From Vulcanimicrobiota bacterium (lineage in GTDB: Bacteria; Vulcanimicrobiota; Xenobia; Xenobiales; JADMJV01), in NCBI GenBank assembly GCA_019637395.1, contig JAHBVR010000009.1, forward strand, positions 124,001-188,000: a DNA stretch of 64,000 bases, given 5' to 3'. The notes beneath the pieces are model-generated. The model did no database searches. It saw only the letters and a list, made by a program, of their open reading frames with translations, and was not told the DNA's origin. This document shows positions 1 through 64,000 of this stretch, one piece after another. Each line of letters begins with the position of its first letter. Within the stretch, counting starts at the first letter, position 1. The translations under genes and the position numbers were made by a program.

Positions 1-2
1 AC

Positions 3-254
3 TTTCACCTGATCCGGCGCCGCCTGCCCGCCCGGTTACCGGGCAAGACCATCTTGACCAATACCATTACCTCTGATGATATCGAAGAACTGCGCTCGCG
101 AGGCGTGGCCACCCTGATCACCACCACCCCGGAGTTCGGCGGGCGTTCCTTTGGAACCAATGTGCTGGAAGCCATGCTGGTGGCGGCGGGGAAGGATTCT
201 GACGAGCTTTTGCGAGATCTCCCGTGGAGGCCGCGAATTCTGTCGCTACAATGA
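3..254 (+). CDS. C-terminal fragment of an unidentified protein
   Basis: The reading frame is open from the window edge to a TGA at 252-254, so this is the last 83 residues of a longer protein. It contains the stretch LITTTPEFGGRSFGTNVLEA. It vaguely recalls proteins annotated as quinate 5-dehydrogenase-like in Deinococcus relatives, but this is a memory-level resemblance only. It ends 20 bases before lysS on the same strand and could be in its operon. The start lies outside the window and no function is assigned. Confidence 0.6.
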   Translation, partial: FHLIRRRLPARLPGKTILTNTITSDDIEELRSRGVATLITTTPEFGGRSFGTNVLEAMLVAAGKDSDELLRDLPWRPRILSLQ

Positions 255-274
255 CCCCTGCATAGGAGTAACTT

Positions 275-1774
275 ATGTCGAACCCCGTTGAGGAAGAAAC
301 TTCTAGCCTGGAAGAGCTGATCGCTCACCGGCGCAAGCATCTGGAGAATCTCCAGGCGGCCGGCCTGAATCCCTGGGGCCAGCGCTACCACCGCGACCGC
401 ACCGCCGACTCCATTCACCAGGAATTTGCCGAGCTCACCTCCGAGCAAGAAGGCCCGGTGGTGACCGTGGCCGGGCGCATCACCGCTCACCGCCACCAGG
501 GCAAGGCCACCTTCATCGACCTGACCGACCTGAGCGGGCGCATCCAGTGCTATTTGCGCAAGAACGATCTCGAAGATAGCTACGAGCTGCTGAACAACCT
601 GGATATCGGTGATTTCCTGGGCGTGACCGGCAAGGTCTTCCGCACCCGCCGCGGCGAGTTGTCGATTCACGTCCAGGAATGGGTTCCGCTTTCCAAGGCG
701 CTCAGGCCGCCGCCCGAAAAATGGCACGGCCTCAAGGATCAGGAAACCAGGTATCGCCAGCGCTACGTGGATCTTTTGTCCTCGGCCGAGGTGCGTAACA
801 CCTTTGTGCTGCGTAGCCGTATCATCAGCGCGATCCGCAATTACCTGGACGGGCTGGGTTTTATGGAGGTGGAAACACCGACCATGGCCAGCCTGGCCGG
901 TGGCGCTTCGGCACGCCCTTTCATGACCCACCACAATGCCCTGGACATGCAGCTCTACATGCGCATCGCCACCGAACTTTACTTAAAGCGCTGTATCGTG
1001 GGCGGCCTGGAGAAAGTCTACGAAATCGGGCGCATCTGGCGCAACGAAGGCATTTCCACCCGCCACAACCCGGAATTCACCATGATGGAGCTCTACGAAG
1101 CCTACTCGGACTTCGAGGGCATGATCGAGATCACCGAGGGCATTTTTGGCCATCTCTGCGATCACGTGCTGGCCTCGGATCAGGTCGAGTTCGGCGGCCA
1201 CACCGTGAATCTACGCCCACCTTTCCGGCGCGCCACCATGGATTCGCTGCTGCGCGAGCACGCCGGGCTGGGCATTCACGAACTGCGCCATCCCGAAACT
1301 TGCTTTACCAAGGCCCGCGAACTCAAGCTGGGCCTGGATCCCAAAACCACCACCGTAGCCCACGCCATCGACAAGATCGTGGATGAAACGGTGCTGCCCC
1401 ACATTATCCAGCCGACTTTCATCACCGATTACCCCATCGAGCTCTCGCCCCTGGCCAAGCGCAAGGCCGGCGATCCGGATCTGACCGATCGGTTTGAACT
1501 CTTTGTGTGTGGTGCGGAAATTGCCAACGCTTTCTCCGAGTTGAATGACCCCGACGACCAGCGCGGGCGCTTCGAGGCCCAGCAGGCCCTCAAGGAGATC
1601 GACGCCGAGGCCCATCCACTGGACGAGGATTTCTTGCTGGCCCTGGAATACGGCATGCCGCCCACGGGAGGCATCGGCATCGGTATCGATCGCCTGATTA
1701 TGCTGCTCACCGGCAAGACCTCGATCCGCGACATCCTGCTCTTCCCGCTCATGCGCCCGCGCGCGGATGCCTGA
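275..1774 (+). CDS. lysS: Lysyl-tRNA synthetase, class II
   Basis: This enzyme charges tRNA-Lys with lysine using ATP in the cytosol. The 499-residue length is normal for the family. An N-terminal OB-fold anticodon-binding region (about residues 60-150) precedes the class II core. Motif 1 lies near residues 196-204 (FMEVETPTM), motif 2 at 256-270 (RNEGISTRHNPEF), and motif 3 near the C-terminus (GIGIGIDRL then FPLMRP). The ATG is preceded by AGGAG at a suitable distance. The 3' end overlaps the alr start by 8 bases, so the two genes are probably co-transcribed. Confidence 0.97.
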   Translation: MSNPVEEETSSLEELIAHRRKHLENLQAAGLNPWGQRYHRDRTADSIHQEFAELTSEQEGPVVTVAGRITAHRHQGKATFIDLTDLSGRIQCYLRKNDLEDSYELLNNLDIGDFLGVTGKVFRTRRGELSIHVQEWVPLSKALRPPPEKWHGLKDQETRYRQRYVDLLSSAEVRNTFVLRSRIISAIRNYLDGLGFMEVETPTMASLAGGASARPFMTHHNALDMQLYMRIATELYLKRCIVGGLEKVYEIGRIWRNEGISTRHNPEFTMMELYEAYSDFEGMIEITEGIFGHLCDHVLASDQVEFGGHTVNLRPPFRRATMDSLLREHAGLGIHELRHPETCFTKARELKLGLDPKTTTVAHAIDKIVDETVLPHIIQPTFITDYPIELSPLAKRKAGDPDLTDRFELFVCGAEIANAFSELNDPDDQRGRFEAQQALKEIDAEAHPLDEDFLLALEYGMPPTGGIGIGIDRLIMLLTGKTSIRDILLFPLMRPRADA

Positions 1775-2963
1775 AGCTCGGGCCTGGATCGAAGTTGATC
1801 TGGGAGCCATCCGCCATAACCTCAAGCGCCTCTCCAAATGGGCGGCGCCGGCCCGTTTTCTGGCGGTGGTCAAATCCGATGCCTACGGCCACGGCATGGA
1901 GGCGGTGGCGCGCGTGGCCGTGGACGAAGGCGCCTGGGGCCTGGCGGTGGTCAACATCGATGAAGGCCTGCGCCTGCGCGCGGCCGGTTTTGCCTGTCCG
2001 GTGGTCATTGTCGGACCGATTTTCGGCTTTGAGCTGAGGGCGGCGCTGCAGGCCAAGCTGAGCCTGCCCGTCTACAGCCAGGAAGGGCTCCAGGAGGTGG
2101 CCGAGGCCGCTCAGGCCGCCGGAGTTGCCGCCCGGGTGCACATCAAGTTCGACACCGGACTGGGACGGTTGGCGCTACCCTACGACCAGGCCCATGAGTT
2201 TCTCGGCCAGGTGCGGGACACTCCCGGCCTGCACATCGAAGGCCTCTACAGCCACCTGGCTGATGCTGAGGGACTGGATCAACGCTACACCCTGCAGCAG
2301 TTCACTCGTTTTCAGGAAGTGCAGCAAGTGGCGTCCGCCCTGGGCCTCCAGCCCGAAATCGCCCACCTCTCGGCCTCGGCCGCCAGCATGTTACTGCAAC
2401 CAGCCCGGCTGGACGCGGTGCGCCTGGGCATCGCCATGTACGGCCTGTGGCCGGCCGAAGAGACCCGCCTGCTGCTGCTCTCGCGCGGCCACAATCTCTT
2501 TCAAGAACTCAACCTGCATTTCCAGTCGGGCCTGACACCCCAACTGGACGATCTGCTGCAGCCGGCGCTGTCCTATAAAACGCGCATTGCCCAGCTCAAA
2601 AAGGTCCCGGCTGACAGTTCCATCGGCTATGGCTGCACTTTCGTGACCCAACGTCCGACCACTCTGGCGGTTTTGCCGGTGGGTTATTATGAGGGGTATG
2701 ATCGCCATCTTTCCAATTGCGGGGAAGTGTTGGTGCGTGGCCGGCGGGCCCGCGTGCTGGGGCGGGTGTGTATGAACGTGGTCACGGTGGACGTGACCGA
2801 TATTCCCGAAGTCTGCCTGGAGGATGAAGTGGTGCTGCTGGGCCGCCAGGGCAGCAATCAGGTGAGCGCCGAGGAATGGGCCCGGCGCATCGGCACCATC
2901 AACTACGAAGTGGTTACCCGCCTGCCCGCCCACCTGCCCCGGGTGTACCAGGGCGTGGTATAA
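1767..2963 (+). CDS. alr: Alanine racemase
   Basis: This PLP enzyme converts L-alanine to D-alanine for peptidoglycan. The 398-residue chain begins with the PLP-site motif VVKSDAYGHG (Lys36 should carry PLP). The second catalytic base is Tyr288 in SIGYGCTF. The segment at about residues 232-268 between the barrel and the C-terminal domain is longer than I expect for typical homologues. The family's CMD motif reads CMN here. The gene overlaps lysS by 8 bases and has no clear ribosome binding site, so it is probably translated by coupling. A D-alanine supply gene fits the cell-wall genes at 5.5-11.7 kb. Confidence 0.95.
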   Translation: MPEARAWIEVDLGAIRHNLKRLSKWAAPARFLAVVKSDAYGHGMEAVARVAVDEGAWGLAVVNIDEGLRLRAAGFACPVVIVGPIFGFELRAALQAKLSLPVYSQEGLQEVAEAAQAAGVAARVHIKFDTGLGRLALPYDQAHEFLGQVRDTPGLHIEGLYSHLADAEGLDQRYTLQQFTRFQEVQQVASALGLQPEIAHLSASAASMLLQPARLDAVRLGIAMYGLWPAEETRLLLLSRGHNLFQELNLHFQSGLTPQLDDLLQPALSYKTRIAQLKKVPADSSIGYGCTFVTQRPTTLAVLPVGYYEGYDRHLSNCGEVLVRGRRARVLGRVCMNVVTVDVTDIPEVCLEDEVVLLGRQGSNQVSAEEWARRIGTINYEVVTRLPAHLPRVYQGVV

Positions 2964-2971
2964 TCGGAGTC

Positions 2972-3508
2972 ATGGAACTCGCCCAACCACATCTCTTTAC
3001 ACGCCAAGATTATCGAAAGATGATTGACACCGGCATTTTACCGGAAGGTTCGCGCGTCGAATTCATTGAGGGAGAAATTCTCGATTTGGCCGCCTCAAAT
3101 AAGCCTCGTGCCTACGCCACCACCCGGCTCAACAAGATTCTGGTGGAGCGCTACAGCCACGGCTACTGCGTCCGGCCTCAATGCCCGGTGGTAATCGGCG
3201 ACCATAGCGAGCCGGAACCGGACTTCGCGGTGGTCACCGAGTCCCAGTTGGTGGACAGCCCCGACCATCCCACCGAAGCCATTCTGCTGGTGGAGGTGTC
3301 CGACAGCAGCCTGGCCTTCGACCGCATCAAAAAGGCCCGACTTTACGGACGGGCCGGCTTTCCCGAATATTGGATCGTGAATCTGCGCGAGCGCAGCCTG
3401 ATTGTACATAAACAGCCCTATGAAAACGGCTATCAAGAGATCACCACCTACCTGGAAAGCGACGCCGGCGCTCCTTTACCCCTGGCCGACATTTTTCTCC
3501 CTCAATGA
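2972..3508 (+). CDS. Uma2-family (PD-(D/E)XK nuclease-fold) protein
   Basis: The product has 178 residues. The family (formerly DUF820) has a restriction-endonuclease-like fold and no settled role. Visible core residues are PEPDFAVV, then LVEVSDSS, then KKARLYGRAGFPEYW, which supply the Asp, Glu and Lys of the fold. The start at 2972 is chosen because family members begin with a short lead into an LLPEGxRVELIEGE-like segment, seen here as ILPEGSRVEFIEGE, and CGGAG sits just upstream. The frame is open further upstream, but only inside alr. The TGA overlaps the next gene's ATG. Confidence 0.88.
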   Translation: MELAQPHLFTRQDYRKMIDTGILPEGSRVEFIEGEILDLAASNKPRAYATTRLNKILVERYSHGYCVRPQCPVVIGDHSEPEPDFAVVTESQLVDSPDHPTEAILLVEVSDSSLAFDRIKKARLYGRAGFPEYWIVNLRERSLIVHKQPYENGYQEITTYLESDAGAPLPLADIFLPQ

Positions 3509-4227
3509 ATCGATCCATGCGCAAGCGCCTGCAGCGCCTGGTCGAGTCCAGGGGCCCGGCCATTCGCCGGGATACCCCCCAGAACGAGCTGGTGGATACC
3601 GTCTATCAGCGCCAGTACGCGCGCACACTGGAGATTCTGCAACTGCCTGAGGAGCCGGCCTTAAAGGCCATACGCCTGTGCCACAGTGTACACGCAGCCA
3701 GCGAGCAGGCCTGGGAACTGGGGCGCCAGGTGTTCCAGCCCAAGATCGACTGCCGGGCCGGCTGCGCCTTCTGCTGCCATATGGCGGTGCGCGTGCACAT
3801 TCTGGATGCCGTCGGGGCCGCCGCCCCGGTGCTGTCCAGGCCCCTGGACTACCGGTTGGAAAGCCGGCGTCGCGAAGACCTGGCCCGAGTGTTCCAACCC
3901 TGCCCGCTGCTGGTGGACGGCCAATGCTCCATTTACGCTCAGCGTCCGGTGATCTGCCGTGGTTACCACTCCCGGGAAGTGGCCATGTGTGAAGAGCGCT
4001 TTGACCGCCAGGATGCGGACCTGGGCATCCCCATGAGCCTGGAACTCTACGGCCTGACCGGAATGCCCCAGATGGCCACCCTCAACATCCTTACCGAGCT
4101 GGGCATCGATTGCCGCCCGGTGGTGCTGGGACTGGCCGTCAGTGCTCTGCAGCAAAACTTCGAGGGAATGGTGGCCGACTGGCTGGACGGCGGCCGGGCC
4201 TTCGAAGAAGTCACGGTGGTGGTGTAA
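3505..4227 (+). CDS. YkgJ-family cysteine-cluster protein
   Basis: The product has 240 residues. It carries the YkgJ/UPF0153 pattern of a Cys cluster followed by further spaced cysteines: C83, C87, C90 and C91 (CRAGCAFCC), then C133, C141 and C151 in the CPLLVDGQCSIY and RPVICRGYH stretches. These probably bind zinc or an Fe-S cluster, but the family function is unknown. Translation overlaps the Uma2-like gene by ATGA, so the two are coupled. No membrane segment or signal peptide is seen. Confidence 0.88.
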   Translation: MNRSMRKRLQRLVESRGPAIRRDTPQNELVDTVYQRQYARTLEILQLPEEPALKAIRLCHSVHAASEQAWELGRQVFQPKIDCRAGCAFCCHMAVRVHILDAVGAAAPVLSRPLDYRLESRRREDLARVFQPCPLLVDGQCSIYAQRPVICRGYHSREVAMCEERFDRQDADLGIPMSLELYGLTGMPQMATLNILTELGIDCRPVVLGLAVSALQQNFEGMVADWLDGGRAFEEVTVVV

Positions 4228-4284
4228 AAATACTATCTCTGTTTGTAGTGGGCTTCATAGACATGCCTGGCCTAAGATAAGCAG

Positions 4285-5487
4285 ATGACACGTCAAGCCA
4301 ATCTGGGCCTGTTGACCCTGGCCCTTTCTTTCATCGCCCTGGGAACGGTGGGACCGTTTGCGTTGATCCTGTTGGGCGTCTTGTTCGCACTGCTCGGTGC
4401 TGGCGGCGGACAAGCCATGGGAGCGGCCATGGCCAGCATGATGGCCATGGTCTTCATCATTTGGATTCTGCTGATCCTGGCTTTTGTCGGACAGATCATG
4501 TGCTTCTTCACCCCCCTCTCCCAGGAAACCAAGACGAAACTGGGCGTCTGCATGGGACTGAGTCTGTTGCAGTTGGTGATGGGCGGTGGAATCGTCGGAT
4601 CCATCATGAGTCTGGTGGGACTGCTCGCTTACCTGGCGTTCCTCTACGGGCTGTGCCAGGACCTGGAAGCGCCTGAACTGGCGAGTCGCTTCAATTCCGC
4701 CGCCGGCTTCGGATTGATCTCCCTGGTCAGCTGTATCATGGCGCCGTTTTCGGCCTTCTTATCCCCCGGACTGGTGCTGATTTTCCTCATCAGCGCCTTC
4801 CTTTTCGGAGCTCTGGCCTTCGCCCGCTACGCTCAGACCATCGTCTCGCTGGCTCAGCGGGCCAACCAGTTGCGCCTGCAGGGCATCGACCTCAACCCCG
4901 GGGAACTCTCCGGACCCGGCTTCAGCCGATTCGAAGAAGAAGTTCCGGCCAAACCGGCTCGGCCTCCCTTTCACATGGAATGGTGCGGACTGATTCAACT
5001 TCCACCCGATCTTTCCGGCCCGCATGAAGCCACCCGGGTGGGCGACACCGAAAAAGTAGCCGCCATGCTACGCCCGGGCCAAGCCGATCTGAAAGGGCCC
5101 AACGGAATGACGCCTTTGCACGTGGCCGCCATCTCGGGGGTTATGCAAGTAGCCGACATGCTCTTGAAAAAGGGCGCCAACGTGGACGCACCTTGCGACG
5201 GCGGGCTGACCGCACTGTACTTTGCCATCCAGAACAACAATAACAACATGGTCGGACTGCTCTTGATGCGTGGAGCCAGCCTGTCCACCCGTAACGAGCA
5301 AGGGCGGACTCCGCTACACTGGGCCTGCGCCGTGGCCAGCGACCGGTTGGAAGGCCAGGCGCGCGTCCGCATGGTGCAGATGCTGCTCAGTAAAGGAGCG
5401 GATCCGCAAGCCCAAGACAACGACGGCTGCACGCCAGCCCAGTTAGCCGAAAAGGCCGGCCACCACGAGGTAGCGGCGGCTCTCTAA
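4285..5487 (+). CDS. Membrane protein with C-terminal ankyrin repeats
   Basis: The product has 400 residues in two parts. Residues about 1-190 are very hydrophobic, with four or five likely membrane spans containing small-residue runs (GAGGGQAMGAAMASM). Residues about 240-400 form three to four ankyrin repeats, recognised by NGMTPLHVAAISG, ADMLLKKGANVDAP, GRTPLHWACAV and MLLSKGADPQAQ. The layout suggests a membrane anchor presenting a cytoplasmic protein-binding scaffold. The partner is unknown. The gene converges on rodA and its TAA overlaps rodA's stop codon, so no terminator fits between them. Confidence 0.85.
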   Translation: MTRQANLGLLTLALSFIALGTVGPFALILLGVLFALLGAGGGQAMGAAMASMMAMVFIIWILLILAFVGQIMCFFTPLSQETKTKLGVCMGLSLLQLVMGGGIVGSIMSLVGLLAYLAFLYGLCQDLEAPELASRFNSAAGFGLISLVSCIMAPFSAFLSPGLVLIFLISAFLFGALAFARYAQTIVSLAQRANQLRLQGIDLNPGELSGPGFSRFEEEVPAKPARPPFHMEWCGLIQLPPDLSGPHEATRVGDTEKVAAMLRPGQADLKGPNGMTPLHVAAISGVMQVADMLLKKGANVDAPCDGGLTALYFAIQNNNNNMVGLLLMRGASLSTRNEQGRTPLHWACAVASDRLEGQARVRMVQMLLSKGADPQAQDNDGCTPAQLAEKAGHHEVAAAL

Positions 5488-6578
5488 TCGAGCGCCTCGG
5501 GTTCGGTCTTCTTCAGCAGGTCTTGTAACTTGGGCACCGTGTCGTCGGCCTGGGCCGCTCCCATGATCAGGCCGATACCGGCCAGATTGATGAGCATGGC
5601 GCTGCCGCCATAGGTACAGAAGGGGAGCGGAATGCCCACCACCGGGGCCAGTCCCACCGTCATGCTGAGGTTTACCAGGCCCTGAAAGCCCAACAGGGTG
5701 CATACGCCACTGCACACCAGGGACTCATAACGGTCGCGACAGGTCCAACTGACTCGCAGCAGTTGCACCGCCAGTAAGGCCCCCAGAGCCAACAGGCCCC
5801 AGGCCCCAAACAGGCCTAACTCCTCACCGATGACGGAAAAGACGAAGTCGGTCCAGTTCTCGGGCACGAAGCCGTTCTGGCTGAGTGCTCCCTGGCCCAG
5901 GCCTTGCCCAACCCAACCCCCGGACCCTATCGCGAGCTGAGACTGGGTAATATGGTAACCCAGGCCGCGCGGGTCGGTCTCGGGATGCAAAAAAATCAAC
6001 AGCCGATTCTTCTGATAATCGTGGAGCACGAAAGGGGCCAGCGCGGCCCCTCCACCGATCAGAGCGAAAAGACCCAGGGAGGGAGCGCCGGCCACCCAGC
6101 TCATGCCGACAAAAATGGCTCCCAACACCAGAGCTGTGCCCAGGTCCGGCTGCTTGGCAATCAAGGCGAAGAGGAGTCCGGTACAGGCCCCGGCGCTCAG
6201 GAATGCCTTCCAGCCGGGTGTGCGCCCTTGATAAACGCGAGCCAAGATCAAAATCAAAGCCAGCTTGGCAAACTCCGAGGGTTGCCAGTTGCCTAAAGGT
6301 CCCAGAGCCAGCCAACGTTGCGAGCCATTGACGGTCTGACCGATGCCCGGTAAGAGCACCAGCAGCAAGGCCGCGGCCGAGGCGAAATAGTAGGGCACGG
6401 CCAGCGGGCGGACGGCCAGGGGACGGCTGCGGGAACACAAACCCAGCAAAGCCAGCCCAATGATGATGTGGCCGAGCTGGCGCGAGCCTTCGCCGGCCCA
6501 GCCGGCCGACGACCAGACGGCCAGCCAGCCCACCGTGAGCAGCCCCAGCAAAGAGCAAACGACGGCGCGCGGGCTCAT
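5484..6578 (-). CDS. rodA: Rod-shape glycosyltransferase RodA (SEDS family)
   Basis: RodA is the SEDS polymerase that extends glycan strands in the elongasome with PBP2. The 364-residue product has about ten membrane segments. Family signatures are ANGSQRW-like VNGSQRWLALG, QPSEFAKLA, KQPDLGTALVL, PRGLGYHITQSQLAIGSGG and TDFVFSVIGEELGLFG. The ATG at 6578 is chosen because it overlaps the stop of mrdA (ATGA). The longer upstream frame lies inside mrdA. It is the last gene of the mre operon, and its stop overlaps the converging ankyrin gene. Confidence 0.95.
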   Translation of the reverse strand: MSPRAVVCSLLGLLTVGWLAVWSSAGWAGEGSRQLGHIIIGLALLGLCSRSRPLAVRPLAVPYYFASAAALLLVLLPGIGQTVNGSQRWLALGPLGNWQPSEFAKLALILILARVYQGRTPGWKAFLSAGACTGLLFALIAKQPDLGTALVLGAIFVGMSWVAGAPSLGLFALIGGGAALAPFVLHDYQKNRLLIFLHPETDPRGLGYHITQSQLAIGSGGWVGQGLGQGALSQNGFVPENWTDFVFSVIGEELGLFGAWGLLALGALLAVQLLRVSWTCRDRYESLVCSGVCTLLGFQGLVNLSMTVGLAPVVGIPLPFCTYGGSAMLINLAGIGLIMGAAQADDTVPKLQDLLKKTEPEALD

Positions 6579-8419
6579 CGGACCCCCCTGCTCGGGGCAT
6601 ACAAGTAGTCGTATATTTTGCGTGCCACCGGGGCACAGCGGCCACCACCGTAACCGCCCGACTTCTCGCACATGACCACCACCACAATCTCGGGATGCTC
6701 ATAGGGAGCGAAGGAAACGAACCAGGTGTGATTGCGCCCGTGCACATTCTCGCTGTTGGGCATATTCTCCACCGTGCCGGTCTTGCCGGCTACATGCACA
6801 TACTCCGAGTTACAGGCGCCGCCCGTGCCATAGAGTACCGCGCCGCGCATGCCCTGACGCACGGCCGCCCACAGATTGGGCGGCAATTTGAGCCGGCGCA
6901 CCGGTTTGAAGCCGGGCCGGGCCATCACCCGTCCCTGGTAGGAAACGACTTGCCGCACCAGGTGGGGTTGAACGATCTTGCCACCGTTGGCCACCGCCGC
7001 GGTCACCACCGCCATCTGGATGGGAGTAACCAGCAAGAATCCCTGGCCGATGGAAAAGTTGACGGTGTCGCCTTCGTACCATTTGTCGCCGACATACTTC
7101 CACTTCCAGTCGGGCGTCGGGCAAATTCCCTCGGACTCTCCCGGCAAGTCAATACCGGTCGTGTGACCCAGGCCCATACTCCGGGCATGCTTGGATAAGC
7201 GTTCCACGCCCAGTTTGACACCCAGCATGTAGTAGACCACATCGCACGAATGAGCCAGCGAGCCCTCAAACCCGATCGAGCCATGCCCCGAGGTTACAAA
7301 GCAGTTGGCCCCCGCGTAGCTGCCCCCGCAGTAGAAAACCGAGCCGGCCGAGCACAGACCATGACGGAGGGCGGCGCTGCTGGTGACCAACTTGTAAGTG
7401 GAGCCAGGCGAGGCAATGGTCTGGATGGCGCGATGCAGCAGCGGCAGCCCCCGCTGGTTGAGCAATTGGGTGTATTCTTTCTGCGTGATGCCGCGGGCAA
7501 AAGGCCGCGGATCATACTGGGGCAAGCTCACCAGCGCCCGGACGGCGCCGGTCTGCGCTTCCATGACCACCACCGAGCCGCCGGAAAATTCCTGATTCTC
7601 TTTGCGCAGCTCATCCAGCATTTCTTGCAGCGAATTTTCGGCCACCTTCTGCAGCTCCCAGTCCAGAGCCAGGTGCAAATCGCAACCCGGTTTGGGCGGA
7701 CGCACTTCGGTGGTTTTAACGGTGCGCCCCAACGCATCAATGGAAATCTTCGAGACCCCTTTATAACCCTTTAACCAGCCGTCGTAGGTGCGCTCCAGGC
7801 CTTCTTTACCGATACGGTCCAGGCTCATGTAGCCTTTGGGACGCAACGCCTTGAGCTCTTCGGCGGTGATTTCACCCATGTAGCCCAGGCTGTGGGTAGC
7901 GTGCAGGCCGGCGGCAAAGCGGCGGCGTTCGCGGATCACCAGACGCAAGCCCTTGAACTGGGGCAACAGCTTGGTGCTGGCCACCACCTGGGGCGTGGTG
8001 AGCGCCCGGGCAAACACAAAGGGCTCCAGCGGCCCGGCCTTCAAGGCCTTCTCAAGGCGTGCCTTGAGTTTGTGCGGGGCCTGACCGGTGGCCGCAGCCA
8101 ACCACTGCAGATGCTTCCGATCGTGGGGAACCTCGAAGGGAATACCCTCCAACTGAAAATCCGGCTCGTTGGTCACCAGCAGTTTACCGTGACGGTCCCA
8201 GATACGCCCGCGTGGGGCGGTTTTGTATTCGGTGAAGACCGAATTAGACTGAGCCTTGTGCAGCAACGCACGGTGCCGCAGCACTTGCAACTGATAAAAG
8301 CGGCCGCCCAGGATGAGCATGACCAGGCTACCCAGGGCGGCCAGGCTCATCAGGCGCCTGCGACCGCCGACTCCCAGACCGGTTTCTTCCGCCCCCCCAG
8401 GCCCCCCCATTTTCACCAT
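6575..8419 (-). CDS. mrdA: Penicillin-binding protein 2, elongasome transpeptidase
   Basis: This enzyme crosslinks peptidoglycan for cell elongation and is RodA's partner. The product has 614 residues. There is one N-terminal membrane anchor (about 22-44), a pedestal beginning TAPRGRIWDRHG (67-78), and a transpeptidase domain. Active-site motifs are SxxK at S340-K343 (SPGSTYK), SxD at 391-393 (SCD, as the SxD form in E. coli PBP2) and KTGT at 546-549. The ATG at 8419 overlaps the end of mreD by 7 bases. A far longer open frame exists upstream but lies inside mreD. Confidence 0.95.
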   Translation of the reverse strand: MVKMGGPGGAEETGLGVGGRRRLMSLAALGSLVMLILGGRFYQLQVLRHRALLHKAQSNSVFTEYKTAPRGRIWDRHGKLLVTNEPDFQLEGIPFEVPHDRKHLQWLAAATGQAPHKLKARLEKALKAGPLEPFVFARALTTPQVVASTKLLPQFKGLRLVIRERRRFAAGLHATHSLGYMGEITAEELKALRPKGYMSLDRIGKEGLERTYDGWLKGYKGVSKISIDALGRTVKTTEVRPPKPGCDLHLALDWELQKVAENSLQEMLDELRKENQEFSGGSVVVMEAQTGAVRALVSLPQYDPRPFARGITQKEYTQLLNQRGLPLLHRAIQTIASPGSTYKLVTSSAALRHGLCSAGSVFYCGGSYAGANCFVTSGHGSIGFEGSLAHSCDVVYYMLGVKLGVERLSKHARSMGLGHTTGIDLPGESEGICPTPDWKWKYVGDKWYEGDTVNFSIGQGFLLVTPIQMAVVTAAVANGGKIVQPHLVRQVVSYQGRVMARPGFKPVRRLKLPPNLWAAVRQGMRGAVLYGTGGACNSEYVHVAGKTGTVENMPNSENVHGRNHTWFVSFAPYEHPEIVVVVMCEKSGGYGGGRCAPVARKIYDYLYAPSRGVR

Positions 8420-8850
8420 TCTCGCCAGGGAAAGAGAAAGCTCGCCACCCAGAAGAGGCCGGCACTGAGCAGAGCAAAGCTCCACCAGGTAACCAATAAG
8501 GTCTGGCCGATCATCCAGGGACTGTAGCCGCTCAAGAGCAACTGCAGGGTCAGAGCCAGAGCGCTCAGCACCCCGCCCAGCACCAGCCGCTGGCTGGGGC
8601 TGAGCACCGGACGGCGCTCCACCACGTAGCCGGCCAGACAACCCACCAGCAAGGGGGGGAGCAGCATGCTGGGCAGCATAGCCCCGCAGGGCACCGAGCC
8701 CCACAAACCGGCCCAGCAGCCGGTCAGACTGGCGCCGGTCAAACCGTAGCGCCAGGCCGCCAGCAGCACCAGGCCGAGACTGAGGGCCGCGTAATGCGCT
8801 GAACAGAAGATGGCCAGCAGGGGAAAAGCGAGGGTCAACAGTCCGCTCAC
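8413..8850 (-). CDS. mreD: MreD-like rod-shape membrane protein
   Basis: The product is a very hydrophobic protein of 145 residues with about five membrane segments. Sequence identity to MreD is not obvious by eye, since the family is poorly conserved. The call rests on length, hydrophobicity and its exact position between mreC and the PBP2 gene. It contains a GxLxGxxAGLxG-like run (TGASLTGCWAGLWG) resembling the MreD/ECF transporter-like fold. It overlaps both neighbours (4 and 7 bases), which implies translational coupling. Confidence 0.8.
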   Translation of the reverse strand: MSGLLTLAFPLLAIFCSAHYAALSLGLVLLAAWRYGLTGASLTGCWAGLWGSVPCGAMLPSMLLPPLLVGCLAGYVVERRPVLSPSQRLVLGGVLSALALTLQLLLSGYSPWMIGQTLLVTWWSFALLSAGLFWVASFLFPWREW

Positions 8851-10703
8851 GGCAGCACCATGACCTCGGAGACGTCATCCAGTTTTACGTAAGGGATAAT
8901 CTGGGCTGACCAAAAGCTGGTCTCGTTACTACGGTGGACTTGCCGCACGGTGCCGATAGGCAGGCCCCGCGGAAACTGTCCGTCTTGACCACTGGTCACC
9001 ACCGGGTCCCCATCTTTGACGCCGGCGTCAGGATCGATGTAGTTCATGGTCATGACTCCGATGCCCTTACCCTCAATCACACCGCCCGCTTTGCGATTGG
9101 CGATCAGACCGTGCAGCTTGGAGGAGGGGCTCAGACAAAGACTGACGCGACAAGAGTGGTCATCGACCTGCACCACTCTTCCCAAAAGCCCTTGTTCGGC
9201 CATAACCAGGTTGCCGCGCTTGATACCCTCCGCGCTGCCCACATTCAAACGAACTCCCGAGAGCCACTGATGGGGATCTCGTCCCACCACCCGGGCCAGC
9301 GTGCCGCCTTCCAGGCCTCTAAGATTCATCTCGCGTTTGGCCAGCCACCGCCACAGACGCTGATTTTCCGAACGCAGACGCTGCATCTGGCGCTTTTCTT
9401 CTTGGTTGAGAGTGCGGCTGGCGGCCGGTTGTTTTTGGCCGCTGGCCAGGCCGGCGTTCAGCGCCGCGCTGAATCCGCCGAACCAGGGGTCTGGACCGCC
9501 CAGACCCATAGCGTTGGCCGAGGCGGCCGAGACAAACAGGCTGATGGCCATCAAAGCCGCGGCCGCGCTCCAGCCCAGGGAGGTTCGCTGCATTACCAGG
9601 TTTTTGGGAGCAAAGTCGTCCTTGGGCTTGGGCAACTGCGAAAAGAGGGCTTTGCGCAGCACCGGCGACTTGAGGATCAACTGCAGACCCTTGGAGGTGC
9701 AGTCGCCCGGCTTTTCCGGCTGGCATACCGTCAGTCCGGTGGACTGGCGTAAAGCCTGCGAGAAGCCGTAGAGCAGGGTGCTGCCGCCGGTCAGATGGAT
9801 ACCCTGCTCCTGGATGTCATCCACCCAGGCCACCGGAATCTCCGCCAGAAACTGGCGGGCCAGGTGCACCCACTGGGCGTGGAACGGCTCGACGATCGGC
9901 CACAGCTCGTTGGCCCGCAGAGTGACGCGCAGGGGCGCTCCGCTCTCCAGATGACGTCCACTTACGGGCAGTTCGCTTTCCGAGCTGCATTGGGCCAGCT
10001 CGATTTTGAGGCGTTCCGCGTCCTGGCGATGGATCAGCAACTGATAGGTGCGCCGCACATACTCCTGGATGGACTCGTCCACCTGGCCGCCGGCCAGTTC
10101 TCCGCGGCGTACGGCCAGGCACGAACCCAGAGCAATGACGCCGACTTCGCAACGGCCCGCGCCGATGTGCAAAACCATGTGGCAGCGCGGCCGCAGCACA
10201 TCCAGGCCGGCACCGATGGCCGAGGCCAGCAGTTCGCTGGTGAGAGCGATTTGGCGGGCCCCCACGCTGCGCCCCAGGGCTTCCCAGGTTTCGCGCTCCA
10301 GAGCGGTGGGGTCGGCCCCCACCGCCAGCAACAGGCGTGGCGCCGTGCCCCAGTGGCCGCGCTTGAGAGCTTGCTCGAGCAACAATTTGGCGCCGTGCGG
10401 ATCGTGCACCGCCCCGCCTTTCATAGGCTGGAAGATCGAGACGCCTTCCGGCTCCTTGCCTTCCAGGTCGCGCGCCCCCTCGCCCAGAGCCACGCAGCGC
10501 TGGCGATGATTGAAGGCCAGCAGAGCCGGGAAGGCCTGAGCCTTGCTCATACCGGTGACGGAAACCTGGGATCCACCCACGGAGACGGCCGCATCGAAGC
10601 CAGGAGCTTCCAGCCAGGTGCGCACACCCGCCCAGGAAAATCGCTGGCTCCAACTGGGAGTGACCGTTAAGCCCCTTCCCTCCATGCTCTCACTGTACAG
10701 CAT
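8847..10703 (-). CDS. MreB-like actin domain fused to MreC
   Basis: This is one continuous 618-residue reading frame. Residues about 36-345 are actin-like: QPMKGG (92-97) matches the MreB RPMKDG segment, SAIGAGL (161-167) matches AAAIGAGL, then LHIGAGRCEVGVIALG, YVRRTYQLLI and the adenosine motif HLTGG (303-307). Residues 374-398 form a membrane span. Residues 430-460 are coiled-coil. Residues 470-617 are a MreC beta domain (VNVGSxxGIxxG-like segment, then TSGQDGQFPRGLPIGTV). MreB and MreC are normally separate proteins on the two sides of this membrane step. In the actin part, the phosphate-1 Asp is Ser (VSVGG) and the phosphate-2 Asp is His, so ATPase activity is doubtful. The Glu at 157 that corresponds to the catalytic Glu is present. 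GGAAGG-type sequence precedes the ATG. Confidence 0.9.
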   Translation of the reverse strand: MLYSESMEGRGLTVTPSWSQRFSWAGVRTWLEAPGFDAAVSVGGSQVSVTGMSKAQAFPALLAFNHRQRCVALGEGARDLEGKEPEGVSIFQPMKGGAVHDPHGAKLLLEQALKRGHWGTAPRLLLAVGADPTALERETWEALGRSVGARQIALTSELLASAIGAGLDVLRPRCHMVLHIGAGRCEVGVIALGSCLAVRRGELAGGQVDESIQEYVRRTYQLLIHRQDAERLKIELAQCSSESELPVSGRHLESGAPLRVTLRANELWPIVEPFHAQWVHLARQFLAEIPVAWVDDIQEQGIHLTGGSTLLYGFSQALRQSTGLTVCQPEKPGDCTSKGLQLILKSPVLRKALFSQLPKPKDDFAPKNLVMQRTSLGWSAAAALMAISLFVSAASANAMGLGGPDPWFGGFSAALNAGLASGQKQPAASRTLNQEEKRQMQRLRSENQRLWRWLAKREMNLRGLEGGTLARVVGRDPHQWLSGVRLNVGSAEGIKRGNLVMAEQGLLGRVVQVDDHSCRVSLCLSPSSKLHGLIANRKAGGVIEGKGIGVMTMNYIDPDAGVKDGDPVVTSGQDGQFPRGLPIGTVRQVHRSNETSFWSAQIIPYVKLDDVSEVMVLP

Positions 10704-10760
10704 ACTTTGGTTCCTTCCTTGTGTTCCAGGGAGGACTGACGCGTCTCCCCCGGGCCCCCA

Positions 10761-11723
10761 CTACGGCTCTAAGGCGAGCTCGGATCGAATCCGTAGCGCC
10801 CCTAGAACTCCACATTCGATTGGTCGCGGGGATCGCTGCACGGGCAGATCCACCTGCTCCTTGAGATAGGCTTCCAGGCCTTGCAAATAGGCCGCCCCGC
10901 CGGTGAGCATCAGGCCCTGCTGCAAAACGGATTCGGCCAGCAAAGGCGGCATTTGATCGAGCACACTGCGAATCAGTTCGAGCAGCCGTTGCAGAGGTTC
11001 GAGCAGCGACTGACCGAGCGAATTCATGGGCACGTCGCGATAGATGGGCAGGCCACTGGTCAGTTCGCGGCCGCGCACCTCCAGACTCTGGTCCGGCCAG
11101 TGCTCGGCCCAGCAGCTAGTCTGGTGCTTGAGCAGGCGGGCGGTGGCCTGGCTGACTTCCAGCCCGTGCTCCTGGTAAAGACAGCGCTGCAGGGCGACTT
11201 CCAGATCGTCGCCGCCCCAGCGAATGGAGCGGCGCAGTACTACGTCGGCGGCCACCAGAGCCATTTCACTGGTGGTGGCGCCAATGTCGACCACGGCCAC
11301 GGCCGGCTCGCCGGAGGTGCTGCCCCAGGCCACCGCCACCGGCATCTGCACGATGCGAGTATTCAGAAAGCCAAGATCTTTGAGCAACTCAGCCCACTGT
11401 TTGCGTTCCAGCGGGGAGGCCACGCTGGGCAATACCAGCCGCGCCGACGGTCGCGACCAGGCACGCATTCCCTGACGGCGCAGCATCTGGCGCAGTTGCT
11501 CCTGAACTGCCCCGGGGGCAGCCAGATGAGCCTGGGAAACCGGTTGAAACACCTGGATCCTATCAGGAGCTCTTTGCATGATAGGGACGGCCACCTGGCC
11601 CACGGCCACGGCCTGGGGCAAACTCCAGCAGTTGGCCACCAGCGAGGGTTCACAGAGAACCTCGCCCTTGCCGGCCACGGCCACTCGGGTTTGATATGAT
11701 CCTACGTCTAAGGCGATCAGCAT
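10761..11723 (-). CDS. mreB: Divergent MreB-like actin homologue
   Basis: The product has 320 residues and heads the shape operon. Actin-fold motifs are phosphate-1 ALDVGSYQTRVAV (Asp6 kept), phosphate-2 VVDIGATTSEMAL (Asp146 kept), the RWGGDDLE segment and the adenosine motif LTGGAAYLQG. The catalytic-Glu segment, normally EEPMAAAIGAG, reads VQMPVAVAWGS, so the Glu is lost. It lacks the usual MreB membrane-loop conservation and is far from the canonical sequence, somewhere between MreB and PilM/FtsA-like actins. Start 11723 has an excellent AGGAGG six bases upstream. An earlier ATG 30 bases before has none. The gap to the fusion gene is 57 bases. Confidence 0.85.
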   Translation of the reverse strand: MLIALDVGSYQTRVAVAGKGEVLCEPSLVANCWSLPQAVAVGQVAVPIMQRAPDRIQVFQPVSQAHLAAPGAVQEQLRQMLRRQGMRAWSRPSARLVLPSVASPLERKQWAELLKDLGFLNTRIVQMPVAVAWGSTSGEPAVAVVDIGATTSEMALVAADVVLRRSIRWGGDDLEVALQRCLYQEHGLEVSQATARLLKHQTSCWAEHWPDQSLEVRGRELTSGLPIYRDVPMNSLGQSLLEPLQRLLELIRSVLDQMPPLLAESVLQQGLMLTGGAAYLQGLEAYLKEQVDLPVQRSPRPIECGVLGALRIRSELALEP

Positions 11724-11876
11724 GGGATCCTCCTGCCGTTGAATTTCATTCAAAGGCAGGAGCTCCCTCTCGACTTAAGAACAAAAGTTCGACGAACACC
11801 TGCTTTAAACATGAGCAGTTGCAGTCAGGATGCGGGCTGAGGCGGCGTGAAATTTTCTATCGTACGCGCTGAATCA

Positions 11877-12311
11877 TCACCCCGAAAGGCTCTCCAACTT
11901 CAAAATTGCCCGGCGCAGATCATCGGGAATGGGCGCGCTTTTGCCGGCGGCGTAGTCATAGAAGACGGATACCGAACTGCCTTTGGCCACATAGTCCTGT
12001 TGCTGATGGCTGTAGATGCGGTAGAGCTGGACAAAACTGCTTGTGCCCAGCCTGGAGATACCGATCTCCGTGCGAATCCGGTCCGGGTAGTGGATGGGCT
12101 TGAGGAAATCGCACTGGGTGCTGGCCAGAATCGGTCCGAAACCGTGACCCTCCGGCTCGGGAAAGTGCAGCCCTAAACGCTCGAACTGAGCGATGCGCGC
12201 GTTCTCGAAATAACGGAAGTAAATGGTATTATTGACGTGTCCGAGTTTATCTTGCTCCCCCCAGGCAACTGCTTGCTCGAGTCGAACCGGGTATTGGGTC
12301 TCAAACTCCAA
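11877..12311 (-). CDS. Hotdog-fold acyl-CoA thioesterase (4HBT/YbgC-like)
   Basis: The product has 144 residues of the 4-hydroxybenzoyl-CoA thioesterase family, which hydrolyses acyl-CoA thioesters. The family active-site segment is WGEQDKLGHVNNTIYFRYFENAR, cited here by its core DKLGHVNN with Asp at the expected position. The start is TTG, inside the end of the GHKL ATPase gene (11-base overlap), with AGGAAG upstream. It is probably the last gene of the 17.7-11.9 kb operon. The 153 bases to mreB contain no convincing terminator. YbgC-type proteins sit with the Tol-Pal system in proteobacteria, but there is no such neighbour here. Confidence 0.85.
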   Translation of the reverse strand: MEFETQYPVRLEQAVAWGEQDKLGHVNNTIYFRYFENARIAQFERLGLHFPEPEGHGFGPILASTQCDFLKPIHYPDRIRTEIGISRLGTSSFVQLYRIYSHQQQDYVAKGSSVSVFYDYAAGKSAPIPDDLRRAILKLESLSG

Positions 12312-13905
12312 CTTCGTCTTCTTCCTGCAGGTAGGCTTCCAGCAGCTTGGTGCAAGTCTTCTCGTCGATCCCGTCGTCGCTGACGATGGCCGAAGCCAGC
12401 AGATAGGGCGCTTCCTTACGGAATTCCGGCTTCAGGCGAAAATGCGGCTCGATCAAGGGATCGGCCACATTTAAAATGACGGTAGTGTTCTTGTTCCAAC
12501 CAAAGAAACGCTCAAAAATGCCCTTGGGGGCAATCTTGTCGAAGCGAATCACCTCATCGGGCTTGTCGCAGGCCAGGTAGAGGCGGTCGTGGACGGTGGA
12601 GTTGGGGTAGTTGAAATTGCCGGCCACCACCTTACGGTAGGGGCTGCCAGCCCGGTGCAGGATGCGCATGGCCGCCTGAATCATTTTTTCTTGAGATTCG
12701 GGCAACGCGGTCAGTAACGTGGGACTGGCGTAAACTTCGTTGGCACGAGTCATGGGCGCGTTGCCTTTGAGCTTGTCGAGCAACGTGCCCAGGCCCTTGT
12801 CTTTCTCGGGATTCCAGCGAATCACCAGGCGGCCGTCGTCGACCAGGCGCTGCACTACAGCGTTGGTATTCTCTTCATAAAGCAACTCTTTATGGCGCTT
12901 GACCTCGGCCTTGAGTTCACGAATGCTGGCCTTGCGGGGTCCCAAAGTAGGAATGATCTGCTGGTTTTCCAGTTCGGGCGGCAGCTTGGCCACGTGAAAA
13001 GCCAGATAGCCCATGGTCTCGTCGTCGGTATGAGCCTGGGCGGCGGCAAAAAGCGCCGGACGCAGCTTCTTCTCGACGCACTCCTTGAGCAAAGCCATGG
13101 CTTTATCGTAATTCTTGTCCTTGATAATGTTGTCGCGGGTCAGCGTGTGCTCCAGATAGCGGGAGCGAATCTTGAAGCTGACCCCGGGAATGATCACATC
13201 TTCCGCCTCAAAGAGAGTCAGGCCGCGATTGTAGAAACCATAGAAAGGGCGATCCGAACCGCTGGGAGCGGCTGAAATATAGGTTCCCTGACCCTCCAGA
13301 TTGACGGCCAGCTTGTGGGGCAGGTCGAACTGCTCGTTGATCAGCTCTCCATCCACATAGACTTCCGCCTCGGCGTGCTTACACCACTTCTTCAGAGTTT
13401 TACGCGACTCTTCCCGATAATTCTCATTCTCTTTGGGAGTCAGTTCCTTGATCCACTTGATCTGAGTGCCTTCCACCGGTCGGGGCAACACCAGGCGGTC
13501 AAAAGTGCGATCCTCTTTAAAGTAGATGCGCCAGTATTCGCCGTCCTTACCAGTATCCACAAAGACCGCCTTGGGTTTCAAGGCGAAGATGGACACAAAA
13601 CCGATGCCGAACTTGCCGATCTTGGTGAAATCGTCTTCCTTGGAGGACGAGAACAAACGGGTCAACTTGGTGTCGATGACTTCGCGCGTCATACCCTCGC
13701 CGGTGTCGTTGATGTGCAGCACGAAGACGCCCTTTTCGTTGTCCTTGTTGGGCGTGTACTCAAAATCGATGTCCACCCGCCCCGACCCGGCGTCGATGCT
13801 GTTTTGCACCAGTTCGCGCAAGAAGGCGAACTGGTCGGAGAATTGTTGGACAAGATTGTCCAGGGTGTCGCCGGCTTCAATGGCAATGTTCGGATCGCTG
13901 GCCAT
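12301..13905 (-). CDS. GHKL (Hsp90-like) ATPase of unknown function
   Basis: The product has 534 residues. The N-terminal 200 residues are a GHKL ATP-binding domain as in Hsp90, MutL and MORC: N-box ELVQNSIDA (31-39), G1 box NDTGEGM (66-72) and G2 box GKFGIGF (97-103). Like Hsp90, a middle domain follows. It lacks the C-terminal MEEVD or HtpG dimerisation signatures I would look for, and it is about 90 residues shorter than HtpG. A region near 300-420 (LPPELENQ, LKAEVKRHKELLYEE) is partly coiled-coil. The start is supported by AGGAGAG inside the end of the AAA+ gene, one base apart. It belongs to a five-gene operon and its job is unknown. Confidence 0.85.
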   Translation of the reverse strand: MASDPNIAIEAGDTLDNLVQQFSDQFAFLRELVQNSIDAGSGRVDIDFEYTPNKDNEKGVFVLHINDTGEGMTREVIDTKLTRLFSSSKEDDFTKIGKFGIGFVSIFALKPKAVFVDTGKDGEYWRIYFKEDRTFDRLVLPRPVEGTQIKWIKELTPKENENYREESRKTLKKWCKHAEAEVYVDGELINEQFDLPHKLAVNLEGQGTYISAAPSGSDRPFYGFYNRGLTLFEAEDVIIPGVSFKIRSRYLEHTLTRDNIIKDKNYDKAMALLKECVEKKLRPALFAAAQAHTDDETMGYLAFHVAKLPPELENQQIIPTLGPRKASIRELKAEVKRHKELLYEENTNAVVQRLVDDGRLVIRWNPEKDKGLGTLLDKLKGNAPMTRANEVYASPTLLTALPESQEKMIQAAMRILHRAGSPYRKVVAGNFNYPNSTVHDRLYLACDKPDEVIRFDKIAPKGIFERFFGWNKNTTVILNVADPLIEPHFRLKPEFRKEAPYLLASAIVSDDGIDEKTCTKLLEAYLQEEDEVGV

Positions 13906-13906
13906 T

Positions 13907-15565
13907 CTACTTCTCTCCTAAAGTTTGTAGCGCCGCCTTCTGGGCGGACAGATTGAGCACAATTTCCTTGACGCGGGTCTGGAACTGGTCCGCCTGATTT
14001 TGCTCCTCGGCGGCCATTTCAAACTCGCTGAACCGTTTCATCATGTCGCGAATATCCTGATAGGTCATGGGCTTGGCCAGCTCGCGCAGAATGCGCTGGC
14101 GTTCGGCAAAGCCCACCTGGTAGTATTCCGGCGGCGGCTCCACGTCCTGGACGCGGGTCAGAATATTTTGGCAAATAGCCTCCACATTGCGCCCCGAAAA
14201 CTCCGAATCGATGCACAACCGCCCGATCTTGAGCCACTCTTCATCGCTTAGCTTGAGCATGTCGATGAAGTCTTTGAGCTTCTTGTCACGCATCAACTCC
14301 ACAAAATCCTCGGCGCTATTGGGCCCCTTGATTTTGTGGGGGTCCTGGGAAATGCGGGACAAGGTGGCTTCGTCCATGTTCATGTAGTTGGCGTCGCACA
14401 TCAGGAACCACTTACCGTTCTTGGGGATGAGCGTGCCGTCAAAGATACCGAAGCTGGCTCCGAGAATGTTGGACTCTTCCGAGCGCATGCCCGGGTCGCT
14501 ACGGGCCGCAAAAGCGGTGTCGATATCGGGCCAGTAGACTCCCACCACGCCGTTGAAGCCGTGTACCTGCTCTTTGAAAATCTTGATCAACTGGGTAGCG
14601 CTGGCGTTCTGGAAGGAAGAAGCCCAGTCGGTGCGCCGAATCACCAGGAAGCGCGCCGCCACCCCACGATCCTTGCAATACTTGAGGAAATAGTTACCAA
14701 TGGCATGAGCGGTAATGGTCTTGCCGCAACCGGGCGAGCCTTGTCCAAAGAGCACCGGATTGAGCTTCTTGGGGTTGCGCCCCACCTCGAAGTCGTAACC
14801 GGCCACGTCGCGGGCCAGGCGCAGGCCGGCGGCCAGATACTCCTGATTGCCGACCACGTCCTCGGGCCAGACCGGTAGCAGTTCGGCCGGTTCTTCTTCC
14901 TTGGCGGTGGTGGAAGGCTCCAGGCCTCGATAACCGCGCCCGCACACTTCCACCGGCAGCTTCTCGAGGGCGCGCCGGTGGCGCTCAAATTCTACGTCCT
15001 CAACCTGGCTCTTGACCGCATTGCCTTTCAGTTGAAAGAAAGCCGAGGCCACTTCCAGCAACTGGTCGGGCGCGGTGATACTACGGGCGGGGTCGGGATG
15101 ATGCTTGTGAAAGTCCAAAAAGGACGTGAGCTCTTGCAAGCAAGTCTGCATCAGGGTATTGCCCTCGTAGTCGCGGATCTGCTTGACCCAGGGTGACTTC
15201 ATCGAGCCCCGCACTTCGGGGGCCTTGCCCAGATGGGTTACGCAACTGGCGGTGGCGTGCTCGGCCGCGATGTAGGCGGCATAAAGATTGCAGAAAGACC
15301 AGTCGATGGGGTCCAGGTTGTTTTTAAAGCCAAAACCGGAACTGTCGCGATCGGCCGCGATGCGATGGGACAGGGCTTTCTGAATTTCCAAAATGAGGGA
15401 GCCATAGCGCTCCATAATGTCGAGCAAATTGAGATGCTGATGGGTATAGCCATAGGGCCCGCTGACCAGGCTGGCGAGACGTTCCGGCACCATGCTGTTC
15501 TTGAGCAGCGAGCGAACGATGGGGAATTCTTGCTGGAGGTCTTCATCGGTAATGGTAAGGTTCAT
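13907..15565 (-). CDS. AAA+ ATPase of unknown function
   Basis: The product has 552 residues. An unrecognised helical N-terminal region (1-230) precedes an AAA+ core: Walker A GQGSPGCGKT (274-283), Walker B-like VVGVYWPDID (340-349) and a sensor 1 segment WFLMCDAN (386-393) followed by LSRI (402-405). The Walker B acidic pair is atypical (DID rather than DE). The gene starts on TGATG, sharing one base with the upstream stop, so it is translationally coupled. It was likely co-evolved with the GHKL ATPase that follows one base later. Substrate and partner are unknown. Confidence 0.85.
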   Translation of the reverse strand: MNLTITDEDLQQEFPIVRSLLKNSMVPERLASLVSGPYGYTHQHLNLLDIMERYGSLILEIQKALSHRIAADRDSSGFGFKNNLDPIDWSFCNLYAAYIAAEHATASCVTHLGKAPEVRGSMKSPWVKQIRDYEGNTLMQTCLQELTSFLDFHKHHPDPARSITAPDQLLEVASAFFQLKGNAVKSQVEDVEFERHRRALEKLPVEVCGRGYRGLEPSTTAKEEEPAELLPVWPEDVVGNQEYLAAGLRLARDVAGYDFEVGRNPKKLNPVLFGQGSPGCGKTITAHAIGNYFLKYCKDRGVAARFLVIRRTDWASSFQNASATQLIKIFKEQVHGFNGVVGVYWPDIDTAFAARSDPGMRSEESNILGASFGIFDGTLIPKNGKWFLMCDANYMNMDEATLSRISQDPHKIKGPNSAEDFVELMRDKKLKDFIDMLKLSDEEWLKIGRLCIDSEFSGRNVEAICQNILTRVQDVEPPPEYYQVGFAERQRILRELAKPMTYQDIRDMMKRFSEFEMAAEEQNQADQFQTRVKEIVLNLSAQKAALQTLGEK

Positions 15566-16629
15566 CAGATAGTATACACAATACAGCGCGCGTTGCGCTC
15601 GGCCAGGAGTTGTTGAAAAGGCTGGGCGATGGCTTTGGTGACACAGAACTTACGTTCTTTGAAAACGCGATAGCCCAATTTTTCGGCTCTTTCCAGAGCG
15701 AACTGCCTGGCATCCCCTTCGACGGTGTTGCGATAGAGCCGGGAAAAGGGGTCCGCCTGCAGGTCTTCTTTGGCGCTCGAGTTGATGACCACCCGTTCCA
15801 GCGGAAAGTTCAGGATGAAGTTGCCCGGATTTTGCTCCAGCAACTGGCGAACCTCGTCCGGCATGGTATCGGCTTCTTTGAACCAGAGAGGACCTACCCG
15901 TCCGCGCACGACTTCCTCCACCTTGATGCCCGGCACCTCGGAGAGCAAGATGAAGGCAAACTCGGCTTCGTCGGAATGGTAGCGGGAAATCACGTTACGG
16001 AAAGCCTCGGTGGCTTTCAAATCATCGCCCTGCATCTCGATCTGAGCTTTGTTCCAGCGCGAATCCTGATGTTGCAGCGTGATGGTGTAGCGCGTGAAAA
16101 CACCCTCGCCCGGGTCGTAGCGTTCGAAGATCGAGTAAAAAGAGGCCGTCTTGGTGACCAGATCGATCTTGCGCAGCTTCAACTCGTGGTGAATGCGCTT
16201 GGGCAAATCGCTTTTGTGGACGTCCCGCAGATACTGCAGGCGCCGGTGCAATTTGAAGGAGGCCTCGTCGGTGCGTGAATTGACCTCGGCCGTGTCGTTG
16301 CGAGCCAGAAAGCGGGGGGCCGCTTCCTTGTCGGCCAGCACTCGCCCGATATCCGGCTCAGACGGCAATCCGCAGCGAGGATTGATGCGGATCTCCGGGT
16401 CGATCCCCAGGTTACCGCTGGGAGACATGAGCCGATACAGATTATCCAGCCCGTTGGGATTGGGATAAAACTGATTGAGGCGCCCGCCTTTGATCAGCCT
16501 GCGCAAGAAATCCAAAAACTGATCGGCGTCCGCATCCCGCAACAGGATACGATACTGGGTGGGGTCAACGCCGTGGGTCAGAACTGGTTCGGGACGTTCA
16601 CGCTCATATTCAGGGGCGGGAATAGCCAT
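15565..16629 (-). CDS. Hypothetical protein in the two-ATPase operon
   Basis: The product has 354 residues and matches no family I recognise. It is a charged, soluble protein without a signal peptide or membrane segment. Notable stretches are DPTQYRILLRDADADQFLDF near the N-terminus and RYTITLQHQDSRW in the middle, compatible with an alpha/beta or beta-rich fold. Its start (TAATG) overlaps the stop of the coiled-coil gene, and its stop (TGATG) overlaps the start of the AAA+ gene. A stoichiometric complex of the operon's products is therefore plausible. Confidence 0.8.
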   Translation of the reverse strand: MAIPAPEYERERPEPVLTHGVDPTQYRILLRDADADQFLDFLRRLIKGGRLNQFYPNPNGLDNLYRLMSPSGNLGIDPEIRINPRCGLPSEPDIGRVLADKEAAPRFLARNDTAEVNSRTDEASFKLHRRLQYLRDVHKSDLPKRIHHELKLRKIDLVTKTASFYSIFERYDPGEGVFTRYTITLQHQDSRWNKAQIEMQGDDLKATEAFRNVISRYHSDEAEFAFILLSEVPGIKVEEVVRGRVGPLWFKEADTMPDEVRQLLEQNPGNFILNFPLERVVINSSAKEDLQADPFSRLYRNTVEGDARQFALERAEKLGYRVFKERKFCVTKAIAQPFQQLLAERNARCIVYTI

Positions 16630-17714
16630 TATTCACCCGGCAGTGCAGCTTGATGACTTCCCCCTCCACTCAGCTGTTCGCGGGCCATGCGCAGGGTCTC
16701 GTCCAGGCGTTTGTCCTGGATGGCGCGCTCGGCGGCCAGGTTCTGCTCGACCAGTTGCTGGGTGGTTTCGTCGTAGATGCGCATCTCGGAGGTGAGCTTC
16801 TCGACGTTGGAGGTCAGATAAAGACTGGTTTGCGAGGCCAACGTGGCCACTTTGTTGACGCTGGTCTTGAGCGAGGACATGGCTTTTTGCATGTCCATGG
16901 TGATTTCGCTGGCTTCGGTGGCGGTGGACAGCGAGGCCAGGTTGCCGCGCAGTTCGTCCAGGACCTCCTGGCCGGAATCATACATGTTCTGCATGTTATT
17001 GTGCAGATTGTTGAGTAGTTCCAGGAAGTTGTTGTTCATCTTGACGATGCTGTGGATGCGCTCGTCGGCGTTAGCGTAGAGGCGTAATTTACCGCCGTGC
17101 TCGCTGATCAGGCGGCGAACTTCATCGAGTTCCGTCTGCTTCTCGCGCTTGGCCACGGTATTTTCAGAGCCCATGGCATCGACCTCGGCATGAAGCTGCT
17201 TCTCGATCTCCTTGAGCTGGAGAATGTACTGAGCAGCTTTCTCCTTGTTCTGAGTGGCCATCAGCATCTTTTTGTTGAGGCGGGAGATATCCTGACGGAC
17301 ATTCTCGACTTCTGATTCCATGCGATCCAGAAAGCTGCCGACCTCACGCACGCGCGTTTCGGTGATCTGGATCTTCTCTTGCAGCAGCTCGGAAAGCGGG
17401 CGCTCGGGTAGCTTGGAGCGCAGCACCGGAATACGCTCGAGCAATCCGCGCATAGCCAGGCCGAATTTCTGGCGGTCCCCGCTGGCCGCCTCGCGCAGGC
17501 ATTCCCAGATGGGCTTTTGCTGGACCAGGTCCTCGCTCATCTCCTTGGCGATGGAGTCCTGGGTCTTCTTCAGGCTCTCCAGCTCGCCGATGCGCTCTTG
17601 CTGGCGGTCCAGTTCGGGCTTAAGAGCGGCCTGCAAAGTATCGCGGGAGGTATAGTCATCCGCATCATAGACGACCTGCCGCTGCATGATCGTCAACCGG
17701 TTTTCGTCCGCCAT
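16629..17714 (-). CDS. Coiled-coil protein, possibly TelA-like
   Basis: The product has 361 residues and is almost wholly predicted helical, with heptad-rich segments at about 35-65, 115-215 and 265-345. It has no signal peptide or membrane span. The final third (ATEASEITMDMQKA, then NVEKLTSEMRIYDETT) faintly recalls the toxic-anion-resistance TelA family, but I cannot confirm that by eye. It is the first gene of the operon, with GGAGG seven bases before the ATG. A scaffold or tether role for the downstream ATPases is inference only. Confidence 0.78.
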   Translation of the reverse strand: MADENRLTIMQRQVVYDADDYTSRDTLQAALKPELDRQQERIGELESLKKTQDSIAKEMSEDLVQQKPIWECLREAASGDRQKFGLAMRGLLERIPVLRSKLPERPLSELLQEKIQITETRVREVGSFLDRMESEVENVRQDISRLNKKMLMATQNKEKAAQYILQLKEIEKQLHAEVDAMGSENTVAKREKQTELDEVRRLISEHGGKLRLYANADERIHSIVKMNNNFLELLNNLHNNMQNMYDSGQEVLDELRGNLASLSTATEASEITMDMQKAMSSLKTSVNKVATLASQTSLYLTSNVEKLTSEMRIYDETTQQLVEQNLAAERAIQDKRLDETLRMAREQLSGGGSHQAALPGE

Positions 17715-17762
17715 CTAGGACCTCCCTTGGGAATTTCGGGTTTGCCGTAAGGTTCTTCTATC

Positions 17763-17785
17763 TCTCAGCGATTATCCTGCTGAGA
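17763..17785. other. Small inverted repeat between divergent operons
   Basis: TCTCAGC (17763-17769) and GCTGAGA (17779-17785) form a perfect 7-base-pair stem with a 9-base loop. It lies in the 106-base spacer between the divergent coiled-coil operon and the rluB-dnaG-rpoD operon. It could be an operator or a 5' leader hairpin. There is no T-run, so it is not an intrinsic terminator. Confidence 0.4.
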
Positions 17786-17820
17786 CAGGACGGGCGCCCA
17801 GGTACGCGGTAGTTTTCTCG

Positions 17821-18519
17821 GTGCAAGAAAGGGTGCAAAAATATCTGGCCCGCTGTGGAGTGGGCTCCAGACGGGCCTGCGAGAAGCTTATCGAAGAGGG
17901 CCGAGTGCGGATAAACACGCAGGTTGTGGAACTGGGTGCGTGTGTGGCGGACGGCGACGAAGTGCTGGTGGACGGCAAACCGGTGGTGCTGACCTCCGGC
18001 CTTCACTATTGGATGCTCAACAAGCCGGCCGGCTACATCACCACCGTTTCCGACCCGCAAGGGCGGGACACGGTCATGCGCCTGATGCCCAGACACCTGC
18101 CCCGCATTTTCCCGGTCGGCCGCCTGGACCTGGACTCGATGGGCCTGTTGCTTTTTACGAACGACGGCGACCTGGCTTTCAAGCTGCTGCACCCCTCCCA
18201 ACATGTATGGAAGACTTATCACTGCGGCCTGCGCGCCCGGCCTCCCGAGAACGTGTTGGCGCGATTGCGTGAGGGAGTGGAACTGGAAGACGGCCCGACC
18301 GCTCCCTGCCGCGTGCGCTGGGGGCGAGACTGCCTGGAGGTGGAACTGCGCGAAGGACGCAAACGCCAGGTGCGCCGGATGTTGTCGAGCGTGGGCTATC
18401 CCGTGCAATGGCTGCGCCGCGTGGCTTTTGGCCCGATTCTGCTGGGAGGCCTGCCGGAGGGCCAGTGCCGCGCCCTGAGCACGGCAGAAGTGGAGGCCCT
18501 GCGTGCCGAGAATCCCTGA
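17821..18519 (+). CDS. RluB/RsuA-type 23S/16S rRNA pseudouridine synthase
   Basis: The product has 232 residues. It has an N-terminal S4 RNA-binding domain (VQKYLARCGVGSRR, then INTQVVELG) and a catalytic domain with the GRLDLDSMGLLLFTNDGD signature, whose first Asp is the nucleophile. The C-terminal EGRKRQVRRM motif is typical of RluB/RsuA/RluE/RluF. The start codon is GTG at 17821. No better upstream start was seen. The gene overlaps dnaG by 17 bases, so it begins the macromolecular-synthesis operon. Which rRNA position it modifies cannot be told. Confidence 0.92.
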   Translation: MQERVQKYLARCGVGSRRACEKLIEEGRVRINTQVVELGACVADGDEVLVDGKPVVLTSGLHYWMLNKPAGYITTVSDPQGRDTVMRLMPRHLPRIFPVGRLDLDSMGLLLFTNDGDLAFKLLHPSQHVWKTYHCGLRARPPENVLARLREGVELEDGPTAPCRVRWGRDCLEVELREGRKRQVRRMLSSVGYPVQWLRRVAFGPILLGGLPEGQCRALSTAEVEALRAENP

Positions 18520-20241
18520 CGAAACCCTCAATGAAATTCTGCGCCGGGCCGACATGGTGGCCATCGTGGGCCGCTATACGCAATTGCGCAAAAACGGCGC
18601 GGCCTTTCTGGGCTTATGCCCATTTCACAACGAGAAGACCCCTTCTTTTCGCGTCAATCCCGAACGCGGCGCTTTCAAATGCTTCGGTTGCGGCGAAGGC
18701 GGCGGACTCTTTCACTTCCTGGTCAAGATCGAGAACCTGCCCTTTCCGGAAGTGGTACGGCGCCTGGGCCACGAAGTGGGCGTGGAAATTGCCGTGGAAG
18801 AGAGCGATGACGCCGAAACAGCCCGGCGCAAGCGCTTGCTTGAACTGCTGGAACGCTGCTCCCACTACTATCATGAGTTGCTGGTCAAGAGCCCTTTGGG
18901 CAAGGAAGCACTCGAGTATCTTTTTCGGCGCGGGCTGGACATGGCCACCATCGAACGCTTTCAGCTGGGTTGGGCGCCCAACGGCGGCACCGCCCTGTTG
19001 CACAAGCTCACTTCCTCGGGCTACGCAGCCGAAGAAGGCGCGGAAGTCGGCGTGCTGCGCGAGCGCAACGGGCGCCACACCGACATGCTGCGGGCGCGCG
19101 TCATCTTCCCGATTTTCGATATCCAGGATCGGGTGGTGGCCTTCGGCGGGCGCGTGCTCGACGACTCTCAACCCAAGTACCTGAACTCACCGGAGACCTT
19201 TATCTACAGCAAACGGCGCAATCTCTACGGCCTGCAACTGCACCGCGGCGAGATCTCCAAACAGGACCGGGCTCTGATTGTGGAAGGCTACCTGGACGTG
19301 GTCTCGGTGAGCAAAGTCGGCGTGGGCATCGCCGTGGCCAGCCTGGGCACCGCCCTCACCAGCGAACAATCGGCTCTGCTGCGCCGTTACACCAAGAATG
19401 TAACCATGGCCTACGACGCCGACCGGGCCGGCCAGAACGCCACCATCAAAGGCATTGAACTGTTCGAGCAGGCGGGCCTGCGGGTAAGCATCGCCGCCCT
19501 GGCCGAAGGCGAAGACCCGGATTCCCTGGCGCGCCGGGAGGGGAAAGCGGGAATCGAACAAATGCTGGATTCTGCCAGTTCGGTCATCGACTACGTGATC
19601 TCTCAAAATGAACAGCGTTTTGACTTGAGCCGGCCCGAAGGTAAGGAGGATTTCGCGCGCGAAGTCCTCCCGGCCCTTGACAAGATCCAGGATCCCGTGC
19701 GCCAACAGGCTTACGTGGTTCGCGTGGCCCGCGTGCTCGGCATTAACGAGAATCGGGTCCAATGGAAATTGTCAAGCAAGCAGCAAGGAGCCGTCCTACA
19801 GCGTCGTCGCGGTCAAATCGACTCGAGAAGCCCGGAAGCTCGCCTGTTTCGGGTGTGTATCGCGCACCCGGAATGGTTCGAGCAGGTGCGCACCAAGATA
19901 GCTCCCAGCATTATCACGAGCGACCGATTCAGACCCTTATTTGCCGCACTCTGGCAAGTCCGGGTCGGCGACCAACCCATACAGTTGCAGGATTTATCTC
20001 CTCACCTCGAAGACCCCGAAGCTTCCGCGGACTTGACGGAGTTGCTCTTAGAGCCACCCCCGAGCGGCACCGCGGAGGATGTGGAGAAACTGGTCCAGAG
20101 TCTCCGCGACAAGTATGACGAGTTTCGGCTTGAGAGCTTGCGTCCAATCGTTTTGGAAGGCCTCGCCGCCGGGACTCTACCTCCAGACGACGAACGATAC
20201 GTGGAATATACTCAACTGCAGCGTAGACTCAAAGGTGCTCG

Positions 20242-20245
<4 letters not shown>
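18503..20245 (+). CDS. dnaG: DNA primase
   Basis: DnaG makes RNA primers at the replication fork. The 580-residue product has a CHC2 zinc finger ([11 protein letters not shown], then [10 protein letters not shown]), the RNA-polymerase core, and a Toprim domain ([10 protein letters not shown], then [11 protein letters not shown]). The C-terminal helicase-binding domain is present but divergent. The start is GTG at 18503, inside the rluB-like gene. The stop overlaps rpoD (ATGA). The neighbours reproduce the classic dnaG-rpoD pairing. Confidence 0.97.
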
Positions 20246-21873
<1,628 letters not shown>

Positions 21874-22603
21874 AGACCGCTCTTTTCTGCGGGTTACTGT
21901 GGCTGGCGCCCGCGCCGGCTCTGGCTCAAGACAAAAGCACCGAAGCCTGGCAACGGCTCAGTCGTTTACAATGCCTGGTCGAGCATTTCTTCATGGAAAC
22001 CGGTGTCTATCCGCTGGATCTCAACGAAATGGACCAGTATTACCGGGGCAAAGCGCCCCGTGCCCCCAAGCCCATCCCCATTCCGGTGGACCCGGCCACC
22101 AATCAATCCTTCACCTACAAATTGGAGGGTCGCAAGTATACCTTAAGCGTACCCGATGCCGCCAAATATGGCGGCGCCAGGATTGCCGTAGGCTCCATGG
22201 ATTGGGGCTACCTCAAGGACATCGCCGACCTGCAACGCTTCACCGAGTTCGTACGATCTCAGCAGAGCTTGCTGAAGATGGTGGCCACCTACGTGGAAAT
22301 GTACGCCAAGGACCACGCCAGCCAGTATCCCAACTCCCTGGATGATCTGCTGCCCAAGTATCTGCAGAAGATGCCCAGCGATCCGCTAACCGGCAAAAAT
22401 TTGGGCTACAAAAAACTGGTCGACGGCTACGTCATCTCGTGTCCCAATCCTGAAAAATATGGAATGAAGACCTTCCAATACAGTTCGGCCAAAGGCATCG
22501 AGATGGAGCAGGCGCCCCGAGGCGACCAGCCCAAGGCTCCCAAGGCACTGGAAGAAATCAAAAACGACTCGGCCCCCAAAAACCCCTGAACTCCCGCCGC
22601 GCT

Positions 22604-23590
22604 CTACCAGAAAGTGGAGTCGGGCCCCTCGAGAAAGGCCTTCTCTGCGGCCGTGCTTTCCCGCCCCAGAGCTTCGTTGCGGTGCGGGTAGCGGCCGAAC
22701 TTCTCGATAATCACCGCATGCTTCTCCGCGAAGGTCAGGTAATTCCGATACTTCTCGCCGGCCTGGTCGCGTAGCTGCTCATACATTTTCAGGCTCAGTC
22801 TCTGCCATTCGGCCGACTCGCCGTGCTCAAAAGGGAGGTAGGCGAAGATACGTTGATCGAAAGTCAATGCTTGATCAATCTTTTGATCCACCATTTCCCG
22901 GGCCAGACGCTGAGCACGTTCGTCCCCGGCAAAGGCGGCGGCCGTATGCCGGCCCAGGTTGCGGGTAAACTGGTCGAGCAGCAATATTAGGGCCAGGCGC
23001 CCGCGGGGAGTGGTCTCCCAACTGGTCAGCCCGCCGTCCAGGGCGGTCTGCATGGCTTTGCCAAAGCGCTCGCGAAGGCTGCGGTCAAATTCGGCGTCTT
23101 GGGCAAACCAGCGCTTTACGTAGAACTCGCTGGAGGGGCCTGGACCGGGTCCGAACCAGAAGTCCAGGATAAGTTCTTGGAGAATGACGTCCTCCAGGCG
23201 GGCCCGCATAGCTTCTTGAGCTTGCCTGTCGGCATAGGCATGGCGGGGCCAGAAAAACCCTTTCAACCCATCGCCCCTGGTGCGCGGCACGGCGTGCCAG
23301 TGTAGATGAGGAACACTCTGACTGACCACGTTATTGTTGGCTACAAAGCAGCCTTGCCCACCCGCGGCCAGGGGCACCGCCCGGCTGATGACCTTCAATT
23401 TTTCAAAAAGGCCCGGCACCTCCTCAGGTGTCAATTCATCCAGAGTGGCCACGTGACGCTTAGGAATCAACAGTACGTGGCCTGGAAAAACCGGCTTATG
23501 ATCTAAAAAAGCCAACACCTCGTCGTCTTCAAAAACGCGCGAGAGCTCGACTTCGCCGCGCATTCCGGCGCAAAAGACGCAGGCCTTCAC
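22604..23590 (-). CDS. HIT-domain protein fused to DUF924
   Basis: The product has 328 residues and two domains. Residues 1-125 are a HIT nucleotide hydrolase/transferase domain, with CVFCAGM near the start and the histidine triad in SVPHLHWHAVPR. Residues about 135-328 match DUF924: ILDFWFGPG, VKRWFAQDAEFD, GRLALILLLDQFTRNLGR and RIFAYLPFEHGES. HIT proteins cleave nucleotide phosphoramidates or dinucleoside polyphosphates. DUF924 has no known activity. I do not recall this fusion as common. The ATG overlaps the stop of the methyltransferase-family gene downstream on this strand (4 bases). Confidence 0.85.
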   Translation of the reverse strand: MKACVFCAGMRGEVELSRVFEDDEVLAFLDHKPVFPGHVLLIPKRHVATLDELTPEEVPGLFEKLKVISRAVPLAAGGQGCFVANNNVVSQSVPHLHWHAVPRTRGDGLKGFFWPRHAYADRQAQEAMRARLEDVILQELILDFWFGPGPGPSSEFYVKRWFAQDAEFDRSLRERFGKAMQTALDGGLTSWETTPRGRLALILLLDQFTRNLGRHTAAAFAGDERAQRLAREMVDQKIDQALTFDQRIFAYLPFEHGESAEWQRLSLKMYEQLRDQAGEKYRNYLTFAEKHAVIIEKFGRYPHRNEALGRESTAAEKAFLEGPDSTFW

Positions 23591-24237
23591 CGTTCCCCCA
23601 CGATGACGTACTGATAGGGCAGCAGCGTGAGGTTCTGACTCACGCGCAGGCCGGCCGACCGGAGTTCTTGAGTAACCTGCTCGACCGAGAGTCGCTCGCC
23701 TTTCTTCGGTCCCACCGGGATATCCCGATCGGGAAAGAAGTCCACTACCACGATCCTTCCGTCCGGCTTCATGGCCCGCTTCAGCTTCTCATAATACGCC
23801 GGCCGGCCCTCAATGTGATGCAGAGTATCGCAGATAAAGACCACGTCGGTGGACGCTTCGGGCAAATGGGGGTCGTCAAAACCGCCCAACACGGTAGCGA
23901 TGTTGTTGACCCCGGCTTGAGCAGCCAGTTGGTGCAAAGGCGGAAAGAAGCCGGCCTCGACCTCGACCGCGAAAACCCATCCGTCGGGCCCCACGGCCCG
24001 GGCCAGAGGACGACTGAAATAGCCGCTGGCCGCGCCCACATCGGCCACCACCTGGCCGGGCTGCAGACCCAGGTATTCCACCACCTCCGCCGGTTTTTGC
24101 CAGGCGTCTCGCCCTTTTTCCTCAAAAGCCTCCACCCAACGAGGGATGTCTTTGAAATCGTGATGGGATCCGGCGTGATGGGCAGGCTGAGCCCAGCCGG
24201 CCAGACTAAGGGTCAGAGCCAGAAGAAATCGCTTCAT
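23587..24237 (-). CDS. Exported class I SAM-dependent methyltransferase-like protein
   Basis: The product has 216 residues and an apparent signal peptide (FLLALTLSLAGWAQP). The fold is a class I methyltransferase: motif I VVADVGAASGYFS, acidic loop VFAVEVE, motif IV region DVVFICDTLHHIE and KPDGRIVVVDFF. Exported members of this family occur but are unusual, because SAM is cytosolic, so the N-terminus could also be a membrane-associated segment. The start at 24237 is chosen for the signal-like N-terminus. The open frame upstream runs against the divergent flavoprotein. Confidence 0.82.
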   Translation of the reverse strand: MKRFLLALTLSLAGWAQPAHHAGSHHDFKDIPRWVEAFEEKGRDAWQKPAEVVEYLGLQPGQVVADVGAASGYFSRPLARAVGPDGWVFAVEVEAGFFPPLHQLAAQAGVNNIATVLGGFDDPHLPEASTDVVFICDTLHHIEGRPAYYEKLKRAMKPDGRIVVVDFFPDRDIPVGPKKGERLSVEQVTQELRSAGLRVSQNLTLLPYQYVIVGER

Positions 24238-24321
24238 ATCGGCTACTACGGGTTGAAAACCCCCGGCTCCTGGCTCAGGCTCCAGAGGGCGCGCCTGCCG
24301 AGGAGCGAAATCGGGGCTTCC

Positions 24322-25512
24322 ATGAGTGTTCTGGTGATCGGCGGCGGGCCGGCCGGCTTGATGGCGGCCGAAGCATTGAGCAAAGCGGGGCTGAGTGTGG
24401 AGGTATGCGATGCTATGGCCTCGGTCGGGCGCAAGTTTCTGCTGGCCGGCAAAGGTGGCCTCAACCTGACTCATTCCGAGCCCCTGGAAGCCTTTGCCGG
24501 GCGCTACAGCCACGCACGTCCAGCGGCCTGGCTGCAGATCTTGAGTCCGGAAAAAATCCGAGAATGGGCGCGGGGACTGGGCGTGGAGACCTTTGTAGGC
24601 ACTTCCGGCCGAGTCTTTCCCAGCGAAATGAAGGCCGCCCCGCTCTTGCGCAGTTGGCTGCGGCGGCTGCGCGCCGGAGGGGTGGACATCCGCCAGCGCT
24701 GGCGCTGGGAGGGGTGGACAGCGGGAGGAGAGCTACGGTTCGCGACCCCGGAGGGAGAACAGCGGCGCTCGCCTCAGGCGGTGGTTTTGGCTTTGGGCGG
24801 TGGTTCCTGGCCACGCCTTGGTTCTGACGGAGCCTGGGTATCCTGGTTGCGGGGCAAAGGGATTTCGGTGGCCGAGCTGCAGCCTTCCAACTGCGGTTTT
24901 GAAGTAGCCTGGAGCGCCGTCATGCGCGAACGCTTCGCCGGCTGCCCTCTGAAGTCGGTCGAGATCGAAGGACGCCGCGGAGACTGCGTGGTTTCCGACT
25001 ATGGATTGGAAGGCAGCCTGCTCTACCCGTTCTCCCCCGGCTGGCGCGAGGAAATCGCCCGCAACGGTTCGGCCATTTTGCACCTGGACCTGGTACCGGA
25101 CCGCCCTTTGGAGCGACTGAGACGAGAGCTGGCCCGGCCCCGGGGCTCGAACTCCCTGGCCAAGCACCTGGGTCGAGCCGGGCTGGAGGGCGTCAAAGCG
25201 GCTCTCGTTCGGGAAATACTGCCCGACCTGTCCAACGCCGAGCAGGTGGCCGAGACGGCCAAACATCTGCCCCTCCGGCTGCTGGCCCCTCGTCCCCTGG
25301 AAGAAGCTATCAGTTCCGCCGGCGGCGTCGCTTTCGAAGAACTCGACGATCAGCTCATGCTCAAGCGCCTGCCCGGCGTCTTCTGCGCTGGGGAAATGAT
25401 CGACTGGGAAGCCCCCACCGGCGGCTACCTGCTCACCGCCTGCCTGGCCAGCGGCCTGGTGGCCGGCTGCGGCGCGGTGGAGTATCTGAGACTACAGCGT
25501 AGCAATCTGTAG
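24322..25512 (+). CDS. HI0933/BaiN-family FAD-dependent flavoprotein
   Basis: The product has 396 residues. It has an N-terminal dinucleotide-binding site (VIGGGPAGLMAAEAL), the GRKFLLAGKGGLNLTHSE family signature, and the C-terminal flavin-contact stretch PGVFCAGEMIDWEAPTGGYL. It most resembles the subfamily typified by Pseudomonas PP_4765 (NCGFEVAWS and RERFAGCPLKSV are characteristic). Substrate is unknown. The start follows AGGAG at a slightly long distance. The longer frame upstream lies on the antisense of the methyltransferase gene. Its 3' end overlaps a VapC remnant on the other strand. Confidence 0.9.
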   Translation: MSVLVIGGGPAGLMAAEALSKAGLSVEVCDAMASVGRKFLLAGKGGLNLTHSEPLEAFAGRYSHARPAAWLQILSPEKIREWARGLGVETFVGTSGRVFPSEMKAAPLLRSWLRRLRAGGVDIRQRWRWEGWTAGGELRFATPEGEQRRSPQAVVLALGGGSWPRLGSDGAWVSWLRGKGISVAELQPSNCGFEVAWSAVMRERFAGCPLKSVEIEGRRGDCVVSDYGLEGSLLYPFSPGWREEIARNGSAILHLDLVPDRPLERLRRELARPRGSNSLAKHLGRAGLEGVKAALVREILPDLSNAEQVAETAKHLPLRLLAPRPLEEAISSAGGVAFEELDDQLMLKRLPGVFCAGEMIDWEAPTGGYLLTACLASGLVAGCGAVEYLRLQRSNL

Positions 25513-25640
25513 GAGGGGTACTCGCGCGAAGCCTTTCGGATTGGTGGTTAGAACCTTCAAGTCGTATTGAAGTGCCGTCGCCGCAATCTGAAGGTCGTGA
25601 GCTCCGACGGTGAACCCGGCTGCATCCGCCGAATTTCCCT
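25492..25640 (-). pseudogene. Remnant of a PIN-domain toxin (VapC-like), C-terminal end only
   Basis: The minus strand encodes VGAHDLQIAATALQYDLKV followed by LTTNPKGFARVP and a TAG stop. This is the last third of a VapC-type PIN domain, including the GAHDLxIAATA signature. There are only about 50 residues. The first roughly 90 residues, with the catalytic Asp cluster, are missing because the antitoxin sequence runs straight into it. Its stop lies inside the 3' end of the flavoprotein gene on the opposite strand. It cannot be an active nuclease. Confidence 0.8.
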
Positions 25641-25846
25641 TAAATCGGCTGCAAAATCTTCATCCGGTGAACCCAACGGACCCAGAGCCTTGACCAGGTC
25701 ACCCCAACAGAGCCGCGTCTGAGGCGGCAGAATGCGAGCCACCTCCTCTCCGTTGCGGACGATCACAAAGTCTTCTTGTCTGTATAGGCTCGATTAACAA
25801 GCTCGGAGAACTTGCGAGCGGCCTCGGTGGCATTGATTCTTTTCAC
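25557..25846 (-). pseudogene. Frameshifted Phd/YefM-type antitoxin
   Basis: The minus strand begins with a GTG that overlaps the citrate synthase stop (GTGA) and encodes VKRINATEAARKFSELVNRA, a typical Phd/YefM N-terminus. It then runs into a TGA. A different frame continues with QEDFVIVRNGEEVARILPP and a normal antitoxin tail (LGSPDEDFAADLREIR). The join needs a one- or two-base indel near 25785. The tail runs into the VapC remnant. The locus is therefore a dead toxin-antitoxin pair, unless the indel is a sequencing error. Confidence 0.8.
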
Positions 25847-26916
25847 TCTTCAAGTTTGTCTGAAAATCTGATTTTCCACAATCCTTGAGAGCCCCGGTTA
25901 AAAGCGCGCGGGCGGATCATGCGGCCGTCAGCGTATTGCTCCAGGGCGTGGGCGATCCAGCCCAGGCAGCGGCCGGTGGCAAAAACCTGGAAGGCGACGC
26001 CGCGCGGCAATCCCAGGGCCACCAGGCCCAGGTCCACGGTAGGGTAAGCGTTGAGCAGTTGCTGGCCAGCATCCACCCAGGCCTGGGCCTGGGGATTGGG
26101 TTCGAGCAGGGCGCGGGCACGCGGGTCGCCCTGGGGGTAGAGCGGATGTCCGAAGCCGGCCACCGGATCGCCGCGGCGCAGCCGTTCGCCGATAGCCTGG
26201 TGGGGGCTGCCGGCGGCGGCTTCGGCGAAGAGAGCCTCCACCTGAGAAGTGGCTCCGCCGTGCTTGGGCCCGCTCAGGGCGGCCAGGGCGGCGCTGATTA
26301 CCGCATAGGGGTTGGCGCCGGTGCTGGCGGCCACCCGGGCGGCGAAGGTGCTGGCGTTGAGTTCGTGGTCGGCACACAGAATCAGAGCCTGATCCAGGCG
26401 AGGGTGGTCCGGAAGCTGGGCGCGAAACGCCTGGTAAATGCGCCATCCGGTGCGCCGCACGCCTTCGGGGCTGAGGTCCCAGGCCGACCAGTCCGCCTCC
26501 AGTTGGGCCGCCAGCCAGGTCAGGGCGCCGGCAAGAAACGGTCCTGTCCAGGTTTCGGCTGAGTCCGGCGGCAATGGATAATCGCTCGAACCCGCCCAGA
26601 GCAATGCAGCCACCTGCCGCGGAGTGCTTTCCCGCGAAAGCTTGACCACTTCCTGGCCGCGATAGCAGAGCCGATCCGGCTCGATGGTGGAGATGCGGCT
26701 TTCCAAGCTGGGCAACCCCCCGTAGAGAGCGTTCTCGGCCGCTTCCACCGGCCGCTGCTTGCGCAGGCGCAGCCGCTCCACCTCTTCCCAGCGATAGCGG
26801 CGGGTGCGCTCCGGCCCCTCCACCGATTCCAGCAGGCCTCGACTGACATAGGCGTAGAGAGTGGTCTTGGTGACGCCCAGAGCCTGGGCCGCCTGTTCCG
26901 AGGTAAGCAACTTCAT
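25843..26916 (-). CDS. Citrate synthase with N-terminal MerR-type helix-turn-helix
   Basis: The product has 357 residues. Residues 1-60 are a MerR-like DNA-binding domain (TSEQAAQALGVTKTTLYAYVSRG, cited by its core ALGVTKTTLYAYV, and RRYRWEEVERL). The rest is a citrate synthase: SGPKHGGATSQ, GFGHPLYPQGDPRA, and the Asp motif YPTVDLGL, giving the His-His-Asp catalytic set. GRCLGWIAHALEQ is conserved. The fusion suggests a metabolite-sensing regulator. It faces a second citrate synthase across a spacer with palindromes, which may be its operator. It could be catalytic, regulatory or both. Confidence 0.9.
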   Translation of the reverse strand: MKLLTSEQAAQALGVTKTTLYAYVSRGLLESVEGPERTRRYRWEEVERLRLRKQRPVEAAENALYGGLPSLESRISTIEPDRLCYRGQEVVKLSRESTPRQVAALLWAGSSDYPLPPDSAETWTGPFLAGALTWLAAQLEADWSAWDLSPEGVRRTGWRIYQAFRAQLPDHPRLDQALILCADHELNASTFAARVAASTGANPYAVISAALAALSGPKHGGATSQVEALFAEAAAGSPHQAIGERLRRGDPVAGFGHPLYPQGDPRARALLEPNPQAQAWVDAGQQLLNAYPTVDLGLVALGLPRGVAFQVFATGRCLGWIAHALEQYADGRMIRPRAFNRGSQGLWKIRFSDKLEE

Positions 26917-26921
26917 ATTGA

Positions 26922-26953
26922 TGATTAAATCAAGATTGACTTAAGTCTGTCAA
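26922..26953. promoter_or_regulatory. Palindromic operator candidates between two citrate synthases
   Basis: The 81-base spacer between the divergent genes holds two close inverted repeats. One is TGATT-A-AATCA at 26922-26932, six bases from one start codon. The other is TTGAC-N8-GTCAA at 26936-26953, which encloses the perfect palindrome GACTTAAGTC (26938-26947). MerR-type proteins bind such dyads. The adjacent gene encodes a MerR-like domain, so autoregulation and control of the second gene are inferred. Confidence 0.5.
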
Positions 26954-26997
26954 TGCATCATCCTCGGCTCAGAGAAAGTCGAAAGGAAAGCAAGAAG

Positions 26998-28023
26998 ATG
27001 CAGGTAGTGGCCAGTGGATTAGAGGGAGTTTGTGTGGCGGACAGTCGCATCAGCCTGGTGGACGGGCAGGCGGGACGGCTGATTTTACGCGGGGTTCACC
27101 TGCATGATCTGGGGGACAAGAGCTTTGAAGAACTGGCCCGATTTTTGTGGGAGGTGCCTCTGGAAAACCTGGGTGAGGCTCGTCTTCGGGTGGCCCCCGC
27201 GCTACGCGAACTCCTTCCGCTGGCCCACGGACTGGCGCCGATCGAGTGGCTGCGCCTGGCCTTGGACCGCCTGCCCGACACGAAAAATCCGGCCGATTGG
27301 GTAGCCGCCCTGGGGGTGGCGCTGGCGCTGCGCCGCCATCCCGCGGCCGAGCCCGACCCCCAGGCCGATCACGTCAGCGACGTAGCTCGCATGGCCGGCC
27401 TGAAGTGGCCGGACGGCCTGCGCCGTTACTGGATCTGCGTGGCTGAGCACGGCATGAACGCGAGCACCTTTACGGCGCGGGTGGTGGCCTCCACCCGCGC
27501 CGGCCAGAGAGCCGCGCTGTCCGCCGCTCTGGGAGCGCTGCAGGGGCCACTGCACGGCGGAGCGCCGGGCCCGGTGCTGGATATGCTGGACGAACTGCAA
27601 CAAGCTCCGGATCCGGAGGACTGGTTTCGGCACAAACTGGCCCGCGGAGAGCGCCTGATGGGATTTGGGCACCGCATCTACCGCGTGCGCGATCCTCGCG
27701 CCGAAGTGCTGCGCGTCGCCTGCCAAAAACTGGCGGAGCAATCGTCGGAATTGGCCGAGCGCCTGCGCTTCGCAGAAAGGATGGAGAAGCTGGCTACGGC
27801 GGTGCTGGCGGCCCATAAACCGGGGCGCGTGCTCCAGACCAATGTGGAATATTACACCGCTCTGCTGCTGGAAGCAATCGGCTTTGAGCGCGAAGAATTC
27901 ACGGCTGTCTTTGCCTGCGGGCGAGTGCTGGGCTGGCTGGCTCACATCTTTGAGCAAGAAAAAGAAGGGCGGCTGATTCGCCCCGAGGTGCGCTACGTAG
28001 GACCGTTGCCCGATGAGCGCTAA
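26998..28023 (+). CDS. Citrate synthase family protein (CitA-like)
   Basis: The product has 341 residues and lacks the DNA-binding domain of its divergent neighbour. Core motifs are GPLHGGAPGPV, MGFGHRIYRVRDPRA, and NVEYYTALLLEAIG. The last has Glu where E. coli GltA has the catalytic Asp362. I recall the Glu form in some citrate or 2-methylcitrate synthase relatives, so it is probably active. The ATG at 26998 is chosen for the GAAAGGAAAG upstream. An ATG 45 bases earlier has no such site. Two adjacent paralogues suggest distinct substrates (acetyl- versus propionyl-CoA) or a regulator-enzyme pair. Confidence 0.9.
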   Translation: MQVVASGLEGVCVADSRISLVDGQAGRLILRGVHLHDLGDKSFEELARFLWEVPLENLGEARLRVAPALRELLPLAHGLAPIEWLRLALDRLPDTKNPADWVAALGVALALRRHPAAEPDPQADHVSDVARMAGLKWPDGLRRYWICVAEHGMNASTFTARVVASTRAGQRAALSAALGALQGPLHGGAPGPVLDMLDELQQAPDPEDWFRHKLARGERLMGFGHRIYRVRDPRAEVLRVACQKLAEQSSELAERLRFAERMEKLATAVLAAHKPGRVLQTNVEYYTALLLEAIGFEREEFTAVFACGRVLGWLAHIFEQEKEGRLIRPEVRYVGPLPDER

Positions 28024-28032
28024 GGCCACTCC

Positions 28033-28494
28033 ATGGAATTAGAAGCAGGCACTCGAGGCAAAAAACACAACCGCAAGGTCATCCGCTGGATTACCAGCTT
28101 TCACACTTTTCTCTACCGCATCAGCAACGGGGTCATCGGCGGACTCTTCGCCGGCGCCCCGCAAATCTTACTGACCACCACCGGACGCAAGTCCGGCAAG
28201 CGTTTTACCACGCCCCTGCTGACCTTGCCGGACGGAGCCAACCTGGTGGTGGTGGCTTCCTACGGCGGTCAGGCCGAGGCCCCCCACTGGGCCAAGAATC
28301 TGATGGCCAATCCGCAGGGCTGGGTGCAAATCGGTCCCCATCACTGGGAAGTCCGCGCCGAACTGGCCGACGAGGAGTTTCGCGACCGTATGTGGCCGGT
28401 CTTCTGCCGCTATTACCCGGGCTACGTTCAATACCAGAAGCTGACCGACCGCAAAATCCCGTTGCTGGTACTGAAACCAATTCAGCCCCAGTAA
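28033..28494 (+). CDS. Ddn-like F420-dependent nitroreductase-family protein
   Basis: The product has 153 residues with a flavin/deazaflavin-binding split beta-barrel: TTTGRKSGKRFTTPL, LVVVASYGG, HWAKNLMANP and VQIG. These match the deazaflavin (F420)-dependent nitroreductase family (Ddn of Mycobacterium). If it binds F420, the organism should make F420, but no F420 biosynthesis gene is in the window. It starts 9 bases after the citrate synthase and is probably co-transcribed. Its 3' end overlaps the converging VapC by 13 bases. Confidence 0.85.
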   Translation: MELEAGTRGKKHNRKVIRWITSFHTFLYRISNGVIGGLFAGAPQILLTTTGRKSGKRFTTPLLTLPDGANLVVVASYGGQAEAPHWAKNLMANPQGWVQIGPHHWEVRAELADEEFRDRMWPVFCRYYPGYVQYQKLTDRKIPLLVLKPIQPQ

Positions 28495-28892
28495 ATGGAG
28501 CAAGGCTCCTCCCGATGAATTACCGCATCTTTGGTGATCAGTGGACAATCTAAGCGCAGTGCGGTAGCAACAATCATCGTGTCCCAGGGATCCGAAGTAA
28601 AATGAAGTTGGTGAGACAGGGCCACGTCCTCAGCCAATAAGTCGGTAGTGTGCAAACCCTGGGCAAAAAATCGCTGGTCGATGTAGTCTTGGATAGAAAC
28701 GGTCAGACGAATTTTCCCCAGCTTCACCAGCAACGACATTTCCCAAAGGACGACGGCGGGTATCCAAATCGTTCTATCCCCGGAAACAGCTTCATCGAAG
28801 GCGCGCCGAACCCCCGGAGCAAGCTTGCCAAATTGAGAGGCTAGATACCACACCAGGGGATGAGTATCCGTCACCAAAACGGTTGGAATCAA
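28482..28892 (-). CDS. vapC: PIN-domain toxin (VapC family)
   Basis: The product has 136 residues. VapC toxins are ribonucleases held silent by their antitoxin. The PIN-domain acidic residues are visible: TDTHPLVWYL near the N-terminus, PAVVLWEMSLL in the middle, and FTSDPWDTMIVATAL with the second acidic cluster. Then LITKD follows. The gene overlaps the antitoxin by ATGA, so translation is coupled. It looks intact, unlike the two other VapC copies in the window. Confidence 0.9.
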   Translation of the reverse strand: MIPTVLVTDTHPLVWYLASQFGKLAPGVRRAFDEAVSGDRTIWIPAVVLWEMSLLVKLGKIRLTVSIQDYIDQRFFAQGLHTTDLLAEDVALSHQLHFTSDPWDTMIVATALRLDCPLITKDAVIHREEPCSIYWG

Positions 28893-29179
28893 AGCGAGTC
28901 AGCGCGCCGCCGCAAAGACTCCAGCAGCAGGCTGGAAGTACTTTCGTCACTTTCTACATCGGCAACCAGCACGACGGTACCCACCGGTGACCGAGCGGTA
29001 GCCGGGCGCTCATCGGCCCGGGCCATCAACCGGAGATACTCCTGATGGCTGAGCAAGACTGCGGCGACCTTGCCTCGATCGGTGATTTCGACGGTTTTAC
29101 CCGATTGGACAACTGACTGCACAAGGGGTAGAAACTTGCTTCGCGCTTCTGATTTCCCCAACCGAATGTTTTCAGGCAT
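28889..29179 (-). CDS. Phd/YefM-type antitoxin
   Basis: The product has 96 residues. The N-terminal Phd/YefM dimerisation and DNA-binding fold is seen in SEARSKFLPLVQSVVQSG, then VEITDRGKVAAVLLSHQEYLRL. The C-terminal half, which would wrap the toxin, is acidic and Ser-rich. It is the first gene of the pair. Its ATG lies about 6 bases downstream of a strong -10 box, so the mRNA may be leaderless. An inverted repeat overlapping the promoter suggests self-repression. Confidence 0.88.
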   Translation of the reverse strand: MPENIRLGKSEARSKFLPLVQSVVQSGKTVEITDRGKVAAVLLSHQEYLRLMARADERPATARSPVGTVVLVADVESDESTSSLLLESLRRRADSL

Positions 29180-29184
29180 TCGCC

Positions 29185-29215
29185 ATTGTACATCGAAAAA
29201 CGTACAATTGACAAG
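29185..29215 (-). promoter_or_regulatory. Antitoxin promoter with overlapping operator
   Basis: On the minus strand, TTGTCA is followed after 18 bases by TACAAT, a good sigma-70 promoter, ending 6 bases before the antitoxin ATG. Arms ATTGTAC (29185-29191) and GTACAAT (29202-29208), 17 bases centre to centre, form a perfect inverted repeat, and the first arm covers the -10 box. That arrangement fits antitoxin autorepression. The short distance predicts a transcript starting at or near the ATG. Confidence 0.65.
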
Positions 29216-29227
29216 ATAACCAGGGTG

Positions 29228-30667
29228 TTATCCCCTGGCGGTCTCTTTTTTGGGCTTATAGAGATGGGTGCAATGGCCAAAGAAAACGTCGGCCGCCTCC
29301 ATGAGCGTTTCGGAAGTGGTGGGATGGGCGTGGATGGTCAGACCGATGTCGGCGGCCAGGGCCCCCATTTCCAGGGCCAGCGTGGCTTCGGCGATCAATT
29401 CGCCGGCGCCCGATCCCACAATGCCCACACCTAGCAAGCGGCCGTCCTCCGGGTCGACGATCAATTTCGTCAGGCCGTTGGCGGCATTCAGGGTGAGGGC
29501 GCGGCCGGAGGCAGCCCAGGGGAACCTGGCCACCTCGTGCTTGATATTTTGATCTTTGCACTGCTGCTCGGTCAGCCCGGCCCAGGCCAGTTCCGGATCG
29601 GTGAAGACCACGGCCGGGATGGCCTGAGGTTCAAAATGGGCCTTGCTGCCGTGAATGACTTCGGCGGCCAGACGTCCCTGATGGGTGGCGCGGTGAGCCA
29701 GCATGGGGTCACCGGAGACATCGCCGATAGCGAAGATGTTGGATTCCTGGGTGCGTCCCTGACGGTCGGTCTTGATAAATCCGCGCCCATCGATCTCCAC
29801 CCTGGTATGTTCCAGGCCCAAATTCTCGGTATTGGGACGGCGTCCAATGGAGATGAGCACGCGCTCGAACTTCTCGCTGTAGGCCTCTCCTTCATTGGGA
29901 GTCAGCTTCACCTCGACTCCTTCACCGACATCTTTCATGGAAGTCACCTTGGTGTTGAGCAGCACGCGAGACATCTTTTCTTCGACGCTCTTTTGCAGCA
30001 CCCGCACCAGGTCACGGTCGGCCCCCGGCAACAGGCCCGAAGTGGCCTCCACCACCGTCACTTCGCTGCCCAGAGCGGCGTAAACGCTGCCCAACTCCAG
30101 ACCGATATAGCCACCTCCCACCACCAGCAGGCGCTTGGGAACTTCCTCCATGTCCAGAGCGCCGGTGGAATCCCACACTCGCGGCGATCCGATATTGAAT
30201 ATCGGCGGCAGAATCGGTCGCGAGCCGGTGGCCAGGATGGCCTTCTCGAACTTGACCACCCCGGTGTCCCCGTTCTGCAAAGTGACTTCCAGGCTGTGAG
30301 CGTCACGCAATTTGCCCTCGCCCTGCAGGTAGGTGACTTTGCGCTGCCTGGCCATGGTGCCGAGCCCACCTGTAAGTTTCTCCACCACCGAAGTCTTCCA
30401 GCCACGCAATTTTTCGAAGTCGATCTTGGGCGCGCCGAAAGTCACTCCATAGTGTTCCGCCTCCCTGGCCTCATGGATGACTTTGGCGGCGTGCAGCAAG
30501 GCTTTGGAGGGGATGCAGCCGCGATACAAGCAGACCCCACCCGGATTCGCTTCGCGGTTGACAAGCGTGACTTCCATTCCCAGGTCGGCGGCCATGAAGG
30601 CGGCAGCATAGCCGCCCGGGCCGCCTCCCAGCACCAGAACCTGGGTTGTTCTCTCAAATGTAGCCAT
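29228..30667 (-). CDS. lpdA: Dihydrolipoyl dehydrogenase (E3)
   Basis: The product has 479 residues. E3 reoxidises the dihydrolipoyl arms of the pyruvate dehydrogenase complex with NAD+. The FAD site is VLGGGPGGYAAAF. The redox disulphide is in GGVCLYRGCIPSKALLH (CxxxxC). The NAD site is VVGGGYIGLELGSVY. The C-terminal His-Glu pair lies in TIHAHPTTSETLMEAA. No lipoyl domain precedes it. It follows aceF after 3 bases, as the last gene of the pdh operon, and ends next to the toxin-antitoxin pair. Confidence 0.96.
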   Translation of the reverse strand: MATFERTTQVLVLGGGPGGYAAAFMAADLGMEVTLVNREANPGGVCLYRGCIPSKALLHAAKVIHEAREAEHYGVTFGAPKIDFEKLRGWKTSVVEKLTGGLGTMARQRKVTYLQGEGKLRDAHSLEVTLQNGDTGVVKFEKAILATGSRPILPPIFNIGSPRVWDSTGALDMEEVPKRLLVVGGGYIGLELGSVYAALGSEVTVVEATSGLLPGADRDLVRVLQKSVEEKMSRVLLNTKVTSMKDVGEGVEVKLTPNEGEAYSEKFERVLISIGRRPNTENLGLEHTRVEIDGRGFIKTDRQGRTQESNIFAIGDVSGDPMLAHRATHQGRLAAEVIHGSKAHFEPQAIPAVVFTDPELAWAGLTEQQCKDQNIKHEVARFPWAASGRALTLNAANGLTKLIVDPEDGRLLGVGIVGSGAGELIAEATLALEMGALAADIGLTIHAHPTTSETLMEAADVFFGHCTHLYKPKKETARG

Positions 30668-30670
30668 GAT

Positions 30671-32314
30671 TTACCCTTCGAAAAGCAATAGAGCGGGATT
30701 CTCCAGCGCTTCGCAGACAAAGCGCAGGAAGCGGGCCGCCTCGGCCCCGTCGATCAAGCGGTGGTCGTAGCTCAGGCTGAGCGGCAGCAGGGTGCGGGGC
30801 ACAAACTGGTCTTCCCGCCAGACCGCTTCCACTGAGGAACGCGAGACCCCCAGAATGGCTACTTCAGGCGGGTTCACGATCGGCGTGAAAGAGGTTCCGC
30901 CGATCCCGCCCAGGTTGGTAATCGTAAAACAACTGCCCTGAAGGTCATCGGGAGAGACCTTGCGATTGCGGGCTTTTTCCGCAATCACCTGAAGATCGGC
31001 CGAAATTTCGAAGATATTCTTACCGGAAACGTTCTTCACCACCGGCACCAGCAAGCCCCGCTCGGTATCCACGGCCACGCCGATGTTGAAGTATTTCTTG
31101 AAGATCACTTCTTCTTTGGCCAGATCGAGGCTGGCATTGAACTTGGGAAAGCGTTTCAGAGCCGACGCGCAGACCTTCATCAAGATGGCCGTCACCGTCA
31201 ACTTGCCGCCGGCCGCGCGCGCCTTGGGATCGAGCTTGACGCGCAGCTTTTCCAAATCGGTCACGTCGGCTTTGTCGAACTGGGTTACCATAGGGATGGT
31301 GGACCAGGCCTGAGCCATGTTTTCCGCGGTTTTCTTGCGGATACTGTTCATTCCCTCACGCTCAACTTCGCCGAACCTGGCGAAATCGGGCAGAGGCAGT
31401 ACCACCGGGCCACGCCACGCTCCCGGGCCGGCCGCCTGGCCGGGAGCCGGTTGCGCTTTGAGTAGCGCGCGCGCGTGCGCTTTGATATCGTCGTGGGAAA
31501 TTCGACCTTTGGGCCCGCTACCGCGCACCTGACTGACGTCCACCCCGATTTCGCGCGCCAGACGGCGGACGGTGGGAGATGCCGCCGCCGAACGTCCTGA
31601 CCTCACCGGCGGAGTGGTCGGTTTGGAGCTGCCGTTAGGAGCGGATTTGGCGGGGCTTGGAGCTACCGCTACCGGCGCCTGGGCCTTGCTTTCCGACTTG
31701 GCCGGTGCTTCGCTCGCGGCTACCCCGCTGACCGTCAAAATGACCTGCCCGGGGCTGGCCTTCTCACCTGCCTGGACATGAACTTTCTCGACTTTGCCGG
31801 CCACCCCGGTGGGCACTTCGATGGTGGCCTTATCCGTCTCGATCTCCAACATGGCGCTGTCGGCCTTGACCGAGTCTCCCACCTTGACCAGCACCGACAG
31901 AATGTTGGCCGAAGTGATATTTTCACCCAGGTCCGGGAGTTTGACGTCCTGAGGACCAGCCGCTTGGGCCGGAGCTTTGGGATTCTCGCCGGGCTTGGGT
32001 TCGTCCTGAAGCCTGGCTTCTTTGGCCGCCTGTTTTTGAGGCGCCTCTGCTTTCGGCGAGGCTTTCTGGGGAGCTTCTTCGCCCTCCAAAGTCAGCACCA
32101 CCTGGCCCACCGAAGCCTTGTCACCCGGTTTGACGAGGACGTGGCTGACTTTGCCGGCGACCGTCGAGGGCACCTCGATGGTCGCCTTATCCGTCTCGAT
32201 CTCGAGCACGGGCGTATCTTGCTTGATGGTGTCGCCAGGCTTCACCAGCACCGCCAGCACTCCGGCGGAGGAGATATTTTCGCCTAGATCAGGCAGTTTG
32301 AACTCGATCGACAT
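30671..32314 (-). CDS. aceF: Pyruvate dehydrogenase E2, dihydrolipoyl acetyltransferase
   Basis: The product has 547 residues. Two lipoyl domains are visible, each with the ETDKATIEVP lipoyl-lysine motif (near residues 42 and 158). Pro/Ala-rich linkers separate them. An E3-binding domain follows (SPTVRRLAREIGVD, GSGPKGRISHDDI), then the catalytic domain ending SLSYDHRLIDGAEAARFL, with the catalytic His and Asp. E. coli has three lipoyl domains and many bacteria one or two. The gene sits 10 bases from aceE and 3 from lpd, so one transcript encodes the complex. Confidence 0.96.
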   Translation of the reverse strand: MSIEFKLPDLGENISSAGVLAVLVKPGDTIKQDTPVLEIETDKATIEVPSTVAGKVSHVLVKPGDKASVGQVVLTLEGEEAPQKASPKAEAPQKQAAKEARLQDEPKPGENPKAPAQAAGPQDVKLPDLGENITSANILSVLVKVGDSVKADSAMLEIETDKATIEVPTGVAGKVEKVHVQAGEKASPGQVILTVSGVAASEAPAKSESKAQAPVAVAPSPAKSAPNGSSKPTTPPVRSGRSAAASPTVRRLAREIGVDVSQVRGSGPKGRISHDDIKAHARALLKAQPAPGQAAGPGAWRGPVVLPLPDFARFGEVEREGMNSIRKKTAENMAQAWSTIPMVTQFDKADVTDLEKLRVKLDPKARAAGGKLTVTAILMKVCASALKRFPKFNASLDLAKEEVIFKKYFNIGVAVDTERGLLVPVVKNVSGKNIFEISADLQVIAEKARNRKVSPDDLQGSCFTITNLGGIGGTSFTPIVNPPEVAILGVSRSSVEAVWREDQFVPRTLLPLSLSYDHRLIDGAEAARFLRFVCEALENPALLLFEG

Positions 32315-32324
32315 GGCGTCTCTC

Positions 32325-35030
32325 CTAGGAAATCATCGGATTGAGTTTATTGACGTCGACCTCGAGGTCTTTGATGGCTTGCTTGTAGACGTCCGACTTG
32401 ACCTTGCCCTGGCGCAGCAATTCAGCCAGCGCGCCCACCACCACGAAGCGGTGATCCACCTCGAAGAACTCGCGCAAACGCTTGCGCGTGTCACTGCGTC
32501 CGAAACCGTCAGTGCCTAGAGACACCAAGGGTTTGGGAATCCAGCGCGCCAGGGAGTCGGGCAGCATCTTCAGGTAATCTGAAGTGGCCACCACCACGCC
32601 CGGCTCCTTGCCCAAAGCCTGGGCAACGTAGGGAACCTTAGGCTGCTGATCGGCGTGGAGCAGATTATGGCGCTCCACCTCTTTACCGTCGCGGCGCAGC
32701 TCCTTGTAACTGGTGACGCTGAAGACCTCGGCCGAAACGCCGTATTTGTGTTCCAGCAATTCCTGAGCCAACACCGACTCCGTGAGCAAGGGACCGCTGC
32801 CCAGCAACTGGGCCATCGGCTTATCGCGATTGAGTTCGGACGGGCGCAGGCGATACATTCCCTTGAGAATGCCCTCTTCAGCCCCGGCCGGCATGGCCGG
32901 CTGAGCCATATTCTCATTGTAGACGCTCAGGTAGTAGAAGATCGACTCCTGGTCTTCATACATACGCTTGATACCGTCTTTGATGATCACGGCCAGTTCG
33001 TAAGCGTAAGCGGGGTCGTAACACATCAGATTGGGCACCGGATAGGCCAGCACGTGACTGTGGCCGTCCTGATGCTGCAGACCTTCGCCGTTGAGGGTGG
33101 TGCGGCCCGCGGTGGCGCCCAGCATGAAGCCTTTGCAACGCGAATCGGCGGCCAGCCAGATCAGATCGCCGATGCGCTGGAAGCCGAACATCGAGTAGAA
33201 GATGAAGAAAGGAATGGTCGGAATGCCGTGGGTGGCGTACGCCGTGCCGGCAGCCACGAAGCTCGACATAGAGCCGGCTTCGGTGATGCCCTCCTCGAGG
33301 ATCTGCCCGTCCTTGGTTTCCTTGTAGTAGAGCAGGCTATCGGAATCGACCGGGTCGTAGTTCTGGCCGACACTGGAGTAGATGCCGCACTGGCGGAAAA
33401 GCGACTCCATACCGAAAGTCCGGGCCTCATCGGGCACGATCGGCACTACATATTTGCCCATGCCGTCGTCCTTGAGCAGCTTGGTCAACGTGCGCACGAA
33501 GGCCATGGTGGTGCTCAGTTCGCGCCCGTTAGAACCGCCGTTGAACTCGTCAAAGATGCTGGCCTGAGGCATGGGCAGCTTGGGGCAGGCTTCGATGCGG
33601 TGCGGCAGACTGCCGCCGAGCTGCTTGCGCCGCTCGCGCAGGTAGCGCATCTCGGGGCTGTCCTCCGGTGGCTTATAGAAGGGCGCGTGCACCACCTCGT
33701 CGTCGGAAATCGGAATGCCAAAGCGAGTTCGGAAGGTTTTTAGCTCTTCTACGTTCAGCTTCTTCTGCTGATGGGTGATGTTACGGCCTTCACCGGCTTC
33801 GCCCAGGCCATAGCCCTTGATGGTCTTGGCCAAAATCACGGTGGGTTGGCCCTTGTGACGCACAGCCGCGTGGTAGGCGGCAAACACCTTCTCGGGATCG
33901 TGGCCGCCCCGGCGCAAGCGCTCCAACTGGTCGTCCGACATGTGCTTGACCATTTCCATCAGGCGCGGGTCTTTGCCGAAGAAATGCTCGCGCAGATAAG
34001 CGCCGGACTCGACGATATATTTTTGATACTCACCGTCCACCACTTCACCGGCCCGCTTGACCAGCAGCCCGTTCTTGTCGCTGCGCATGAGGTCATCCCA
34101 GGTATCGCCCCAGATGACTTTGATGACGTTCCAGCCGGCGCCGCGGAAGGCGGCTTCCAGCTCTTGAATGATCTTGCCGTTACCGCGTACCGGACCGTCC
34201 AGGCGCTGCAGATTGCAATTGATGACGAAGATCAGGTTGTCCAGCTTTTCGCGGGAAGCCAGCGTGATGGCGCCCAACGACTCAGGTTCGTCGGTTTCAC
34301 CATCGCCCAGGAAGGCCCACACTTTGCAGTCGTCTTTCGGCTTGAGACCGCGGTTTTCCAGATACCTGTTATAGCGGGCCTGGTAAATGGCTGTAATGGG
34401 GCCCAGACCCATGGATACGGTGGGGAACTCCCAAAAATTGGGCATCAGCCAGGGGTGCGGGTACGAGGAAGGCCCACCCGCCAGTTCCTGCCGGAATTTC
34501 TCCAACTGCTCGACATTGAGGCGTCCTTCCAGGAAGGCGCGAGCGTAGATACCGGGTGAGGCATGCCCCTGAATATAGACCATGTCGCCGGAGCGATGAT
34601 AATCCTTACCGCGCAAGAAGTGGTTGAAGGCGACCTCATAGAGGCTGGCGGCCGAGGCAAAGGTGGAGATGTGACCGCCGATGCCGCTCTCGTGCTGGTT
34701 GGCGCGTACCACCATGGCCATGGCGTTCCAGCGAATGATACTCTTGATACGCCGCTCGATCTCGCGGCTGCCGGGATAAGCGGGCTGCTTACTGGCCGGA
34801 ATGGTATTCATGTAGGGTGTGTTGGCCGAGAAGGGCAACACCACGCCTTTTTGATGAGCGTGAACGGCCAGTTCCTTGAGGATTTCAGCGACGCGCTGAT
34901 GGCCGCCGCTGTCCAGAACGTAGTCCAGGGAGTCAATCCACTCCTGACTCTCCAGCTCCTTAATTTCTTCTTCGTTCCACTCTTCGGCTGCTTGCACGGG
35001 GGCATTCCCGGGCGCCTCGATGATGTCCAT
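32325..35030 (-). CDS. aceE: Pyruvate dehydrogenase E1 component, homodimeric type
   Basis: The product has 901 residues, close to the 887 of E. coli AceE, and is the single-chain type. It decarboxylates pyruvate with thiamine diphosphate. The ThDP motif is seen as GDGETDEPESLGA, and further conserved stretches are GGHISTFASAA and EAGSMSSFVAAG. The ATG at 35030 is preceded by AAGGAG eight bases upstream. It begins the operon. The 147-base spacer to the divergent PEGA gene must hold its promoter, but I see no clear consensus. Confidence 0.96.
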   Translation of the reverse strand: MDIIEAPGNAPVQAAEEWNEEEIKELESQEWIDSLDYVLDSGGHQRVAEILKELAVHAHQKGVVLPFSANTPYMNTIPASKQPAYPGSREIERRIKSIIRWNAMAMVVRANQHESGIGGHISTFASAASLYEVAFNHFLRGKDYHRSGDMVYIQGHASPGIYARAFLEGRLNVEQLEKFRQELAGGPSSYPHPWLMPNFWEFPTVSMGLGPITAIYQARYNRYLENRGLKPKDDCKVWAFLGDGETDEPESLGAITLASREKLDNLIFVINCNLQRLDGPVRGNGKIIQELEAAFRGAGWNVIKVIWGDTWDDLMRSDKNGLLVKRAGEVVDGEYQKYIVESGAYLREHFFGKDPRLMEMVKHMSDDQLERLRRGGHDPEKVFAAYHAAVRHKGQPTVILAKTIKGYGLGEAGEGRNITHQQKKLNVEELKTFRTRFGIPISDDEVVHAPFYKPPEDSPEMRYLRERRKQLGGSLPHRIEACPKLPMPQASIFDEFNGGSNGRELSTTMAFVRTLTKLLKDDGMGKYVVPIVPDEARTFGMESLFRQCGIYSSVGQNYDPVDSDSLLYYKETKDGQILEEGITEAGSMSSFVAAGTAYATHGIPTIPFFIFYSMFGFQRIGDLIWLAADSRCKGFMLGATAGRTTLNGEGLQHQDGHSHVLAYPVPNLMCYDPAYAYELAVIIKDGIKRMYEDQESIFYYLSVYNENMAQPAMPAGAEEGILKGMYRLRPSELNRDKPMAQLLGSGPLLTESVLAQELLEHKYGVSAEVFSVTSYKELRRDGKEVERHNLLHADQQPKVPYVAQALGKEPGVVVATSDYLKMLPDSLARWIPKPLVSLGTDGFGRSDTRKRLREFFEVDHRFVVVGALAELLRQGKVKSDVYKQAIKDLEVDVNKLNPMIS

Positions 35031-35177
35031 CGTGAGCGCTCCTTCCTCTATTCCAGATTTGGCGGCCTTCGTTGCCCCATCAGCCTACCCTCCAAGAAGA
35101 CGAATCGCGGCCAATTAGAGGGAGACCCCGAACAAAGTACCGAAGTACCTACAATCCCGAGAAAAGGACCAGAGACC

Positions 35178-36845
35178 GTGTCGCAGCAGGGCTCCGACCA
35201 GAACAATTCAGAAAATTCCGCCGAACGGCCTCCTGTTCGGCCCATCAGTTTGCGTCCCGGCGAGTCTTCAGGCAACCTGGGCGGCTCTTCTGGGCCTTTA
35301 CCCGCTCCGCTCAAGTTGCAGCCGCTCGGCCGCCCGGGCGGTGGCCCCCCCGGCCCCATGGTCCGTCCCGGTTCCCAGCCGCCCAGCGGCAACCTGGGCG
35401 GACCGCCAGCCCCGCCACCAGGTGCCCCCAATTCAGGCTATCTCGGCCAGGGCCGCCCCCCCGGACCGCCGGCCGGCCCTCCTCCTTCGGCCGGCGCTTT
35501 TGCTCCGGCTGGTTCACCGCCTCCATCCGCTCCCCCGCCCGCCTCGGCCACCCCGAGCCGTATTGAATTCCAGCAACTCGAACTCAAGGGCACCAAGGCG
35601 GCCGCCGCGGGCAACGGACCTCCCGGCGTCAACATTCCCCCTCGCCCGGTCAACCATAAATCTGCTGAAAAGCCGCCCGAAGACCCCTCTGGAGTAGTCC
35701 CTCGCGACTGGCCTCCGCGCAAGGTCGACCTTACTGACGGACCCACCGGTACGGTGCCGGTTGATCAGATTTCCCCGGCACCGCGCTTCTTGCCAGGGCC
35801 CGAAGCCTCACCCGGACGTGGCCGCAACTCGGGAACTTTGCGCGCGCCCGAAGGCCCTCGCGCCCCGCTGGGACCGCCTCCGGATCTGGACGAGTCTCCC
35901 GCTCGCGGTGGTATAGAGACTGACTCCAAGGCAAGTTGGGGCGAAGGCGGCCAAACCACCCCCGGTGGAACCAAATTGCCCCGTCCCAAGCCACAAAGAG
36001 CGCCGATGGGCAAAGGCCCAATCATTCTGGTCACCGCCTTTGCGGCGGTGCTGTTGGCCGTGGTGATTTGGCCTCCCAAGAAGCCGGGAACCACGCCGCC
36101 GGTGGCCGTGACCGAAAGCGCCACTCCAGATCAGCCTGTGGCTGTCAGCACGCCAGGCGAAACTCCAGAATCGACCCTCAGCTCGACGCCGCAGCCGGAA
36201 CTGAGCCCGCTCGCGGCCAACCTGGCCTCAGAAACTCCGGAACCTCTCTTCAGCTCCACTCCGAAGCCGGAAGAAACGCCCGAACCGATCGAAACGCCTC
36301 GGCCGACTCCCAAGGTCGAGACGCCCAAACCGGTGGCCACTCCCTCTCCTAAGCCAGTCGCGGTCGTTACGCCGAAACCAGCCGAAACTCCCAAACCCGT
36401 GGCCGTGGTCACGCCCAAACCCGCGGCGACACCCAAACCGATTGCGGAGGATCCACCCGCCAAAAGCGATCAGCCCATCTGCAGCGTGCGAGTTTCGGTG
36501 AGTCCCGCCGACGTCGATGCCAAAGTCTACCTGGTCAACGACGTAGACCGCTACTCCGATCATAGTGCCGGCAGCGTGCGCCTGCAACAGGTCAAAAAAG
36601 GCAGCTACACCCTGAAAATCATTGCCAACGGCTACGAGACCTTCACCAAAAAGATGGATGTCAGCAAGGACCACAACCTCTCGGTCCGCCTCGAGCGCAT
36701 TCCGCCGCCACAGCCGGCCTACCAACCTCCGGCACCGGGCCCCAGCTACGACCCGGCGCCCTACAATCCACCGGCTCCGGCCCCCTACTATCCGCCTCCC
36801 GCCCCTTCCGGCGGCTCTTACCAAATCCAGGCCCCCGGAATCTAA
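35178..36845 (+). CDS. Pro-rich membrane protein with C-terminal PEGA domain
   Basis: The product has 555 residues. A long Pro/Gly-rich region (1-275) precedes one membrane span (GPIILVTAFAAVLLAVVIW). An extracytoplasmic TPKP-repeat linker follows (repeats of PKPxxTPKPVA), then a PEGA domain (SVRLQQVKKGSYTLKIIANG), then a Pro/Tyr-rich tail. PEGA domains occur in surface and cell-wall proteins. Start GTG 35178 is chosen for the AAAAGGA upstream. A longer open frame upstream lies antisense to aceE. A strong terminator follows at once. The linker length suggests the PEGA part reaches through the wall. Confidence 0.75.
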   Translation: MSQQGSDQNNSENSAERPPVRPISLRPGESSGNLGGSSGPLPAPLKLQPLGRPGGGPPGPMVRPGSQPPSGNLGGPPAPPPGAPNSGYLGQGRPPGPPAGPPPSAGAFAPAGSPPPSAPPPASATPSRIEFQQLELKGTKAAAAGNGPPGVNIPPRPVNHKSAEKPPEDPSGVVPRDWPPRKVDLTDGPTGTVPVDQISPAPRFLPGPEASPGRGRNSGTLRAPEGPRAPLGPPPDLDESPARGGIETDSKASWGEGGQTTPGGTKLPRPKPQRAPMGKGPIILVTAFAAVLLAVVIWPPKKPGTTPPVAVTESATPDQPVAVSTPGETPESTLSSTPQPELSPLAANLASETPEPLFSSTPKPEETPEPIETPRPTPKVETPKPVATPSPKPVAVVTPKPAETPKPVAVVTPKPAATPKPIAEDPPAKSDQPICSVRVSVSPADVDAKVYLVNDVDRYSDHSAGSVRLQQVKKGSYTLKIIANGYETFTKKMDVSKDHNLSVRLERIPPPQPAYQPPAPGPSYDPAPYNPPAPAPYYPPPAPSGGSYQIQAPGI

Positions 36846-36878
36846 GGAAAAGGCCCCGGCAAGCGGGGCCTTTTCCTT
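36844..36878. terminator. Strong bidirectional intrinsic terminator
   Basis: AAGGAAAAGGCCCCG (36844-36858) pairs perfectly with CGGGGCCTTTTCCTT (36864-36878) around a 5-base loop. The stem is 15 base pairs, with A/T runs on both outer sides, so it can stop transcription from both converging genes: the PEGA gene (plus) and the TPR gene (minus). Confidence 0.92.
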
Positions 36879-36890
36879 GTCCGGCGATTC

Positions 36891-38468
36891 TCAAGGGTGA
36901 GGGGGTGCCAGGCCCATTCCATCCAGAACCTGGCGAGCCTTATCAACTCCCTCGACCCCCTGGGCCTGGGAAGCGATGTAGCCGTCCAGGTCCACCACGA
37001 TTACGCTGGGCAGCAGGTCGTTGGTCAGTCCGTAGCGCTTGGTGACGGAGCCTTCGTCGAAGAGTCGGGCATAAGTCGCCGGCAGGGACATCATTTGGCC
37101 GATGGCCTGATTCTTGTTCTCGGTATCGACATGGATGACCGCGCAGCCAATTTTGGTGCCATAGCGATTGCCCAGGTCGCTCAAAGCGTTCAGCACCTTG
37201 TCGTTATCGGGAGCGCCCACTTTCCAAAAAAGCAGCACTACCGGGCGAGTGTGAAAATGCTGGAAGGAACGCCAATATTTGTTGCTCTGATCGCGCAAGG
37301 CAAAACTACGAGCGGCCCTCTGGTCAGGCACGGCGGCGCTGGCGGCCTCCGTCTCGACGCCTATTGGAGAGGTGGTGGCATAAGCCACCTGGTCAGCGGC
37401 CAGTGTAAATTCAGACAAGCCGGCGGGCTGGCCCTTGGCCGTCACCTTCAGTTTGTGCTTGCCGGCTTTGACGAAAGCTCCCACCGGGGTCACGCCCAGA
37501 TAATCGTTATCGACCCAAACCGATTTGCCGACCTCTCCAGAAACCAGGATGGCCGGTTGCGCTGCATCAGCCAGAGCCAGCCCCACTTCCTTCTTGCTGC
37601 CTTCCTGGTCGCCGGCCTGACGGCGCAGAGCCGCCAACCAGAGGTGCACCGAGGCGTAGTCCGGGCGCAAATCGCGAGCCTTGACCAGGGCCGCCTGGGC
37701 GTTCTCCAGGTCTCCGGTTTTGAGCAGGACCGTCGCTTGATTAAGAAACAGGTCAATGTAGGGGGGATTCCCCTGCCGGGCCTTTTGTAACTGGGCCAGC
37801 GCCTCTTTATTGCGGCCCAACTCGGAAAGCACCAGGGCCAGGTAGTTGCGCACCACCGGTTCTTTGGGGAGCTTGGCCTGAGCCGCCTGCATGGCCGGCA
37901 GAGCCTGCTTGGGGCGCCCACCGGCATAAAGCTTATAAGCTTCGATAAATTTAGCGGTACCGGAAGTCGGGACGCGCTGAGCCACCTGCTCCCAGTCTTT
38001 TAAACCGGCCCTTTCGTTGCCGCGAAAGAACTCCAACTGTCCCTGCGCATAGTGCAGCACGACCGACTGCGGGTGGCTGGGATACTGGCGTTCGGTGGCG
38101 GCCAACAAATTGATGGCCTCGGAGAACTCCAACTCCTGGGTTTGCTGCACGGCGCGCTTGCCCACCGCCAGCATTAGATTGTTCAAGGCCTCGGCGTGGC
38201 GCGGATTGAAGTTCAGGGCCTTCTTGAACTCCAAAATCGCCCGTTCATAGCGCTGGTCCAGATAGCATGCATAGCCCAAAGCCACGTAAGCCTCGGGCTT
38301 TTCTCCATAAAGGTAGACAAGACGCTCGAACTCGCGAACGGCGGTGGCATAGTCCTTTTTTTTGAGGGCCTGATCGCCCTTTTGACGTACTTCCTCGTAG
38401 GAGGGGTCGGCCCAGACCGTGGCCAGGCACGAAAAAAACAGGACGGCGGTAGTGAATCGTTTGAGCAT
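36891..38468 (-). CDS. Exported TPR protein with PEGA-like and thioredoxin-like parts
   Basis: The product has 525 residues. A signal peptide (TAVLFFSCLATVWA) is followed by five or six TPR units (EAYVALGYACYLDQRYERAI and similar, about 30-290). A short PEGA-like beta segment follows (VWVDNDYLGVTPVGAFVKAGKHKL, cited by its core GVTPVGAFVKAGKHKLK), then a thioredoxin-fold domain (VVLLFWKVGAPDNDKVLNAL, YGTKIGCAVIHVD, LPSVIVVDLDG). The CxxC of TlpA is replaced by VGAPD, so it is not a redox protein. The ATG at 38468 has GGGAGGG upstream. It is probably co-transcribed with the gene above it. Confidence 0.82.
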   Translation of the reverse strand: MLKRFTTAVLFFSCLATVWADPSYEEVRQKGDQALKKKDYATAVREFERLVYLYGEKPEAYVALGYACYLDQRYERAILEFKKALNFNPRHAEALNNLMLAVGKRAVQQTQELEFSEAINLLAATERQYPSHPQSVVLHYAQGQLEFFRGNERAGLKDWEQVAQRVPTSGTAKFIEAYKLYAGGRPKQALPAMQAAQAKLPKEPVVRNYLALVLSELGRNKEALAQLQKARQGNPPYIDLFLNQATVLLKTGDLENAQAALVKARDLRPDYASVHLWLAALRRQAGDQEGSKKEVGLALADAAQPAILVSGEVGKSVWVDNDYLGVTPVGAFVKAGKHKLKVTAKGQPAGLSEFTLAADQVAYATTSPIGVETEAASAAVPDQRAARSFALRDQSNKYWRSFQHFHTRPVVLLFWKVGAPDNDKVLNALSDLGNRYGTKIGCAVIHVDTENKNQAIGQMMSLPATYARLFDEGSVTKRYGLTNDLLPSVIVVDLDGYIASQAQGVEGVDKARQVLDGMGLAPPHP

Positions 38469-38479
38469 AGAGCCCTCCC

Positions 38480-39271
38480 TTACATATCGCTGTGTTTCCA
38501 CCAGCTGTAATGCTCGCGTTGCAACACCTCTTGGCTGGGCATCGGATAGAACTTGAGTTCATCGCCGGCCACCACGAAAAAGCCGTTGCAAATTCGCGAA
38601 TAGCTGATGCGGTCGAAAATGGACTGGATGCCGATGCTCTTGGTCCGGGGCTGGTTGTCAGCTTTGAGCGCCTCCAGCACGGTGGCAAGCTTCTGGGGGT
38701 GCACACCGGGAATGGGCGCGGCCAGGAAAGGATTCTGTTTCCAATCGGCCAGGAACTTGTCTACATCGAGATCGATCTGGGTGAAAAATAACTTGGGACA
38801 GCCGCGCGGATTGCCCGGAGTGGTGAGATACTTGCCCAGGGCGGCGTGATCATAACTGCTGGCCACCAGCATTTGCACAGGATTGAGCTCCTGGATGATG
38901 TTGATGCGCGAATTGCTGGGGCTGGGAGAAAACTTCTGAGGCTGAATGCAGAGCACATCTCCGGTCACGGTGGCCGCGTAGAGCGCCCCCAGAGATTCCA
39001 CAGAAAGGTGCTCGAGAACCCGATAGGAGCTGATGAATTTCGTCATCTTGGGGCTACCGTCAGGATGTTCCCTGGTCTGCTCCAAGTATTCATCGATCGG
39101 CAGGTTCTCGTCGCGGAAGTTGATGTCCACTTCGATGAAAATCATCTTGCCCGAGTAGTAGCGGGCCGAACCGACCGAGTAGTAACGTCCGAAGTCGGCG
39201 GGCTCCAGTTGCGAGGCGACCAGCGCAAAATTAGGATACATGATGGCGTAAAGGTGCTTCTGATAACTCAC
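38480..39271 (-). CDS. Hypothetical protein
   Basis: The product has 263 residues and no family I recognise. It is soluble, with no signal peptide. It has a recurring pattern of short strands around MYPNFALVAS and QMLVASSYDHAALGKYL, which may be an internal duplication: residues about 9-75 and 130-200 both start with M(L/Y)xxxxxLVAS and end in a Tyr-Phe-Ile-Asp strand (FIEVDINF, FFTQIDLDV). The gene lies 11 bases upstream of the TPR gene on the same strand, so they are likely one operon. Confidence 0.7.
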   Translation of the reverse strand: MSYQKHLYAIMYPNFALVASQLEPADFGRYYSVGSARYYSGKMIFIEVDINFRDENLPIDEYLEQTREHPDGSPKMTKFISSYRVLEHLSVESLGALYAATVTGDVLCIQPQKFSPSPSNSRINIIQELNPVQMLVASSYDHAALGKYLTTPGNPRGCPKLFFTQIDLDVDKFLADWKQNPFLAAPIPGVHPQKLATVLEALKADNQPRTKSIGIQSIFDRISYSRICNGFFVVAGDELKFYPMPSQEVLQREHYSWWKHSDM

Positions 39272-39308
39272 CGGACGGACTCCTCGCTGAAATTGCTGTC
39301 ACCCCTTG

Positions 39309-39665
39309 CTACGTGCAAGTGGTATCCTCCTGCCCTTGGACGGCCCAGGCGAGAGATGGTCCTGCCACCAGCACCCAGGCCTGCCAGGATTTGCCGCCCG
39401 CCTCTACGGGCAATTGCAAACGTCGATAATAGCCCTGGCTTACCCCGAATTCGGCTTCCCACATCCACTCGTCCCCCATCTGACTGGGCAACAGGCTGCC
39501 CTCCACCTGGGCACCCGCGCAGGGCACCACATGGGGATAGGCCGGGTGGCGCACCCACTGGTAGTCACGCAGCACCCCCGGAACTAATTCGGGGGCTCGT
39601 CCCAACACGCGCGCCAAAAAGTCGTGCTCGTCAAAGGGTGGGTAAGTGAACCACATGTCGACCAT
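39309..39665 (-). CDS. Gamma-glutamylcyclotransferase-like (AIG2) small protein
   Basis: The product has 118 residues. MWFTYPPFDEHDFLARVLG, VPGVLRDYQWVRHP and GAQVEGSLL match the layout of the GGCT/AIG2 fold (FxYGxL start, then LxGYxLxF, then VxGxLY). The central acidic catalytic residue near EWMWEAEFG may be present. It is convergent with nothing and lies one base from the next gene (39667), so it may be coupled. The call is tentative. Confidence 0.5.
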   Translation of the reverse strand: MVDMWFTYPPFDEHDFLARVLGRAPELVPGVLRDYQWVRHPAYPHVVPCAGAQVEGSLLPSQMGDEWMWEAEFGVSQGYYRRLQLPVEAGGKSWQAWVLVAGPSLAWAVQGQEDTTCT

Positions 39666-39666
39666 A

Positions 39667-40857
39667 CTAGAGCGGCGTCCAGGCCTGCAGGGCGGTGCGG
39701 AAGGCCAGGCCCATCACATACCACCACTCTTTCTGTTGAGCCGTCTTGGGATGAAGCGGCAACATGGGCAACGTCTGGCTGGCTCGAAAATCAACCTTGT
39801 AAAGCTGATCATCGTCCCCTTCGGGTCCAACGTAGGCCGCGCTGGTGCCCCGCGGGGAAACAGCCAGATCACGACTCTTGGGGCGGTCCCAACCCTCAGC
39901 CGTGAGCTGAGTGGCCTGTAGATTTTCCGGCTCGAAGCGATAGACCCGCTTCTTTTCAAGCAGCAGGAAATAGCGGGCCTCACGGGGCCAGAAGGGCTGA
40001 TAGGCGCGGGATTCATTGCCTGAACTCAAGCGGGTGTACTGATTGGAGCGAACATCCCAGAAAGCGTAGAGATCGCAATTCTCTTTCGTTTGGATGGCCG
40101 CCACCAGACCGGCGGAATCGGGCGACCAGGTGCTGCGGATGGCCAGGCACTGGGTGCGTATGCCGCTCCAGGTCAACTGGTCTTCGTCCTGATTATAAAA
40201 CCAGAGAGTCCGATCACCGCTCTCGCCCATCACGATATCCAGGGCAAACCATTTGCCATCCTGGGAAGGCCATACCTTTTGGATATGCAGCTTCTCGGTT
40301 TCGTAGGGGATGGTTACAATCTTGGTGAGGCGGTCGTCACCCGGGCTCCAGCGCAGCAAACTCAAGGATTTGCTCAAACCGTCCGAGTTTTTCTCGGGCT
40401 TATCGTAGCGCTGGAAGAACATTTGACCGCCCCGCACCCCGATGAGTTCGATGCCCTGATTCTCGAAGCGGATTTCCTTCTGCTGGCCGTTGGCCACCTC
40501 GACCACGGTCACTCGGGGAACCCCCGGACTGCGCGGCTGCAACAACAGGCGGGCGTCGTTGTCGAGCCATCCCAGCAAGCGCCATTCGCCGGGCTCCAAC
40601 TGGCAGATCATGCGGGACTGCTGGCCCACCGTCCAAAGCTGCCAGGCGCTGGCATCCGCCTCGCGGGAGAGATAGGCCACTTGATCTTCACTCTCCGACC
40701 AGCATGGTTCGGCCAGGGTGGGAAAGCGCTGGCTCTCGACCTGGTGCACACGATTGCTCAGAAAGAAACCGGCGCCGAGACAAAGCGATAGAAAGACCGT
40801 CCACATCAGGGCGATGACTTTCAGCGTCTTACGGGAGTTCTGATCAAATACAAACAA
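39667..40857 (-). CDS. Membrane-anchored beta-propeller-like protein
   Basis: The product has about 396 residues. One N-terminal membrane span (VIALMWTVFLSLCLGAGFFL) precedes a repetitive beta-rich domain resembling TolB/WD40 propeller blades (QVAYLSREADASAWQLWTV, WSPDSAGLVAAIQTKENCDL, AYQPFWPREARYFLLL). The start is uncertain. The frame is open into the upstream gene, and I place it at a TTG 3 residues into a Lys/Arg-rich stretch. ATG 40806 is another choice. No good ribosome binding site decides it. Function is unknown. Confidence 0.65.
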   Translation of the reverse strand: MFVFDQNSRKTLKVIALMWTVFLSLCLGAGFFLSNRVHQVESQRFPTLAEPCWSESEDQVAYLSREADASAWQLWTVGQQSRMICQLEPGEWRLLGWLDNDARLLLQPRSPGVPRVTVVEVANGQQKEIRFENQGIELIGVRGGQMFFQRYDKPEKNSDGLSKSLSLLRWSPGDDRLTKIVTIPYETEKLHIQKVWPSQDGKWFALDIVMGESGDRTLWFYNQDEDQLTWSGIRTQCLAIRSTWSPDSAGLVAAIQTKENCDLYAFWDVRSNQYTRLSSGNESRAYQPFWPREARYFLLLEKKRVYRFEPENLQATQLTAEGWDRPKSRDLAVSPRGTSAAYVGPEGDDDQLYKVDFRASQTLPMLPLHPKTAQQKEWWYVMGLAFRTALQAWTPL

Positions 40858-40927
40858 GGGTTTAAACCGAGAAATAAGGTTCGAATCCCGGTGCAGAGCC
40901 CCTTCCGGCGACTGTAAAATGAAAAGC

Positions 40928-41896
40928 TTAGCGCATGGGCAGGCGCAGGCCGCGCAGATACAACATCCGGCTGGGAATGCGGGTATCTTCCATAGCATTG
41001 TCACAAACGATGGCTGCCTCATACTCATCCTGTGAGGTAGGACGGATGGCCAGGCCGGCGCCGCGGTTGCCGGGTGCCAGGTCCTTTTGCACCAGCCTGG
41101 CCGGACCGAAGCCGGCTTTCAGAAACCACAGTTGATTGGAGCCGAACTGCTTGCCCTCGTTGCCTTCGGCGCTGAGCAGCAGCACCAGTCCCTTGTCGGG
41201 CACATAGGCGATGTCGGTCAAATCGTAAGGAGTGTTGGTGGCCGGATCGGCGGCCGGTTTGAGGTCAGTCTTCACGAATTTCAGGTCAAAGTCACTGGAG
41301 CGAGCCAGGAACTTGTCCAGTTGACCTTCATAGAGCACCAGAGTGCCGTCTTTGGCCAGACACTTGTCAAAGGCGATAAAAATGCGGTTGTGCTTGGGGT
41401 CGATGGCCAACCCGGTGACTTCCCCGGGGGTTTCGGTGGATTGGCCGAAGTAGCCGGTGGCCCGCAGGGCCGTGTCGGGATCGTAATTCTCCTTGCCGGA
41501 ATTAGGGTCAAGCTGCTCGTTTTGCAAGCTGACCTGGTGCATGATCGAGCGGTTCTCGACGAAGCGGGTGTTATTTTTGAAATGGTAGTGACTGCCGGTC
41601 ACAAAGTAGCGGTTGTCTTTCCACCAACTCAGCCCGCTAAAGTTGGCCTCGCCCATCTTCTGGGGGTGGTCCAGAAAACGAAAGCGCCGCCCGTCGGTGT
41701 CGAAGATATGAAATACCGTGTAGCGCCGGTCGCAGACCAGCACTTTGCCATCATTCAGGAAGACGGCGCCGGTCGGCCCGAAATCTTCCAGCAGCCCCAT
41801 ATCCCCGCGCATGTCGGAGGCTTTCAGGTTGAATTCCTCGGCCGCGCCCACAAAGGGAGCAGCCAACAGGAGCAGACTGATCAGCGTTTTATGCAT
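40928..41896 (-). CDS. Exported beta-propeller-like protein
   Basis: The product has 322 residues. A clear signal peptide (KTLISLLLLAAPFVGAAE) precedes a repetitive beta-strand domain with GAVFLNDGKVLVCDRRYTVF, GLAIDPKHNRIFIAFDK and DIAYVPDKGLVLLLS. This resembles six-bladed propeller/DUF3616-type lectin-like sensors. No catalytic residues are recognised. It shares a spacer with the divergent small gene at 41980. Its downstream neighbour is also propeller-like, so the two may function together at the cell surface. Confidence 0.72.
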   Translation of the reverse strand: MHKTLISLLLLAAPFVGAAEEFNLKASDMRGDMGLLEDFGPTGAVFLNDGKVLVCDRRYTVFHIFDTDGRRFRFLDHPQKMGEANFSGLSWWKDNRYFVTGSHYHFKNNTRFVENRSIMHQVSLQNEQLDPNSGKENYDPDTALRATGYFGQSTETPGEVTGLAIDPKHNRIFIAFDKCLAKDGTLVLYEGQLDKFLARSSDFDLKFVKTDLKPAADPATNTPYDLTDIAYVPDKGLVLLLSAEGNEGKQFGSNQLWFLKAGFGPARLVQKDLAPGNRGAGLAIRPTSQDEYEAAIVCDNAMEDTRIPSRMLYLRGLRLPMR

Positions 41897-41979
41897 GGAA
41901 GACCTCGCCTTGAAAAAATCAAGTTGAAATTTTTTCTGTTAGCGGAAGGTTTCCTGCCGGCGTTGAAAGCTGACAGGCG

Positions 41980-42321
41980 ATGCGCTACCTGATTCTGCTC
42001 TTGCTGGCCCTGCCCGCCTTCGGCCAACCTGCTTTCAAGGGTCAGGAGTTGTACAGTTGGAAGCGAGACGGCCACTGGAACTACGCCCTGCTGGTGGGCA
42101 CCAACCGCAACAAAACCTGGGCCGAGATCGAGCAGGCCGGCCTGGGAGGCCTGGACCAGTTGGAAAAGCGCCTCGACTCGCTGGCCGCTGGCGAGATGAT
42201 CTTCTGGTTTCACCGCTGTGACGGGGGGGCCGGTCAACTGTCCTACCCCCCGGCTGAAATCCAGCAGCGCATCGCCCAGGCCTGCCAGCAACGCAAGCTT
42301 GAACTAGCGAGTCCCCGGTAG
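41980..42321 (+). CDS. Small exported protein
   Basis: The product has 113 residues with a typical signal peptide (YLILLLLALPAFGQ). The mature part is about 98 residues, with no family recognised and one Cys near FHRCDGG and another near QACQQR. It may form an intramolecular disulphide. The 3' end overlaps the converging thioredoxin-like gene by 18 bases. Confidence 0.65.
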   Translation: MRYLILLLLALPAFGQPAFKGQELYSWKRDGHWNYALLVGTNRNKTWAEIEQAGLGGLDQLEKRLDSLAAGEMIFWFHRCDGGAGQLSYPPAEIQQRIAQACQQRKLELASPR

Positions 42322-43164
42322 GTCATCGTCTTTCAATCCCAGCCAGGGGTCATCGATGGGCACGCCCAGCACCTCTTTGAAGAGCGGCAGAGTGCAGCTT
42401 TCCACCGAGGGCGGGCGACTGGACCGGGCCAGCCACTCGTGGGCTTTAGGAATGGCCACTTCACGATAACGGCGGGAATCGGCCGCCACGATGTCGGAGC
42501 CGCTGGCTGCGGGAGGCAGTCCCAGGTTGGCGGCGACCTCGGTCCGGGTCACGGGATAGCGGCTCATATCCAGAGATGGGCTGGCCGGTGAGGATTCGCC
42601 CAAAGCCCTGAGCAAGGGACCCTGCATGATCGCTTTGCTGGCCGTCATCGGCCGGACCACGGCGGCCATCTCGGCTGAACCGTGCCATCGCGACCAGGCC
42701 GCGTCAGTGTCGTTCAAGTGCTGCATGGCCTGGGGCCACTCAGCCAGAAAGTCTTCCGGAGTGTAGATCCCCGGCAAAGCGTGGATGACGCTGCCGTCGG
42801 GACGACATAAATAAATGACGGTGCTGCCCTTGAGGGTGCGTTGCAACTTTTTGCCGTCGCCAAAGTCGATGGTCACCTTGGGGGCGGGCCGCAGATTTTG
42901 CCAGGCCAAACGGCAATCTTGGGTGGCCAGGGCGAAACGGGTGTCAGAGAGCAGCACGGCCCTCAAAGTGCGTGCGTTGGTTCAACACCACTCTTCATCC
43001 AGATCGCCGAGCATCTGCACCAGCAGGATCGGCTTGTCGCCCTGGGCGCGGGCCGCCTCCCAGGGAACCCAGTGCCGTCCAGCCAGTTCGGTCGAAGGCT
43101 GGGGGGAGGCCCAGCAGCCCATGGCCAGCAGCAGGCCGGTCAAAAAAAGCAGCTTTCTCATCAT
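42304..43164 (-). CDS. Thioredoxin-like selenoprotein candidate with Cys-Sec motif
   Basis: The same frame runs through an in-frame TGA at 42982-42984. If it is read as selenocysteine, the product has 286 residues, with Sec at 61: DEEWC-U-TNARTLR. The region after TGA continues the domain (RPAPKVTIDFGDGK, VIHALPGIYTPEDFLAEW) as in thioredoxin-like proteins that I recall with Cys-Cys at this place. The N-terminus is a signal peptide with a Cys at 17, possibly a lipoprotein. A stem-loop sits downstream of TGA. Without readthrough it would be two broken pieces (60 and 220 residues). The gene begins with tandem ATGs after AGAGG. Confidence 0.65.
42947..42964 (-). promoter_or_regulatory. Candidate bacterial SECIS stem-loop
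   Basis: On the minus strand, GAGGGC (42964-42959) and GCTCTC (42952-42947) form a six-pair stem with one G-U, closing a six-base loop CGTGCT. The loop begins 23 bases after the TGA, and a G is among its first two bases. As I recall, bacterial SECIS rules ask for an apical loop 16-37 bases from UGA, with a G at its start. The match was found by eye and is not a folding calculation. Confidence 0.4.
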
Positions 43165-43218
43165 CCTCTGGAGGTCGCCAGGGATTCACCGTCTATTCCC
43201 CGGGGTATGCAGGGGGCG

Positions 43219-44097
43219 ATGAAATTTCTTGTTTGCTTCCTGATTCTGTGCGGCTGTGCCCGGGCGCAATTGCTTTCCAATTTAGCGCTGGGCCGCGAAC
43301 GAGGCGTGGAAGTGCGCCAGTGGACCTACCGCAGCCATGGGATGGCCGTCAAAGGTCTGCTTTTCGTGCCGCCGGTGGCGGTCGGCAGCAAGAAACCGGT
43401 GGTGATCTTCTCACACGACGGCATCAGCGGTATTTCCAAAGAGCACCGGCTATCCTCTCTGCGCCTGGCCAACGCCGGCTTTGTGGTCTTCGCCCCCAGC
43501 TATCGCGGCGAAGACGGCTCGGACGGCATGGTGGAAGTGGCTAAGGGCGAGGTGGATGATGTACTCGAGGCCATCAAGCTCATGGATCAGGTGCCCCAGG
43601 CCGACTCCAGCCGCGTCGCCCTGGCCGGGGCCTCCCACGGCGCCTTGATCTCTTTCCTGGCGGCGGCGCGAAACCACGATGTCAAAGCGGTGGTAGCCGC
43701 CTATGGAGTGATGGACATTTATCGCTGGTGGGATTATTTGAATCGAGTCGGCAAGGTAGGTGGAGATGCCGTCACGCGCCGCACTTACGGCGACGGCCCC
43801 GAAGCCCGCCCCCAGTCTTTCGCCATCCGCAACGCCGTCTCGGTGGCCCCGCAGATTCAATGCCCGGTGCTGATCCTGCAGGGCAAGAAAGACGACATCG
43901 TGCCCTGGGAGCAGGCCGGCTACATGCAGGCGGCCCTACAACGGGCGGGCAAACTCTGTCAGGTGGAACTCTATCCCGACTGCCTGCATGGCTTTCTCGT
44001 CTACGCGCCCTATCTGCGCGATGTCACCAGCGCCGAGCGCGCCCAGACCGAAAAAAGCTGGCGCACCATGCTGGACTTTCTACACAAGCATCTTTAG
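43219..44097 (+). CDS. Exported alpha/beta hydrolase (S9/DLH-like)
   Basis: The product has 292 residues with a signal peptide (FLVCFLILCGCARAQ). The hydrolase core has the Ser nucleophile in ALAGASHGALISF (GASHG), then the Asp region QGKKDDIVPWEQA and the His in YPDCLHGFL. This resembles dienelactone hydrolases or prolyl oligopeptidase-like S9 enzymes. Substrate is unknown. Start 43219 is chosen over ATG 43207 for the AGGGGG upstream. Its TAG overlaps the stop of the next, converging gene by four bases. Confidence 0.85.
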   Translation: MKFLVCFLILCGCARAQLLSNLALGRERGVEVRQWTYRSHGMAVKGLLFVPPVAVGSKKPVVIFSHDGISGISKEHRLSSLRLANAGFVVFAPSYRGEDGSDGMVEVAKGEVDDVLEAIKLMDQVPQADSSRVALAGASHGALISFLAAARNHDVKAVVAAYGVMDIYRWWDYLNRVGKVGGDAVTRRTYGDGPEARPQSFAIRNAVSVAPQIQCPVLILQGKKDDIVPWEQAGYMQAALQRAGKLCQVELYPDCLHGFLVYAPYLRDVTSAERAQTEKSWRTMLDFLHKHL

Positions 44098-44810
44098 AGC
44101 TGGCGCAGGCTGGCCGCCCCGGAAAGATCTTTATGGACGGAGGGGTTGCCCTGGTAGGCCAGGCTGGAGGCCCCGGAACCATCGACTTCCAGAGATTTCT
44201 GAGGGGCCACGATAGCGCTCGAGGCGCCGGACATCTCGGCGCGCACATTGTCCACCATCAGGCCCATGGCCGAGGCCGAACTGGCCCCCGACATGTCCAG
44301 GTCCAGTTGGCGAGCGGTGCCCTCCAGCTTCACTTTACTGCTGCCGCTCAAGTCCAGGGAAAGTCGGTCGGCCTGCAGACCTTTGACCTGACCGTCCACC
44401 GACCCCGATAACTCGAGGTTGTCCAGATTGTCCATAAACAGAGTGACATGAATGGGCTGGTTGGTGGAAAAGCTTTCGCCCGACTTGGGGCCGATATGAA
44501 GCACGCCGTCTTCCACGCGCGTTTCGATGAGCGGCAAAATATTGCTTTCGCCCTTGAGCTGGACTTTCTCTTCGGACTGGCCGCATTCGATCTGCAGCCC
44601 GTTAATGCCGGAGGCTTCCACCCGAGTGAAGTGGTCGCTCAGGCCACGGGATTCCTCGACGGCCTGGCCGTCACCCCGGACGGAATCCCCACCCTCCGCC
44701 GGTTTTCCATTGACGAAAACCTGGCCGTTGATGATCGAGACATTGCCCGAGTAGTGTTTGCCGTTAATGACGGAGCCGCTGCCTCCGATGGAGATGCTGT
44801 TGAAGTTCAT
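44094..44810 (-). CDS. GIN-domain (DUF2807) beta-helical protein
   Basis: The product has 238 residues. The GIN/DUF2807 fold is a repetitive right-handed beta structure. The repeats are visible as LDLSGSSKVK, LDMSGASSAS, AEMSGASSAI and VDGSGASSLA in residues about 150-225, a strict DxSG(A/S)S ladder. Most family members are exported. This one has no signal peptide, so it may be cytosolic or exported by another route. It lies next to the cyd operon with 10 bases between, and may be the last gene of that transcript. Confidence 0.82.
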   Translation of the reverse strand: MNFNSISIGGSGSVINGKHYSGNVSIINGQVFVNGKPAEGGDSVRGDGQAVEESRGLSDHFTRVEASGINGLQIECGQSEEKVQLKGESNILPLIETRVEDGVLHIGPKSGESFSTNQPIHVTLFMDNLDNLELSGSVDGQVKGLQADRLSLDLSGSSKVKLEGTARQLDLDMSGASSASAMGLMVDNVRAEMSGASSAIVAPQKSLEVDGSGASSLAYQGNPSVHKDLSGAASLRQL

Positions 44811-44820
44811 CTCGGGAAAT

Positions 44821-45870
44821 TCAGTAGAGTCCCTGATTCTCCTTGGCCACCTTGACCTTGCCTGAATAGTAGCGCTGGATCACGTACAGGTAAAATAAGG
44901 ATAGGCAGAGCGCGGGAATCCACCAGGCGATGGCGATGCGCAGGCTGTGGTCGGGGGCGGCCAGGGCGGTGGCGTTCAAGTGTGGGGCCGAGGGCAGCGT
45001 GGAATAAAGCATCACCGGAAAGAGAGCAGCCGCGCCCGTCATGATCACCCCGTAAATCAGCCAAGTAGAGCCGGTCAAAGCCAGTCTTTCCCGCTGCTGC
45101 TTGAGCCCCATCACCAGAGCGGCGGTGCCACCCAGGGCGATGAAGGAATTGACCCAGGCGAAGGGCCGGTGGGGCAGTCCGCTCAGAAGCTCCGGGCGCA
45201 CCACCCAGGTCAGGGCGGTGATGACGCCAAACAAGGGCACGGCCGCCAGCCAGAGACGCCAGGCCAGGCGCCGCGAGCGATCATGGACCGGGCCCTCGGT
45301 GCGCATGGTCAGATAGGTAGCGCCGTGAGCCGTTAGAACCAGGGCGGCGAAGGCGGCCACGGCCAGAGTGTACCAATCCAGCAAGCCCACCTGGCCGGTG
45401 ACGCGAAAATTGGTAAAGAAGGTCAGATAGAACGAGCCATCGCCTTCCATCGGTACACCGCGCACCACGTTGCCGAAAGCGGCGCCGAAGAGAATGGCCA
45501 GGAGCGCGTTGCTGACGGTAAAAACGGAGTCCCAAAAGGTCTGCCAGAGCTCGTCGTCGATGTGTCCGCCCACTTCCAGCGAGATGCCGCGCAGCAGAAT
45601 GCACCAGAGCACCAGGAAGAGGGCCAGGTAGTACCCCGAAAAAACCAGAGCCATAAAGCGGGGGAAAGCCATCATCATGATGCCACCCGTACCCAAAAGC
45701 CAGACCTCGTGCCAGGTCCAGAGCGGGCCGATGGCGGCGATGAGCTGACGCCGTTCCTGCCGGTTACGGGCCACGATCCAGTGCAGGATACCGGCACCGA
45801 AGTTACGCCCATCCAACACCACGTAAGTGCTCAACATGAAGGCCAGGATGGCATACCAGAGGGCGCTCAT
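44821..45870 (-). CDS. cydB: Cytochrome bd quinol oxidase subunit II
   Basis: CydB partners CydA in the bd-type terminal oxidase, which reduces oxygen and tolerates low oxygen. The product has 349 residues with eight or more membrane segments. Family features are the start MSALWYAILAFMLSTYVVLDG, then IGPLWTWHEVWLL, and TLVGALAxGxxxGNVVxG-like AAFGNVVRGVP. ATG 45870 overlaps the cydA stop (ATGA). A longer open frame upstream lies inside cydA. Confidence 0.95.
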   Translation of the reverse strand: MSALWYAILAFMLSTYVVLDGRNFGAGILHWIVARNRQERRQLIAAIGPLWTWHEVWLLGTGGIMMMAFPRFMALVFSGYYLALFLVLWCILLRGISLEVGGHIDDELWQTFWDSVFTVSNALLAILFGAAFGNVVRGVPMEGDGSFYLTFFTNFRVTGQVGLLDWYTLAVAAFAALVLTAHGATYLTMRTEGPVHDRSRRLAWRLWLAAVPLFGVITALTWVVRPELLSGLPHRPFAWVNSFIALGGTAALVMGLKQQRERLALTGSTWLIYGVIMTGAAALFPVMLYSTLPSAPHLNATALAAPDHSLRIAIAWWIPALCLSLFYLYVIQRYYSGKVKVAKENQGLY

Positions 45871-47198
45871 TCCGGATGGTCTCCCGGCCCATGCATGATT
45901 TCCCGGCCGACCAGGTAGAGAAAGAGCACTCCTAACACAAAGTAGAGCCCGCAAAAGCCGATCAGGGTGAAGATAGCGTCACCCGGACTGACCACCTTAC
46001 TGGCTCCGTGGGTGGTCCGGAAAAGCCCGTAAACCAGCCAGGGCTGGCGTCCCAACTCGGCCGTCATCCAGCCCAGACTATTGGCGATGTAGGGAAAGGG
46101 GAAGGCCAGCATGAGGGCCCACAGCATCGGTCTGGCCGTCTCCAACCGGCCGCGCCAGCGCAACAGGCAAGCCAGCCCCATCAAGCCGATAAAAAGGGTG
46201 CCCAGCGTAATCATGATGTGGAACGAGTAGTAAAGCAGCTCGATATTGTCGGGCCATTCATCTTTGGGGAACTCGTCCAGGCCGCGCACATAGCTTTCAA
46301 AGGTGCCGTAGGCCAGAAAGCTGAGCACTCCCGGCAACTGGATCGGATTCTCCAGGCGCTGCTCGGCCACATTGGGCTGGCCGATGACGGCCAGATCGGC
46401 CAGCCGGCCTCCGTGGAAACGGCCTTCCATGGCCGCCAGCGTGGCCGGCTGATAGCGGCCCACGAACTTGGCCTGCTGGTCACCGGTGGGAAAGGCCACC
46501 AGCAGGGAGGCGATCAGGCCGACCAGGGTGCCCGCATTCAAGTAAAGACGGGCCTGCTCGGCGTGCTGCCGGCGCAGGGTGTAGAAGGCGCCCACCGCGG
46601 CCACCACAAACGATCCGGTCACCAGGGCGGCGCACTGATTATGGGCAAACTGCACAAAAACCCAGGGATTCAGCAGGTAGGCCCGCAGGTCGTCAAAGGC
46701 CAGGGTGCCGTCTTCCAGCACGGTGTAACCCACCGGGTGCTGCATAAATGAGTTGGTAACCAGAATGAAAACGCCCGACAGCCAGCTGCCGGTAGCTACG
46801 CCGACGGCCGCCCAGAAGTGCAGCCTGGGACCCAGCCTTTTCTCACCCCAGATCAGTGCCCCGATGAACGCGCTCTCCAGGAAGAAAGCAAACATACCCT
46901 CCATAGCCAGGGTCTGGCCGATAACCCCGCCGGCATATTTGGAGAAGCCCGCCCAATTGGTGCCGAACTGAAATTCCATGGGGAAGCCGGTAACCACGCC
47001 GACGGCGAAATTGAGCCCGAAAACCCTGGCCCAGAAGCGGGCCGCCCGATTGTATTTCTCGTCGCCCGTACGCAAGGCTTTCCACTTCCAATAGACCAGA
47101 AACCAGGCCAGGCCCATAGTGAGCTGCGGGAACAGATAGTGATAGGTGATGGTGAAGGCGAACTGGATGCGGTGCCAGAGGGCTGGATCATTAAGCAC
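45867..47198 (-). CDS. cydA: Cytochrome bd quinol oxidase subunit I, short Q-loop
   Basis: The product has 443 residues. Haem-ligand regions are seen in WHRIQFAFTITYHYLFPQLT near the N-terminus, cited by its core FAFTITYHYLFPQ, and GRQPWLVYGLFRT near the C-terminus, a CydA signature. The quinol loop is short compared with E. coli CydA (522 residues), which fits the CIO-like or non-canonical group. It starts the cydAB pair. A 14-base palindrome lies 110 bases upstream and may be a regulator site. Confidence 0.95.
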   Translation of the reverse strand: MLNDPALWHRIQFAFTITYHYLFPQLTMGLAWFLVYWKWKALRTGDEKYNRAARFWARVFGLNFAVGVVTGFPMEFQFGTNWAGFSKYAGGVIGQTLAMEGMFAFFLESAFIGALIWGEKRLGPRLHFWAAVGVATGSWLSGVFILVTNSFMQHPVGYTVLEDGTLAFDDLRAYLLNPWVFVQFAHNQCAALVTGSFVVAAVGAFYTLRRQHAEQARLYLNAGTLVGLIASLLVAFPTGDQQAKFVGRYQPATLAAMEGRFHGGRLADLAVIGQPNVAEQRLENPIQLPGVLSFLAYGTFESYVRGLDEFPKDEWPDNIELLYYSFHIMITLGTLFIGLMGLACLLRWRGRLETARPMLWALMLAFPFPYIANSLGWMTAELGRQPWLVYGLFRTTHGASKVVSPGDAIFTLIGFCGLYFVLGVLFLYLVGREIMHGPGDHPE

Positions 47199-47307
47199 AG
47201 GCTAACTCCGTTCGCTTTCTCGGACCAGCCTACCCTGCCGACCAGCCCTACGGTATCGGCGAATTCCCCGAGTGCGGGGCGCAGCCACCAGCTTGCGTAA
47301 TTATTGA

Positions 47308-47321
47308 TGTCTTGCAAGACA
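47308..47321. promoter_or_regulatory. Perfect 14-base palindrome upstream of cydA
   Basis: TGTCTTGCAAGACA reads the same on both strands, in the 129-base spacer between cydA and the peptidase-like gene. It lies just after the peptidase-like gene's stop (on the minus strand) and 110 bases before cydA. It may bind a dimeric regulator of the oxidase genes. It has no T-run and a zero-base loop, so it is not a terminator. Confidence 0.4.
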
Positions 47322-47327
47322 CTGTCT

Positions 47328-48563
47328 CTAAAGTGCGTAAGCTTCAGGCCTGAGGTTCCAGCGGGCCCCGTCGGGCGTGTCCTGGACTTCGACGCCGGCG
47401 GCCAGCAGGATCTGGCGAATCTGGTCAGCACGCTGGAACTGGCGCTCGGCCCGAGCCTCAGTGCGCAGCTTGAGCAGCACTTCCACGAAGGGTTCGATGG
47501 GCTTGCGCGGGTCTTGCAGGCCCCTTTGGGCGCCCTCGCCGATCTGAGCCAGCAGGTTGCGAAACTGCGCCCGGGCGATGCCCCAGTGGTGGACGTCGCT
47601 ATCGCCGCTCCAGTCCACTAACACCTGCTCGAATTCGAGCAGGGCCTGGGCGGCGCCCAGGCCGTCGCCGGCCTGCAAGGCCATTTCAAAGCGGCCCACC
47701 AGCGGCTTGACCAGTTCGGTGACCAGCCCCTGGGTGGTGATAGCCGTGACTTCGACCGGGGCTTCGGCCACTTTCTGCCCGGCCACCGGCTGGCGCAACT
47801 CCTGCAGGCAGCCCTGGTAGCCCGATTCGAAAAAGCTGACCTGGGCGTCTCTGCGCAGGGTGAAACCGCCTTTGCCGTGGACTTCAAAGCGGTCCGCGGT
47901 CAGGTCCAAAATCACGGCCGTATGCTCGTCCACTCCCCAGATCCAGAGATGCGGCTCCAGCTGAGTCTCTAAGAGACGCAAGCGGCGTTCCCCCAGGTAA
48001 CAAAAACGAGTATCGTGGTTACCGCCCACGGTATTGTTGAAGTGGGGCAGCACCACCGCCGGGTAGCCCAGAGCCGGCAAGATCTCCAGGCCGGGCAGCC
48101 AGTGAGGTTCGTTCCCCACCTTGTAGATTTCATAGACGGGCAGACAGAGAGCCCCGACGGCGCAGGCGGCGGCGCTGGCGAAGACGACCACGTTGCCGTC
48201 CTGACGCAATTTCTCCAGGAAAATCAGCGGTACTTCCGAGCGCGACCAGTGCAACTGGGCATAGCTGGGGCTGCCCGGTCCGGTGAACAGGTAATTGCTG
48301 TTGCGCAAGGTGCGATAACACAACTGCAATTCCACTTCCGGCTGACCGGAATGGCGGTAAGTGGCCAGTTGCAGCTTTTGCCCAAAGGACTGTTGGAAAA
48401 ATTCAGCCGTTTTGGCGCTGAGGATATCGGCGTTTTCTTGAAAACCGTAGGGGGTATCCAGCCAGGCGCAGCGGGGAGGCGCGACACAGGAAAGCAGTTG
48501 GCGATGGACACCGACCAGGCTGGGGGCGGTTTCCCCAGAGCCCATTAGAACAAGCTTACTCAT
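47328..48563 (-). CDS. S51-like peptidase domain with CysS-type C-terminal domain
   Basis: The product has 411 residues. Residues 1-250 look like a type 1 glutamine amidotransferase/cyanophycinase (peptidase S51) fold: LVLMGSGETAPSL, FTGPGSPSYAQL, and FASAAACAVGALCLP in place of the GxSAGA nucleophile loop. GVDEHTAVILDL follows. Residues about 285-405 are helical and end in LLKLRTEARAERQFQRADQI and DTPDGARW, as in the C-terminal domain of cysteinyl-tRNA synthetase. The nucleophile Ser is S130, so it could be catalytic. No aminoacylation active site is present. Role is unknown. Confidence 0.82.
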   Translation of the reverse strand: MSKLVLMGSGETAPSLVGVHRQLLSCVAPPRCAWLDTPYGFQENADILSAKTAEFFQQSFGQKLQLATYRHSGQPEVELQLCYRTLRNSNYLFTGPGSPSYAQLHWSRSEVPLIFLEKLRQDGNVVVFASAAACAVGALCLPVYEIYKVGNEPHWLPGLEILPALGYPAVVLPHFNNTVGGNHDTRFCYLGERRLRLLETQLEPHLWIWGVDEHTAVILDLTADRFEVHGKGGFTLRRDAQVSFFESGYQGCLQELRQPVAGQKVAEAPVEVTAITTQGLVTELVKPLVGRFEMALQAGDGLGAAQALLEFEQVLVDWSGDSDVHHWGIARAQFRNLLAQIGEGAQRGLQDPRKPIEPFVEVLLKLRTEARAERQFQRADQIRQILLAAGVEVQDTPDGARWNLRPEAYAL

Positions 48564-48569
48564 ACAGTG

Positions 48570-48648
48570 GGAGGGTTTGGGAGGAGTGGCGTTACACCCT
48601 CCCAATAATCAGAGCGGGGAAGGTTTGGGAGGGAGCGTTACCCCTTCC
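48570..48648. repeat. Two imperfect copies of a hairpin-forming repeat
   Basis: GGAGGGTTTGGGAGGAGTGGCGTTAC (48570-48595) and GGAAGGTTTGGGAGGGA-GCGTTAC (48618-48641) are related, cited here by the shared cores GGTTTGGGAGG and GCGTTAC. Each is flanked by its own complementary end (ACCCTCCC, CCCTTCC), so each can fold into a hairpin. The second copy covers the MFS stop codon. They may act in mRNA processing or termination. Confidence 0.45.
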
Positions 48649-50011
48649 GTGGGGTGCGTTGCTTCACTTCCAGGCGCAGGCTTCGGCGCTTAGCGCGATA
48701 CGGTTTGAGCAGGCGCTGGCCAAACTCTTCCGGCTGCCTTCGCTTCTGAACGGGCAACCGGCGTCGCTCGGGGAGCTGCGCCGGCCGCAGCAACTTCAGG
48801 GCGGCCACCCGGGCCAGACTGGCCAACGCGAACAGCGCGGCATAATTATCCGGAGCCAGCATCAGCACCAGACCCCCCAGGCCCGAGCCGAGCAGGCCGG
48901 CCAGATTGTTGAAAATGGCGAAGCGCGCCAGCACGCTGGCGCGGTCGGCGGTCGGCACCGCTTCCAGGTAGACCAGCATGTTGGCCAGTTCAAACGCGGC
49001 CATGCAGACACCGGCACAAGCTTGCACCAGCAGGCAAAAGAGGAGCTGTTGGAAAGGCAGCAACCAGAACAGGGAAATGGCTGCCAGGCCCAGGCCGGCC
49101 CCGCGATAGAGACTCACCGAGCCGAACTGATCGGCGCGTTTGCCCAGGCGTGGCAACACCAGCACCTTGCTGATGGTGCCGGCGGCCATGCAGAGAATCG
49201 CTCCGCCGTAACCGAGGTGCTTGATCTGGACCAGAAAAGCGTAGACGAACGGAGCGCCCAGTTGCAGAGCGAACTGTGCTCCCAACAGGTAAAGCAGCGG
49301 GCGTGCTTTAGGATTGTGGCGAATTTTGTCCAGCGACTGACGGAAGCCCAGCACTCGAAAGTTCGGCGGCAGCGGGATGGGTTCACTCTGATGGGCATAG
49401 CAGTAAGCTCCGGCCAGACGGGCGCAGCCGGCCAGCGCGAACAGTCCTGCGAAAATCTGCTGGGCCAATCCATGCTGCTCCCCGCGGGCGATCATCCACG
49501 AGGCCAGCATCATGGTGCTCCACTGCAGCAGGTTACAGAGAGCGGTTCGACGTGAAAAGTAAGTAGCCCGGACGCGAGCCGGCACGATGCTGTCCATCCA
49601 GGTATTCCAGGCGGGACCCACCGACCAGGCGGCCGCCCAATAGAGGCTGACCAGCATGAAGACGGCCCACAACGGCATGTGGCCGAGCATTGAACCCAAA
49701 GCCAGGGCCAATAAGGTCAAGCCCTGGATGGTGGCCATGGCGATTGACCAGAGACGCACCGAGGCCACCCAGCGCAGGGCCGCGGGCGCCAGGTTCTGCA
49801 CCACGGCTCCGACAAACATCGGGATGGTACCGATCTGACCGCTGGCCAGGGCCGATTTGCTGGTGGCCAGTACGAAAGCGGGTAGAGATTCTAAGGCCGC
49901 GCCCGCCATGACGCAAAAAGTGCCACCCTCGCGCGTGATCCAGCGCAGGTCCTGGTGCAGGCGGTTTTCCTCTTGACAACTGTTGTAGCCGGGCTTCACT
50001 CTCTCCAGCAT
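48638..50011 (-). CDS. Major facilitator superfamily transporter
   Basis: The product has 457 residues and about twelve membrane segments, with a polar linker (ARLAGAYCYAHQSEPIPLPP) between the two halves. The C-terminus is very basic and Arg-rich (about 60 residues after the last span), which is unusual. Substrate is unknown. The ATG at 50011 stands back to back with the ATG of the divergent gene (CATATG), so the starts cannot both have normal upstream signals. M at 49909 is an alternative start, but it would cut the first helix. Confidence 0.8.
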   Translation of the reverse strand: MLERVKPGYNSCQEENRLHQDLRWITREGGTFCVMAGAALESLPAFVLATSKSALASGQIGTIPMFVGAVVQNLAPAALRWVASVRLWSIAMATIQGLTLLALALGSMLGHMPLWAVFMLVSLYWAAAWSVGPAWNTWMDSIVPARVRATYFSRRTALCNLLQWSTMMLASWMIARGEQHGLAQQIFAGLFALAGCARLAGAYCYAHQSEPIPLPPNFRVLGFRQSLDKIRHNPKARPLLYLLGAQFALQLGAPFVYAFLVQIKHLGYGGAILCMAAGTISKVLVLPRLGKRADQFGSVSLYRGAGLGLAAISLFWLLPFQQLLFCLLVQACAGVCMAAFELANMLVYLEAVPTADRASVLARFAIFNNLAGLLGSGLGGLVLMLAPDNYAALFALASLARVAALKLLRPAQLPERRRLPVQKRRQPEEFGQRLLKPYRAKRRSLRLEVKQRTPRKG

Positions 50012-50827
50012 ATGCAAGACCGCTGGGCTATTGGTTACCGAAACGGATCCATTTCGCCAGATACAGGAGGATCTAGGGACTGCTTTACAGATGCGACATG
50101 GATCCATCCGCCCCCGGGACGGATCTTCGCTGACCCTTTTTTGACCTTTTGGGAGCATGAGCCGTGGATTTTTTTTGAGGACTACGATGGCTGGCGCGGA
50201 CACATCGCGGCCAGCCCCCTGCTGGACTTCGAAGCGCGCCCGGCTATACGAAAGGAATGGCATCTTTCCTATCCTTTCCTGGTAGAATGGGAGGGTGAAA
50301 TCTTCTGTATCCCCGAACAGCATGAAGCCCGGGAAGTGGCTCTTTACCGCTGCCAAAAGTTCCCGGACGGCTGGAAAAAGGAAACAGTTTTGCTGGATGG
50401 GTTTGCGGGAGTCGATCCGACGGTAATTTGGTCTGACGGTCTATGGTGGATGTGGGTTGGTGAGCAATCCAGACGAGCACGCGACAACACGTTTCTCTTC
50501 TGGGCGCCGGCCCTGACGGGACCCTGGCGCGAACATCGCCAAAGCCCCGCCATCCACCGGATCGATCTGGCCCGTCCCGGAGGACTGCCCTGGCGTTCCC
50601 CCAGTGGGACTGGTTGGATGAGGCCCGCTCAGAATCGCACCCGCACCTATGGCGGCGGACTGCTGGTTTATCAAGTGGACCGGCTGGACCCAGAATTTTA
50701 TCAAGAAACGGAATGTACGCGTTGGGAGCCCCTTCCCGACTGGCCTTACCCGGATGGACTGCACCACCTGTGCATGTCCGGTGGGTGGACGGTGTGGGAC
50801 GCCAAACGCTTCGTGGAGGAACTGTAA
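50012..50827 (+). CDS. GINT1-N-like glycosyltransferase-associated domain protein
   Basis: The product has 271 residues. It matches the N-terminal domain of plant glucosamine inositolphosphorylceramide transferase 1: GRIFADPFLTFWEHEPWIFFEDY, cited by its core FADPFLTF, then GHIAASP, PEQHEAREVALYRC, and GVDPTVIWSDGLWWMWV. That domain has a five-bladed-propeller-like fold. Its role in bacteria is not established to my knowledge. It overlaps ino1 by one base (TAATG), so coupling to inositol phosphate synthesis is strongly implied. It may help glycosylate an inositol-containing lipid. Confidence 0.75.
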   Translation: MQDRWAIGYRNGSISPDTGGSRDCFTDATWIHPPPGRIFADPFLTFWEHEPWIFFEDYDGWRGHIAASPLLDFEARPAIRKEWHLSYPFLVEWEGEIFCIPEQHEAREVALYRCQKFPDGWKKETVLLDGFAGVDPTVIWSDGLWWMWVGEQSRRARDNTFLFWAPALTGPWREHRQSPAIHRIDLARPGGLPWRSPSGTGWMRPAQNRTRTYGGGLLVYQVDRLDPEFYQETECTRWEPLPDWPYPDGLHHLCMSGGWTVWDAKRFVEEL

Positions 50828-51921
50828 TGTCGGATATTCGCCTGGCCATCGTAGGTGTAGGAAACTGTGCCAGTGCACTCGTGCAGGGACTGGATTACTA
50901 CAAGAATGGCGACAAGAGCGGCCTGATTCAAAATGAAGTCGGTGGCTACAGGGTGGGCGACATCAAAGTCGTGGCCGCCTTTGACATCGACGAGCGCAAA
51001 GTCGGTAAGCCGCTGGGCACCGCGCTGAAGGCCGCACCCAACTGCACCCCCTGGTTCACCCGGGACCTCAGCGGTGAAGGCGTGACTGTGTTGATGGGCA
51101 ACATCCTCGACGGCGTGGCCGCCCACATGGCCGAGTACGACGAAGACGTCTCCTTCCGCCCCTCCAGCCAGGAGTCGGTGGATGTAGTCAAGGCCCTGCG
51201 CGACAGCAAGGCCAATGTGCTCATCAGCTACCTGCCGGTGGGCTCGGAGAAGGCGGCCAAGTTCTATGCCGGCTGCTGTTTGGAAGCAGGCGTGGCCATG
51301 GTCAACTGTATGCCGGTCTTCATCGCCTCGGACAAAGAGTGGGCCGACAAGTTCCGCGCCGCCAAGCTGCCCATCGTGGGCGACGATATTAAATCGCAAC
51401 TGGGCGCCACCATCGTGCACCGCACCCTGGCCCAATTGTTCGCCGAGCGCGGCATTACCGTCAAGCGTAGCTACCAACTGAACACCGGCGGCAACACCGA
51501 CTTCCTGAACATGCTCAGCCAGGAACGCCTCAAGTCCAAGCGTATCTCCAAGACGGAAGCGGTGGCCTCGGCTCTGCCCGTGGAGCATAACTCCAAGCTG
51601 CATATCGGACCCTCCGACTACGTGCCCTGGCTGCAGGACAACAAGTGCTGCTTCCTGCGCATCGAAGGCGAAGGCTTCGCCGGCCAGCCCATCGAGCTGG
51701 AGCTGCGCCTTTCGGTGATGGACTCGCCCAACAGCGCCGGTTGCGCCATGGACGCCATCCGCTACTGCGCCGCCGCCCTCGACCGAGGTCTCGCGGGCCC
51801 GTTGGAAGCTCCCAGCGCCTTCTTCATGAAGCGCCCACCGGTGCAGTTGACCCTGGAAGCCGCCCAACTGGGAATGGAAGAAGTGCTAGCCAGGCCGATG
51901 CTCTCGCCCGTCAAGGGCTAA
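50827..51921 (+). CDS. ino1: Inositol-3-phosphate synthase
   Basis: The enzyme turns glucose 6-phosphate into 1D-myo-inositol 3-phosphate with bound NAD. The 364-residue product starts IRLAIVGVGNCASALVQGLDYY, cited by its NAD-site core VGVGNCASALVQG (9-21). It closely resembles the actinobacterial (mycobacterial Ino1) type, not the eukaryotic long type. Other family features: ISYLPVGSE, GDDIKSQLGATI, and LNTGGNTDFLNM. The start is fixed by TAATG coupling to the upstream gene. A clear terminator follows. Confidence 0.93.
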   Translation: MSDIRLAIVGVGNCASALVQGLDYYKNGDKSGLIQNEVGGYRVGDIKVVAAFDIDERKVGKPLGTALKAAPNCTPWFTRDLSGEGVTVLMGNILDGVAAHMAEYDEDVSFRPSSQESVDVVKALRDSKANVLISYLPVGSEKAAKFYAGCCLEAGVAMVNCMPVFIASDKEWADKFRAAKLPIVGDDIKSQLGATIVHRTLAQLFAERGITVKRSYQLNTGGNTDFLNMLSQERLKSKRISKTEAVASALPVEHNSKLHIGPSDYVPWLQDNKCCFLRIEGEGFAGQPIELELRLSVMDSPNSAGCAMDAIRYCAAALDRGLAGPLEAPSAFFMKRPPVQLTLEAAQLGMEEVLARPMLSPVKG

Positions 51922-51934
51922 CGCCCGCTGAAAC

Positions 51935-51966
51935 AAAGCCGACCCGGAAAGGTCGGCTTTTTTATT
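51935..51966 (+). terminator. Intrinsic terminator after ino1
   Basis: AAAGCCGACC (51935-51944) pairs perfectly with GGTCGGCTTT (51951-51960) around a 6-base loop, followed by further T bases. It ends transcription of the GINT1-like gene and ino1. The VapC remnant's stop on the other strand lies in its T-tract. Confidence 0.9.
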
Positions 51967-52390
51967 TCCAAGGATCGATCAAAATCAGACCACAGCCTGG
52001 AAAATCCGGGAGATTGCGAGTGGCCAGATGAGGAGCCAACGATGCGTAAGCCAACGTCTATTCTACTCCAAACGGCAATATACGCCCGGCGAAATCCTGC
52101 TCGACCATAGCCTGGACAGCATCCTCCAAAGACTCGCGCTTCCTTCCCTTGGGGGAGCAGAAAATTCCAAAATAAAGTTCCGCCACGGTGAGGCTGCTCA
52201 AAATAAGGCCAGACCCAAAGCGAGAGCGCAGGCGTGCCAGCCACCGGGAACCATCCAGCTCCTCGGCCTCCAAGGCGGCGCGCAGAATACAACGAGCCTC
52301 TTCCTCCATGGACCGATTGCGAAGAGCAGCGCGAATCTTCAGCCGCTTCTTGGTCTCGTCATCTAAATTGCGAATAGTAATACTGGCCAG
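51962..52390 (-). pseudogene. Decayed FitAB/VapBC toxin-antitoxin locus
   Basis: The minus strand encodes a ribbon-helix-helix antitoxin (SITIRNLDDETKKRLKIRA), but its start reads CTG instead of ATG (52390-52388). The antitoxin frame runs in-frame, without a stop, straight into a PIN-domain middle (LILSSLTVAELYFGI, GRILPFGVE), so the first about 45 toxin residues are deleted. The frame then stops (TAG). The PIN C-terminus (LATRNLPDFPGCGLILID) follows in the same strand and ends at TAA 51962-51964. The pieces show the locus is dead. Confidence 0.82.
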
Positions 52391-52403
52391 GCAATCATTG
52401 CAA

Positions 52404-53459
52404 TCAATGATTGCATGGCCGACAAGGCTCGTTGAGTTTCAGCTTGTTCAACCAGCGCTGCCAGCTTTGGACCGCCCGCGGCCAGGCGTGGGCTTCGGCC
52501 AGATAGCGCGCTCTTTGCTTCTGCTCGGCCGAGAACCGGCTGCCGGGCTGGTGCGGTAGGCCCAGGCGGCGCAGGCGGCGGGCCCAATCGGAGTCATCGC
52601 GCACGCCCACAGCCGCACCGCAGGCCAGAGCCTCGAGCAAACTCAATCCGTAGGTCTCATAGTCACTCAAGTTGAGCAGCTGGTGGATCTGGCCATAGAA
52701 CTCGCCCATCTGGGCGTGGCGCAGGGAGCCCAAATAGCGCACGTTTTCGCGCTCGGGACCACTCTCCATACCGGCCACCAACAACTGACTCGGCTCCTGC
52801 AAGCTGGCCAACCAGATCAAAGCCTGATCCAGGTTCTTAATCGGATCATTGCGCGCGGCCCAACCATAGATATAGGGCGGACCGGCCACCGGCTCACAGG
52901 CAGGCGCCACCGAGACGCCGGGGCGCACCACCGTGCCGCGCAGGCCCGGATGATGGCGGCGAGCGTTGCTCAAGTCGTGCCAGTGCAGGTAGGCGCTGGG
53001 ATACTGATCGATCAGGCTGGCCTCCAGACCCTGGCGCACTTTCTCCAGCTCGGTGCGGGCCGCCCCTTTTTGCGCCTGCAGCGTGTGGAACATGACACCG
53101 GCCGGAGCCTTCACCTGGGTCAGTTGAGTGGCCGACATCCAATAGTGAGCGGTGGCCACCTCGAAACGCCGGCCCTGAAGCCAGCGCCGCAGTTCCTCGG
53201 AGAAGGCGGGAAGGCAGCGCCAGGCTTCCTCTCGCGTCCAGGGACGGCTGGCGCCGCACGGCAGGCGATGAACGCGCACGTTGGCAGTCAGTTCTTCCAC
53301 TTCGTAGTCTGCAAAACTGCGTGTGACCACCTCGGTCGGGTAGTCGGTGTGGCGCAGGAAGCCCAACAAAAGCACGTTCATCCCGCCCGAAAGGTCCTGG
53401 CCGGGCTGGTCGGTGGGGCAGGTATGGTAGCTGATGAGTAAGTGCTTCAAGAGGCCCAC
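52404..53459 (-). CDS. GT4-family glycosyltransferase, MshA-like
   Basis: The product has 351 residues. The N-terminus carries HTCPTDQPG followed by SGGMNV, closely like MshA (HTSPLDQPG...AGGMNV), the enzyme that joins GlcNAc to inositol 3-phosphate in mycothiol synthesis. The C-terminal GT-B half has the donor-site YETYGLSLLEALACG with the EX7E pattern. It is shorter than actinobacterial MshA (about 430 residues), mainly in the middle. The start is GTG, overlapping the upstream acyltransferase gene by 13 bases. Ino1 next door makes the acceptor of MshA, which supports an inositol-glycoside pathway. Confidence 0.8.
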   Translation of the reverse strand: MGLLKHLLISYHTCPTDQPGQDLSGGMNVLLLGFLRHTDYPTEVVTRSFADYEVEELTANVRVHRLPCGASRPWTREEAWRCLPAFSEELRRWLQGRRFEVATAHYWMSATQLTQVKAPAGVMFHTLQAQKGAARTELEKVRQGLEASLIDQYPSAYLHWHDLSNARRHHPGLRGTVVRPGVSVAPACEPVAGPPYIYGWAARNDPIKNLDQALIWLASLQEPSQLLVAGMESGPERENVRYLGSLRHAQMGEFYGQIHQLLNLSDYETYGLSLLEALACGAAVGVRDDSDWARRLRRLGLPHQPGSRFSAEQKQRARYLAEAHAWPRAVQSWQRWLNKLKLNEPCRPCNH

Positions 53460-54352
53460 GTCAGGCGGTAGACAGGTCGGTCCTGACCGCCCAGGTCATA
53501 TTTATAGCGCTCGGTACCACGCAAAAAATCATATTCGGAACAGCCATCCAGACAGGCCTTCTTTATACAAAAACCGAGCAGCACCAGACCCGGGGCCAGA
53601 CCTGAAAATTCCGGATCATATCCGGAATTGTAGAGGTGGACGATGTTGTTAAAACAGATCTGGTACATGCTGGCCAGAGCCGTCTGACCGTCCCACAGCA
53701 CACTGAGCCGCAGCATTCCGGCCTCGGCCAAGGATAAGGTCAGAGCTCGGAAAAAGTCTTCCGAATGGCCCATGAAGTCGGCTTTCTCGGCCGAACTCAG
53801 GCGGTGCAGGCGCAGGAAAGTCTCGATATCGCCGTCATGGGTGACGTGCACTCGGTGCCGTGCCATGCGTTCGGCTCGGCGCATTTTGCGGCGCAGTTCG
53901 TGGCGATTTTTCTTGCTCAGGCCATTGAGATAATGCTCAAAATCGCCTTCGAGTTTCACAAAAGGCGACTGGTCGGTGATTTCCAGTCGGTCTCCGTCTC
54001 GCTGCGACTGCAGGGCCCAGGCGTCCGGCGCCAGATTCGGAAAGCGCAAGGGAGCGTCCCAACCGGCGACTTCCTGACGCAAAGCTTCCCAGAATTTGCT
54101 GGTGGATCCGAGGCCATCCAGGCGGTCCGCTACCTCCTGACCTCCCAGCAACTCCCAGGCGTCCTCGGCGCGGTGGAGCAAAATCAATTCCTGGTCCTGC
54201 CAGCAACCCAGGCGCAGCCGCCGGGCAAAGGACTTGCTCCAGGGCTGCAAAAATGGGCAGGTAAGAAAAGGGCTGGGCCGCGGATGGTCCATCACCCGCT
54301 TCATCCAGAGGGAGCGATCGATGTCCCCCAATTCTTCATACCAGCGCCACAC
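53447..54352 (-). CDS. CelD/BcsL-type acyltransferase (Acetyltransf_6)
   Basis: The product has 301 residues with two GNAT-like halves, as in CelD/FemAB-related proteins. Seen are NGLSKKNRHELRRKMRRAER, FLRLHRLSSAEKADFM, ASMYQICFNNIVHLYNSGYD and YDFLRGTERYKYDLGG. These are typical of the Acetyltransf_6 family found in polysaccharide loci. The start is placed at GTG 54352, because VWRWYEEL matches the family lead-in. An ATG at 54304 is an alternative. The region upstream is shared with the divergent GNAT gene, and the two may overlap by about 30 bases. Confidence 0.78.
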   Translation of the reverse strand: MWRWYEELGDIDRSLWMKRVMDHPRPSPFLTCPFLQPWSKSFARRLRLGCWQDQELILLHRAEDAWELLGGQEVADRLDGLGSTSKFWEALRQEVAGWDAPLRFPNLAPDAWALQSQRDGDRLEITDQSPFVKLEGDFEHYLNGLSKKNRHELRRKMRRAERMARHRVHVTHDGDIETFLRLHRLSSAEKADFMGHSEDFFRALTLSLAEAGMLRLSVLWDGQTALASMYQICFNNIVHLYNSGYDPEFSGLAPGLVLLGFCIKKACLDGCSEYDFLRGTERYKYDLGGQDRPVYRLTWAS

Positions 54353-55163
54353 GCCAGGGCGGGTTCCTTTCCAGGACGCTTTTTCCTGGCAGGAACGCCT
54401 TTGTTCTGATCGCGTCCGGGCCTTGTCGGAGCTTTGTAGCGCCCACGACGGACACCGCAACCTCGATGACGGCTTATTCCAGGAGGTATTGGCCGGCTCC
54501 GCCCGGGCCTGGCTGGAAGCGGAAGGGCGCGCCTACCTGCAGTTGGGCTCCCAACAATTGGAAATTCTCGTCCACCCCGATTGGCGCGGCCAGGGCTGGG
54601 GCTCCTGGCTGCTGGGCCGAGCCCTGCAGGAAAGACCTCAGATCACCACCTGGGCCTACGGAGACCGGGAAGAAACGGTGAAATGGCTGGAACGCCACCA
54701 GTTCACCAGCCACCGCCTGCTCTTCAAGCTGCGCTTTGAACAGGAACCGCCGCCACCGCCGGATTGGCCCCCCGGCTGGCACCTGAAGACCTACCGAGAG
54801 GAAGACGCCGAGGCCTGGCATCGCTTGCACGTCGGTTTGCAGAAGGACCCCTCGCGAGCCTGGACACTGAGCCGGCTGGAGCGGCAATTATCCCGTCCCG
54901 AAACCCCTCCGGAGCGTTTCTGGCTGCTCTGGGAGGGTGTTCATGTACGGGGCTATGTGTGGCTGAAGGACGACGAAATCTTCCTGTTGGCCCTGGATCC
55001 CGCCGCGCGCGGCCAGGGAGTTGGAAGACGTCTGCTCCAATGGGCCATGTCGCAGTCGCGCGGAACCTGGGGCTTTTGCGACCAGCTCGAAACGGTGGCG
55101 CTGTATCGCAAGCTGGGCTTCACCGAGGTGGGGAGAGACCGGTGCCTACGCCGCTCCACGTAA
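54321..55163 (+). CDS. Tandem-GNAT acetyltransferase, MshD-like
   Basis: The product has 280 residues and two GNAT domains. Domain 1 has the acetyl-CoA loop at 88-98 (WRGQGWGSWLL) and domain 2 at 229-239 (ARGQGVGRRLL). ALYRKLGFTEVGRD is typical of the GNAT end. Mycothiol synthase MshD has this same two-domain plan, and segments such as ITTWAYGDREETVKWLERH resemble its domain 1. The start is uncertain. ATG 54321 has GGGAG six bases upstream, but overlaps the divergent acyltransferase start. TTG 54423 would avoid overlap. Alternatives are another aminoglycoside-type GNAT role. Confidence 0.72.
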   Translation: MSPNSSYQRHTPGRVPFQDAFSWQERLCSDRVRALSELCSAHDGHRNLDDGLFQEVLAGSARAWLEAEGRAYLQLGSQQLEILVHPDWRGQGWGSWLLGRALQERPQITTWAYGDREETVKWLERHQFTSHRLLFKLRFEQEPPPPPDWPPGWHLKTYREEDAEAWHRLHVGLQKDPSRAWTLSRLERQLSRPETPPERFWLLWEGVHVRGYVWLKDDEIFLLALDPAARGQGVGRRLLQWAMSQSRGTWGFCDQLETVALYRKLGFTEVGRDRCLRRST

Positions 55164-55900
55164 CCGATCTCTTTGGCTTTGTGGCCCAGATGGGGCAACG
55201 GCTCATCGAAACCCGGGCCTTCGGGGTGCGCGAAAAGCCCGGGGCCGGCCTGGTCACGGACCTGGACCTCGAACTGGAGCGCGCCTTCCGCCCCTACCTG
55301 CTCGAACTGGTGCCGGGCAGCACCCTGATGGGCGAAGAGGAAGGGGGAACCCGGGGCGAGTGGACCTGGTGGCTGGACCCTCTGGACGGCACCACCAACT
55401 TCGTGCACGGCTGGCCCCGCTCGGCCATTTCGCTGGCGCTCTATCGGGACGGTGAAGCGCATCTGGGCATGGTGCACGACCCTTATCTGAAGGAAACTTT
55501 CTGGGCCCAGAAGGGTGAAGGCAGTTGGTGCGGACCCCAGCGACTGCAGGTAAGCCGCTGCAGTCAACTCAAGGACGCCCTGCTGACCACGGGATTTGCC
55601 GCCGAGCCGGCCGCGCAATGGGAAATCTGCCGCCAACTACAGCGACAGAGCCACGGAGTGCGCGTGAGCGGCTGCGCCGCCCTGGACCTGGCCTACGTGG
55701 CCTGCGGCCGGGTGGACGCCTTCTGGGAAGTCGATCTGCAGCCCTGGGACGTGGCCGCCGGCATCCTGCTGGTGCGCGAAGCCGGGGGGGTGGTCAGCAA
55801 CCTGGGCGGCCACGGCGCCGGGCTGACCTCAGGCAACTACCTGGCTACCTCGGCGGCGTTGCACCCGGAGCTGCTGGCGGCTTTGCATCCGCTAGCTTGA
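55142..55900 (+). CDS. Inositol monophosphatase family phosphatase
   Basis: The product has 252 residues with the IMPase metal-binding motifs: GEEEGG (64-69), DPLDGTTNF (79-87) and WDVAAG (202-207). All three metal-site Asp/Glu sets look intact. Family members hydrolyse inositol monophosphates, fructose 1,6-bisphosphate, histidinol phosphate or PAP, so the substrate cannot be read directly. Its position after the MshD-like gene and near ino1 favours an inositol phosphate or inositol-glycoside phosphate. The start GTG overlaps the MshD-like gene by 22 bases, with GGGGAG six bases upstream. The longer open frame upstream lies inside the previous gene. Confidence 0.88.
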   Translation: MPTPLHVTDLFGFVAQMGQRLIETRAFGVREKPGAGLVTDLDLELERAFRPYLLELVPGSTLMGEEEGGTRGEWTWWLDPLDGTTNFVHGWPRSAISLALYRDGEAHLGMVHDPYLKETFWAQKGEGSWCGPQRLQVSRCSQLKDALLTTGFAAEPAAQWEICRQLQRQSHGVRVSGCAALDLAYVACGRVDAFWEVDLQPWDVAAGILLVREAGGVVSNLGGHGAGLTSGNYLATSAALHPELLAALHPLA

Positions 55901-56933
55901 CTTTGACAAACTCCGGCAAATAGGGGTCGGGCTTCGTTTTCACGCCGCCTTCGAGAATCTGCAGATGGTCGGCCACCACGCCGCCGGTCCAGTAACCGGC
56001 CAGGCCACCCAGCACCGCTCCGGGCCAGCCCAGCATGGCGCCGGCCGCGCCGCCGGCCACGCCGGCTCCGGTCAGACGGCCGGCGGTGCCCCACCACGGT
56101 TTTTGTGACTGCACGGAAATCCAGGTTTGGGGCCGGGCCGGCCACATGCGCTGATCGGCCACGATCTCGATGGCCTGTTTTTCGTTCCACACACCCTTGC
56201 GCTGCAGCACCAGGCCCGACAGGGAAGGCAGCACGGCCGACATCTTCACCTTGTGGAACATCTTGGTCCAGCGCTGAATCTGTTGCTGCTCGGGCAACAC
56301 CGTATTGAGCAGTTCGATCTGAGCCCCCCAACACGAATTTTTCAAAGTGTGGTAGAACTCGCCTTTGCGGTCCTTGAGAGCGGCCGCCAGGGCGTTCTCG
56401 GTGAATTCCCGCTTCTGCTCCTGGGTCAGATCGAGCTTGTAAAGATTGATGCTGCGGCCTTCCTTGCGGGTGATGCGATGCACCCGGTCGCCAAAGGAGC
56501 CGAGCTGGAAGACGACCCCGAAGTTCGCTTGCATGCCCTTTTTGGCCGAGTAGCTCTCGCCTTTGGGAGTCCAGGCCTCCATAGAAACCACCAGCCGGTG
56601 GTCCTTTTCCCCGTCGCTGTTGACGATCGGCTCGCTCAACTCGATCACGGCATAACCATGGCCACCGATATATTTAGGATCGAAGGGCTCCTCGCCGATA
56701 TAAACTTCCTTCACCTTGCTCGGATCGATGACGGTATCGCGAAAACGCGGCGTCCACTCTTTGGGATCGGCCGATTTTTCGTCAAAGCCCCAGCGCACGT
56801 TGTCCACGTGCAGCTTGCCGTCGTCATCTGTTTTCAGCAGGTGGGCGGCTCGCTGCATACCGTTATCGGCCATCGCCTGCCACTTGGAGTCGAGCTGGGC
56901 GGGGGTGTAGGAGGGAGCCTGCATGATCTTCAT
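55845..56933 (-). CDS. Hypothetical protein with Gly-zipper region
   Basis: The product has 362 residues. A stretch FYHTLKNSCWGAQIELLN (about residue 205-225) has a Cys in a family-like motif that faintly recalls DUF4105/Lnb-type thiol-hydrolase proteins, but this is weak. Near the C-terminus (about 300-330) a Gly-rich GAGVAGGAAGAMLGWPGAVLG segment looks like a membrane-inserting glycine zipper. No signal peptide is seen. It converges on the phosphatase gene and the two overlap by 56 bases in coding sequence. Function unknown. Confidence 0.65.
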   Translation of the reverse strand: MKIMQAPSYTPAQLDSKWQAMADNGMQRAAHLLKTDDDGKLHVDNVRWGFDEKSADPKEWTPRFRDTVIDPSKVKEVYIGEEPFDPKYIGGHGYAVIELSEPIVNSDGEKDHRLVVSMEAWTPKGESYSAKKGMQANFGVVFQLGSFGDRVHRITRKEGRSINLYKLDLTQEQKREFTENALAAALKDRKGEFYHTLKNSCWGAQIELLNTVLPEQQQIQRWTKMFHKVKMSAVLPSLSGLVLQRKGVWNEKQAIEIVADQRMWPARPQTWISVQSQKPWWGTAGRLTGAGVAGGAAGAMLGWPGAVLGGLAGYWTGGVVADHLQILEGGVKTKPDPYLPEFVKVKLADAKPPAAPGATPPR

Positions 56934-56964
56934 GAGACCATTTTAGGTAAGTCCCTTGAAAGAT

Positions 56965-58053
56965 TCATGAAGAAGGAAAGAAGTATCCTCGGCATTCTCC
57001 CATCAGTTCTAAGAAAGGAGCGGCCTCGGCGGCCAGGGCCGCGTCGCGCAGACGCTCCAAAGACACTTGCAGCGCCTGGTAGACCTGAGGAGTGCACTGG
57101 TTGAGGTTCTGAATCTGGTGATAAAGCTCGGGATTCTCGGCGGCCACTTCAGCCGCCGTCTTAGCCTGCTTGGCAAAGGTCGTGCTGGCGATGGGACCGA
57201 GCTTTTCGAAACCGAGGCCCAACTGGCAGAGCGCCTGACCGAAGAGCAGGTTGATGGTATGGCTCAGGCCGAGCAGGGCGCCCATCACCTGATCGTGCTG
57301 CTCCAACGGCACCGGACAAAGGCTGACGGCCGTCTCACGGAACAAATCGCAGGCCTGCTCGGTGGCCTCGGCATTGCCCGCGTCACAGACCAGCAGGCTA
57401 CGCCCGGTCAGCACCACCGTGCCGGGAGCGAACATCGGGTGCAAGCTGGCCACCCGGTGTCCTTGCGCGGCCGCCTTTTGCAGATCTTGCACCAGATGGC
57501 TTTTCAGCGAACCGATGTCGAAAATCAGGGGGCTGCCACCCAGGGCCAGCGCCTGTCCAAGGGTCTCGGGCAGCATGGCCAGGGGGGTGGACAGCACCAC
57601 CACGTCCCAGGACTCGCCGGCAGCCGCCGCTAAACTGACGAATTCGCCCCCACCGGGATCGCAACTGGCCACCGTGTGGCCCTGCCCTTCCAAAAACTGG
57701 CGTAACCAGGCTCCCATCCGGCCGGAGCCTCCGACAATCAAGACACGCTGGAGTTCTCCCTTGTGAGTCACCGGCTGATGAGCCACCTGGGTCTGCACGG
57801 CCGCTTCGATCAGTGATTCCAAGACCGACTCGGCCAGGGCCGGGTCGAAGCCCAGTTCGGTGGCCGCCTGACGAGCGCGCTGCATAACGCTGGCTTCCAC
57901 TCGAAAGTCGCGAATGGGCAACTGCGCCCTGCGCTTGGCCTCGCCAATCAGGCGGCTGGTGCGCAGGCGTTCGGAAATCTTTTCCAGGATTTCCCGGTCG
58001 AGGCGAGCCACTTGTTGGCGAAGCTGGTCAAGGTCCTGGTGAGGATTGCTCAT
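56965..58053 (-). CDS. tyrA: Chorismate mutase-prephenate dehydrogenase (T-protein)
   Basis: The product has 362 residues. Residues about 5-90 are a chorismate mutase type II domain (LDQLRQQVARLDREILEKIS, cited by its core RLDREIL, and RIxEAKRRAQLP-like IGEAKRRAQLPI). Residues about 105-350 are a prephenate dehydrogenase with the dinucleotide-binding VGGSGRMGAWLRQFL and HPMFAPGT. It makes 4-hydroxyphenylpyruvate for tyrosine, as in enterobacteria. The fused form is uncommon outside proteobacteria. Its neighbours do not share a pathway. Confidence 0.93.
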   Translation of the reverse strand: MSNPHQDLDQLRQQVARLDREILEKISERLRTSRLIGEAKRRAQLPIRDFRVEASVMQRARQAATELGFDPALAESVLESLIEAAVQTQVAHQPVTHKGELQRVLIVGGSGRMGAWLRQFLEGQGHTVASCDPGGGEFVSLAAAAGESWDVVVLSTPLAMLPETLGQALALGGSPLIFDIGSLKSHLVQDLQKAAAQGHRVASLHPMFAPGTVVLTGRSLLVCDAGNAEATEQACDLFRETAVSLCPVPLEQHDQVMGALLGLSHTINLLFGQALCQLGLGFEKLGPIASTTFAKQAKTAAEVAAENPELYHQIQNLNQCTPQVYQALQVSLERLRDAALAAEAAPFLELMGECRGYFFPSS

Positions 58054-58112
58054 AGGCGCGCAACTTTTGCCGCCGCCCCTCCGTGAACCTTGTTATTGCG
58101 GCAGCAAGTAGC

Positions 58113-58421
58113 TCACCCCAGCCAGTTTGCCAACCGAGCCACCTGCTCCGGAAAAAAGTAGCAGGCCGCTCCGGCCAGCCAGAGCAAAACCTCGAATCCG
58201 TAAACTATCTCCGGCCGTTTGAAATAGGGCTTCAGTTCAGAGACGAAGAGGAAGTGAATCGACAGACTCATTCCCGCTGCCCACAACCAGAGCCCGCTCG
58301 AGCGCTCCAGTCCGGCGGCCTGCGAAATCCACAGTCCGGCGGCGCCCAGCCCGAACAGGAGTAGCCCCTTGCAGACCATCCTGAATTGAATCGCATCCAG
58401 ATCGAGCACAACTGGCGGCAA
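58113..58421 (-). CDS. Small membrane protein
   Basis: The product has 102 residues and three hydrophobic spans (CKGLLLFGLGAAGLWIS, LWLWAAGMSLSIHFLF, VYGFEVLLWLAGAACYFF). No family is recognised. It starts only 6 bases after the stop of the NlpC/CHAP-like gene on the minus strand, so the two are probably co-transcribed. It could be an anchor or partner of that protein. Confidence 0.7.
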   Translation of the reverse strand: MPPVVLDLDAIQFRMVCKGLLLFGLGAAGLWISQAAGLERSSGLWLWAAGMSLSIHFLFVSELKPYFKRPEIVYGFEVLLWLAGAACYFFPEQVARLANWLG

Positions 58422-58427
58422 GCCGCG

Positions 58428-59228
58428 TTATTGCGGCATAAAGACGCGGAAACTGGTGCCGTAGTTGGTGATTTGATTGCGCATCAAATCGCTGGCTTCT
58501 TTACCGTCGCCGGTAGCGATGGAAATGTGACCGTGCTCGTGACCGGGCCCCTTGTTCCAGACGACGATGGCGCCGGCCGGCAGCTTGGGCAGGTCGGATT
58601 GGGCCACCTTCATCTCTTTGACCTTCGGATTCTTGGCCAACTGATCAGCCGCCATATAAGCGCTGGCGCCGCTGGTTTCGATACCGATTTTCCGAAGGGA
58701 GCGGGCCACGTCGCGGAAGCACAGGCCACCCTTGGAGTCCCCGTCGGTGGCTTCCGCACGCGCAATCTGGGCCAGTTTGGTGCCCGTGGCCGTGGAGCCG
58801 GGCATCCCCGCGCTGGCACCGGCAGAAGCTCCGCCACCGCTCGAGGAAGCTCCGCTGGAAGAGCCACCACCACCCGAGGGACTGCTGATGGCCGAGGAAC
58901 CTTCGCTCGAGGTTCCGCTCCGGTTGGCCATCAACTGCATCATCAAGCTCATCAACTGCATCAGAGTCTGATTCATCATCGTCTGAGTCTGCAGCATCAT
59001 TTGCGCCATCGGGTCGGCCGCTCCGGGAGCACCCAGCCCACTCAAAGGAGACACACCCGCGCCCGGCATCAGCCCCTGAAGTCCACCCAGTCCCGGGATA
59101 CCACCGCCAGCCGAACCGCAACGGCAACTGGCCGCATTGCTCAGGGAGGGGCCACCGAAATTAATGGTGGTGCTGGTCAAACTCAGGCCAGGAGAACCTA
59201 CTTGATTGAGCGTTTGCAAAGGATCCAC
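58428..59228 (-). CDS. Low-complexity protein with NlpC/CHAP-like C-terminal domain
   Basis: The product has 266 residues. The first part has Met-rich runs (MMQLMANR, near residues 78-100) and a Ser/Gly-rich linker (about 100-145). The C-terminal 110 residues hold a Cys in GGLCFRDVARSLRKIG and a His in GHEHGHISIATGDG, which fits a Cys-His papain-like (NlpC/P60 or CHAP) peptidase or amidase. There is no signal peptide, so it may be secreted by a special system or act inside the cell. Start GTG 59228 has GGAGG seven bases upstream. Confidence 0.7.
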   Translation of the reverse strand: MDPLQTLNQVGSPGLSLTSTTINFGGPSLSNAASCRCGSAGGGIPGLGGLQGLMPGAGVSPLSGLGAPGAADPMAQMMLQTQTMMNQTLMQLMSLMMQLMANRSGTSSEGSSAISSPSGGGGSSSGASSSGGGASAGASAGMPGSTATGTKLAQIARAEATDGDSKGGLCFRDVARSLRKIGIETSGASAYMAADQLAKNPKVKEMKVAQSDLPKLPAGAIVVWNKGPGHEHGHISIATGDGKEASDLMRNQITNYGTSFRVFMPQ

Positions 59229-59362
59229 GGTGTTACCTCCATACTCGATAGGTCTCCAGGATACTTAAGGATGCATAAAACATGAATAAGACCCGGCGAC
59301 CGTTTGTAAACAAGTTGTAAGAGATTGGCGAGACCATGGTCATAAATGCGCAATAGCCGAGG
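59229..59362. promoter_or_regulatory. Intergenic spacer with likely promoter
   Basis: These 134 bases lie between two minus-strand genes. The ribosome binding site GGAGG (59238-59234 area) for the NlpC/CHAP-like gene is clear. The rest is AT-richer than its surroundings (runs such as TTGTAAACAAGTTGTAAG), which fits a promoter region, but no consensus pair stands out. No RNA gene or terminator is seen. Confidence 0.35.
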
Positions 59363-60064
59363 TCAGACCGCCAATAACAACTCTAAAACTCGTTCCGTTT
59401 CCTCCAGATGCTCCAGACAATGATCCGGCAGAAACTCCATCAAGCTGTCACGGCTATAACTCCCGGTGGCCACCGCCAACACGCGCGAGCCGCAGGCACG
59501 GGCAGCATGAATGTCATGGTGGGTATCACCGATAAACCAGGTCTGGGCGGGCAAAAACTCATGACCGTAGTGGCGCCGGGCCCGTTCCAAAGCGATCGGC
59601 CCCAGACGGTTACGATCGGCGCAGTCCGAGCCGAAAGCTCCGATGGGAAAATACCGGTTGAGTCCAAAAACTTCCAGCTTCATACGCGCGGTCACCTCCA
59701 GATTGCCGGTCAGCACGCCCAGGCGCAGCTCCGGGTGTTCGTGCATCAGGTCGACCAGAGCCTGAACGCCACGTTCCAGGCGTGCACCCTGACGACGAGC
59801 CTGCAACTCCACTTCCAGCAACTCCGGATAGATCTCGAAGACCAGTTGTTCCAACTCGTTCCAGCGCGCCATGGGTACACCGGCTTCGTGGAACATAGCG
59901 CGCACGATGTTCGGATCGGTCTGGCCCGAGGGAGGCACCTTGCTCAATTGGAAGGGTTGGCCCAGCACCTGAGCCAGAGCCTGGCTCAGGGCCACCATAC
60001 CGGAACCATCGGTGCGCAGTAAGGTGCAGTCGATATCGAAAAGAATCAACCGGGGCTGGGGCAT
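59363..60064 (-). CDS. HAD-superfamily phosphatase (Gph-like)
   Basis: The product has 233 residues. HAD motif 1 is LFDIDCTLL (DxDxT), motif 2 LGVLTGN, and motif 4 FIGDTHHDIHAA. This looks like a phosphoglycolate-phosphatase-type member, with a cap domain between motifs 1 and 2. Substrate is unknown. Its ATG lies inside the end of the upstream HAD gene (19-base overlap), so the two are coupled. Confidence 0.88.
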   Translation of the reverse strand: MPQPRLILFDIDCTLLRTDGSGMVALSQALAQVLGQPFQLSKVPPSGQTDPNIVRAMFHEAGVPMARWNELEQLVFEIYPELLEVELQARRQGARLERGVQALVDLMHEHPELRLGVLTGNLEVTARMKLEVFGLNRYFPIGAFGSDCADRNRLGPIALERARRHYGHEFLPAQTWFIGDTHHDIHAARACGSRVLAVATGSYSRDSLMEFLPDHCLEHLEETERVLELLLAV

Positions 60065-60804
60065 TGCTCGCTCAGCATCGTCTTGAGATCGTGAGCCAGG
60101 CTGAAAACCTCCAGCACCGGATAGCCGGCGGCGACGGCCCGCTGGCGTTCCGCGGCCGTATTATAGCCCCAGGCGGCCAACCCACAGGCCGCTCCGCTGG
60201 GACGCACCTGATCCAGATTCTCCACCAAATCGTCGATGAAGAAGATTTGAGTGGGCTCCACTCCGTGCTGCTGGCACAGAGCCTTGATCTGGTCTCCCTT
60301 GTGCACAGCCAGTTCCTTACCGTAAATCGGCAATTCCAGGCCGGCCGAGGCCAGCAGCGCCTGAGCGGACTTGGTGTCCTTGGTGGTGCAAACCACGATC
60401 TGGTCAAATACTTTGCGCAACTCGTCAAACTGCTGCAACAACAGAGGGTAGGGCTGCTGAAAAGAGAGCCATTCTTGCCAATGCTCATCGCGCGTTTTCT
60501 CGCGCAAGGCATAGAATTCCTTAGAAAACGCCTGGGTTTCGGCGGCCTTGTCGCGCTGCAGCTTTTCAAATTCCGCCTTGGGGAAATGGGTCAGGTCGCC
60601 CTCGGGATCGGCCATAGCCAGTTGCAGCACCAGCAGAAAATCGCCACCCGTGCGCACCAACCAGCGTCCGCGCCGAAAGGCGGCTTCCAAATCCGAGCAC
60701 GGCAAACCGTACATTTCAGTGTAAACGCGCCGGGCCATGACGAAACACTCGCCCACGCTATCCCAGATCACCCCGTCAAAATCGAGAGCCAGAACTCGCT
60801 TCAT
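60046..60804 (-). CDS. HAD-superfamily hydrolase
   Basis: The product has 252 residues. Motif 1 is LALDFDGVIWDS (DxDxV), motif 2 QIVVCTTKDTKS, and motif 4 IFFIDDLVENLDQV. The third residue in motif 1 fits phosphatases. The sequence differs from the downstream HAD protein, so they are not a recent duplication. It overlaps gltX by ATGA and the next HAD gene by 19 bases, so all three genes are one operon. Confidence 0.88.
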   Translation of the reverse strand: MKRVLALDFDGVIWDSVGECFVMARRVYTEMYGLPCSDLEAAFRRGRWLVRTGGDFLLVLQLAMADPEGDLTHFPKAEFEKLQRDKAAETQAFSKEFYALREKTRDEHWQEWLSFQQPYPLLLQQFDELRKVFDQIVVCTTKDTKSAQALLASAGLELPIYGKELAVHKGDQIKALCQQHGVEPTQIFFIDDLVENLDQVRPSGAACGLAAWGYNTAAERQRAVAAGYPVLEVFSLAHDLKTMLSEQCPSPG

Positions 60805-62225
60805 CTCAATACCTCAGCCGCCTTACGCAAACGTCTCACGCAAATTTCCCGCCCCAAAACTTCCAACATTTCAAATAAACCCGGACCACCACCCACCCCG
60901 GAAATCCCCAGGCGCACCGGATGAATCAAGGCCGCCGCGGGCTGACCTTTGTCTTCGCAGAACTTGCGCAGGGCCGCTTCCAGCTCGGCGGACCGCCATT
61001 CAGGCAAGTCCTCCAACTGAGCGGCAAACTCCCGCACCAGTTCTGCCGATTCGGGCTTCCAGCGCTTCTTAGCGGTGGCTTCGTCATAACTTTCGGGATC
61101 GGCGTAAAAGTACCTGGCTCCGGCCACGAAGTCTGGGAGCAGAGTACAACGCTGCTTCATCAGGCCTACCACGCGCACCAGAAAAGCCCGCTCGGGCACC
61201 GCCAGGGCAGCCTTGCGAAACCACTCCGGCAAAAGGTCGGCGATGGCTTCATCCGCCATAGCGAAAAGATGCTGCTGATTGATATGGCGGAGTTTATCGA
61301 AGTCAAAAACGGCCGGGGACGGATGGACGCGCTCCAGAGCGAACACTTTCTCCATCTCCTCCAGGCTCCACACTTCGCGGTTGTCTCCGTTGCTCCAACC
61401 CAGCAGGGCCAGGAAATTGAGCAAACCGGCCGGCAGATAGCCCTGCTCGCGATACTCGTTGACGGAAACGTCTCCGTCGCGCTTGGAGAGTTTTTTGCCG
61501 GAGAGGTTGACCACCAGCGAAAGATGGGCGAAGCGCGGCGGCGTCCAACCGAAGAAGCGGTAGAGCAAGAGGTGCTTAGGAGTGGAAGTCAGCCACTCTT
61601 CACCCCGGATTACGTGGGAAATCTCCATTTCGTGGTCGTCCACCACGGCCGCCAGGTGGTAGGTGGGGAATCCGTCGGACTTGAGAATCACCTGGTCGTC
61701 TACCTGGGCGCTATCAAAACGCACCTGGCCGCGAACCAGGTCTTCAAAATCGACGCTCTCGCCGAGCGGCACCTTCATACGAATGACGTGGGCCTCGCCG
61801 GCCTCGGCCCGCCGTCGCGCTTCGGCCACATCGTAGTCGCGATAACGGCGATCATAGCCGCCGTGATTTTGACGCATCTCGGCCAGTTCTTCGGCACTGG
61901 CGAAGCAGCGGTAGGCCTGCCCGGACTCCAGCAGTTGATCGGCATATTTCCTGTAGATGGGCAGTCGCTGGCTTTGCACGTATGGACCATGGTCGCCCTC
62001 GGGATGGCAGCCGGCCCCCTCATCCGGGAAGATGTTGGCCCAGCGCAGATTATCCAGAATATTTTGGACCGCGTCCGGAACCAACCGGGATTGGTCGGTG
62101 TCCTCCACGCGCAAGAGAAACTTACCGCCGTGGCGCCGGGCCAGCAGATAGTTGTAGAGGGCCGTGCGCAGACCACCGACATGCAGATAGCCGGTGGGGC
62201 TGGGGGCAAAGCGGACTCGGGTCAT
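60801..62225 (-). CDS. gltX: Glutamyl-tRNA synthetase
   Basis: The product has 474 residues. Class I motifs: the HIGH-like element in SPTGYLHVGGLRTALYNYL, cited by its core YLHVGGLRT, and KMSKS-like KLSKRDGDVS. Other family stretches: RVEDTDQSR and EEWLTSTPKHLLLY. The AESLVGEL-type anticodon-binding half is present. It starts 11 bases after the MoxR gene's stop on this strand. It probably shares a transcript with MoxR and the HAD genes. Confidence 0.96.
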   Translation of the reverse strand: MTRVRFAPSPTGYLHVGGLRTALYNYLLARRHGGKFLLRVEDTDQSRLVPDAVQNILDNLRWANIFPDEGAGCHPEGDHGPYVQSQRLPIYRKYADQLLESGQAYRCFASAEELAEMRQNHGGYDRRYRDYDVAEARRRAEAGEAHVIRMKVPLGESVDFEDLVRGQVRFDSAQVDDQVILKSDGFPTYHLAAVVDDHEMEISHVIRGEEWLTSTPKHLLLYRFFGWTPPRFAHLSLVVNLSGKKLSKRDGDVSVNEYREQGYLPAGLLNFLALLGWSNGDNREVWSLEEMEKVFALERVHPSPAVFDFDKLRHINQQHLFAMADEAIADLLPEWFRKAALAVPERAFLVRVVGLMKQRCTLLPDFVAGARYFYADPESYDEATAKKRWKPESAELVREFAAQLEDLPEWRSAELEAALRKFCEDKGQPAAALIHPVRLGISGVGGGPGLFEMLEVLGREICVRRLRKAAEVLR

Positions 62226-62236
62226 GGAATCTCTCC

Positions 62237-63163
62237 TTAGAGGGGAACTGGATGTTGTTCCAGCATGCGCTGGAGGATGGCTTCGGCCTGCTCAAAACCT
62301 CCGGCCCCGACCAGACGGTGGGCCAAAGTGGGCACGACCATATGTTGAATGTCGTCAGGAATTACGTAATCACGGCCTTGCAGGGCCGCCCAGGCCAGGC
62401 TGGAGCGATACAGCGCCAGCGAACCGCGCGGGCTGGCGCCCAGGCGCACCCCGGCCTGGCGCCGGGTAGCCTGGACCAGCTCGACCAGGAACTTGCGCAG
62501 CTTGGGTTCAAAGCGAATCTTCGGCAGGCTCTCCTTTAAAGCTTGCAGTTGATCGGCCGTAACCAGCGGTTGCAGACGGTCCACAGTTCCTTCCTGAGCA
62601 TGGGTCTCGAGCATCTGCACCTCCGAATCCAGGTCGGGGTAGCCCAGGTGCAGACGCACCAGGAAACGGTCCAATTGCGCCTCGGGAAGCGGAAAAGTAC
62701 CTTCGAATTCGACCGGGTTCTGAGTGGCCAGCACCAGAAAGGGCCGGGGCATTGGATAGGTCTGGCCGTCTACGGTGGCCTGGCGCTCTTCCATACATTC
62801 GAGCAGGGCCGACTGCGTTTTGGGAGTGGCCCGGTTGATCTCGTCAGCCAGAACCACCTGGTGATGAATGGGACCGGGCCGAAAACGAAATTCTCCCTGA
62901 CCGGGATGAAAAACGCTGACCCCCACCAGGTCGCCGGGCAGCAGGTCGGGGGTGCACTGCACGCGGGCGAAGCTACAGTCGAGACTGCGCGCGATGGCCC
63001 GGCTCAACATAGTTTTGCCCACTCCGGGAACGTCATCTACCAGCAGATGGCCTTCGCAGAGCAGAGCCACCGCCACCAACTGCACAGCCTGGCGCTTTCC
63101 GAGAATGACCTGTTCGACCTGATCGCAGAGCTTTTGGCCAAACTCCTGAACCGTCGCGGGCAA
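62237..63163 (-). CDS. MoxR-family AAA+ ATPase
   Basis: The product has 308 residues. The Walker A is DVPGVGKT (near residue 42), Walker B LADEINRA, and the sensor region ATQNPVEFEGTFPLPEAQLDRF, cited by its core ATQNPVEFEG, is a MoxR hallmark. MoxR proteins act as chaperones for partner VWA-domain proteins. No VWA gene is within the window. The start is TTG at 63163, just after the stop of the phosphoesterase gene. Confidence 0.93.
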   Translation of the reverse strand: MPATVQEFGQKLCDQVEQVILGKRQAVQLVAVALLCEGHLLVDDVPGVGKTMLSRAIARSLDCSFARVQCTPDLLPGDLVGVSVFHPGQGEFRFRPGPIHHQVVLADEINRATPKTQSALLECMEERQATVDGQTYPMPRPFLVLATQNPVEFEGTFPLPEAQLDRFLVRLHLGYPDLDSEVQMLETHAQEGTVDRLQPLVTADQLQALKESLPKIRFEPKLRKFLVELVQATRRQAGVRLGASPRGSLALYRSSLAWAALQGRDYVIPDDIQHMVVPTLAHRLVGAGGFEQAEAILQRMLEQHPVPL

Positions 63164-63164
63164 C

Positions 63165-64000
63165 CTAACGTCCTAGTGAAACGTCCCGCAGCGGCGCGCT
63201 GGAAGCGTTTTCCGTGGGCTGATAGGTCTGAATCAGCGCCTCGCTCCCAGGGTAGGCATGCAGGTCGATGTTGATGACCCGACCCCCGTGCGCAATCACC
63301 GGCTTACCGTCGTGAGGCAGCGGAGTATGGCCGACCACCAGGCCTTCCACCGCCATGCCCAGCAGCATCTCGTCAATCTCTTCGGAACTGAAAGGAGCGG
63401 TGCGCGAGCCCGTGCAGTAGTCGAAACCCCAGACCTTGCGGCTCCACAGGAAGGCCTCCTTGGCGCGCCGGTAGCCCGACTCGGGCAGGGCCACGATCTC
63501 TTCGATGGGACGCCAAAACTCGCGGTAGTCGGGGACAGTATGGGCAAACAACCGATTGTTGACGACCACGCCCAGGCGCAAATACTGGCGCAAAAAGGCG
63601 CCCATCTCGCCGTCCATCTCCTCTTTCCATTTGGCCAGACCCTCGTAGCCCTGGATGGTGGCCTGGCCGCCCTGAACGTACCAATTTAGAAATTTCAAAA
63701 CTCTTTCAACTTGACCGGGGCCGAGGCCTAAAGCCTGAATGGCGTGCTTGACCTGAATGCTGTGGCCCATGTTGGTGAGAAACTCGTCGAGGCGCTCGAC
63801 TTCCAGGAAAGAGAAGATTTGATGGGCTTCCAACATCATCTCGTCGTGGTTGCCCAGGATGGTGTAAAGATTGCTCTTGAAGCCGGGAACGGTCAGACGC
63901 AATTGTTCCAACTCGCGATGCAGGGCGTAGAGAAGCTCGAGAATTTTACGGGAGCCGCGCGGCCACTCGTCGTCGGGACCTTCGAGCGGTTCGTTGCGCC
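63165..64000 (-). CDS. Metallophosphoesterase (calcineurin-like), 5'-truncated by the window
   Basis: The frame is open to the window edge, so the N-terminus is missing. The visible 278 residues include a metallophosphoesterase motif LGNHDEMM, and VVGHTPLPHDGKPVIAHGG, with its metal-ligand His, followed by VINIDLHAYPG. The GD motif of the N-terminus should lie outside the window. The intervening region is long and helical. It is probably a Ser/Thr-type or cyclic-nucleotide-type phosphoesterase, but the substrate is unknown. It is upstream of MoxR by one base and likely in the same operon. Confidence 0.85.
   Translation of the reverse strand, partial: RNEPLEGPDDEWPRGSRKILELLYALHRELEQLRLTVPGFKSNLYTILGNHDEMMLEAHQIFSFLEVERLDEFLTNMGHSIQVKHAIQALGLGPGQVERVLKFLNWYVQGGQATIQGYEGLAKWKEEMDGEMGAFLRQYLRLGVVVNNRLFAHTVPDYREFWRPIEEIVALPESGYRRAKEAFLWSRKVWGFDYCTGSRTAPFSSEEIDEMLLGMAVEGLVVGHTPLPHDGKPVIAHGGRVINIDLHAYPGSEALIQTYQPTENASSAPLRDVSLGR

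Follow-up and report, generated by a model that had tools for sequence, protein, structure and literature searches.

A conserved MreB–MreC fusion encoded with a second MreB in an elongasome operon of Vulcanimicrobiota

The fused operon and the architecture of its central protein

The window, by which we mean the whole 64,000-nucleotide stretch analysed here (G000:C36:124001-188000), belongs to a 7.66-Mb genome in 36 contigs that was searched together with its relatives. Its minus strand encodes, in order, a separate MreB (the partner), an MreB–MreC fusion, an MreD-like protein, PBP2 (mrdA), and RodA. The features are as follows.

10761–11723, minus strand: partner MreB, 320 residues, both phosphate-loop aspartates present, Met in place of the catalytic Glu (Pfam MreB_Mbl, E 7.6e-57; start and ribosome-binding site; motif table)
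8847–10703, minus strand: MreB–MreC fusion gene, 618 residues (open frame; Pfam MreB_Mbl and MreC; Shine-Dalgarno sequence)
9666–10595, minus strand: actin-like MreB domain of the fusion, residues about 37–346, whose phosphate loops are degenerate, the first Asp being Ser and the second His (Pfam; AlphaFold2 pLDDT mostly 75–90; Z 37.8 to 4czj_A; motif table)
9522–9578, minus strand: single transmembrane helix of the fusion, residues 376–394, cytoplasm to periplasm by domain order (hydropathy 1.77; model helix 378–395)
9321–9404, minus strand: MreC helical or coiled-coil segment, residues 434–461 (model helix 434–461; NCBIfam MreC models begin at about residue 427–434)
8853–9290, minus strand: MreC periplasmic β barrel, residues 472–617 (Pfam PF04085; Foldseek match to MreC 6zlv_A)
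8413–8850, minus strand: MreD-like polytopic membrane protein, 145 residues (position; four to six predicted membrane helices)
6575–8419, minus strand: PBP2 (mrdA), with a start near 8419 that is not exactly fixed (above the cut-off of NCBIfam TIGR03423 pbp2_mrdA)
5484–6578, minus strand: RodA (Pfam FTSW_RODA_SPOVE, E 3.6e-79; best NCBIfam match rodA_shape; start by comparison with a relative)

The fusion gene is a single uninterrupted frame running from the ATG at 10703 to the stop at 8847, and a good Shine-Dalgarno match, AAGGAAGG, precedes it at about 10711–10720; the plus strand of the same interval is not a coding frame. The likely start of the partner is the ATG at 11723, behind a clear ribosome-binding site (AGGAGG). 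Downstream, the MreD-like gene overlaps the stop codon of the fusion by 4 nucleotides. Its name rests on position because the protein has no Pfam MreD match; a low-confidence model (mean pLDDT 59) contains six helices and finds no PDB match at E 0.001. With mreD thus named, the order mreB-mreC-mreD-mrdA-rodA given in a preliminary description of this DNA holds on the minus strand. Upstream of the operon, a 4HBT thioesterase, an HSP90/sacsin-like GHKL ATPase, and an AAA ATPase lie in a row (window 11877–16629, minus strand); this block adjoins the fused operon in three congeners and is absent from the stretch of G004 that was read.

A Pfam scan with hmmscan assigned residues 58–346 of the fusion to MreB_Mbl (PF06723; E 1.4e-57, 195 bits against a cut-off of 27) and residues 472–617 to the MreC barrel core (PF04085; E 2e-38, 132 bits against a cut-off of 28), with no family beyond these two. 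Between them lies one hydrophobic helix. An AlphaFold2 model built on an alignment of eight fusions contains the actin fold, a beta-rich barrel (pLDDT mostly about 77–87), and, between these, the transmembrane helix and the long helix at 434–461; its linkers are of low confidence, and at a pTM of 0.53 the placement of the two halves relative to each other is not meaningful. The model superposes on Caulobacter MreB (4czj_A) over 307 residues and matches the MreC structure 6zlv_A with a Foldseek TM score of 0.82 of the target. As expected of MreC, a single transmembrane helix is followed by a coiled coil, but in place of the short cytoplasmic N terminus of a separate gene product the same frame holds a 375-residue, actin-containing region. 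We regard the two-domain architecture as near certain. Family matches, hydropathy, and the model together show a chain composed of a predicted cytoplasmic actin fold, one predicted membrane crossing, and a complete periplasmic MreC coiled coil and barrel. The preliminary description, which did not give the strand, had read an MreB domain, a membrane span, and MreC in one uninterrupted frame, and had proposed structure prediction as a check; both the frame and the two-domain match in one chain are borne out.

The N-terminal sequence MLY(S/N/T)ESME (window 10680–10703, minus strand) is common to the fusions of the window genus and of G005, a genome of another genus in the same family, though these are only 36% identical overall, and may be a short binding motif. 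An amphipathic N-terminal helix was also considered; the signal is weak, the best 11-mer ranking no higher than the top 6% among windows of the same protein.

A fused gene might nevertheless supply separate working proteins, if MreC were freed by proteolysis after the transmembrane helix or translated from an internal start at Met370. In the window genus Met370 does stand immediately before the helix, and the small residues that follow it, SAASANAMG, resemble a signal-peptidase site. However, no Shine-Dalgarno sequence precedes codon 370, Met370 is missing from the G005 fusion and from the second copies described below, and an internal start leaves unexplained the retention of the full fusion in nine copies. 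We rejected the internal start, which has no ribosome-binding site and is not conserved, and consider separate products as a whole improbable.

Distribution, selection, and origin of the fusion

We scanned 84,980 species genomes with peptide patterns derived from this lineage, which would miss independent fusions. Among 149 genomes of the phylum, the fusion is present in nine copies in seven (G000–G006), all from one order of Eremiobacterota, a phylum for which the present NCBI name is Vulcanimicrobiota. The named records that carry it are metagenome-assembled genomes or bins of Candidatus Eremiobacterota or of unplaced bacteria, for example JALHOV01, JAFKGI01, JADMJV01, JAFEBA01 (SZAS-1), and JASBRJ01. 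All nine copies follow a separate MreB and precede PBP2, and RodA comes next wherever the contig reaches. Four congeneric genomes contain the whole frame at 82–93% identity and G005 contains it at 36%, and in all five the junction is free of stops and indels. G001 and G002 each encode a second, divergent fused copy (about 29% identity) in a second operon that has its own partner MreB, fusion, PBP2, and RodA (L027:3467-9547 and L028:2953-8999, respectively); Pfam detects both the MreB and the MreC domain in each divergent fused chain. No such second operon was found in the window genome. G006 represents a second family within the order; its fusion (L033:6435-8203) has the last part of MreB in frame with the entire MreC, and the frame changes within the MreB half, not at the junction. 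This draft copy, the only one of the nine that is interrupted, may reflect an assembly error or decay; the second mreB-mreC pair of the same genome is unfused.

Selection was assessed from pairwise dN/dS among the congeners, which is 0.024–0.060 for the fused MreB domain, 0.043–0.179 for the linker and transmembrane helix across the junction, 0.065–0.102 for the MreC part, and 0.046–0.084 for the partner MreB. Purifying selection on the linker and on the two domains is strong, and the chain, including its junction, is maintained as a protein. A sequencing or assembly artefact joining two genes has next to no probability: the G006 draft does contain a frame change, though away from the junction, whereas eight uninterrupted copies from several independent assemblies extend down to about 28% identity and selection acts over the junction itself. 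Because the homologues are conserved and uninterrupted and the junction is under purifying selection, we take the fusion to be real. The missing stop or frame error at 9580–9760 that the preliminary description had raised is excluded by these eight homologues, and the homologues at this spot, which could have proved to be split genes, are consistently fused in the same lineage.

Within the phylum, 138 of 149 genomes have a recognisable MreC, and no fusion was found in the 142 genomes other than G000–G006. Long MreC frames, as in G047, G119, G106, G029, G146, G092, G105, and others, were examined as candidate independent fusions and none is joined to MreB; the adjoining mreB, where it falls within the stretch, is in a different frame. 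An apparent 693-residue frame in G020 likewise does not join MreB and MreC. The MreC frame of G007 (L068:1083-2582) spans 500 codons with the barrel at residues 63–246, possibly reflecting a long C-terminal extension.

Trees of either half show a single origin of the fusion. One clade (98/94) unites all nine fused MreB halves, a second (99/97) unites the nine partner MreBs, and these two clades are sisters (87/83); the MreC halves also form one clade (98/91). These trees include some long branches, and the placement of G005 and G006 was marked as a possible long-branch effect. This clade pattern points to one MreB duplication and one fusion event. Since mreB lies directly before mreC in many unfused relatives, the fusion probably arose by the joining of neighbours. 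Duplication of the fused operon appears to predate the divergence of the two families.

Nucleotide-site residues of the two MreBs

In MreB, three acidic side chains, one Asp in each of phosphate loops 1 and 2 and the catalytic Glu, coordinate the Mg ion via water, and the attacking water is positioned by that Glu and a Thr (PMC9195046, PMC4051119). We read the corresponding positions, in Escherichia coli numbering D16 (loop 1), D165 (loop 2), E143 (catalytic Glu), and T170 (Thr), in all nine fusions and their partners. Every fusion has lost the Asp at D16 (Ser in seven, Cys in one, Leu in one) and carries His at D165; T170 is occupied by Arg (five), Ser (two), Val (one), or Thr (one), and E143 by Glu (five) or Gln (four). 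The window fusion, with Ser, His, Glu, and Arg at D16, D165, E143, and T170, lacks the full set of MreB Mg-ATP site residues. The partners keep D16 in 9/9 and D165 in 8/9 (Val in G006), and none retains the catalytic Glu, which is replaced by Met in five, Arg in two, Lys in one, and Thr in one. In the rest of the phylum, canonical MreBs have all four residues intact. Where an unfused MreB is linked to mreC in the phylum, for example L044 (G010) and L058 (G033), it commonly has Gln for the catalytic Glu, as in actin, and the same genomes encode a separate MreB elsewhere that keeps the Glu.

Because both Mg-coordinating aspartates are lost, the fused half is predicted not to bind Mg-ATP and hydrolyse it by the usual MreB mechanism; it is a homologue of MreB but probably a pseudo-ATPase, not an MreB-type ATPase. 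The partner, in which the aspartates are retained and the catalytic Glu is lost, probably binds ATP without hydrolysing it. These residues bear on a suggestion of the preliminary description. That one actin unit is fixed to every MreC holds as far as the covalent chain goes, but a working actin unit is unlikely with the phosphate-loop aspartates gone. Nor has a fused form simply taken the place of MreB: the operon keeps a separate MreB directly upstream and is a two-MreB system with one MreB fused to MreC.

One reading of this reciprocal pattern, which we offer tentatively, is a two-component actin with its site residues split between subunits, the free MreB having the aspartates and not the Glu and the anchored MreB having Glu or Gln and not the aspartates. 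The two would form a mixed, non-hydrolysing filament joined to MreC that replaces RodZ and, in some genomes, is the only elongasome actin.

Filament formation is also touched by a longitudinal-contact position. The S283D variant of Caulobacter MreB is monomeric (PMC4051119), and at the equivalent S284 position the window-genus fusion has Asp and its partner Glu. These acidic residues argue against ordinary filaments, which may not form in the window genus. The fused actin half could then be a docking or scaffold pseudo-actin that recruits the partner MreB, or the cytoplasmic tails of PBP2 and RodA, one to one and without polymers. The acidic residues in both window-genus MreBs fit such a role, as does very strong purifying selection on a domain that has nonetheless lost its nucleotide-site residues; moreover, E. 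coli MreB directly contacts the cytoplasmic region of PBP2 and the RodA tail (PMC13327600). Yet the partner retains its phosphate-loop aspartates, as in polymer-forming actin, the acidic residue is missing from the fusions of G005 and G006 and from the second-copy fusions, and the hydrophobic character of V121 is kept, as Leu, in the window-genus fusion. On balance we consider a purely scaffolding actin half doubtful.

A proposed lineage-specific elongasome

Outside the fused operon, the window genome encodes two further divergent MreBs and a second MreC. A second mreB-mreC-PBP2 locus (G000:C7:187604-189255, L035) is not fused and has diverged strongly (its MreC branch is about 2 long), and its MreB site is degenerate, with LELGHQLM at phosphate loop 2. 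A lone MreB paralogue (G000:C33:240714-241661, L036) groups with the canonical MreBs of the phylum and carries the altered motifs ALELGSS, VEAPLC, and MDWGGGGL; it may be a decayed or specialised descendant of an ordinary MreB. No MreB of this genome has an intact site.

Such loci raise the prospect that the fused operon is a paralogous, accessory or differentiation-specific elongasome, used for an appendage or a specialised cell, with ordinary elongation left to another mre locus. Genomes of the window genus do have another mreB-mreC-PBP2 locus and a further MreB, and two genomes have the second fused operon. Against this, among the mre loci read in the window genome PBP2 and RodA occur together only in the fused operon, and its other MreBs are at least as degenerate. 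The G005 genome, 97% complete, encodes no MreB other than the partner and the fusion, and no MreC other than the fused one was found there; this favours a fused machine that can act as the main elongasome. The fused system may be an accessory one in the window genus; for the lineage as a whole we rate an accessory role as rather unlikely.

RodZ_C was detected in 25 of 58 sampled genomes of the phylum and in no genome of the fusion order, the window genome included; the weak HTH_25 matches examined in the order belong to other helix-turn-helix proteins, none of them RodZ-like. Since relatives in the same order that lack the fusion also have no detectable RodZ, absence does not track the fusion, and the fusion cannot be called the cause of RodZ loss.

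Our preferred reading, to which we assign a probability of about 0.5, is a lineage-specific elongasome in which MreB was duplicated, one copy was fused once to MreC, and the two MreBs then specialised, with the partner assembling with the fused subunits. A duplicated MreB would have been joined once, in frame, to the adjoining MreC. We infer that partner and fused half meet, because they are always encoded together and form sister clades, and the partner would assemble on, or together with, membrane-anchored fused subunits. MreC in other bacteria activates PBP2-RodA (review, PMC13327600), and each contact between partner and fusion would place one MreC beside that pair. The fusion would thereby provide a built-in tie, doing work done elsewhere by RodZ and membrane-binding MreB, and the fused system would undergo little or no ATP-driven disassembly.

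Each part of the system has known relatives. The fusion resembles MreB (PF06723; 4czj, 1jcg) in fold over residues 35–356 (Z about 38, E 1e-57) but differs in that both Mg aspartates and usually the catalytic Thr are replaced, and in being joined to MreC with no free C terminus. It resembles MreC (PF04085; 6zlv, 2j5u, 9dvb) in its complete transmembrane helix, coiled coil, and barrel and in its operon place before MreD-like, PBP2, and RodA, whereas it has a whole actin domain where MreC has a short cytoplasmic tail. RodZ, which binds MreB via a cytoplasmic helix-turn-helix domain, would do the same job, linking MreB across the membrane to the machinery in the periplasm; in the fusion, which contains neither HTH_25 nor RodZ_C, the link is covalent. 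Spiroplasma, with its divergent paralogues MreB1–5, is alike in that a single genome encodes several specialised forms of MreB. It lacks a cell wall and is not known to have MreC, and we know of no Spiroplasma MreB fused to a membrane protein. The preliminary description knew of no such fusion in model bacteria, and the open-access full-text journal literature searched gave no precedent for a natural or engineered MreB–MreC fusion. The component families are known; their joining in one chain, the complementary loss of nucleotide-site residues in the two MreBs, and an operon with two MreBs are undescribed as far as tested.

Vulcanimicrobium, the first member of the phylum to be cultivated and one that is placed in another class, forms Gram-negative rods or filaments (PMC9758169). 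The fused system bears on two open questions, namely how MreB filaments couple to wall synthases via RodZ and MreC and whether MreB needs to hydrolyse ATP. Here, evolution has hard-wired the MreB–MreC contact in a machine under strong selection, with catalytic residues gone from both MreBs. It would offer a natural single-chain MreB–MreC for structural work, and in G005 the fused system seems to be the sole elongasome actin. The lineage would also provide a natural experiment on whether wall growth requires MreB dynamics driven by ATP and a free MreB–membrane link.

Follow-up and report, generated by a model that had tools for sequence, protein, structure and literature searches.

Four closely packed genes lie divergently from dnaG and rpoD in a genome of 7.66 Mb, and the question they raise is whether they form a single system and, if so, what that system does. 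The window – the whole stretch of DNA analysed – comprises 64,000 nt of a Vulcanimicrobiota bacterium (GCA_019637395.1 JAHBVR010000009.1:124001-188000), whose phylum appears as Eremiobacterota in our comparisons; coordinates count from the window start. All four genes are on the minus strand. The first encodes a coiled-coil protein (CC; 16629-17714, 361 aa) and is preceded by a ribosome-binding site, GGGAGGT; there follow an orphan soluble alpha/beta protein (UNK; 15565-16629, 354 aa), an AAA ATPase assigned to the classic clade, with a helical N-terminal domain of ~225 residues (AAA; 13907-15565, 552 aa), and an Hsp90/sacsin-like GHKL ATPase (GHKL; 12301-13905, 534 aa). An initial annotation had described the genes as overlapping by a base or lying one base apart, and this holds for every open reading frame and every junction: TAATG for CC/UNK and TGATG for UNK/AAA (one-base overlaps), then TAG-A-ATG for AAA/GHKL (a one-base gap).

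Upstream, the divergent neighbors are rsuA-dnaG-rpoD (dnaG and rpoD named from reading the sequence). Downstream, the end of GHKL and a 4HBT thioesterase ORF (Pfam) overlap by 11 bases, and in the window's genus the same strand continues from the thioesterase into genes that read as actin-like/MreC. Within the window these are a 618-aa ORF (8847-10703), whose sequence reads as a fusion of an MreB/PilM-type, actin-like N-terminus to an MreC-like C-terminus, and an adjoining gene (10761-11753) that also reads as actin-like. The G+C content of positions 12001-18000 is 55-58%, compared with ~60-63% in much of the flanks; that of the rpoD region is also 58%. An Rfam search returned no RNA element at the gathering threshold, and promoter and terminator scans gave matches at about chance level.

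If the four genes are a unit, they should be found together elsewhere, and they are. The order CC-UNK-AAA-GHKL recurs, at 35-45% identity, in Elusimicrobiota (L049, L055, L062, L068, L069 and L070) and in another Eremiobacterota family, to which order a same-class relative (L023) also conforms; the expectation that the genes travel together in distant genomes is thus borne out. Compared with the congener L014, dN/dS is 0.021-0.043 for the four genes, 0.044 for rpoD and 0.088 for dnaG; over both congeners (L014 and L016) the ranges are 0.02-0.06, 0.03-0.04 and 0.09-0.10, respectively, and against the more distant L017 the four genes give 0.045-0.16, with GHKL the least constrained – all values being approximate, as dS is high. 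These ratios indicate that the operon is under very strong purifying selection, comparable within the genus to that on rpoD. Because the gene order is repeated in another phylum, and because dN/dS against L014 and L016 is ~0.02-0.06, chance is excluded: the four-gene operon is real.

CC is the best-conserved member of the operon (97-98% identity to L014 and L016). Neither CC nor UNK matches a Pfam or NCBIfam family above chance, which for UNK agrees with its earlier description as unclassified, and PDB profile searches with each returned nothing significant. CC gives weak profile matches to SMC and Rad50, of a kind typical for any coiled coil. TelA (PF05816) was considered as an identity for CC and rejected: the window's own genome holds no match to the TelA profile, and the hhalign probability is below 1%. 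For UNK, the AlphaFold2 model (pLDDT 81.5) has a strand order compatible with a tunnelling fold (beta-beta-helix-helix-beta-beta), with weak structural matches to enzymes of that fold (the top one reaching Z 5.0 and covering 114 residues; Foldseek E 0.12); at Z of 5 or less these are too low to claim the fold. Matches of UNK to viral structures were not significant.

The third protein is more readily placed. Pfam AAA matches it above cutoff (7e-5), a PDB profile search finds NSF and p97, and its AlphaFold2 model (pLDDT 84) aligns across ~250 residues with Vps4, p97 and PAN (Z 19-20; for Vps4, Z 19.9 over 264 residues, rmsd 3.9); structure comparison also shows a resemblance to Msp1. Judged from the modelled fold, it is an unfoldase-type ATPase of the classic clade, built like Vps4 and p97. 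The N-terminal 225 residues are helical in the model and lie outside the region matched to Vps4, p97 and PAN. Walker A is intact (GSPGCGKT, residues 276-283, 14717-14740, minus strand; consensus across relatives GxPGCGKT), the sensor-1 Asn is conserved, as is an SGR motif in the sensor-2 region, and R404, conserved in an SRH-like region of the sequence alignment, is a candidate arginine finger. An aromatic residue at F318 (14612-14614, minus strand; Y in most relatives) would occupy pore loop 1, the equivalence to the Vps4 pore loop having been assigned manually.

Walker B, by comparison, is atypical: the canonical DExD reads PDID (residues 346-349, 14519-14530, minus strand). Both the helical N-terminus and the unusual Walker B had been noted at the outset, and the latter proves to be general, for the motif is (P/A)D(I/F)D in all 17 AAA sequences of the GHKL branch (alignment A15) and DD(V/I)D in a sister branch whose operons carry DUF6638 (see below). 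On manual alignment to the DELD of p97, the catalytic Glu is replaced by Asp in both branches, and the Mg-binding Asp is lost in the GHKL branch; because of this loss, AAA of the GHKL branch may be a slow ATPase or one that binds ATP and no more, the cycle then coming from GHKL. Four scan loci (L073-L076) gave AAA matches that were generic or too weak. On a contig titled Nanoarchaeota (L071:1415-3112) the AAA gene is present beside genes that read as LemA and TPM-domain proteins, and CC and UNK were not found in that genome; misbinning or transfer is suggested.

GHKL matches HATPase_c_3 (4e-12) and sacsin (7e-9) in Pfam, and a PDB profile search finds GRP94, HtpG and Hsp90; matches to MutL-, MORC- and topoisomerase VI-type GHKL proteins are weak. 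Thus, of the original label "Hsp90/MORC-like", the first half stands and the second does not. The N-box (E31-N35, 13801-13815), the G1 box DTGEG (residues 67-71, 13693-13707) and the G2 box GKFGIG (residues 97-102, 13600-13617) are all present on the minus strand, and the residues that define them – E31, N35, D67, G69, G71, G97, G100 and G102 – are invariant across 18 homologues. An invariant HTxxRD (HTLTRD in the window) resembles the Hsp90 middle-domain arginine loop; its R257 (13135-13137, minus strand) is a candidate catalytic arginine by comparison with Hsp90.

In many Myxococcota the arrangement is CC-UNK-GHKL followed by a protein of 1,000-1,700 aa (L157, L158, L161, L168) that belongs to no Pfam family. 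Its N-terminus aligns with GHKL (hhalign 96.8%, 248 columns), and the N-box Asn and glycine boxes are replaced: by sequence comparison it is a degenerate second GHKL (GHKL2). All five genes – CC, UNK, AAA, GHKL and GHKL2 – are consecutive in L023. The window's own genome holds two more GHKL-GHKL2 pairs on other contigs (L134:4475-9157 and L135:8534-13977), each GHKL paralogue being directly followed by a degenerate GHKL of 1,041 or 1,322 aa with no Pfam family. In two Elusimicrobiota loci (L055:13333-19544; L049:6692-12965) four more same-strand genes follow the operon: the first encodes an 889-924-aa protein, GHKL2-like by profile, and the later ones a 112-aa helical protein, a protein with weak kinase-like and WD40 matches, and a weakly kinase-like protein with a carbohydrate-binding-like end.

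Among 149 Eremiobacterota genomes, 13 carry CC and the same 13 carry UNK; they belong to 6 of 70 genera (hypergeometric test at genus level, 8e-9), although for one of the 13 (G020) the profile used to call CC had itself included that gene. AAA is found in these 13 and in a fourteenth, where AAA and GHKL are adjacent at a contig end that cuts off the remaining genes; GHKL is unlinked in several Eremiobacterota. Genome size among the phylum's carriers ranges from 3.7 to 8.4 Mb. The distribution is patchy, with the genes absent from sister genera, which means that they are acquired or lost as a set. When 84,980 species were scanned, relatives of AAA at ~40% identity turned up in Elusimicrobiota and Myxococcota. 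Nannocystaceae and relatives have AAA apart from CC-UNK, which lie elsewhere in the same genomes, and of 282 Myxococcota genomes all eight with AAA hold UNK, against 35 of 282 overall (p = 3e-8, uncorrected for phylogeny; four AAA candidates scored per genome). That the genes co-occur even when unlinked argues more strongly than anything else for a shared function. With the same four candidates scored per genome, many Myxococcota with CC-UNK-GHKL-GHKL2 gave no AAA, and judged from these AAA may be dispensable to the system. The Myxococcota search also returned a locus (L163:2069-7744) in which a patatin-like phospholipase (Pfam 2.5e-23) takes the expected place of CC ahead of UNK-AAA-GHKL. In Nannocystaceae and relatives (L108, L113, L114, L170) CC-UNK adjoin what reads as the E1 gene of 2-oxoglutarate dehydrogenase, followed in several by E2 and lipoamide dehydrogenase: a stable core-genome position.

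A related operon came to light in plasmid records, where tblastn with AAA matched only operons of Vibrio and rhizobia annotated hypothetical, hypothetical, ATP-binding and DUF6638 (for example Vibrio vulnificus FORC36_RS26800-RS26785 and Sinorhizobium meliloti LZK74_29000-28975). Like the window operon it runs coiled-coil, soluble protein, AAA, fourth gene; it differs in having DUF6638 (PF20343) rather than GHKL in fourth position and DDxD rather than (P/A)DxD in Walker B. The AAA proteins of the two are homologous (hhalign 99.6%, 361 columns), as, remotely, are UNK and the sister soluble protein (95.3%, 187 columns, with the Eremiobacterota locus L025 left out). Homology between CC and the proteobacterial coiled-coil was not demonstrable, and the notion that DUF6638 is a hidden GHKL was rejected, the two families proving unrelated. 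The DUF6638 Pfam model has no match in the window's own genome (a search run without a positive control). In Vibrio, the gene directly after an operon of this type (L171:8629-12090) is on the second replicon and is annotated mfd, for transcription-repair coupling factor. In the open-access literature the function of the sister operon is not described, the one mention being of DUF2333.

L025 links the branches. Its UNK (8e-15) and AAA (5e-58) match the GHKL branch, its fourth gene resembles DUF6638 (93%), and it has no GHKL match. The L025 CC had entered the first profile by position only, so that its strong score was circular: with a profile lacking it no CC signal is seen in L025, and the UNK and AAA matches persist. 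Since the linking locus has a DUF6638-like gene and no GHKL, the fourth position can be held by either, and this exchange suggests that it is modular. The system as first delimited therefore holds in its four-gene order and fails in its extent, given GHKL2 in many relatives and the DUF6638 sister operon.

What, then, might the proteins do? A classic-clade AAA, an Hsp90-type clamp and two conserved partners are together best fitted by one machine for remodelling or assembling protein complexes, and our preferred reading – held tentatively, at a little under an even chance – is that the operon encodes a single cytosolic ATP-driven machine of this type. An AAA ring of Vps4/p97 type would engage a client through its pore aromatic, GHKL would act on that client as an Hsp90-like ATP-gated clamp, and UNK and CC would be the obligate adaptor and scaffold, joining AAA to GHKL and choosing the client; in the GHKL branch, AAA hydrolysing slowly or only binding ATP would leave GHKL to drive the cycle. 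Ring formation, a physical complex and chaperone-type activity are what we infer, the interaction from gene context.

Other readings were weighed against this one. That the operon remodels DNA or chromosomes by means of a MORC/MutL-like DNA clamp (GHKL), an SMC-like bridge (CC) and a loader or unloader (AAA) is unlikely: it draws on the membership of MutL, MORC and topoisomerase VI among GHKL proteins, on the weak profile matches of GHKL and CC (the latter such as any coiled coil gives) and on the proximity of dnaG and rpoD in the host family, yet GHKL matches sacsin and Hsp90 best, AAA belongs to a clade that threads proteins, and the operon is without helicase, nuclease or methylase. In prokaryotic MORC neighborhoods a superfamily II helicase is present in ~70% (PMC2292703). 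We give slightly less credence to regulated protein disposal or membrane-protein extraction, in which AAA would unfold proteins for a separate protease or pull them from membranes as Msp1 and p97 do, with GHKL as a holdase. Here the similarity of AAA to Msp1, p97 and PAN and its retained pore aromatic are set against a degenerate Walker B unlike that of active unfoldases, sequences with no apparent membrane anchor, and the lack of any Pfam protease family in the set.

A lineage-specific role in cell structure, such as building the envelope or cytoskeleton of bacteria that are social or have large genomes, seems less probable again: the thioesterase and actin-like/MreC-reading genes downstream in the window's genus and the genome sizes of the phylum's carriers would suit it, but the MreB/MreC-like neighbors are not common to L017 or Elusimicrobiota, and the core has no conserved envelope component. 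Most improbable is anti-phage defence, which the initial annotation had listed first among possible roles of a two-ATPase machine; the unrecognised two-ATPase operon is supported from that proposal, the defence role disfavoured. A multi-gene operon with two ATPases is compatible with defence, and GHKL has a weak match in PADLOC, confined to the GHKL stretch of TmtA. Selection is nevertheless on a par with rpoD; the flanks are core genes, namely rsuA-dnaG-rpoD for the host family and, for Nannocystaceae, the gene resembling 2-oxoglutarate dehydrogenase; neither IMG/VR nor 50,697 phage records contain a match to UNK, nor plasmid records one to CC; no effector is visible; and in PADLOC there is no significant match for CC, UNK or AAA (AAA-domain matches being weak), none for five genes near the operon, and no described system that matches the gene set.

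Returning to the protein-remodelling machine, a broader version of it is possible but doubtful: a widespread bacterial protein-assembly machine made of a UNK and coiled-coil core, an AAA ring with degenerate Walker B, and an exchangeable GHKL (often with a catalytically dead paralogue) or DUF6638, being the functional counterpart of Hsp90-R2TP by independent origin. Two of the four core proteins fall outside described families, and no known system has such a composition; conservation across phyla, with slow evolution like that of a sigma factor, suggests that this unnamed operon serves an overlooked basic cell process. The lineages concerned are Eremiobacterota, Elusimicrobiota and Myxococcota, and since the sister form occurs in genetically tractable rhizobia and Vibrio, function is testable now through the sister operon.

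As initially claimed, the set corresponds to no named system in Pfam, NCBIfam or PADLOC, and no published description was found in the open-access literature: what is new is the gene system, the ATPase domains being of known kinds. With classic AAA ATPases (Vps4, Msp1, p97/Cdc48, PAN) the window AAA shares the core fold, Walker A, the position of the pore-loop aromatic and the sensor-1 Asn, and it differs in the replaced Walker B DExD, another helical N-domain and the SGR of the sensor-2 region. GHKL, like HtpG/Hsp90 and sacsin-type proteins, has an N-terminal nucleotide domain with all motifs, but scores only 33.7 bits against the curated HtpG model (cutoff 371) and so is no full-length HtpG. 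MORC/paraMORC restriction operons likewise place a GHKL ATPase in a multi-gene operon; they carry helicases, nucleases and methylases (PMC2292703), none of which is among the four genes or conserved alongside them in the loci read. Although it is eukaryotic, uses an AAA protein of another clade and is invoked here with no claim of membership or of adaptor homology, Hsp90 with R2TP (RuvBL1/2, RPAP3, PIH1D1) would appear to be the closest functional analogy: an AAA-family ATPase and an Hsp90-type ATPase that, with two adaptors, act on one client (PMC9406135, PMC5974087), much as the window operon pairs its two ATPases with two partners.

Follow-up and report, generated by a model that had tools for sequence, protein, structure and literature searches.

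The minus-strand gene at positions 42304-43164 of the window (the whole 64,000-nt stretch of Vulcanimicrobiota DNA analyzed here) very probably encodes a selenoprotein in which UGA at codon 61 is translated as selenocysteine (Sec), judging from its sequence and those of its relatives. Its family appears to be new among the thioredoxin-like selenoproteins of bacteria; the active site is unusual and the sets of paralogues are large. An earlier note on this DNA had proposed a thioredoxin-like selenoprotein at this locus, and every test that could be made, including a check for the Sec machinery, supported that proposal. The features of the gene are as follows:

42304..43164, minus strand: putative selenoprotein gene, 286 codons plus a TAG stop, with the ATG at 43164 or 43161, translated with TGA as Sec
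43108..43164, minus strand: N-terminal hydrophobic signal sequence, MMRKLLFLTGLLLAMGCWAS, read by eye
42703..43083, minus strand: predicted thioredoxin-fold domain, residues about 28-154 (AlphaFold2 models, structural matches, and Pfam Thioredoxin_7 in some relatives)
42985..42987, minus strand: TGT codon for Cys60, adjoining the Sec codon (alignment of window-type proteins)
42982..42984, minus strand: TGA codon for Sec61, in a column conserved as TGA or Cys in homologues
42947..42964, minus strand: bSECIS-type hairpin GAGGGC-CGUGCU-GCUCUC, with a 6-bp stem kept with compensatory changes in relatives
42958-42953, minus strand: hairpin loop of 6 nt, its second base G, beginning 23 nt past the TGA
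42307..42702, minus strand: mainly helical C-terminal region, residues 155-286 (alignment A5 and model)
42306-42304, minus strand: TAG stop of the gene

Conservation of the in-frame TGA

A single in-frame TGA interrupts the gene. As the earlier note had described, this codon (42984-42982, minus strand) directly follows a Cys codon, TGT, and precedes TNARTLR (ACC AAC GCA CGC for TNAR), and the frame remains open and coherent for 225 more codons up to the TAG. The reading frame and the hairpin alone are not beyond chance because long continuations and bSECIS-like hairpins both arise by chance in this GC-rich window: of 308 frames longer than 60 codons that end in TGA, 11 continue for at least 225 codons, and 5.2% of all TGA triplets precede a bSECIS-like hairpin. 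Comparison with the sequences of relatives provided the decisive evidence for the selenoprotein reading.

A protein search of 149 genomes of the window's phylum recovered relatives with 67, 44, and 43% identity in genomes G136, G134, and G139, and in all three a single TGA interrupts the frame at this codon. Their Sec-site strings are DEDWCUTNARTLRAVLLSD, DEEFCUTNARTLRAVLLSD, and DEKWCUTNARIVRAVLLFD, respectively, against DEEWCUTNARTLR in the window protein, and homologues can be aligned to the window protein along its whole length. We gathered the wider family first with a six-sequence profile and afterwards with a 14-row core profile, which gave 21 strong matches (E 4e-8 or better) in five genomes of the phylum (one each in G000 and G136, four in G139, three in G134, and 12 in G133). 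All 21 have a single in-frame stop, always at this site, of which 20 are TGA and one is TAA; the matches ranking next below them have no internal stop except for one, and those that were read are CxxC proteins. In the alignment of window-type proteins (A5), column 61 is TGA in seven full-length proteins, the window's included, and Cys in 10.

The core profile was also run on 291 genomes of Armatimonadota (the phylum of L027), where it matched 110 sequences in 67 genomes, 90 of them with exactly one TGA and 20 without. Among the 30 of these 110 matches that were listed, the site is TGA in 19 and Cys in 11, and the TGA forms L158, L159, and L161 are of the window's own type. The total comes to about 110 TGA-bearing members in 440 genomes of two little-studied phyla.

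Two Cys homologues in Armatimonadetes metagenome-assembled genomes read DEEMPCANARTLR at the site, so that Cys stands opposite Sec, and Pro opposite the Cys before it. A search for tRNA-Sec in these two genomes found none, the best matches being Ser, Leu, and Arg tRNAs. Cys occupies the Sec column in 10 of 10 window-type Cys forms, and the residue before it is Pro or Ala. In a tree of 51 members, which is unrooted and has moderate branch support within the Cys-form part, the 11 Cys forms are nested among Sec forms and require only two changes, suggesting that Cys probably replaced Sec in this family.

A pseudogene, or a sequencing or assembly error at the TGA of a normal Cys thioredoxin-like gene, might be suspected given that TGA is one base from a Cys codon and the genomes are drafts. 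However, the same codon is TGA in the roughly 110 homologues from two phyla, a covarying hairpin is specific to the TGA forms (below), and dN/dS between the window gene and its nearest relative, in G136, remains low beyond the TGA (about 0.16 before it and about 0.19 after). We therefore consider this explanation highly improbable, and a read error in particular is very unlikely because the same TGA occurs in independent genomes.

Selection on the downstream protein is also apparent at a single residue. Arg at position +7 from Sec is present in 40 of 40 Sec forms inspected residue by residue (the TAA member included and counted as Sec). Its codon falls within the hairpin stem in most members and within the loop in the TU forms, which carry Thr before Sec. 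Because this Arg is invariant despite the two hairpin registers, the protein after the TGA must itself be selected.

We also considered that UGA might end a 60-residue exported peptide, with the remainder translated from an internal start such as the TTG at 42966, where a 220-codon open reading frame does begin. Such a split would cut through the active-site turn of one thioredoxin domain, yet the Cys forms are one continuous protein, no Cys homologue is split, and the hairpin is confined to TGA forms. Production of two polypeptides is accordingly extremely unlikely, and continuous translation through the UGA is the reading we retain.

Paralogues are numerous in some genomes. G133 has 12 TGA-bearing copies (e.g. 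L089, L104, L106, L109, L111, L113, L115, and L124-L128), with three on contig C160 and two on contig C46, which is an unusually large set for one selenoprotein family. Four members (L162, L165, L104, and L109) share a C-terminal region (DWITLS...LLP...RFxPPTEN-like) that is missing from the window protein and looks, from its sequence, like an undescribed domain joined to the selenium domain.

The downstream hairpin and the selenocysteine machinery

Published criteria for bacterial SECIS (bSECIS) elements specify a spacing of 16-37 nt, a stem of 4-16 bp, a loop of 3-9 nt with G in one of its first two positions, and an energy of -7.5 kcal/mol or lower (PMC13188914). A candidate stem-loop at 42964-42947, with its loop 23 bases past the TGA and a G near the loop's start, had been pointed out from the letters alone, and we found its position and shape to be as described. 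With a spacing of 23 nt, a 6-bp stem, and a 6-nt loop with G at position 2, it lies within the published geometry. Its energy is borderline: the apical hairpin alone is at about -6.9 kcal/mol (calculated for the identical G134 copy), slightly weaker than the limit, and the value for the 65-nt stretch beginning at the TGA is -12.8. This stretch is no more stable than its shuffled versions (z +0.99), and a search of Rfam gave no credible match near the hairpin.

The hairpin is present at a fixed place in all 21 members of the window's phylum. In most variants the loop begins 23 nt after the TGA and is of the CGUG or AGGUCU type, while in the TU subgroup the distance is 18 nt and the loop has 5 nt; one member (G139d) fits with a shorter, 4-nt loop when read by eye. 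Alignment of the hairpin from 17 members (15 of them distinct) left 90 of 90 cells paired, with four of the six base pairs changed on both sides. Neither the pairing nor the covariation score was reached by any of 500 shuffles, and sliding the hairpin partner by 1-3 columns abolished pairing. Among Armatimonadota, a hairpin of at least 5 bp lies within range in 19 of 19 Sec forms inspected, and none was found in the 11 Cys forms examined; chance alone, with placement left free, would put such a hairpin after about 5% of TGAs. The constraint extends to synonymous positions: over hairpin codons 67-73, window-type Sec forms use identical codons at 19 of 19 matching residues, compared with 169 of 369 elsewhere, while two Cys forms that were compared are identical at three of eight over the same codons. 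Alignment and covariation show that the conserved downstream hairpin is built like a bacterial SECIS element.

Two sets of relatives deserve mention here. One G134 member (L046/L105, contig C34:2426-2629) has TAA at the Sec codon, with the frame open beyond it and an intact SECIS-like hairpin (GAGAGC-CGGGCU-GCUCUC) downstream; the tRNA-Sec of G134 reads UGA (anticodon UCA). This TAA is probably a G-to-A mutation or an assembly error, although decoding of UAA as Sec is conceivable. In G139, two tandem paralogues (L082, contig C139) carry the motif DQSCUGSGRTLRAGLL, and their Sec domain lies close to the C-terminus of a longer protein. The loops of their hairpins are of the AGGUCU type, a loop also present in E. 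coli fdhF.

If UGA is decoded as Sec, the genome would need selA, selB, selC, and selD elsewhere, as the earlier note had remarked, and all were present. The window genome (7.66 Mb in 36 contigs, 97.9% complete) encodes selD, selA, and selB contiguously on contig C34 (235257-239461), with scores that exceed the curated cut-offs in each case (selA 467 bits, selB 402 bits, and selD 359 bits), and a tRNA-Sec with anticodon UCA scoring above cut-off on contig C2. The same tRNA-Sec (UCA) was confirmed in the genomes of relatives G133, G134, G136, and G139. From established knowledge, SelB would bind the hairpin and thereby deliver Sec-tRNA(UCA) to the ribosome.

Readthrough of an in-frame TGA is also what would be expected if the codon had been reassigned genome-wide to a sense codon (Trp or Gly). 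However, the genetic code is not reassigned because TGA is the ordinary stop of cydA, cydB, and selA, as it is of a TPR gene. Further, each family member has a single TGA, always at the Cys position, and the genome contains a full Sec system. We regard the likelihood of reassignment as practically negligible and Sec insertion as the better account of this codon. A pattern search of the window's own genome for TGA followed by a hairpin gave 32 matches, and no convincing readthrough gene was apparent among the 20 matches listed.

Fold, active site, and likely chemistry

The N-terminal sequence is typical of export, and the window protein is likely to be exported. The G136 relative has a lipobox-like motif (LTGC) and is possibly a lipoprotein. 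Two AlphaFold2 models had mean pLDDT values of 74 and 79, mostly 75-97 in the thioredoxin-fold part. Structural matches to the models were nearly all thioredoxin-fold proteins, with modest Z scores of about 6-9 over about 90-120 residues; the top matches, with Z for the two models, were 3f9u (8.8/7.5), 2lst (8.6/7.5), and DsbD-gamma (about 8.1/7.2). On these models, residues about 28-154 of the window protein adopt a thioredoxin fold. The C-terminal region that follows is conserved in window-type proteins and not in other subfamilies.

A profile alignment to the phylum's CxxC proteins places Sec61 at the nucleophilic first Cys and Ala64 at the second, so that the active site is Sec61-Thr-Asn-Ala64 and the family motif is (C/T)-U-x-x-(A/G)-x3-R. 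The window protein has neither a classic CxxC nor a classic UxxC site, and Cys at +3 from Sec was found in none of the 40 Sec forms inspected. The earlier note's view of Cys-Sec as a classic thioredoxin redox site did not hold up: the first and second Cys positions of CxxC are occupied here by Sec61 and Ala64, and the residue before Sec varies, being Cys in 21 and Thr in 12 of the 40 inspected Sec forms. Within the window type, all seven Sec forms have Cys before column 61, all 10 Cys forms have Pro or Ala there, and no other Cys column is invariant.

Sec61 would be situated at the N-terminus of a helix, where thioredoxins place the nucleophilic Cys, with Ala64 replacing the usual resolving Cys. 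The selenolate would attack a peroxide or disulfide, generating a selenenic acid or a mixed selenosulfide. In CU forms the vicinal Cys60 could then resolve this intermediate; in TU and Cys forms an external thiol would do so. Because no other Cys column is invariant and, in the window type, Cys60 accompanies Sec alone, we infer a one-selenol oxidoreductase with Cys60 as its probable resolver. That the window protein is such an enzyme, acting outside the cytoplasm on a peroxide or disulfide substrate, has in our estimation about an even chance, the chemistry being deduced rather than observed. Lineages without Sec would retain the protein with Cys, having lost both the hairpin and the adjacent Cys.

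A selenenylsulfide serves as the redox centre of mammalian thioredoxin reductase. Cys60 and Sec61 might likewise form such a centre in the window protein, in which case it would reduce or isomerize disulfides instead of acting as a peroxidase. The distribution of Cys60, found in all of the Sec forms and none of the Cys forms of the window type as if the pair were selenium-dependent, together with the lack of another invariant Cys column, fits this idea; on the other hand, the residue before Sec is Thr, Ala, Val, Leu, or Ser in other subfamilies, so the pair is dispensable family-wide. We consider this reading possible but rather doubtful. Also held tentatively, at somewhat less than even odds, is a broader picture of a large and so far unrecognized exported thioredoxin-fold selenoprotein superfamily spanning two phyla, with up to 12 paralogues per genome, in which a vicinal Cys-Sec selenenylsulfide replaced CxxC in the window branch and the partner Cys was lost on reversion. 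Between the window-type Sec and Cys forms, two neighboring residues and the hairpin change together, a natural experiment that bears on what selenium adds to a thioredoxin-fold site that has no resolving Cys.

Relation to known families and gene neighborhood

Sequence searches of Pfam, NCBIfam, and the PDB with the window protein, and a profile search of the PDB, returned no family, and tblastn against plasmids gave no match. The nearest known systems are other thioredoxin-like proteins. The VPGUxxT family (NF041382/NF041383; OS_HP5 in PMC13188914) likewise comprises thioredoxin-like (seleno)proteins with one catalogued Sec, and core matches of relatives to its models were weak, at 14.4 bits (E 0.021), 12.7 bits (E 0.074), and 12.4 bits (E 0.072). 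These values are far below the curated cut-offs, 350 and 275 bits for NF041382 and NF041383, respectively. For the window protein itself there was no match, and the motif there is VPGU-x-x-T as opposed to (C/T)U-x-x-(A/G)-x3-R here. By sequence, the window family may be distantly homologous to the VPGUxxT proteins. The Trx7/PDZ domain-containing (seleno)protein (NF041199) has, by its name, a Thioredoxin_7-type domain and was weakly matched by one relative (E 0.031); however, its catalogued motif is CxxU (PMC13188914), whereas the window's Sec is at the first Cys position and the window protein has no NCBIfam match. Thioredoxin_7 (PF13899) and DsbD C-terminal domain-like proteins share the fold and the position of the nucleophile but have CxxC, where in the window family Sec replaces the first Cys and the second is substituted. 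The window protein has no Pfam match to PF13899, and relatives match it weakly (three of six sequences in one set, and six of the 14 core rows, these with a best E of 1.7e-5).

Adjacent Cys and Sec also occur in the CU-motif selenoproteins (SaoL, SaoC, HgcA, MbdU, KCU-star, and Csac_0668), but these have other domain models (PMC13188914, Table 1), to which neither the window protein nor the relatives scanned had an NCBIfam match. Among the 119 prokaryotic selenoprotein families in a 2026 catalogue, we found none that combines the window motif and domain, and this catalogue does not mention Armatimonadota (PMC13188914). The deep-Sep study reported nine new families, none named as being of this kind and three of them unnamed hypothetical proteins (PMC12013277). 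We found no description of the window family in the open-access literature, and it may have been listed earlier elsewhere. Because standard gene callers stop at TGA, annotations of the two phyla probably lack whole sets of exported redox proteins or contain them only as halves.

The neighbors of the window gene are a dienelactone hydrolase-like gene, a DUF2807 gene, and cytochrome bd genes, none of which indicates a substrate. A promoter scan identified no sigma-70-type site. A TPR protein encoded at 36891-38501 (minus strand) has a weak C-terminal match to Redoxin and an active-site region without CxxC (LLFWKVGAPDNDKV), which, from its sequence, is possibly a degenerate thioredoxin domain.
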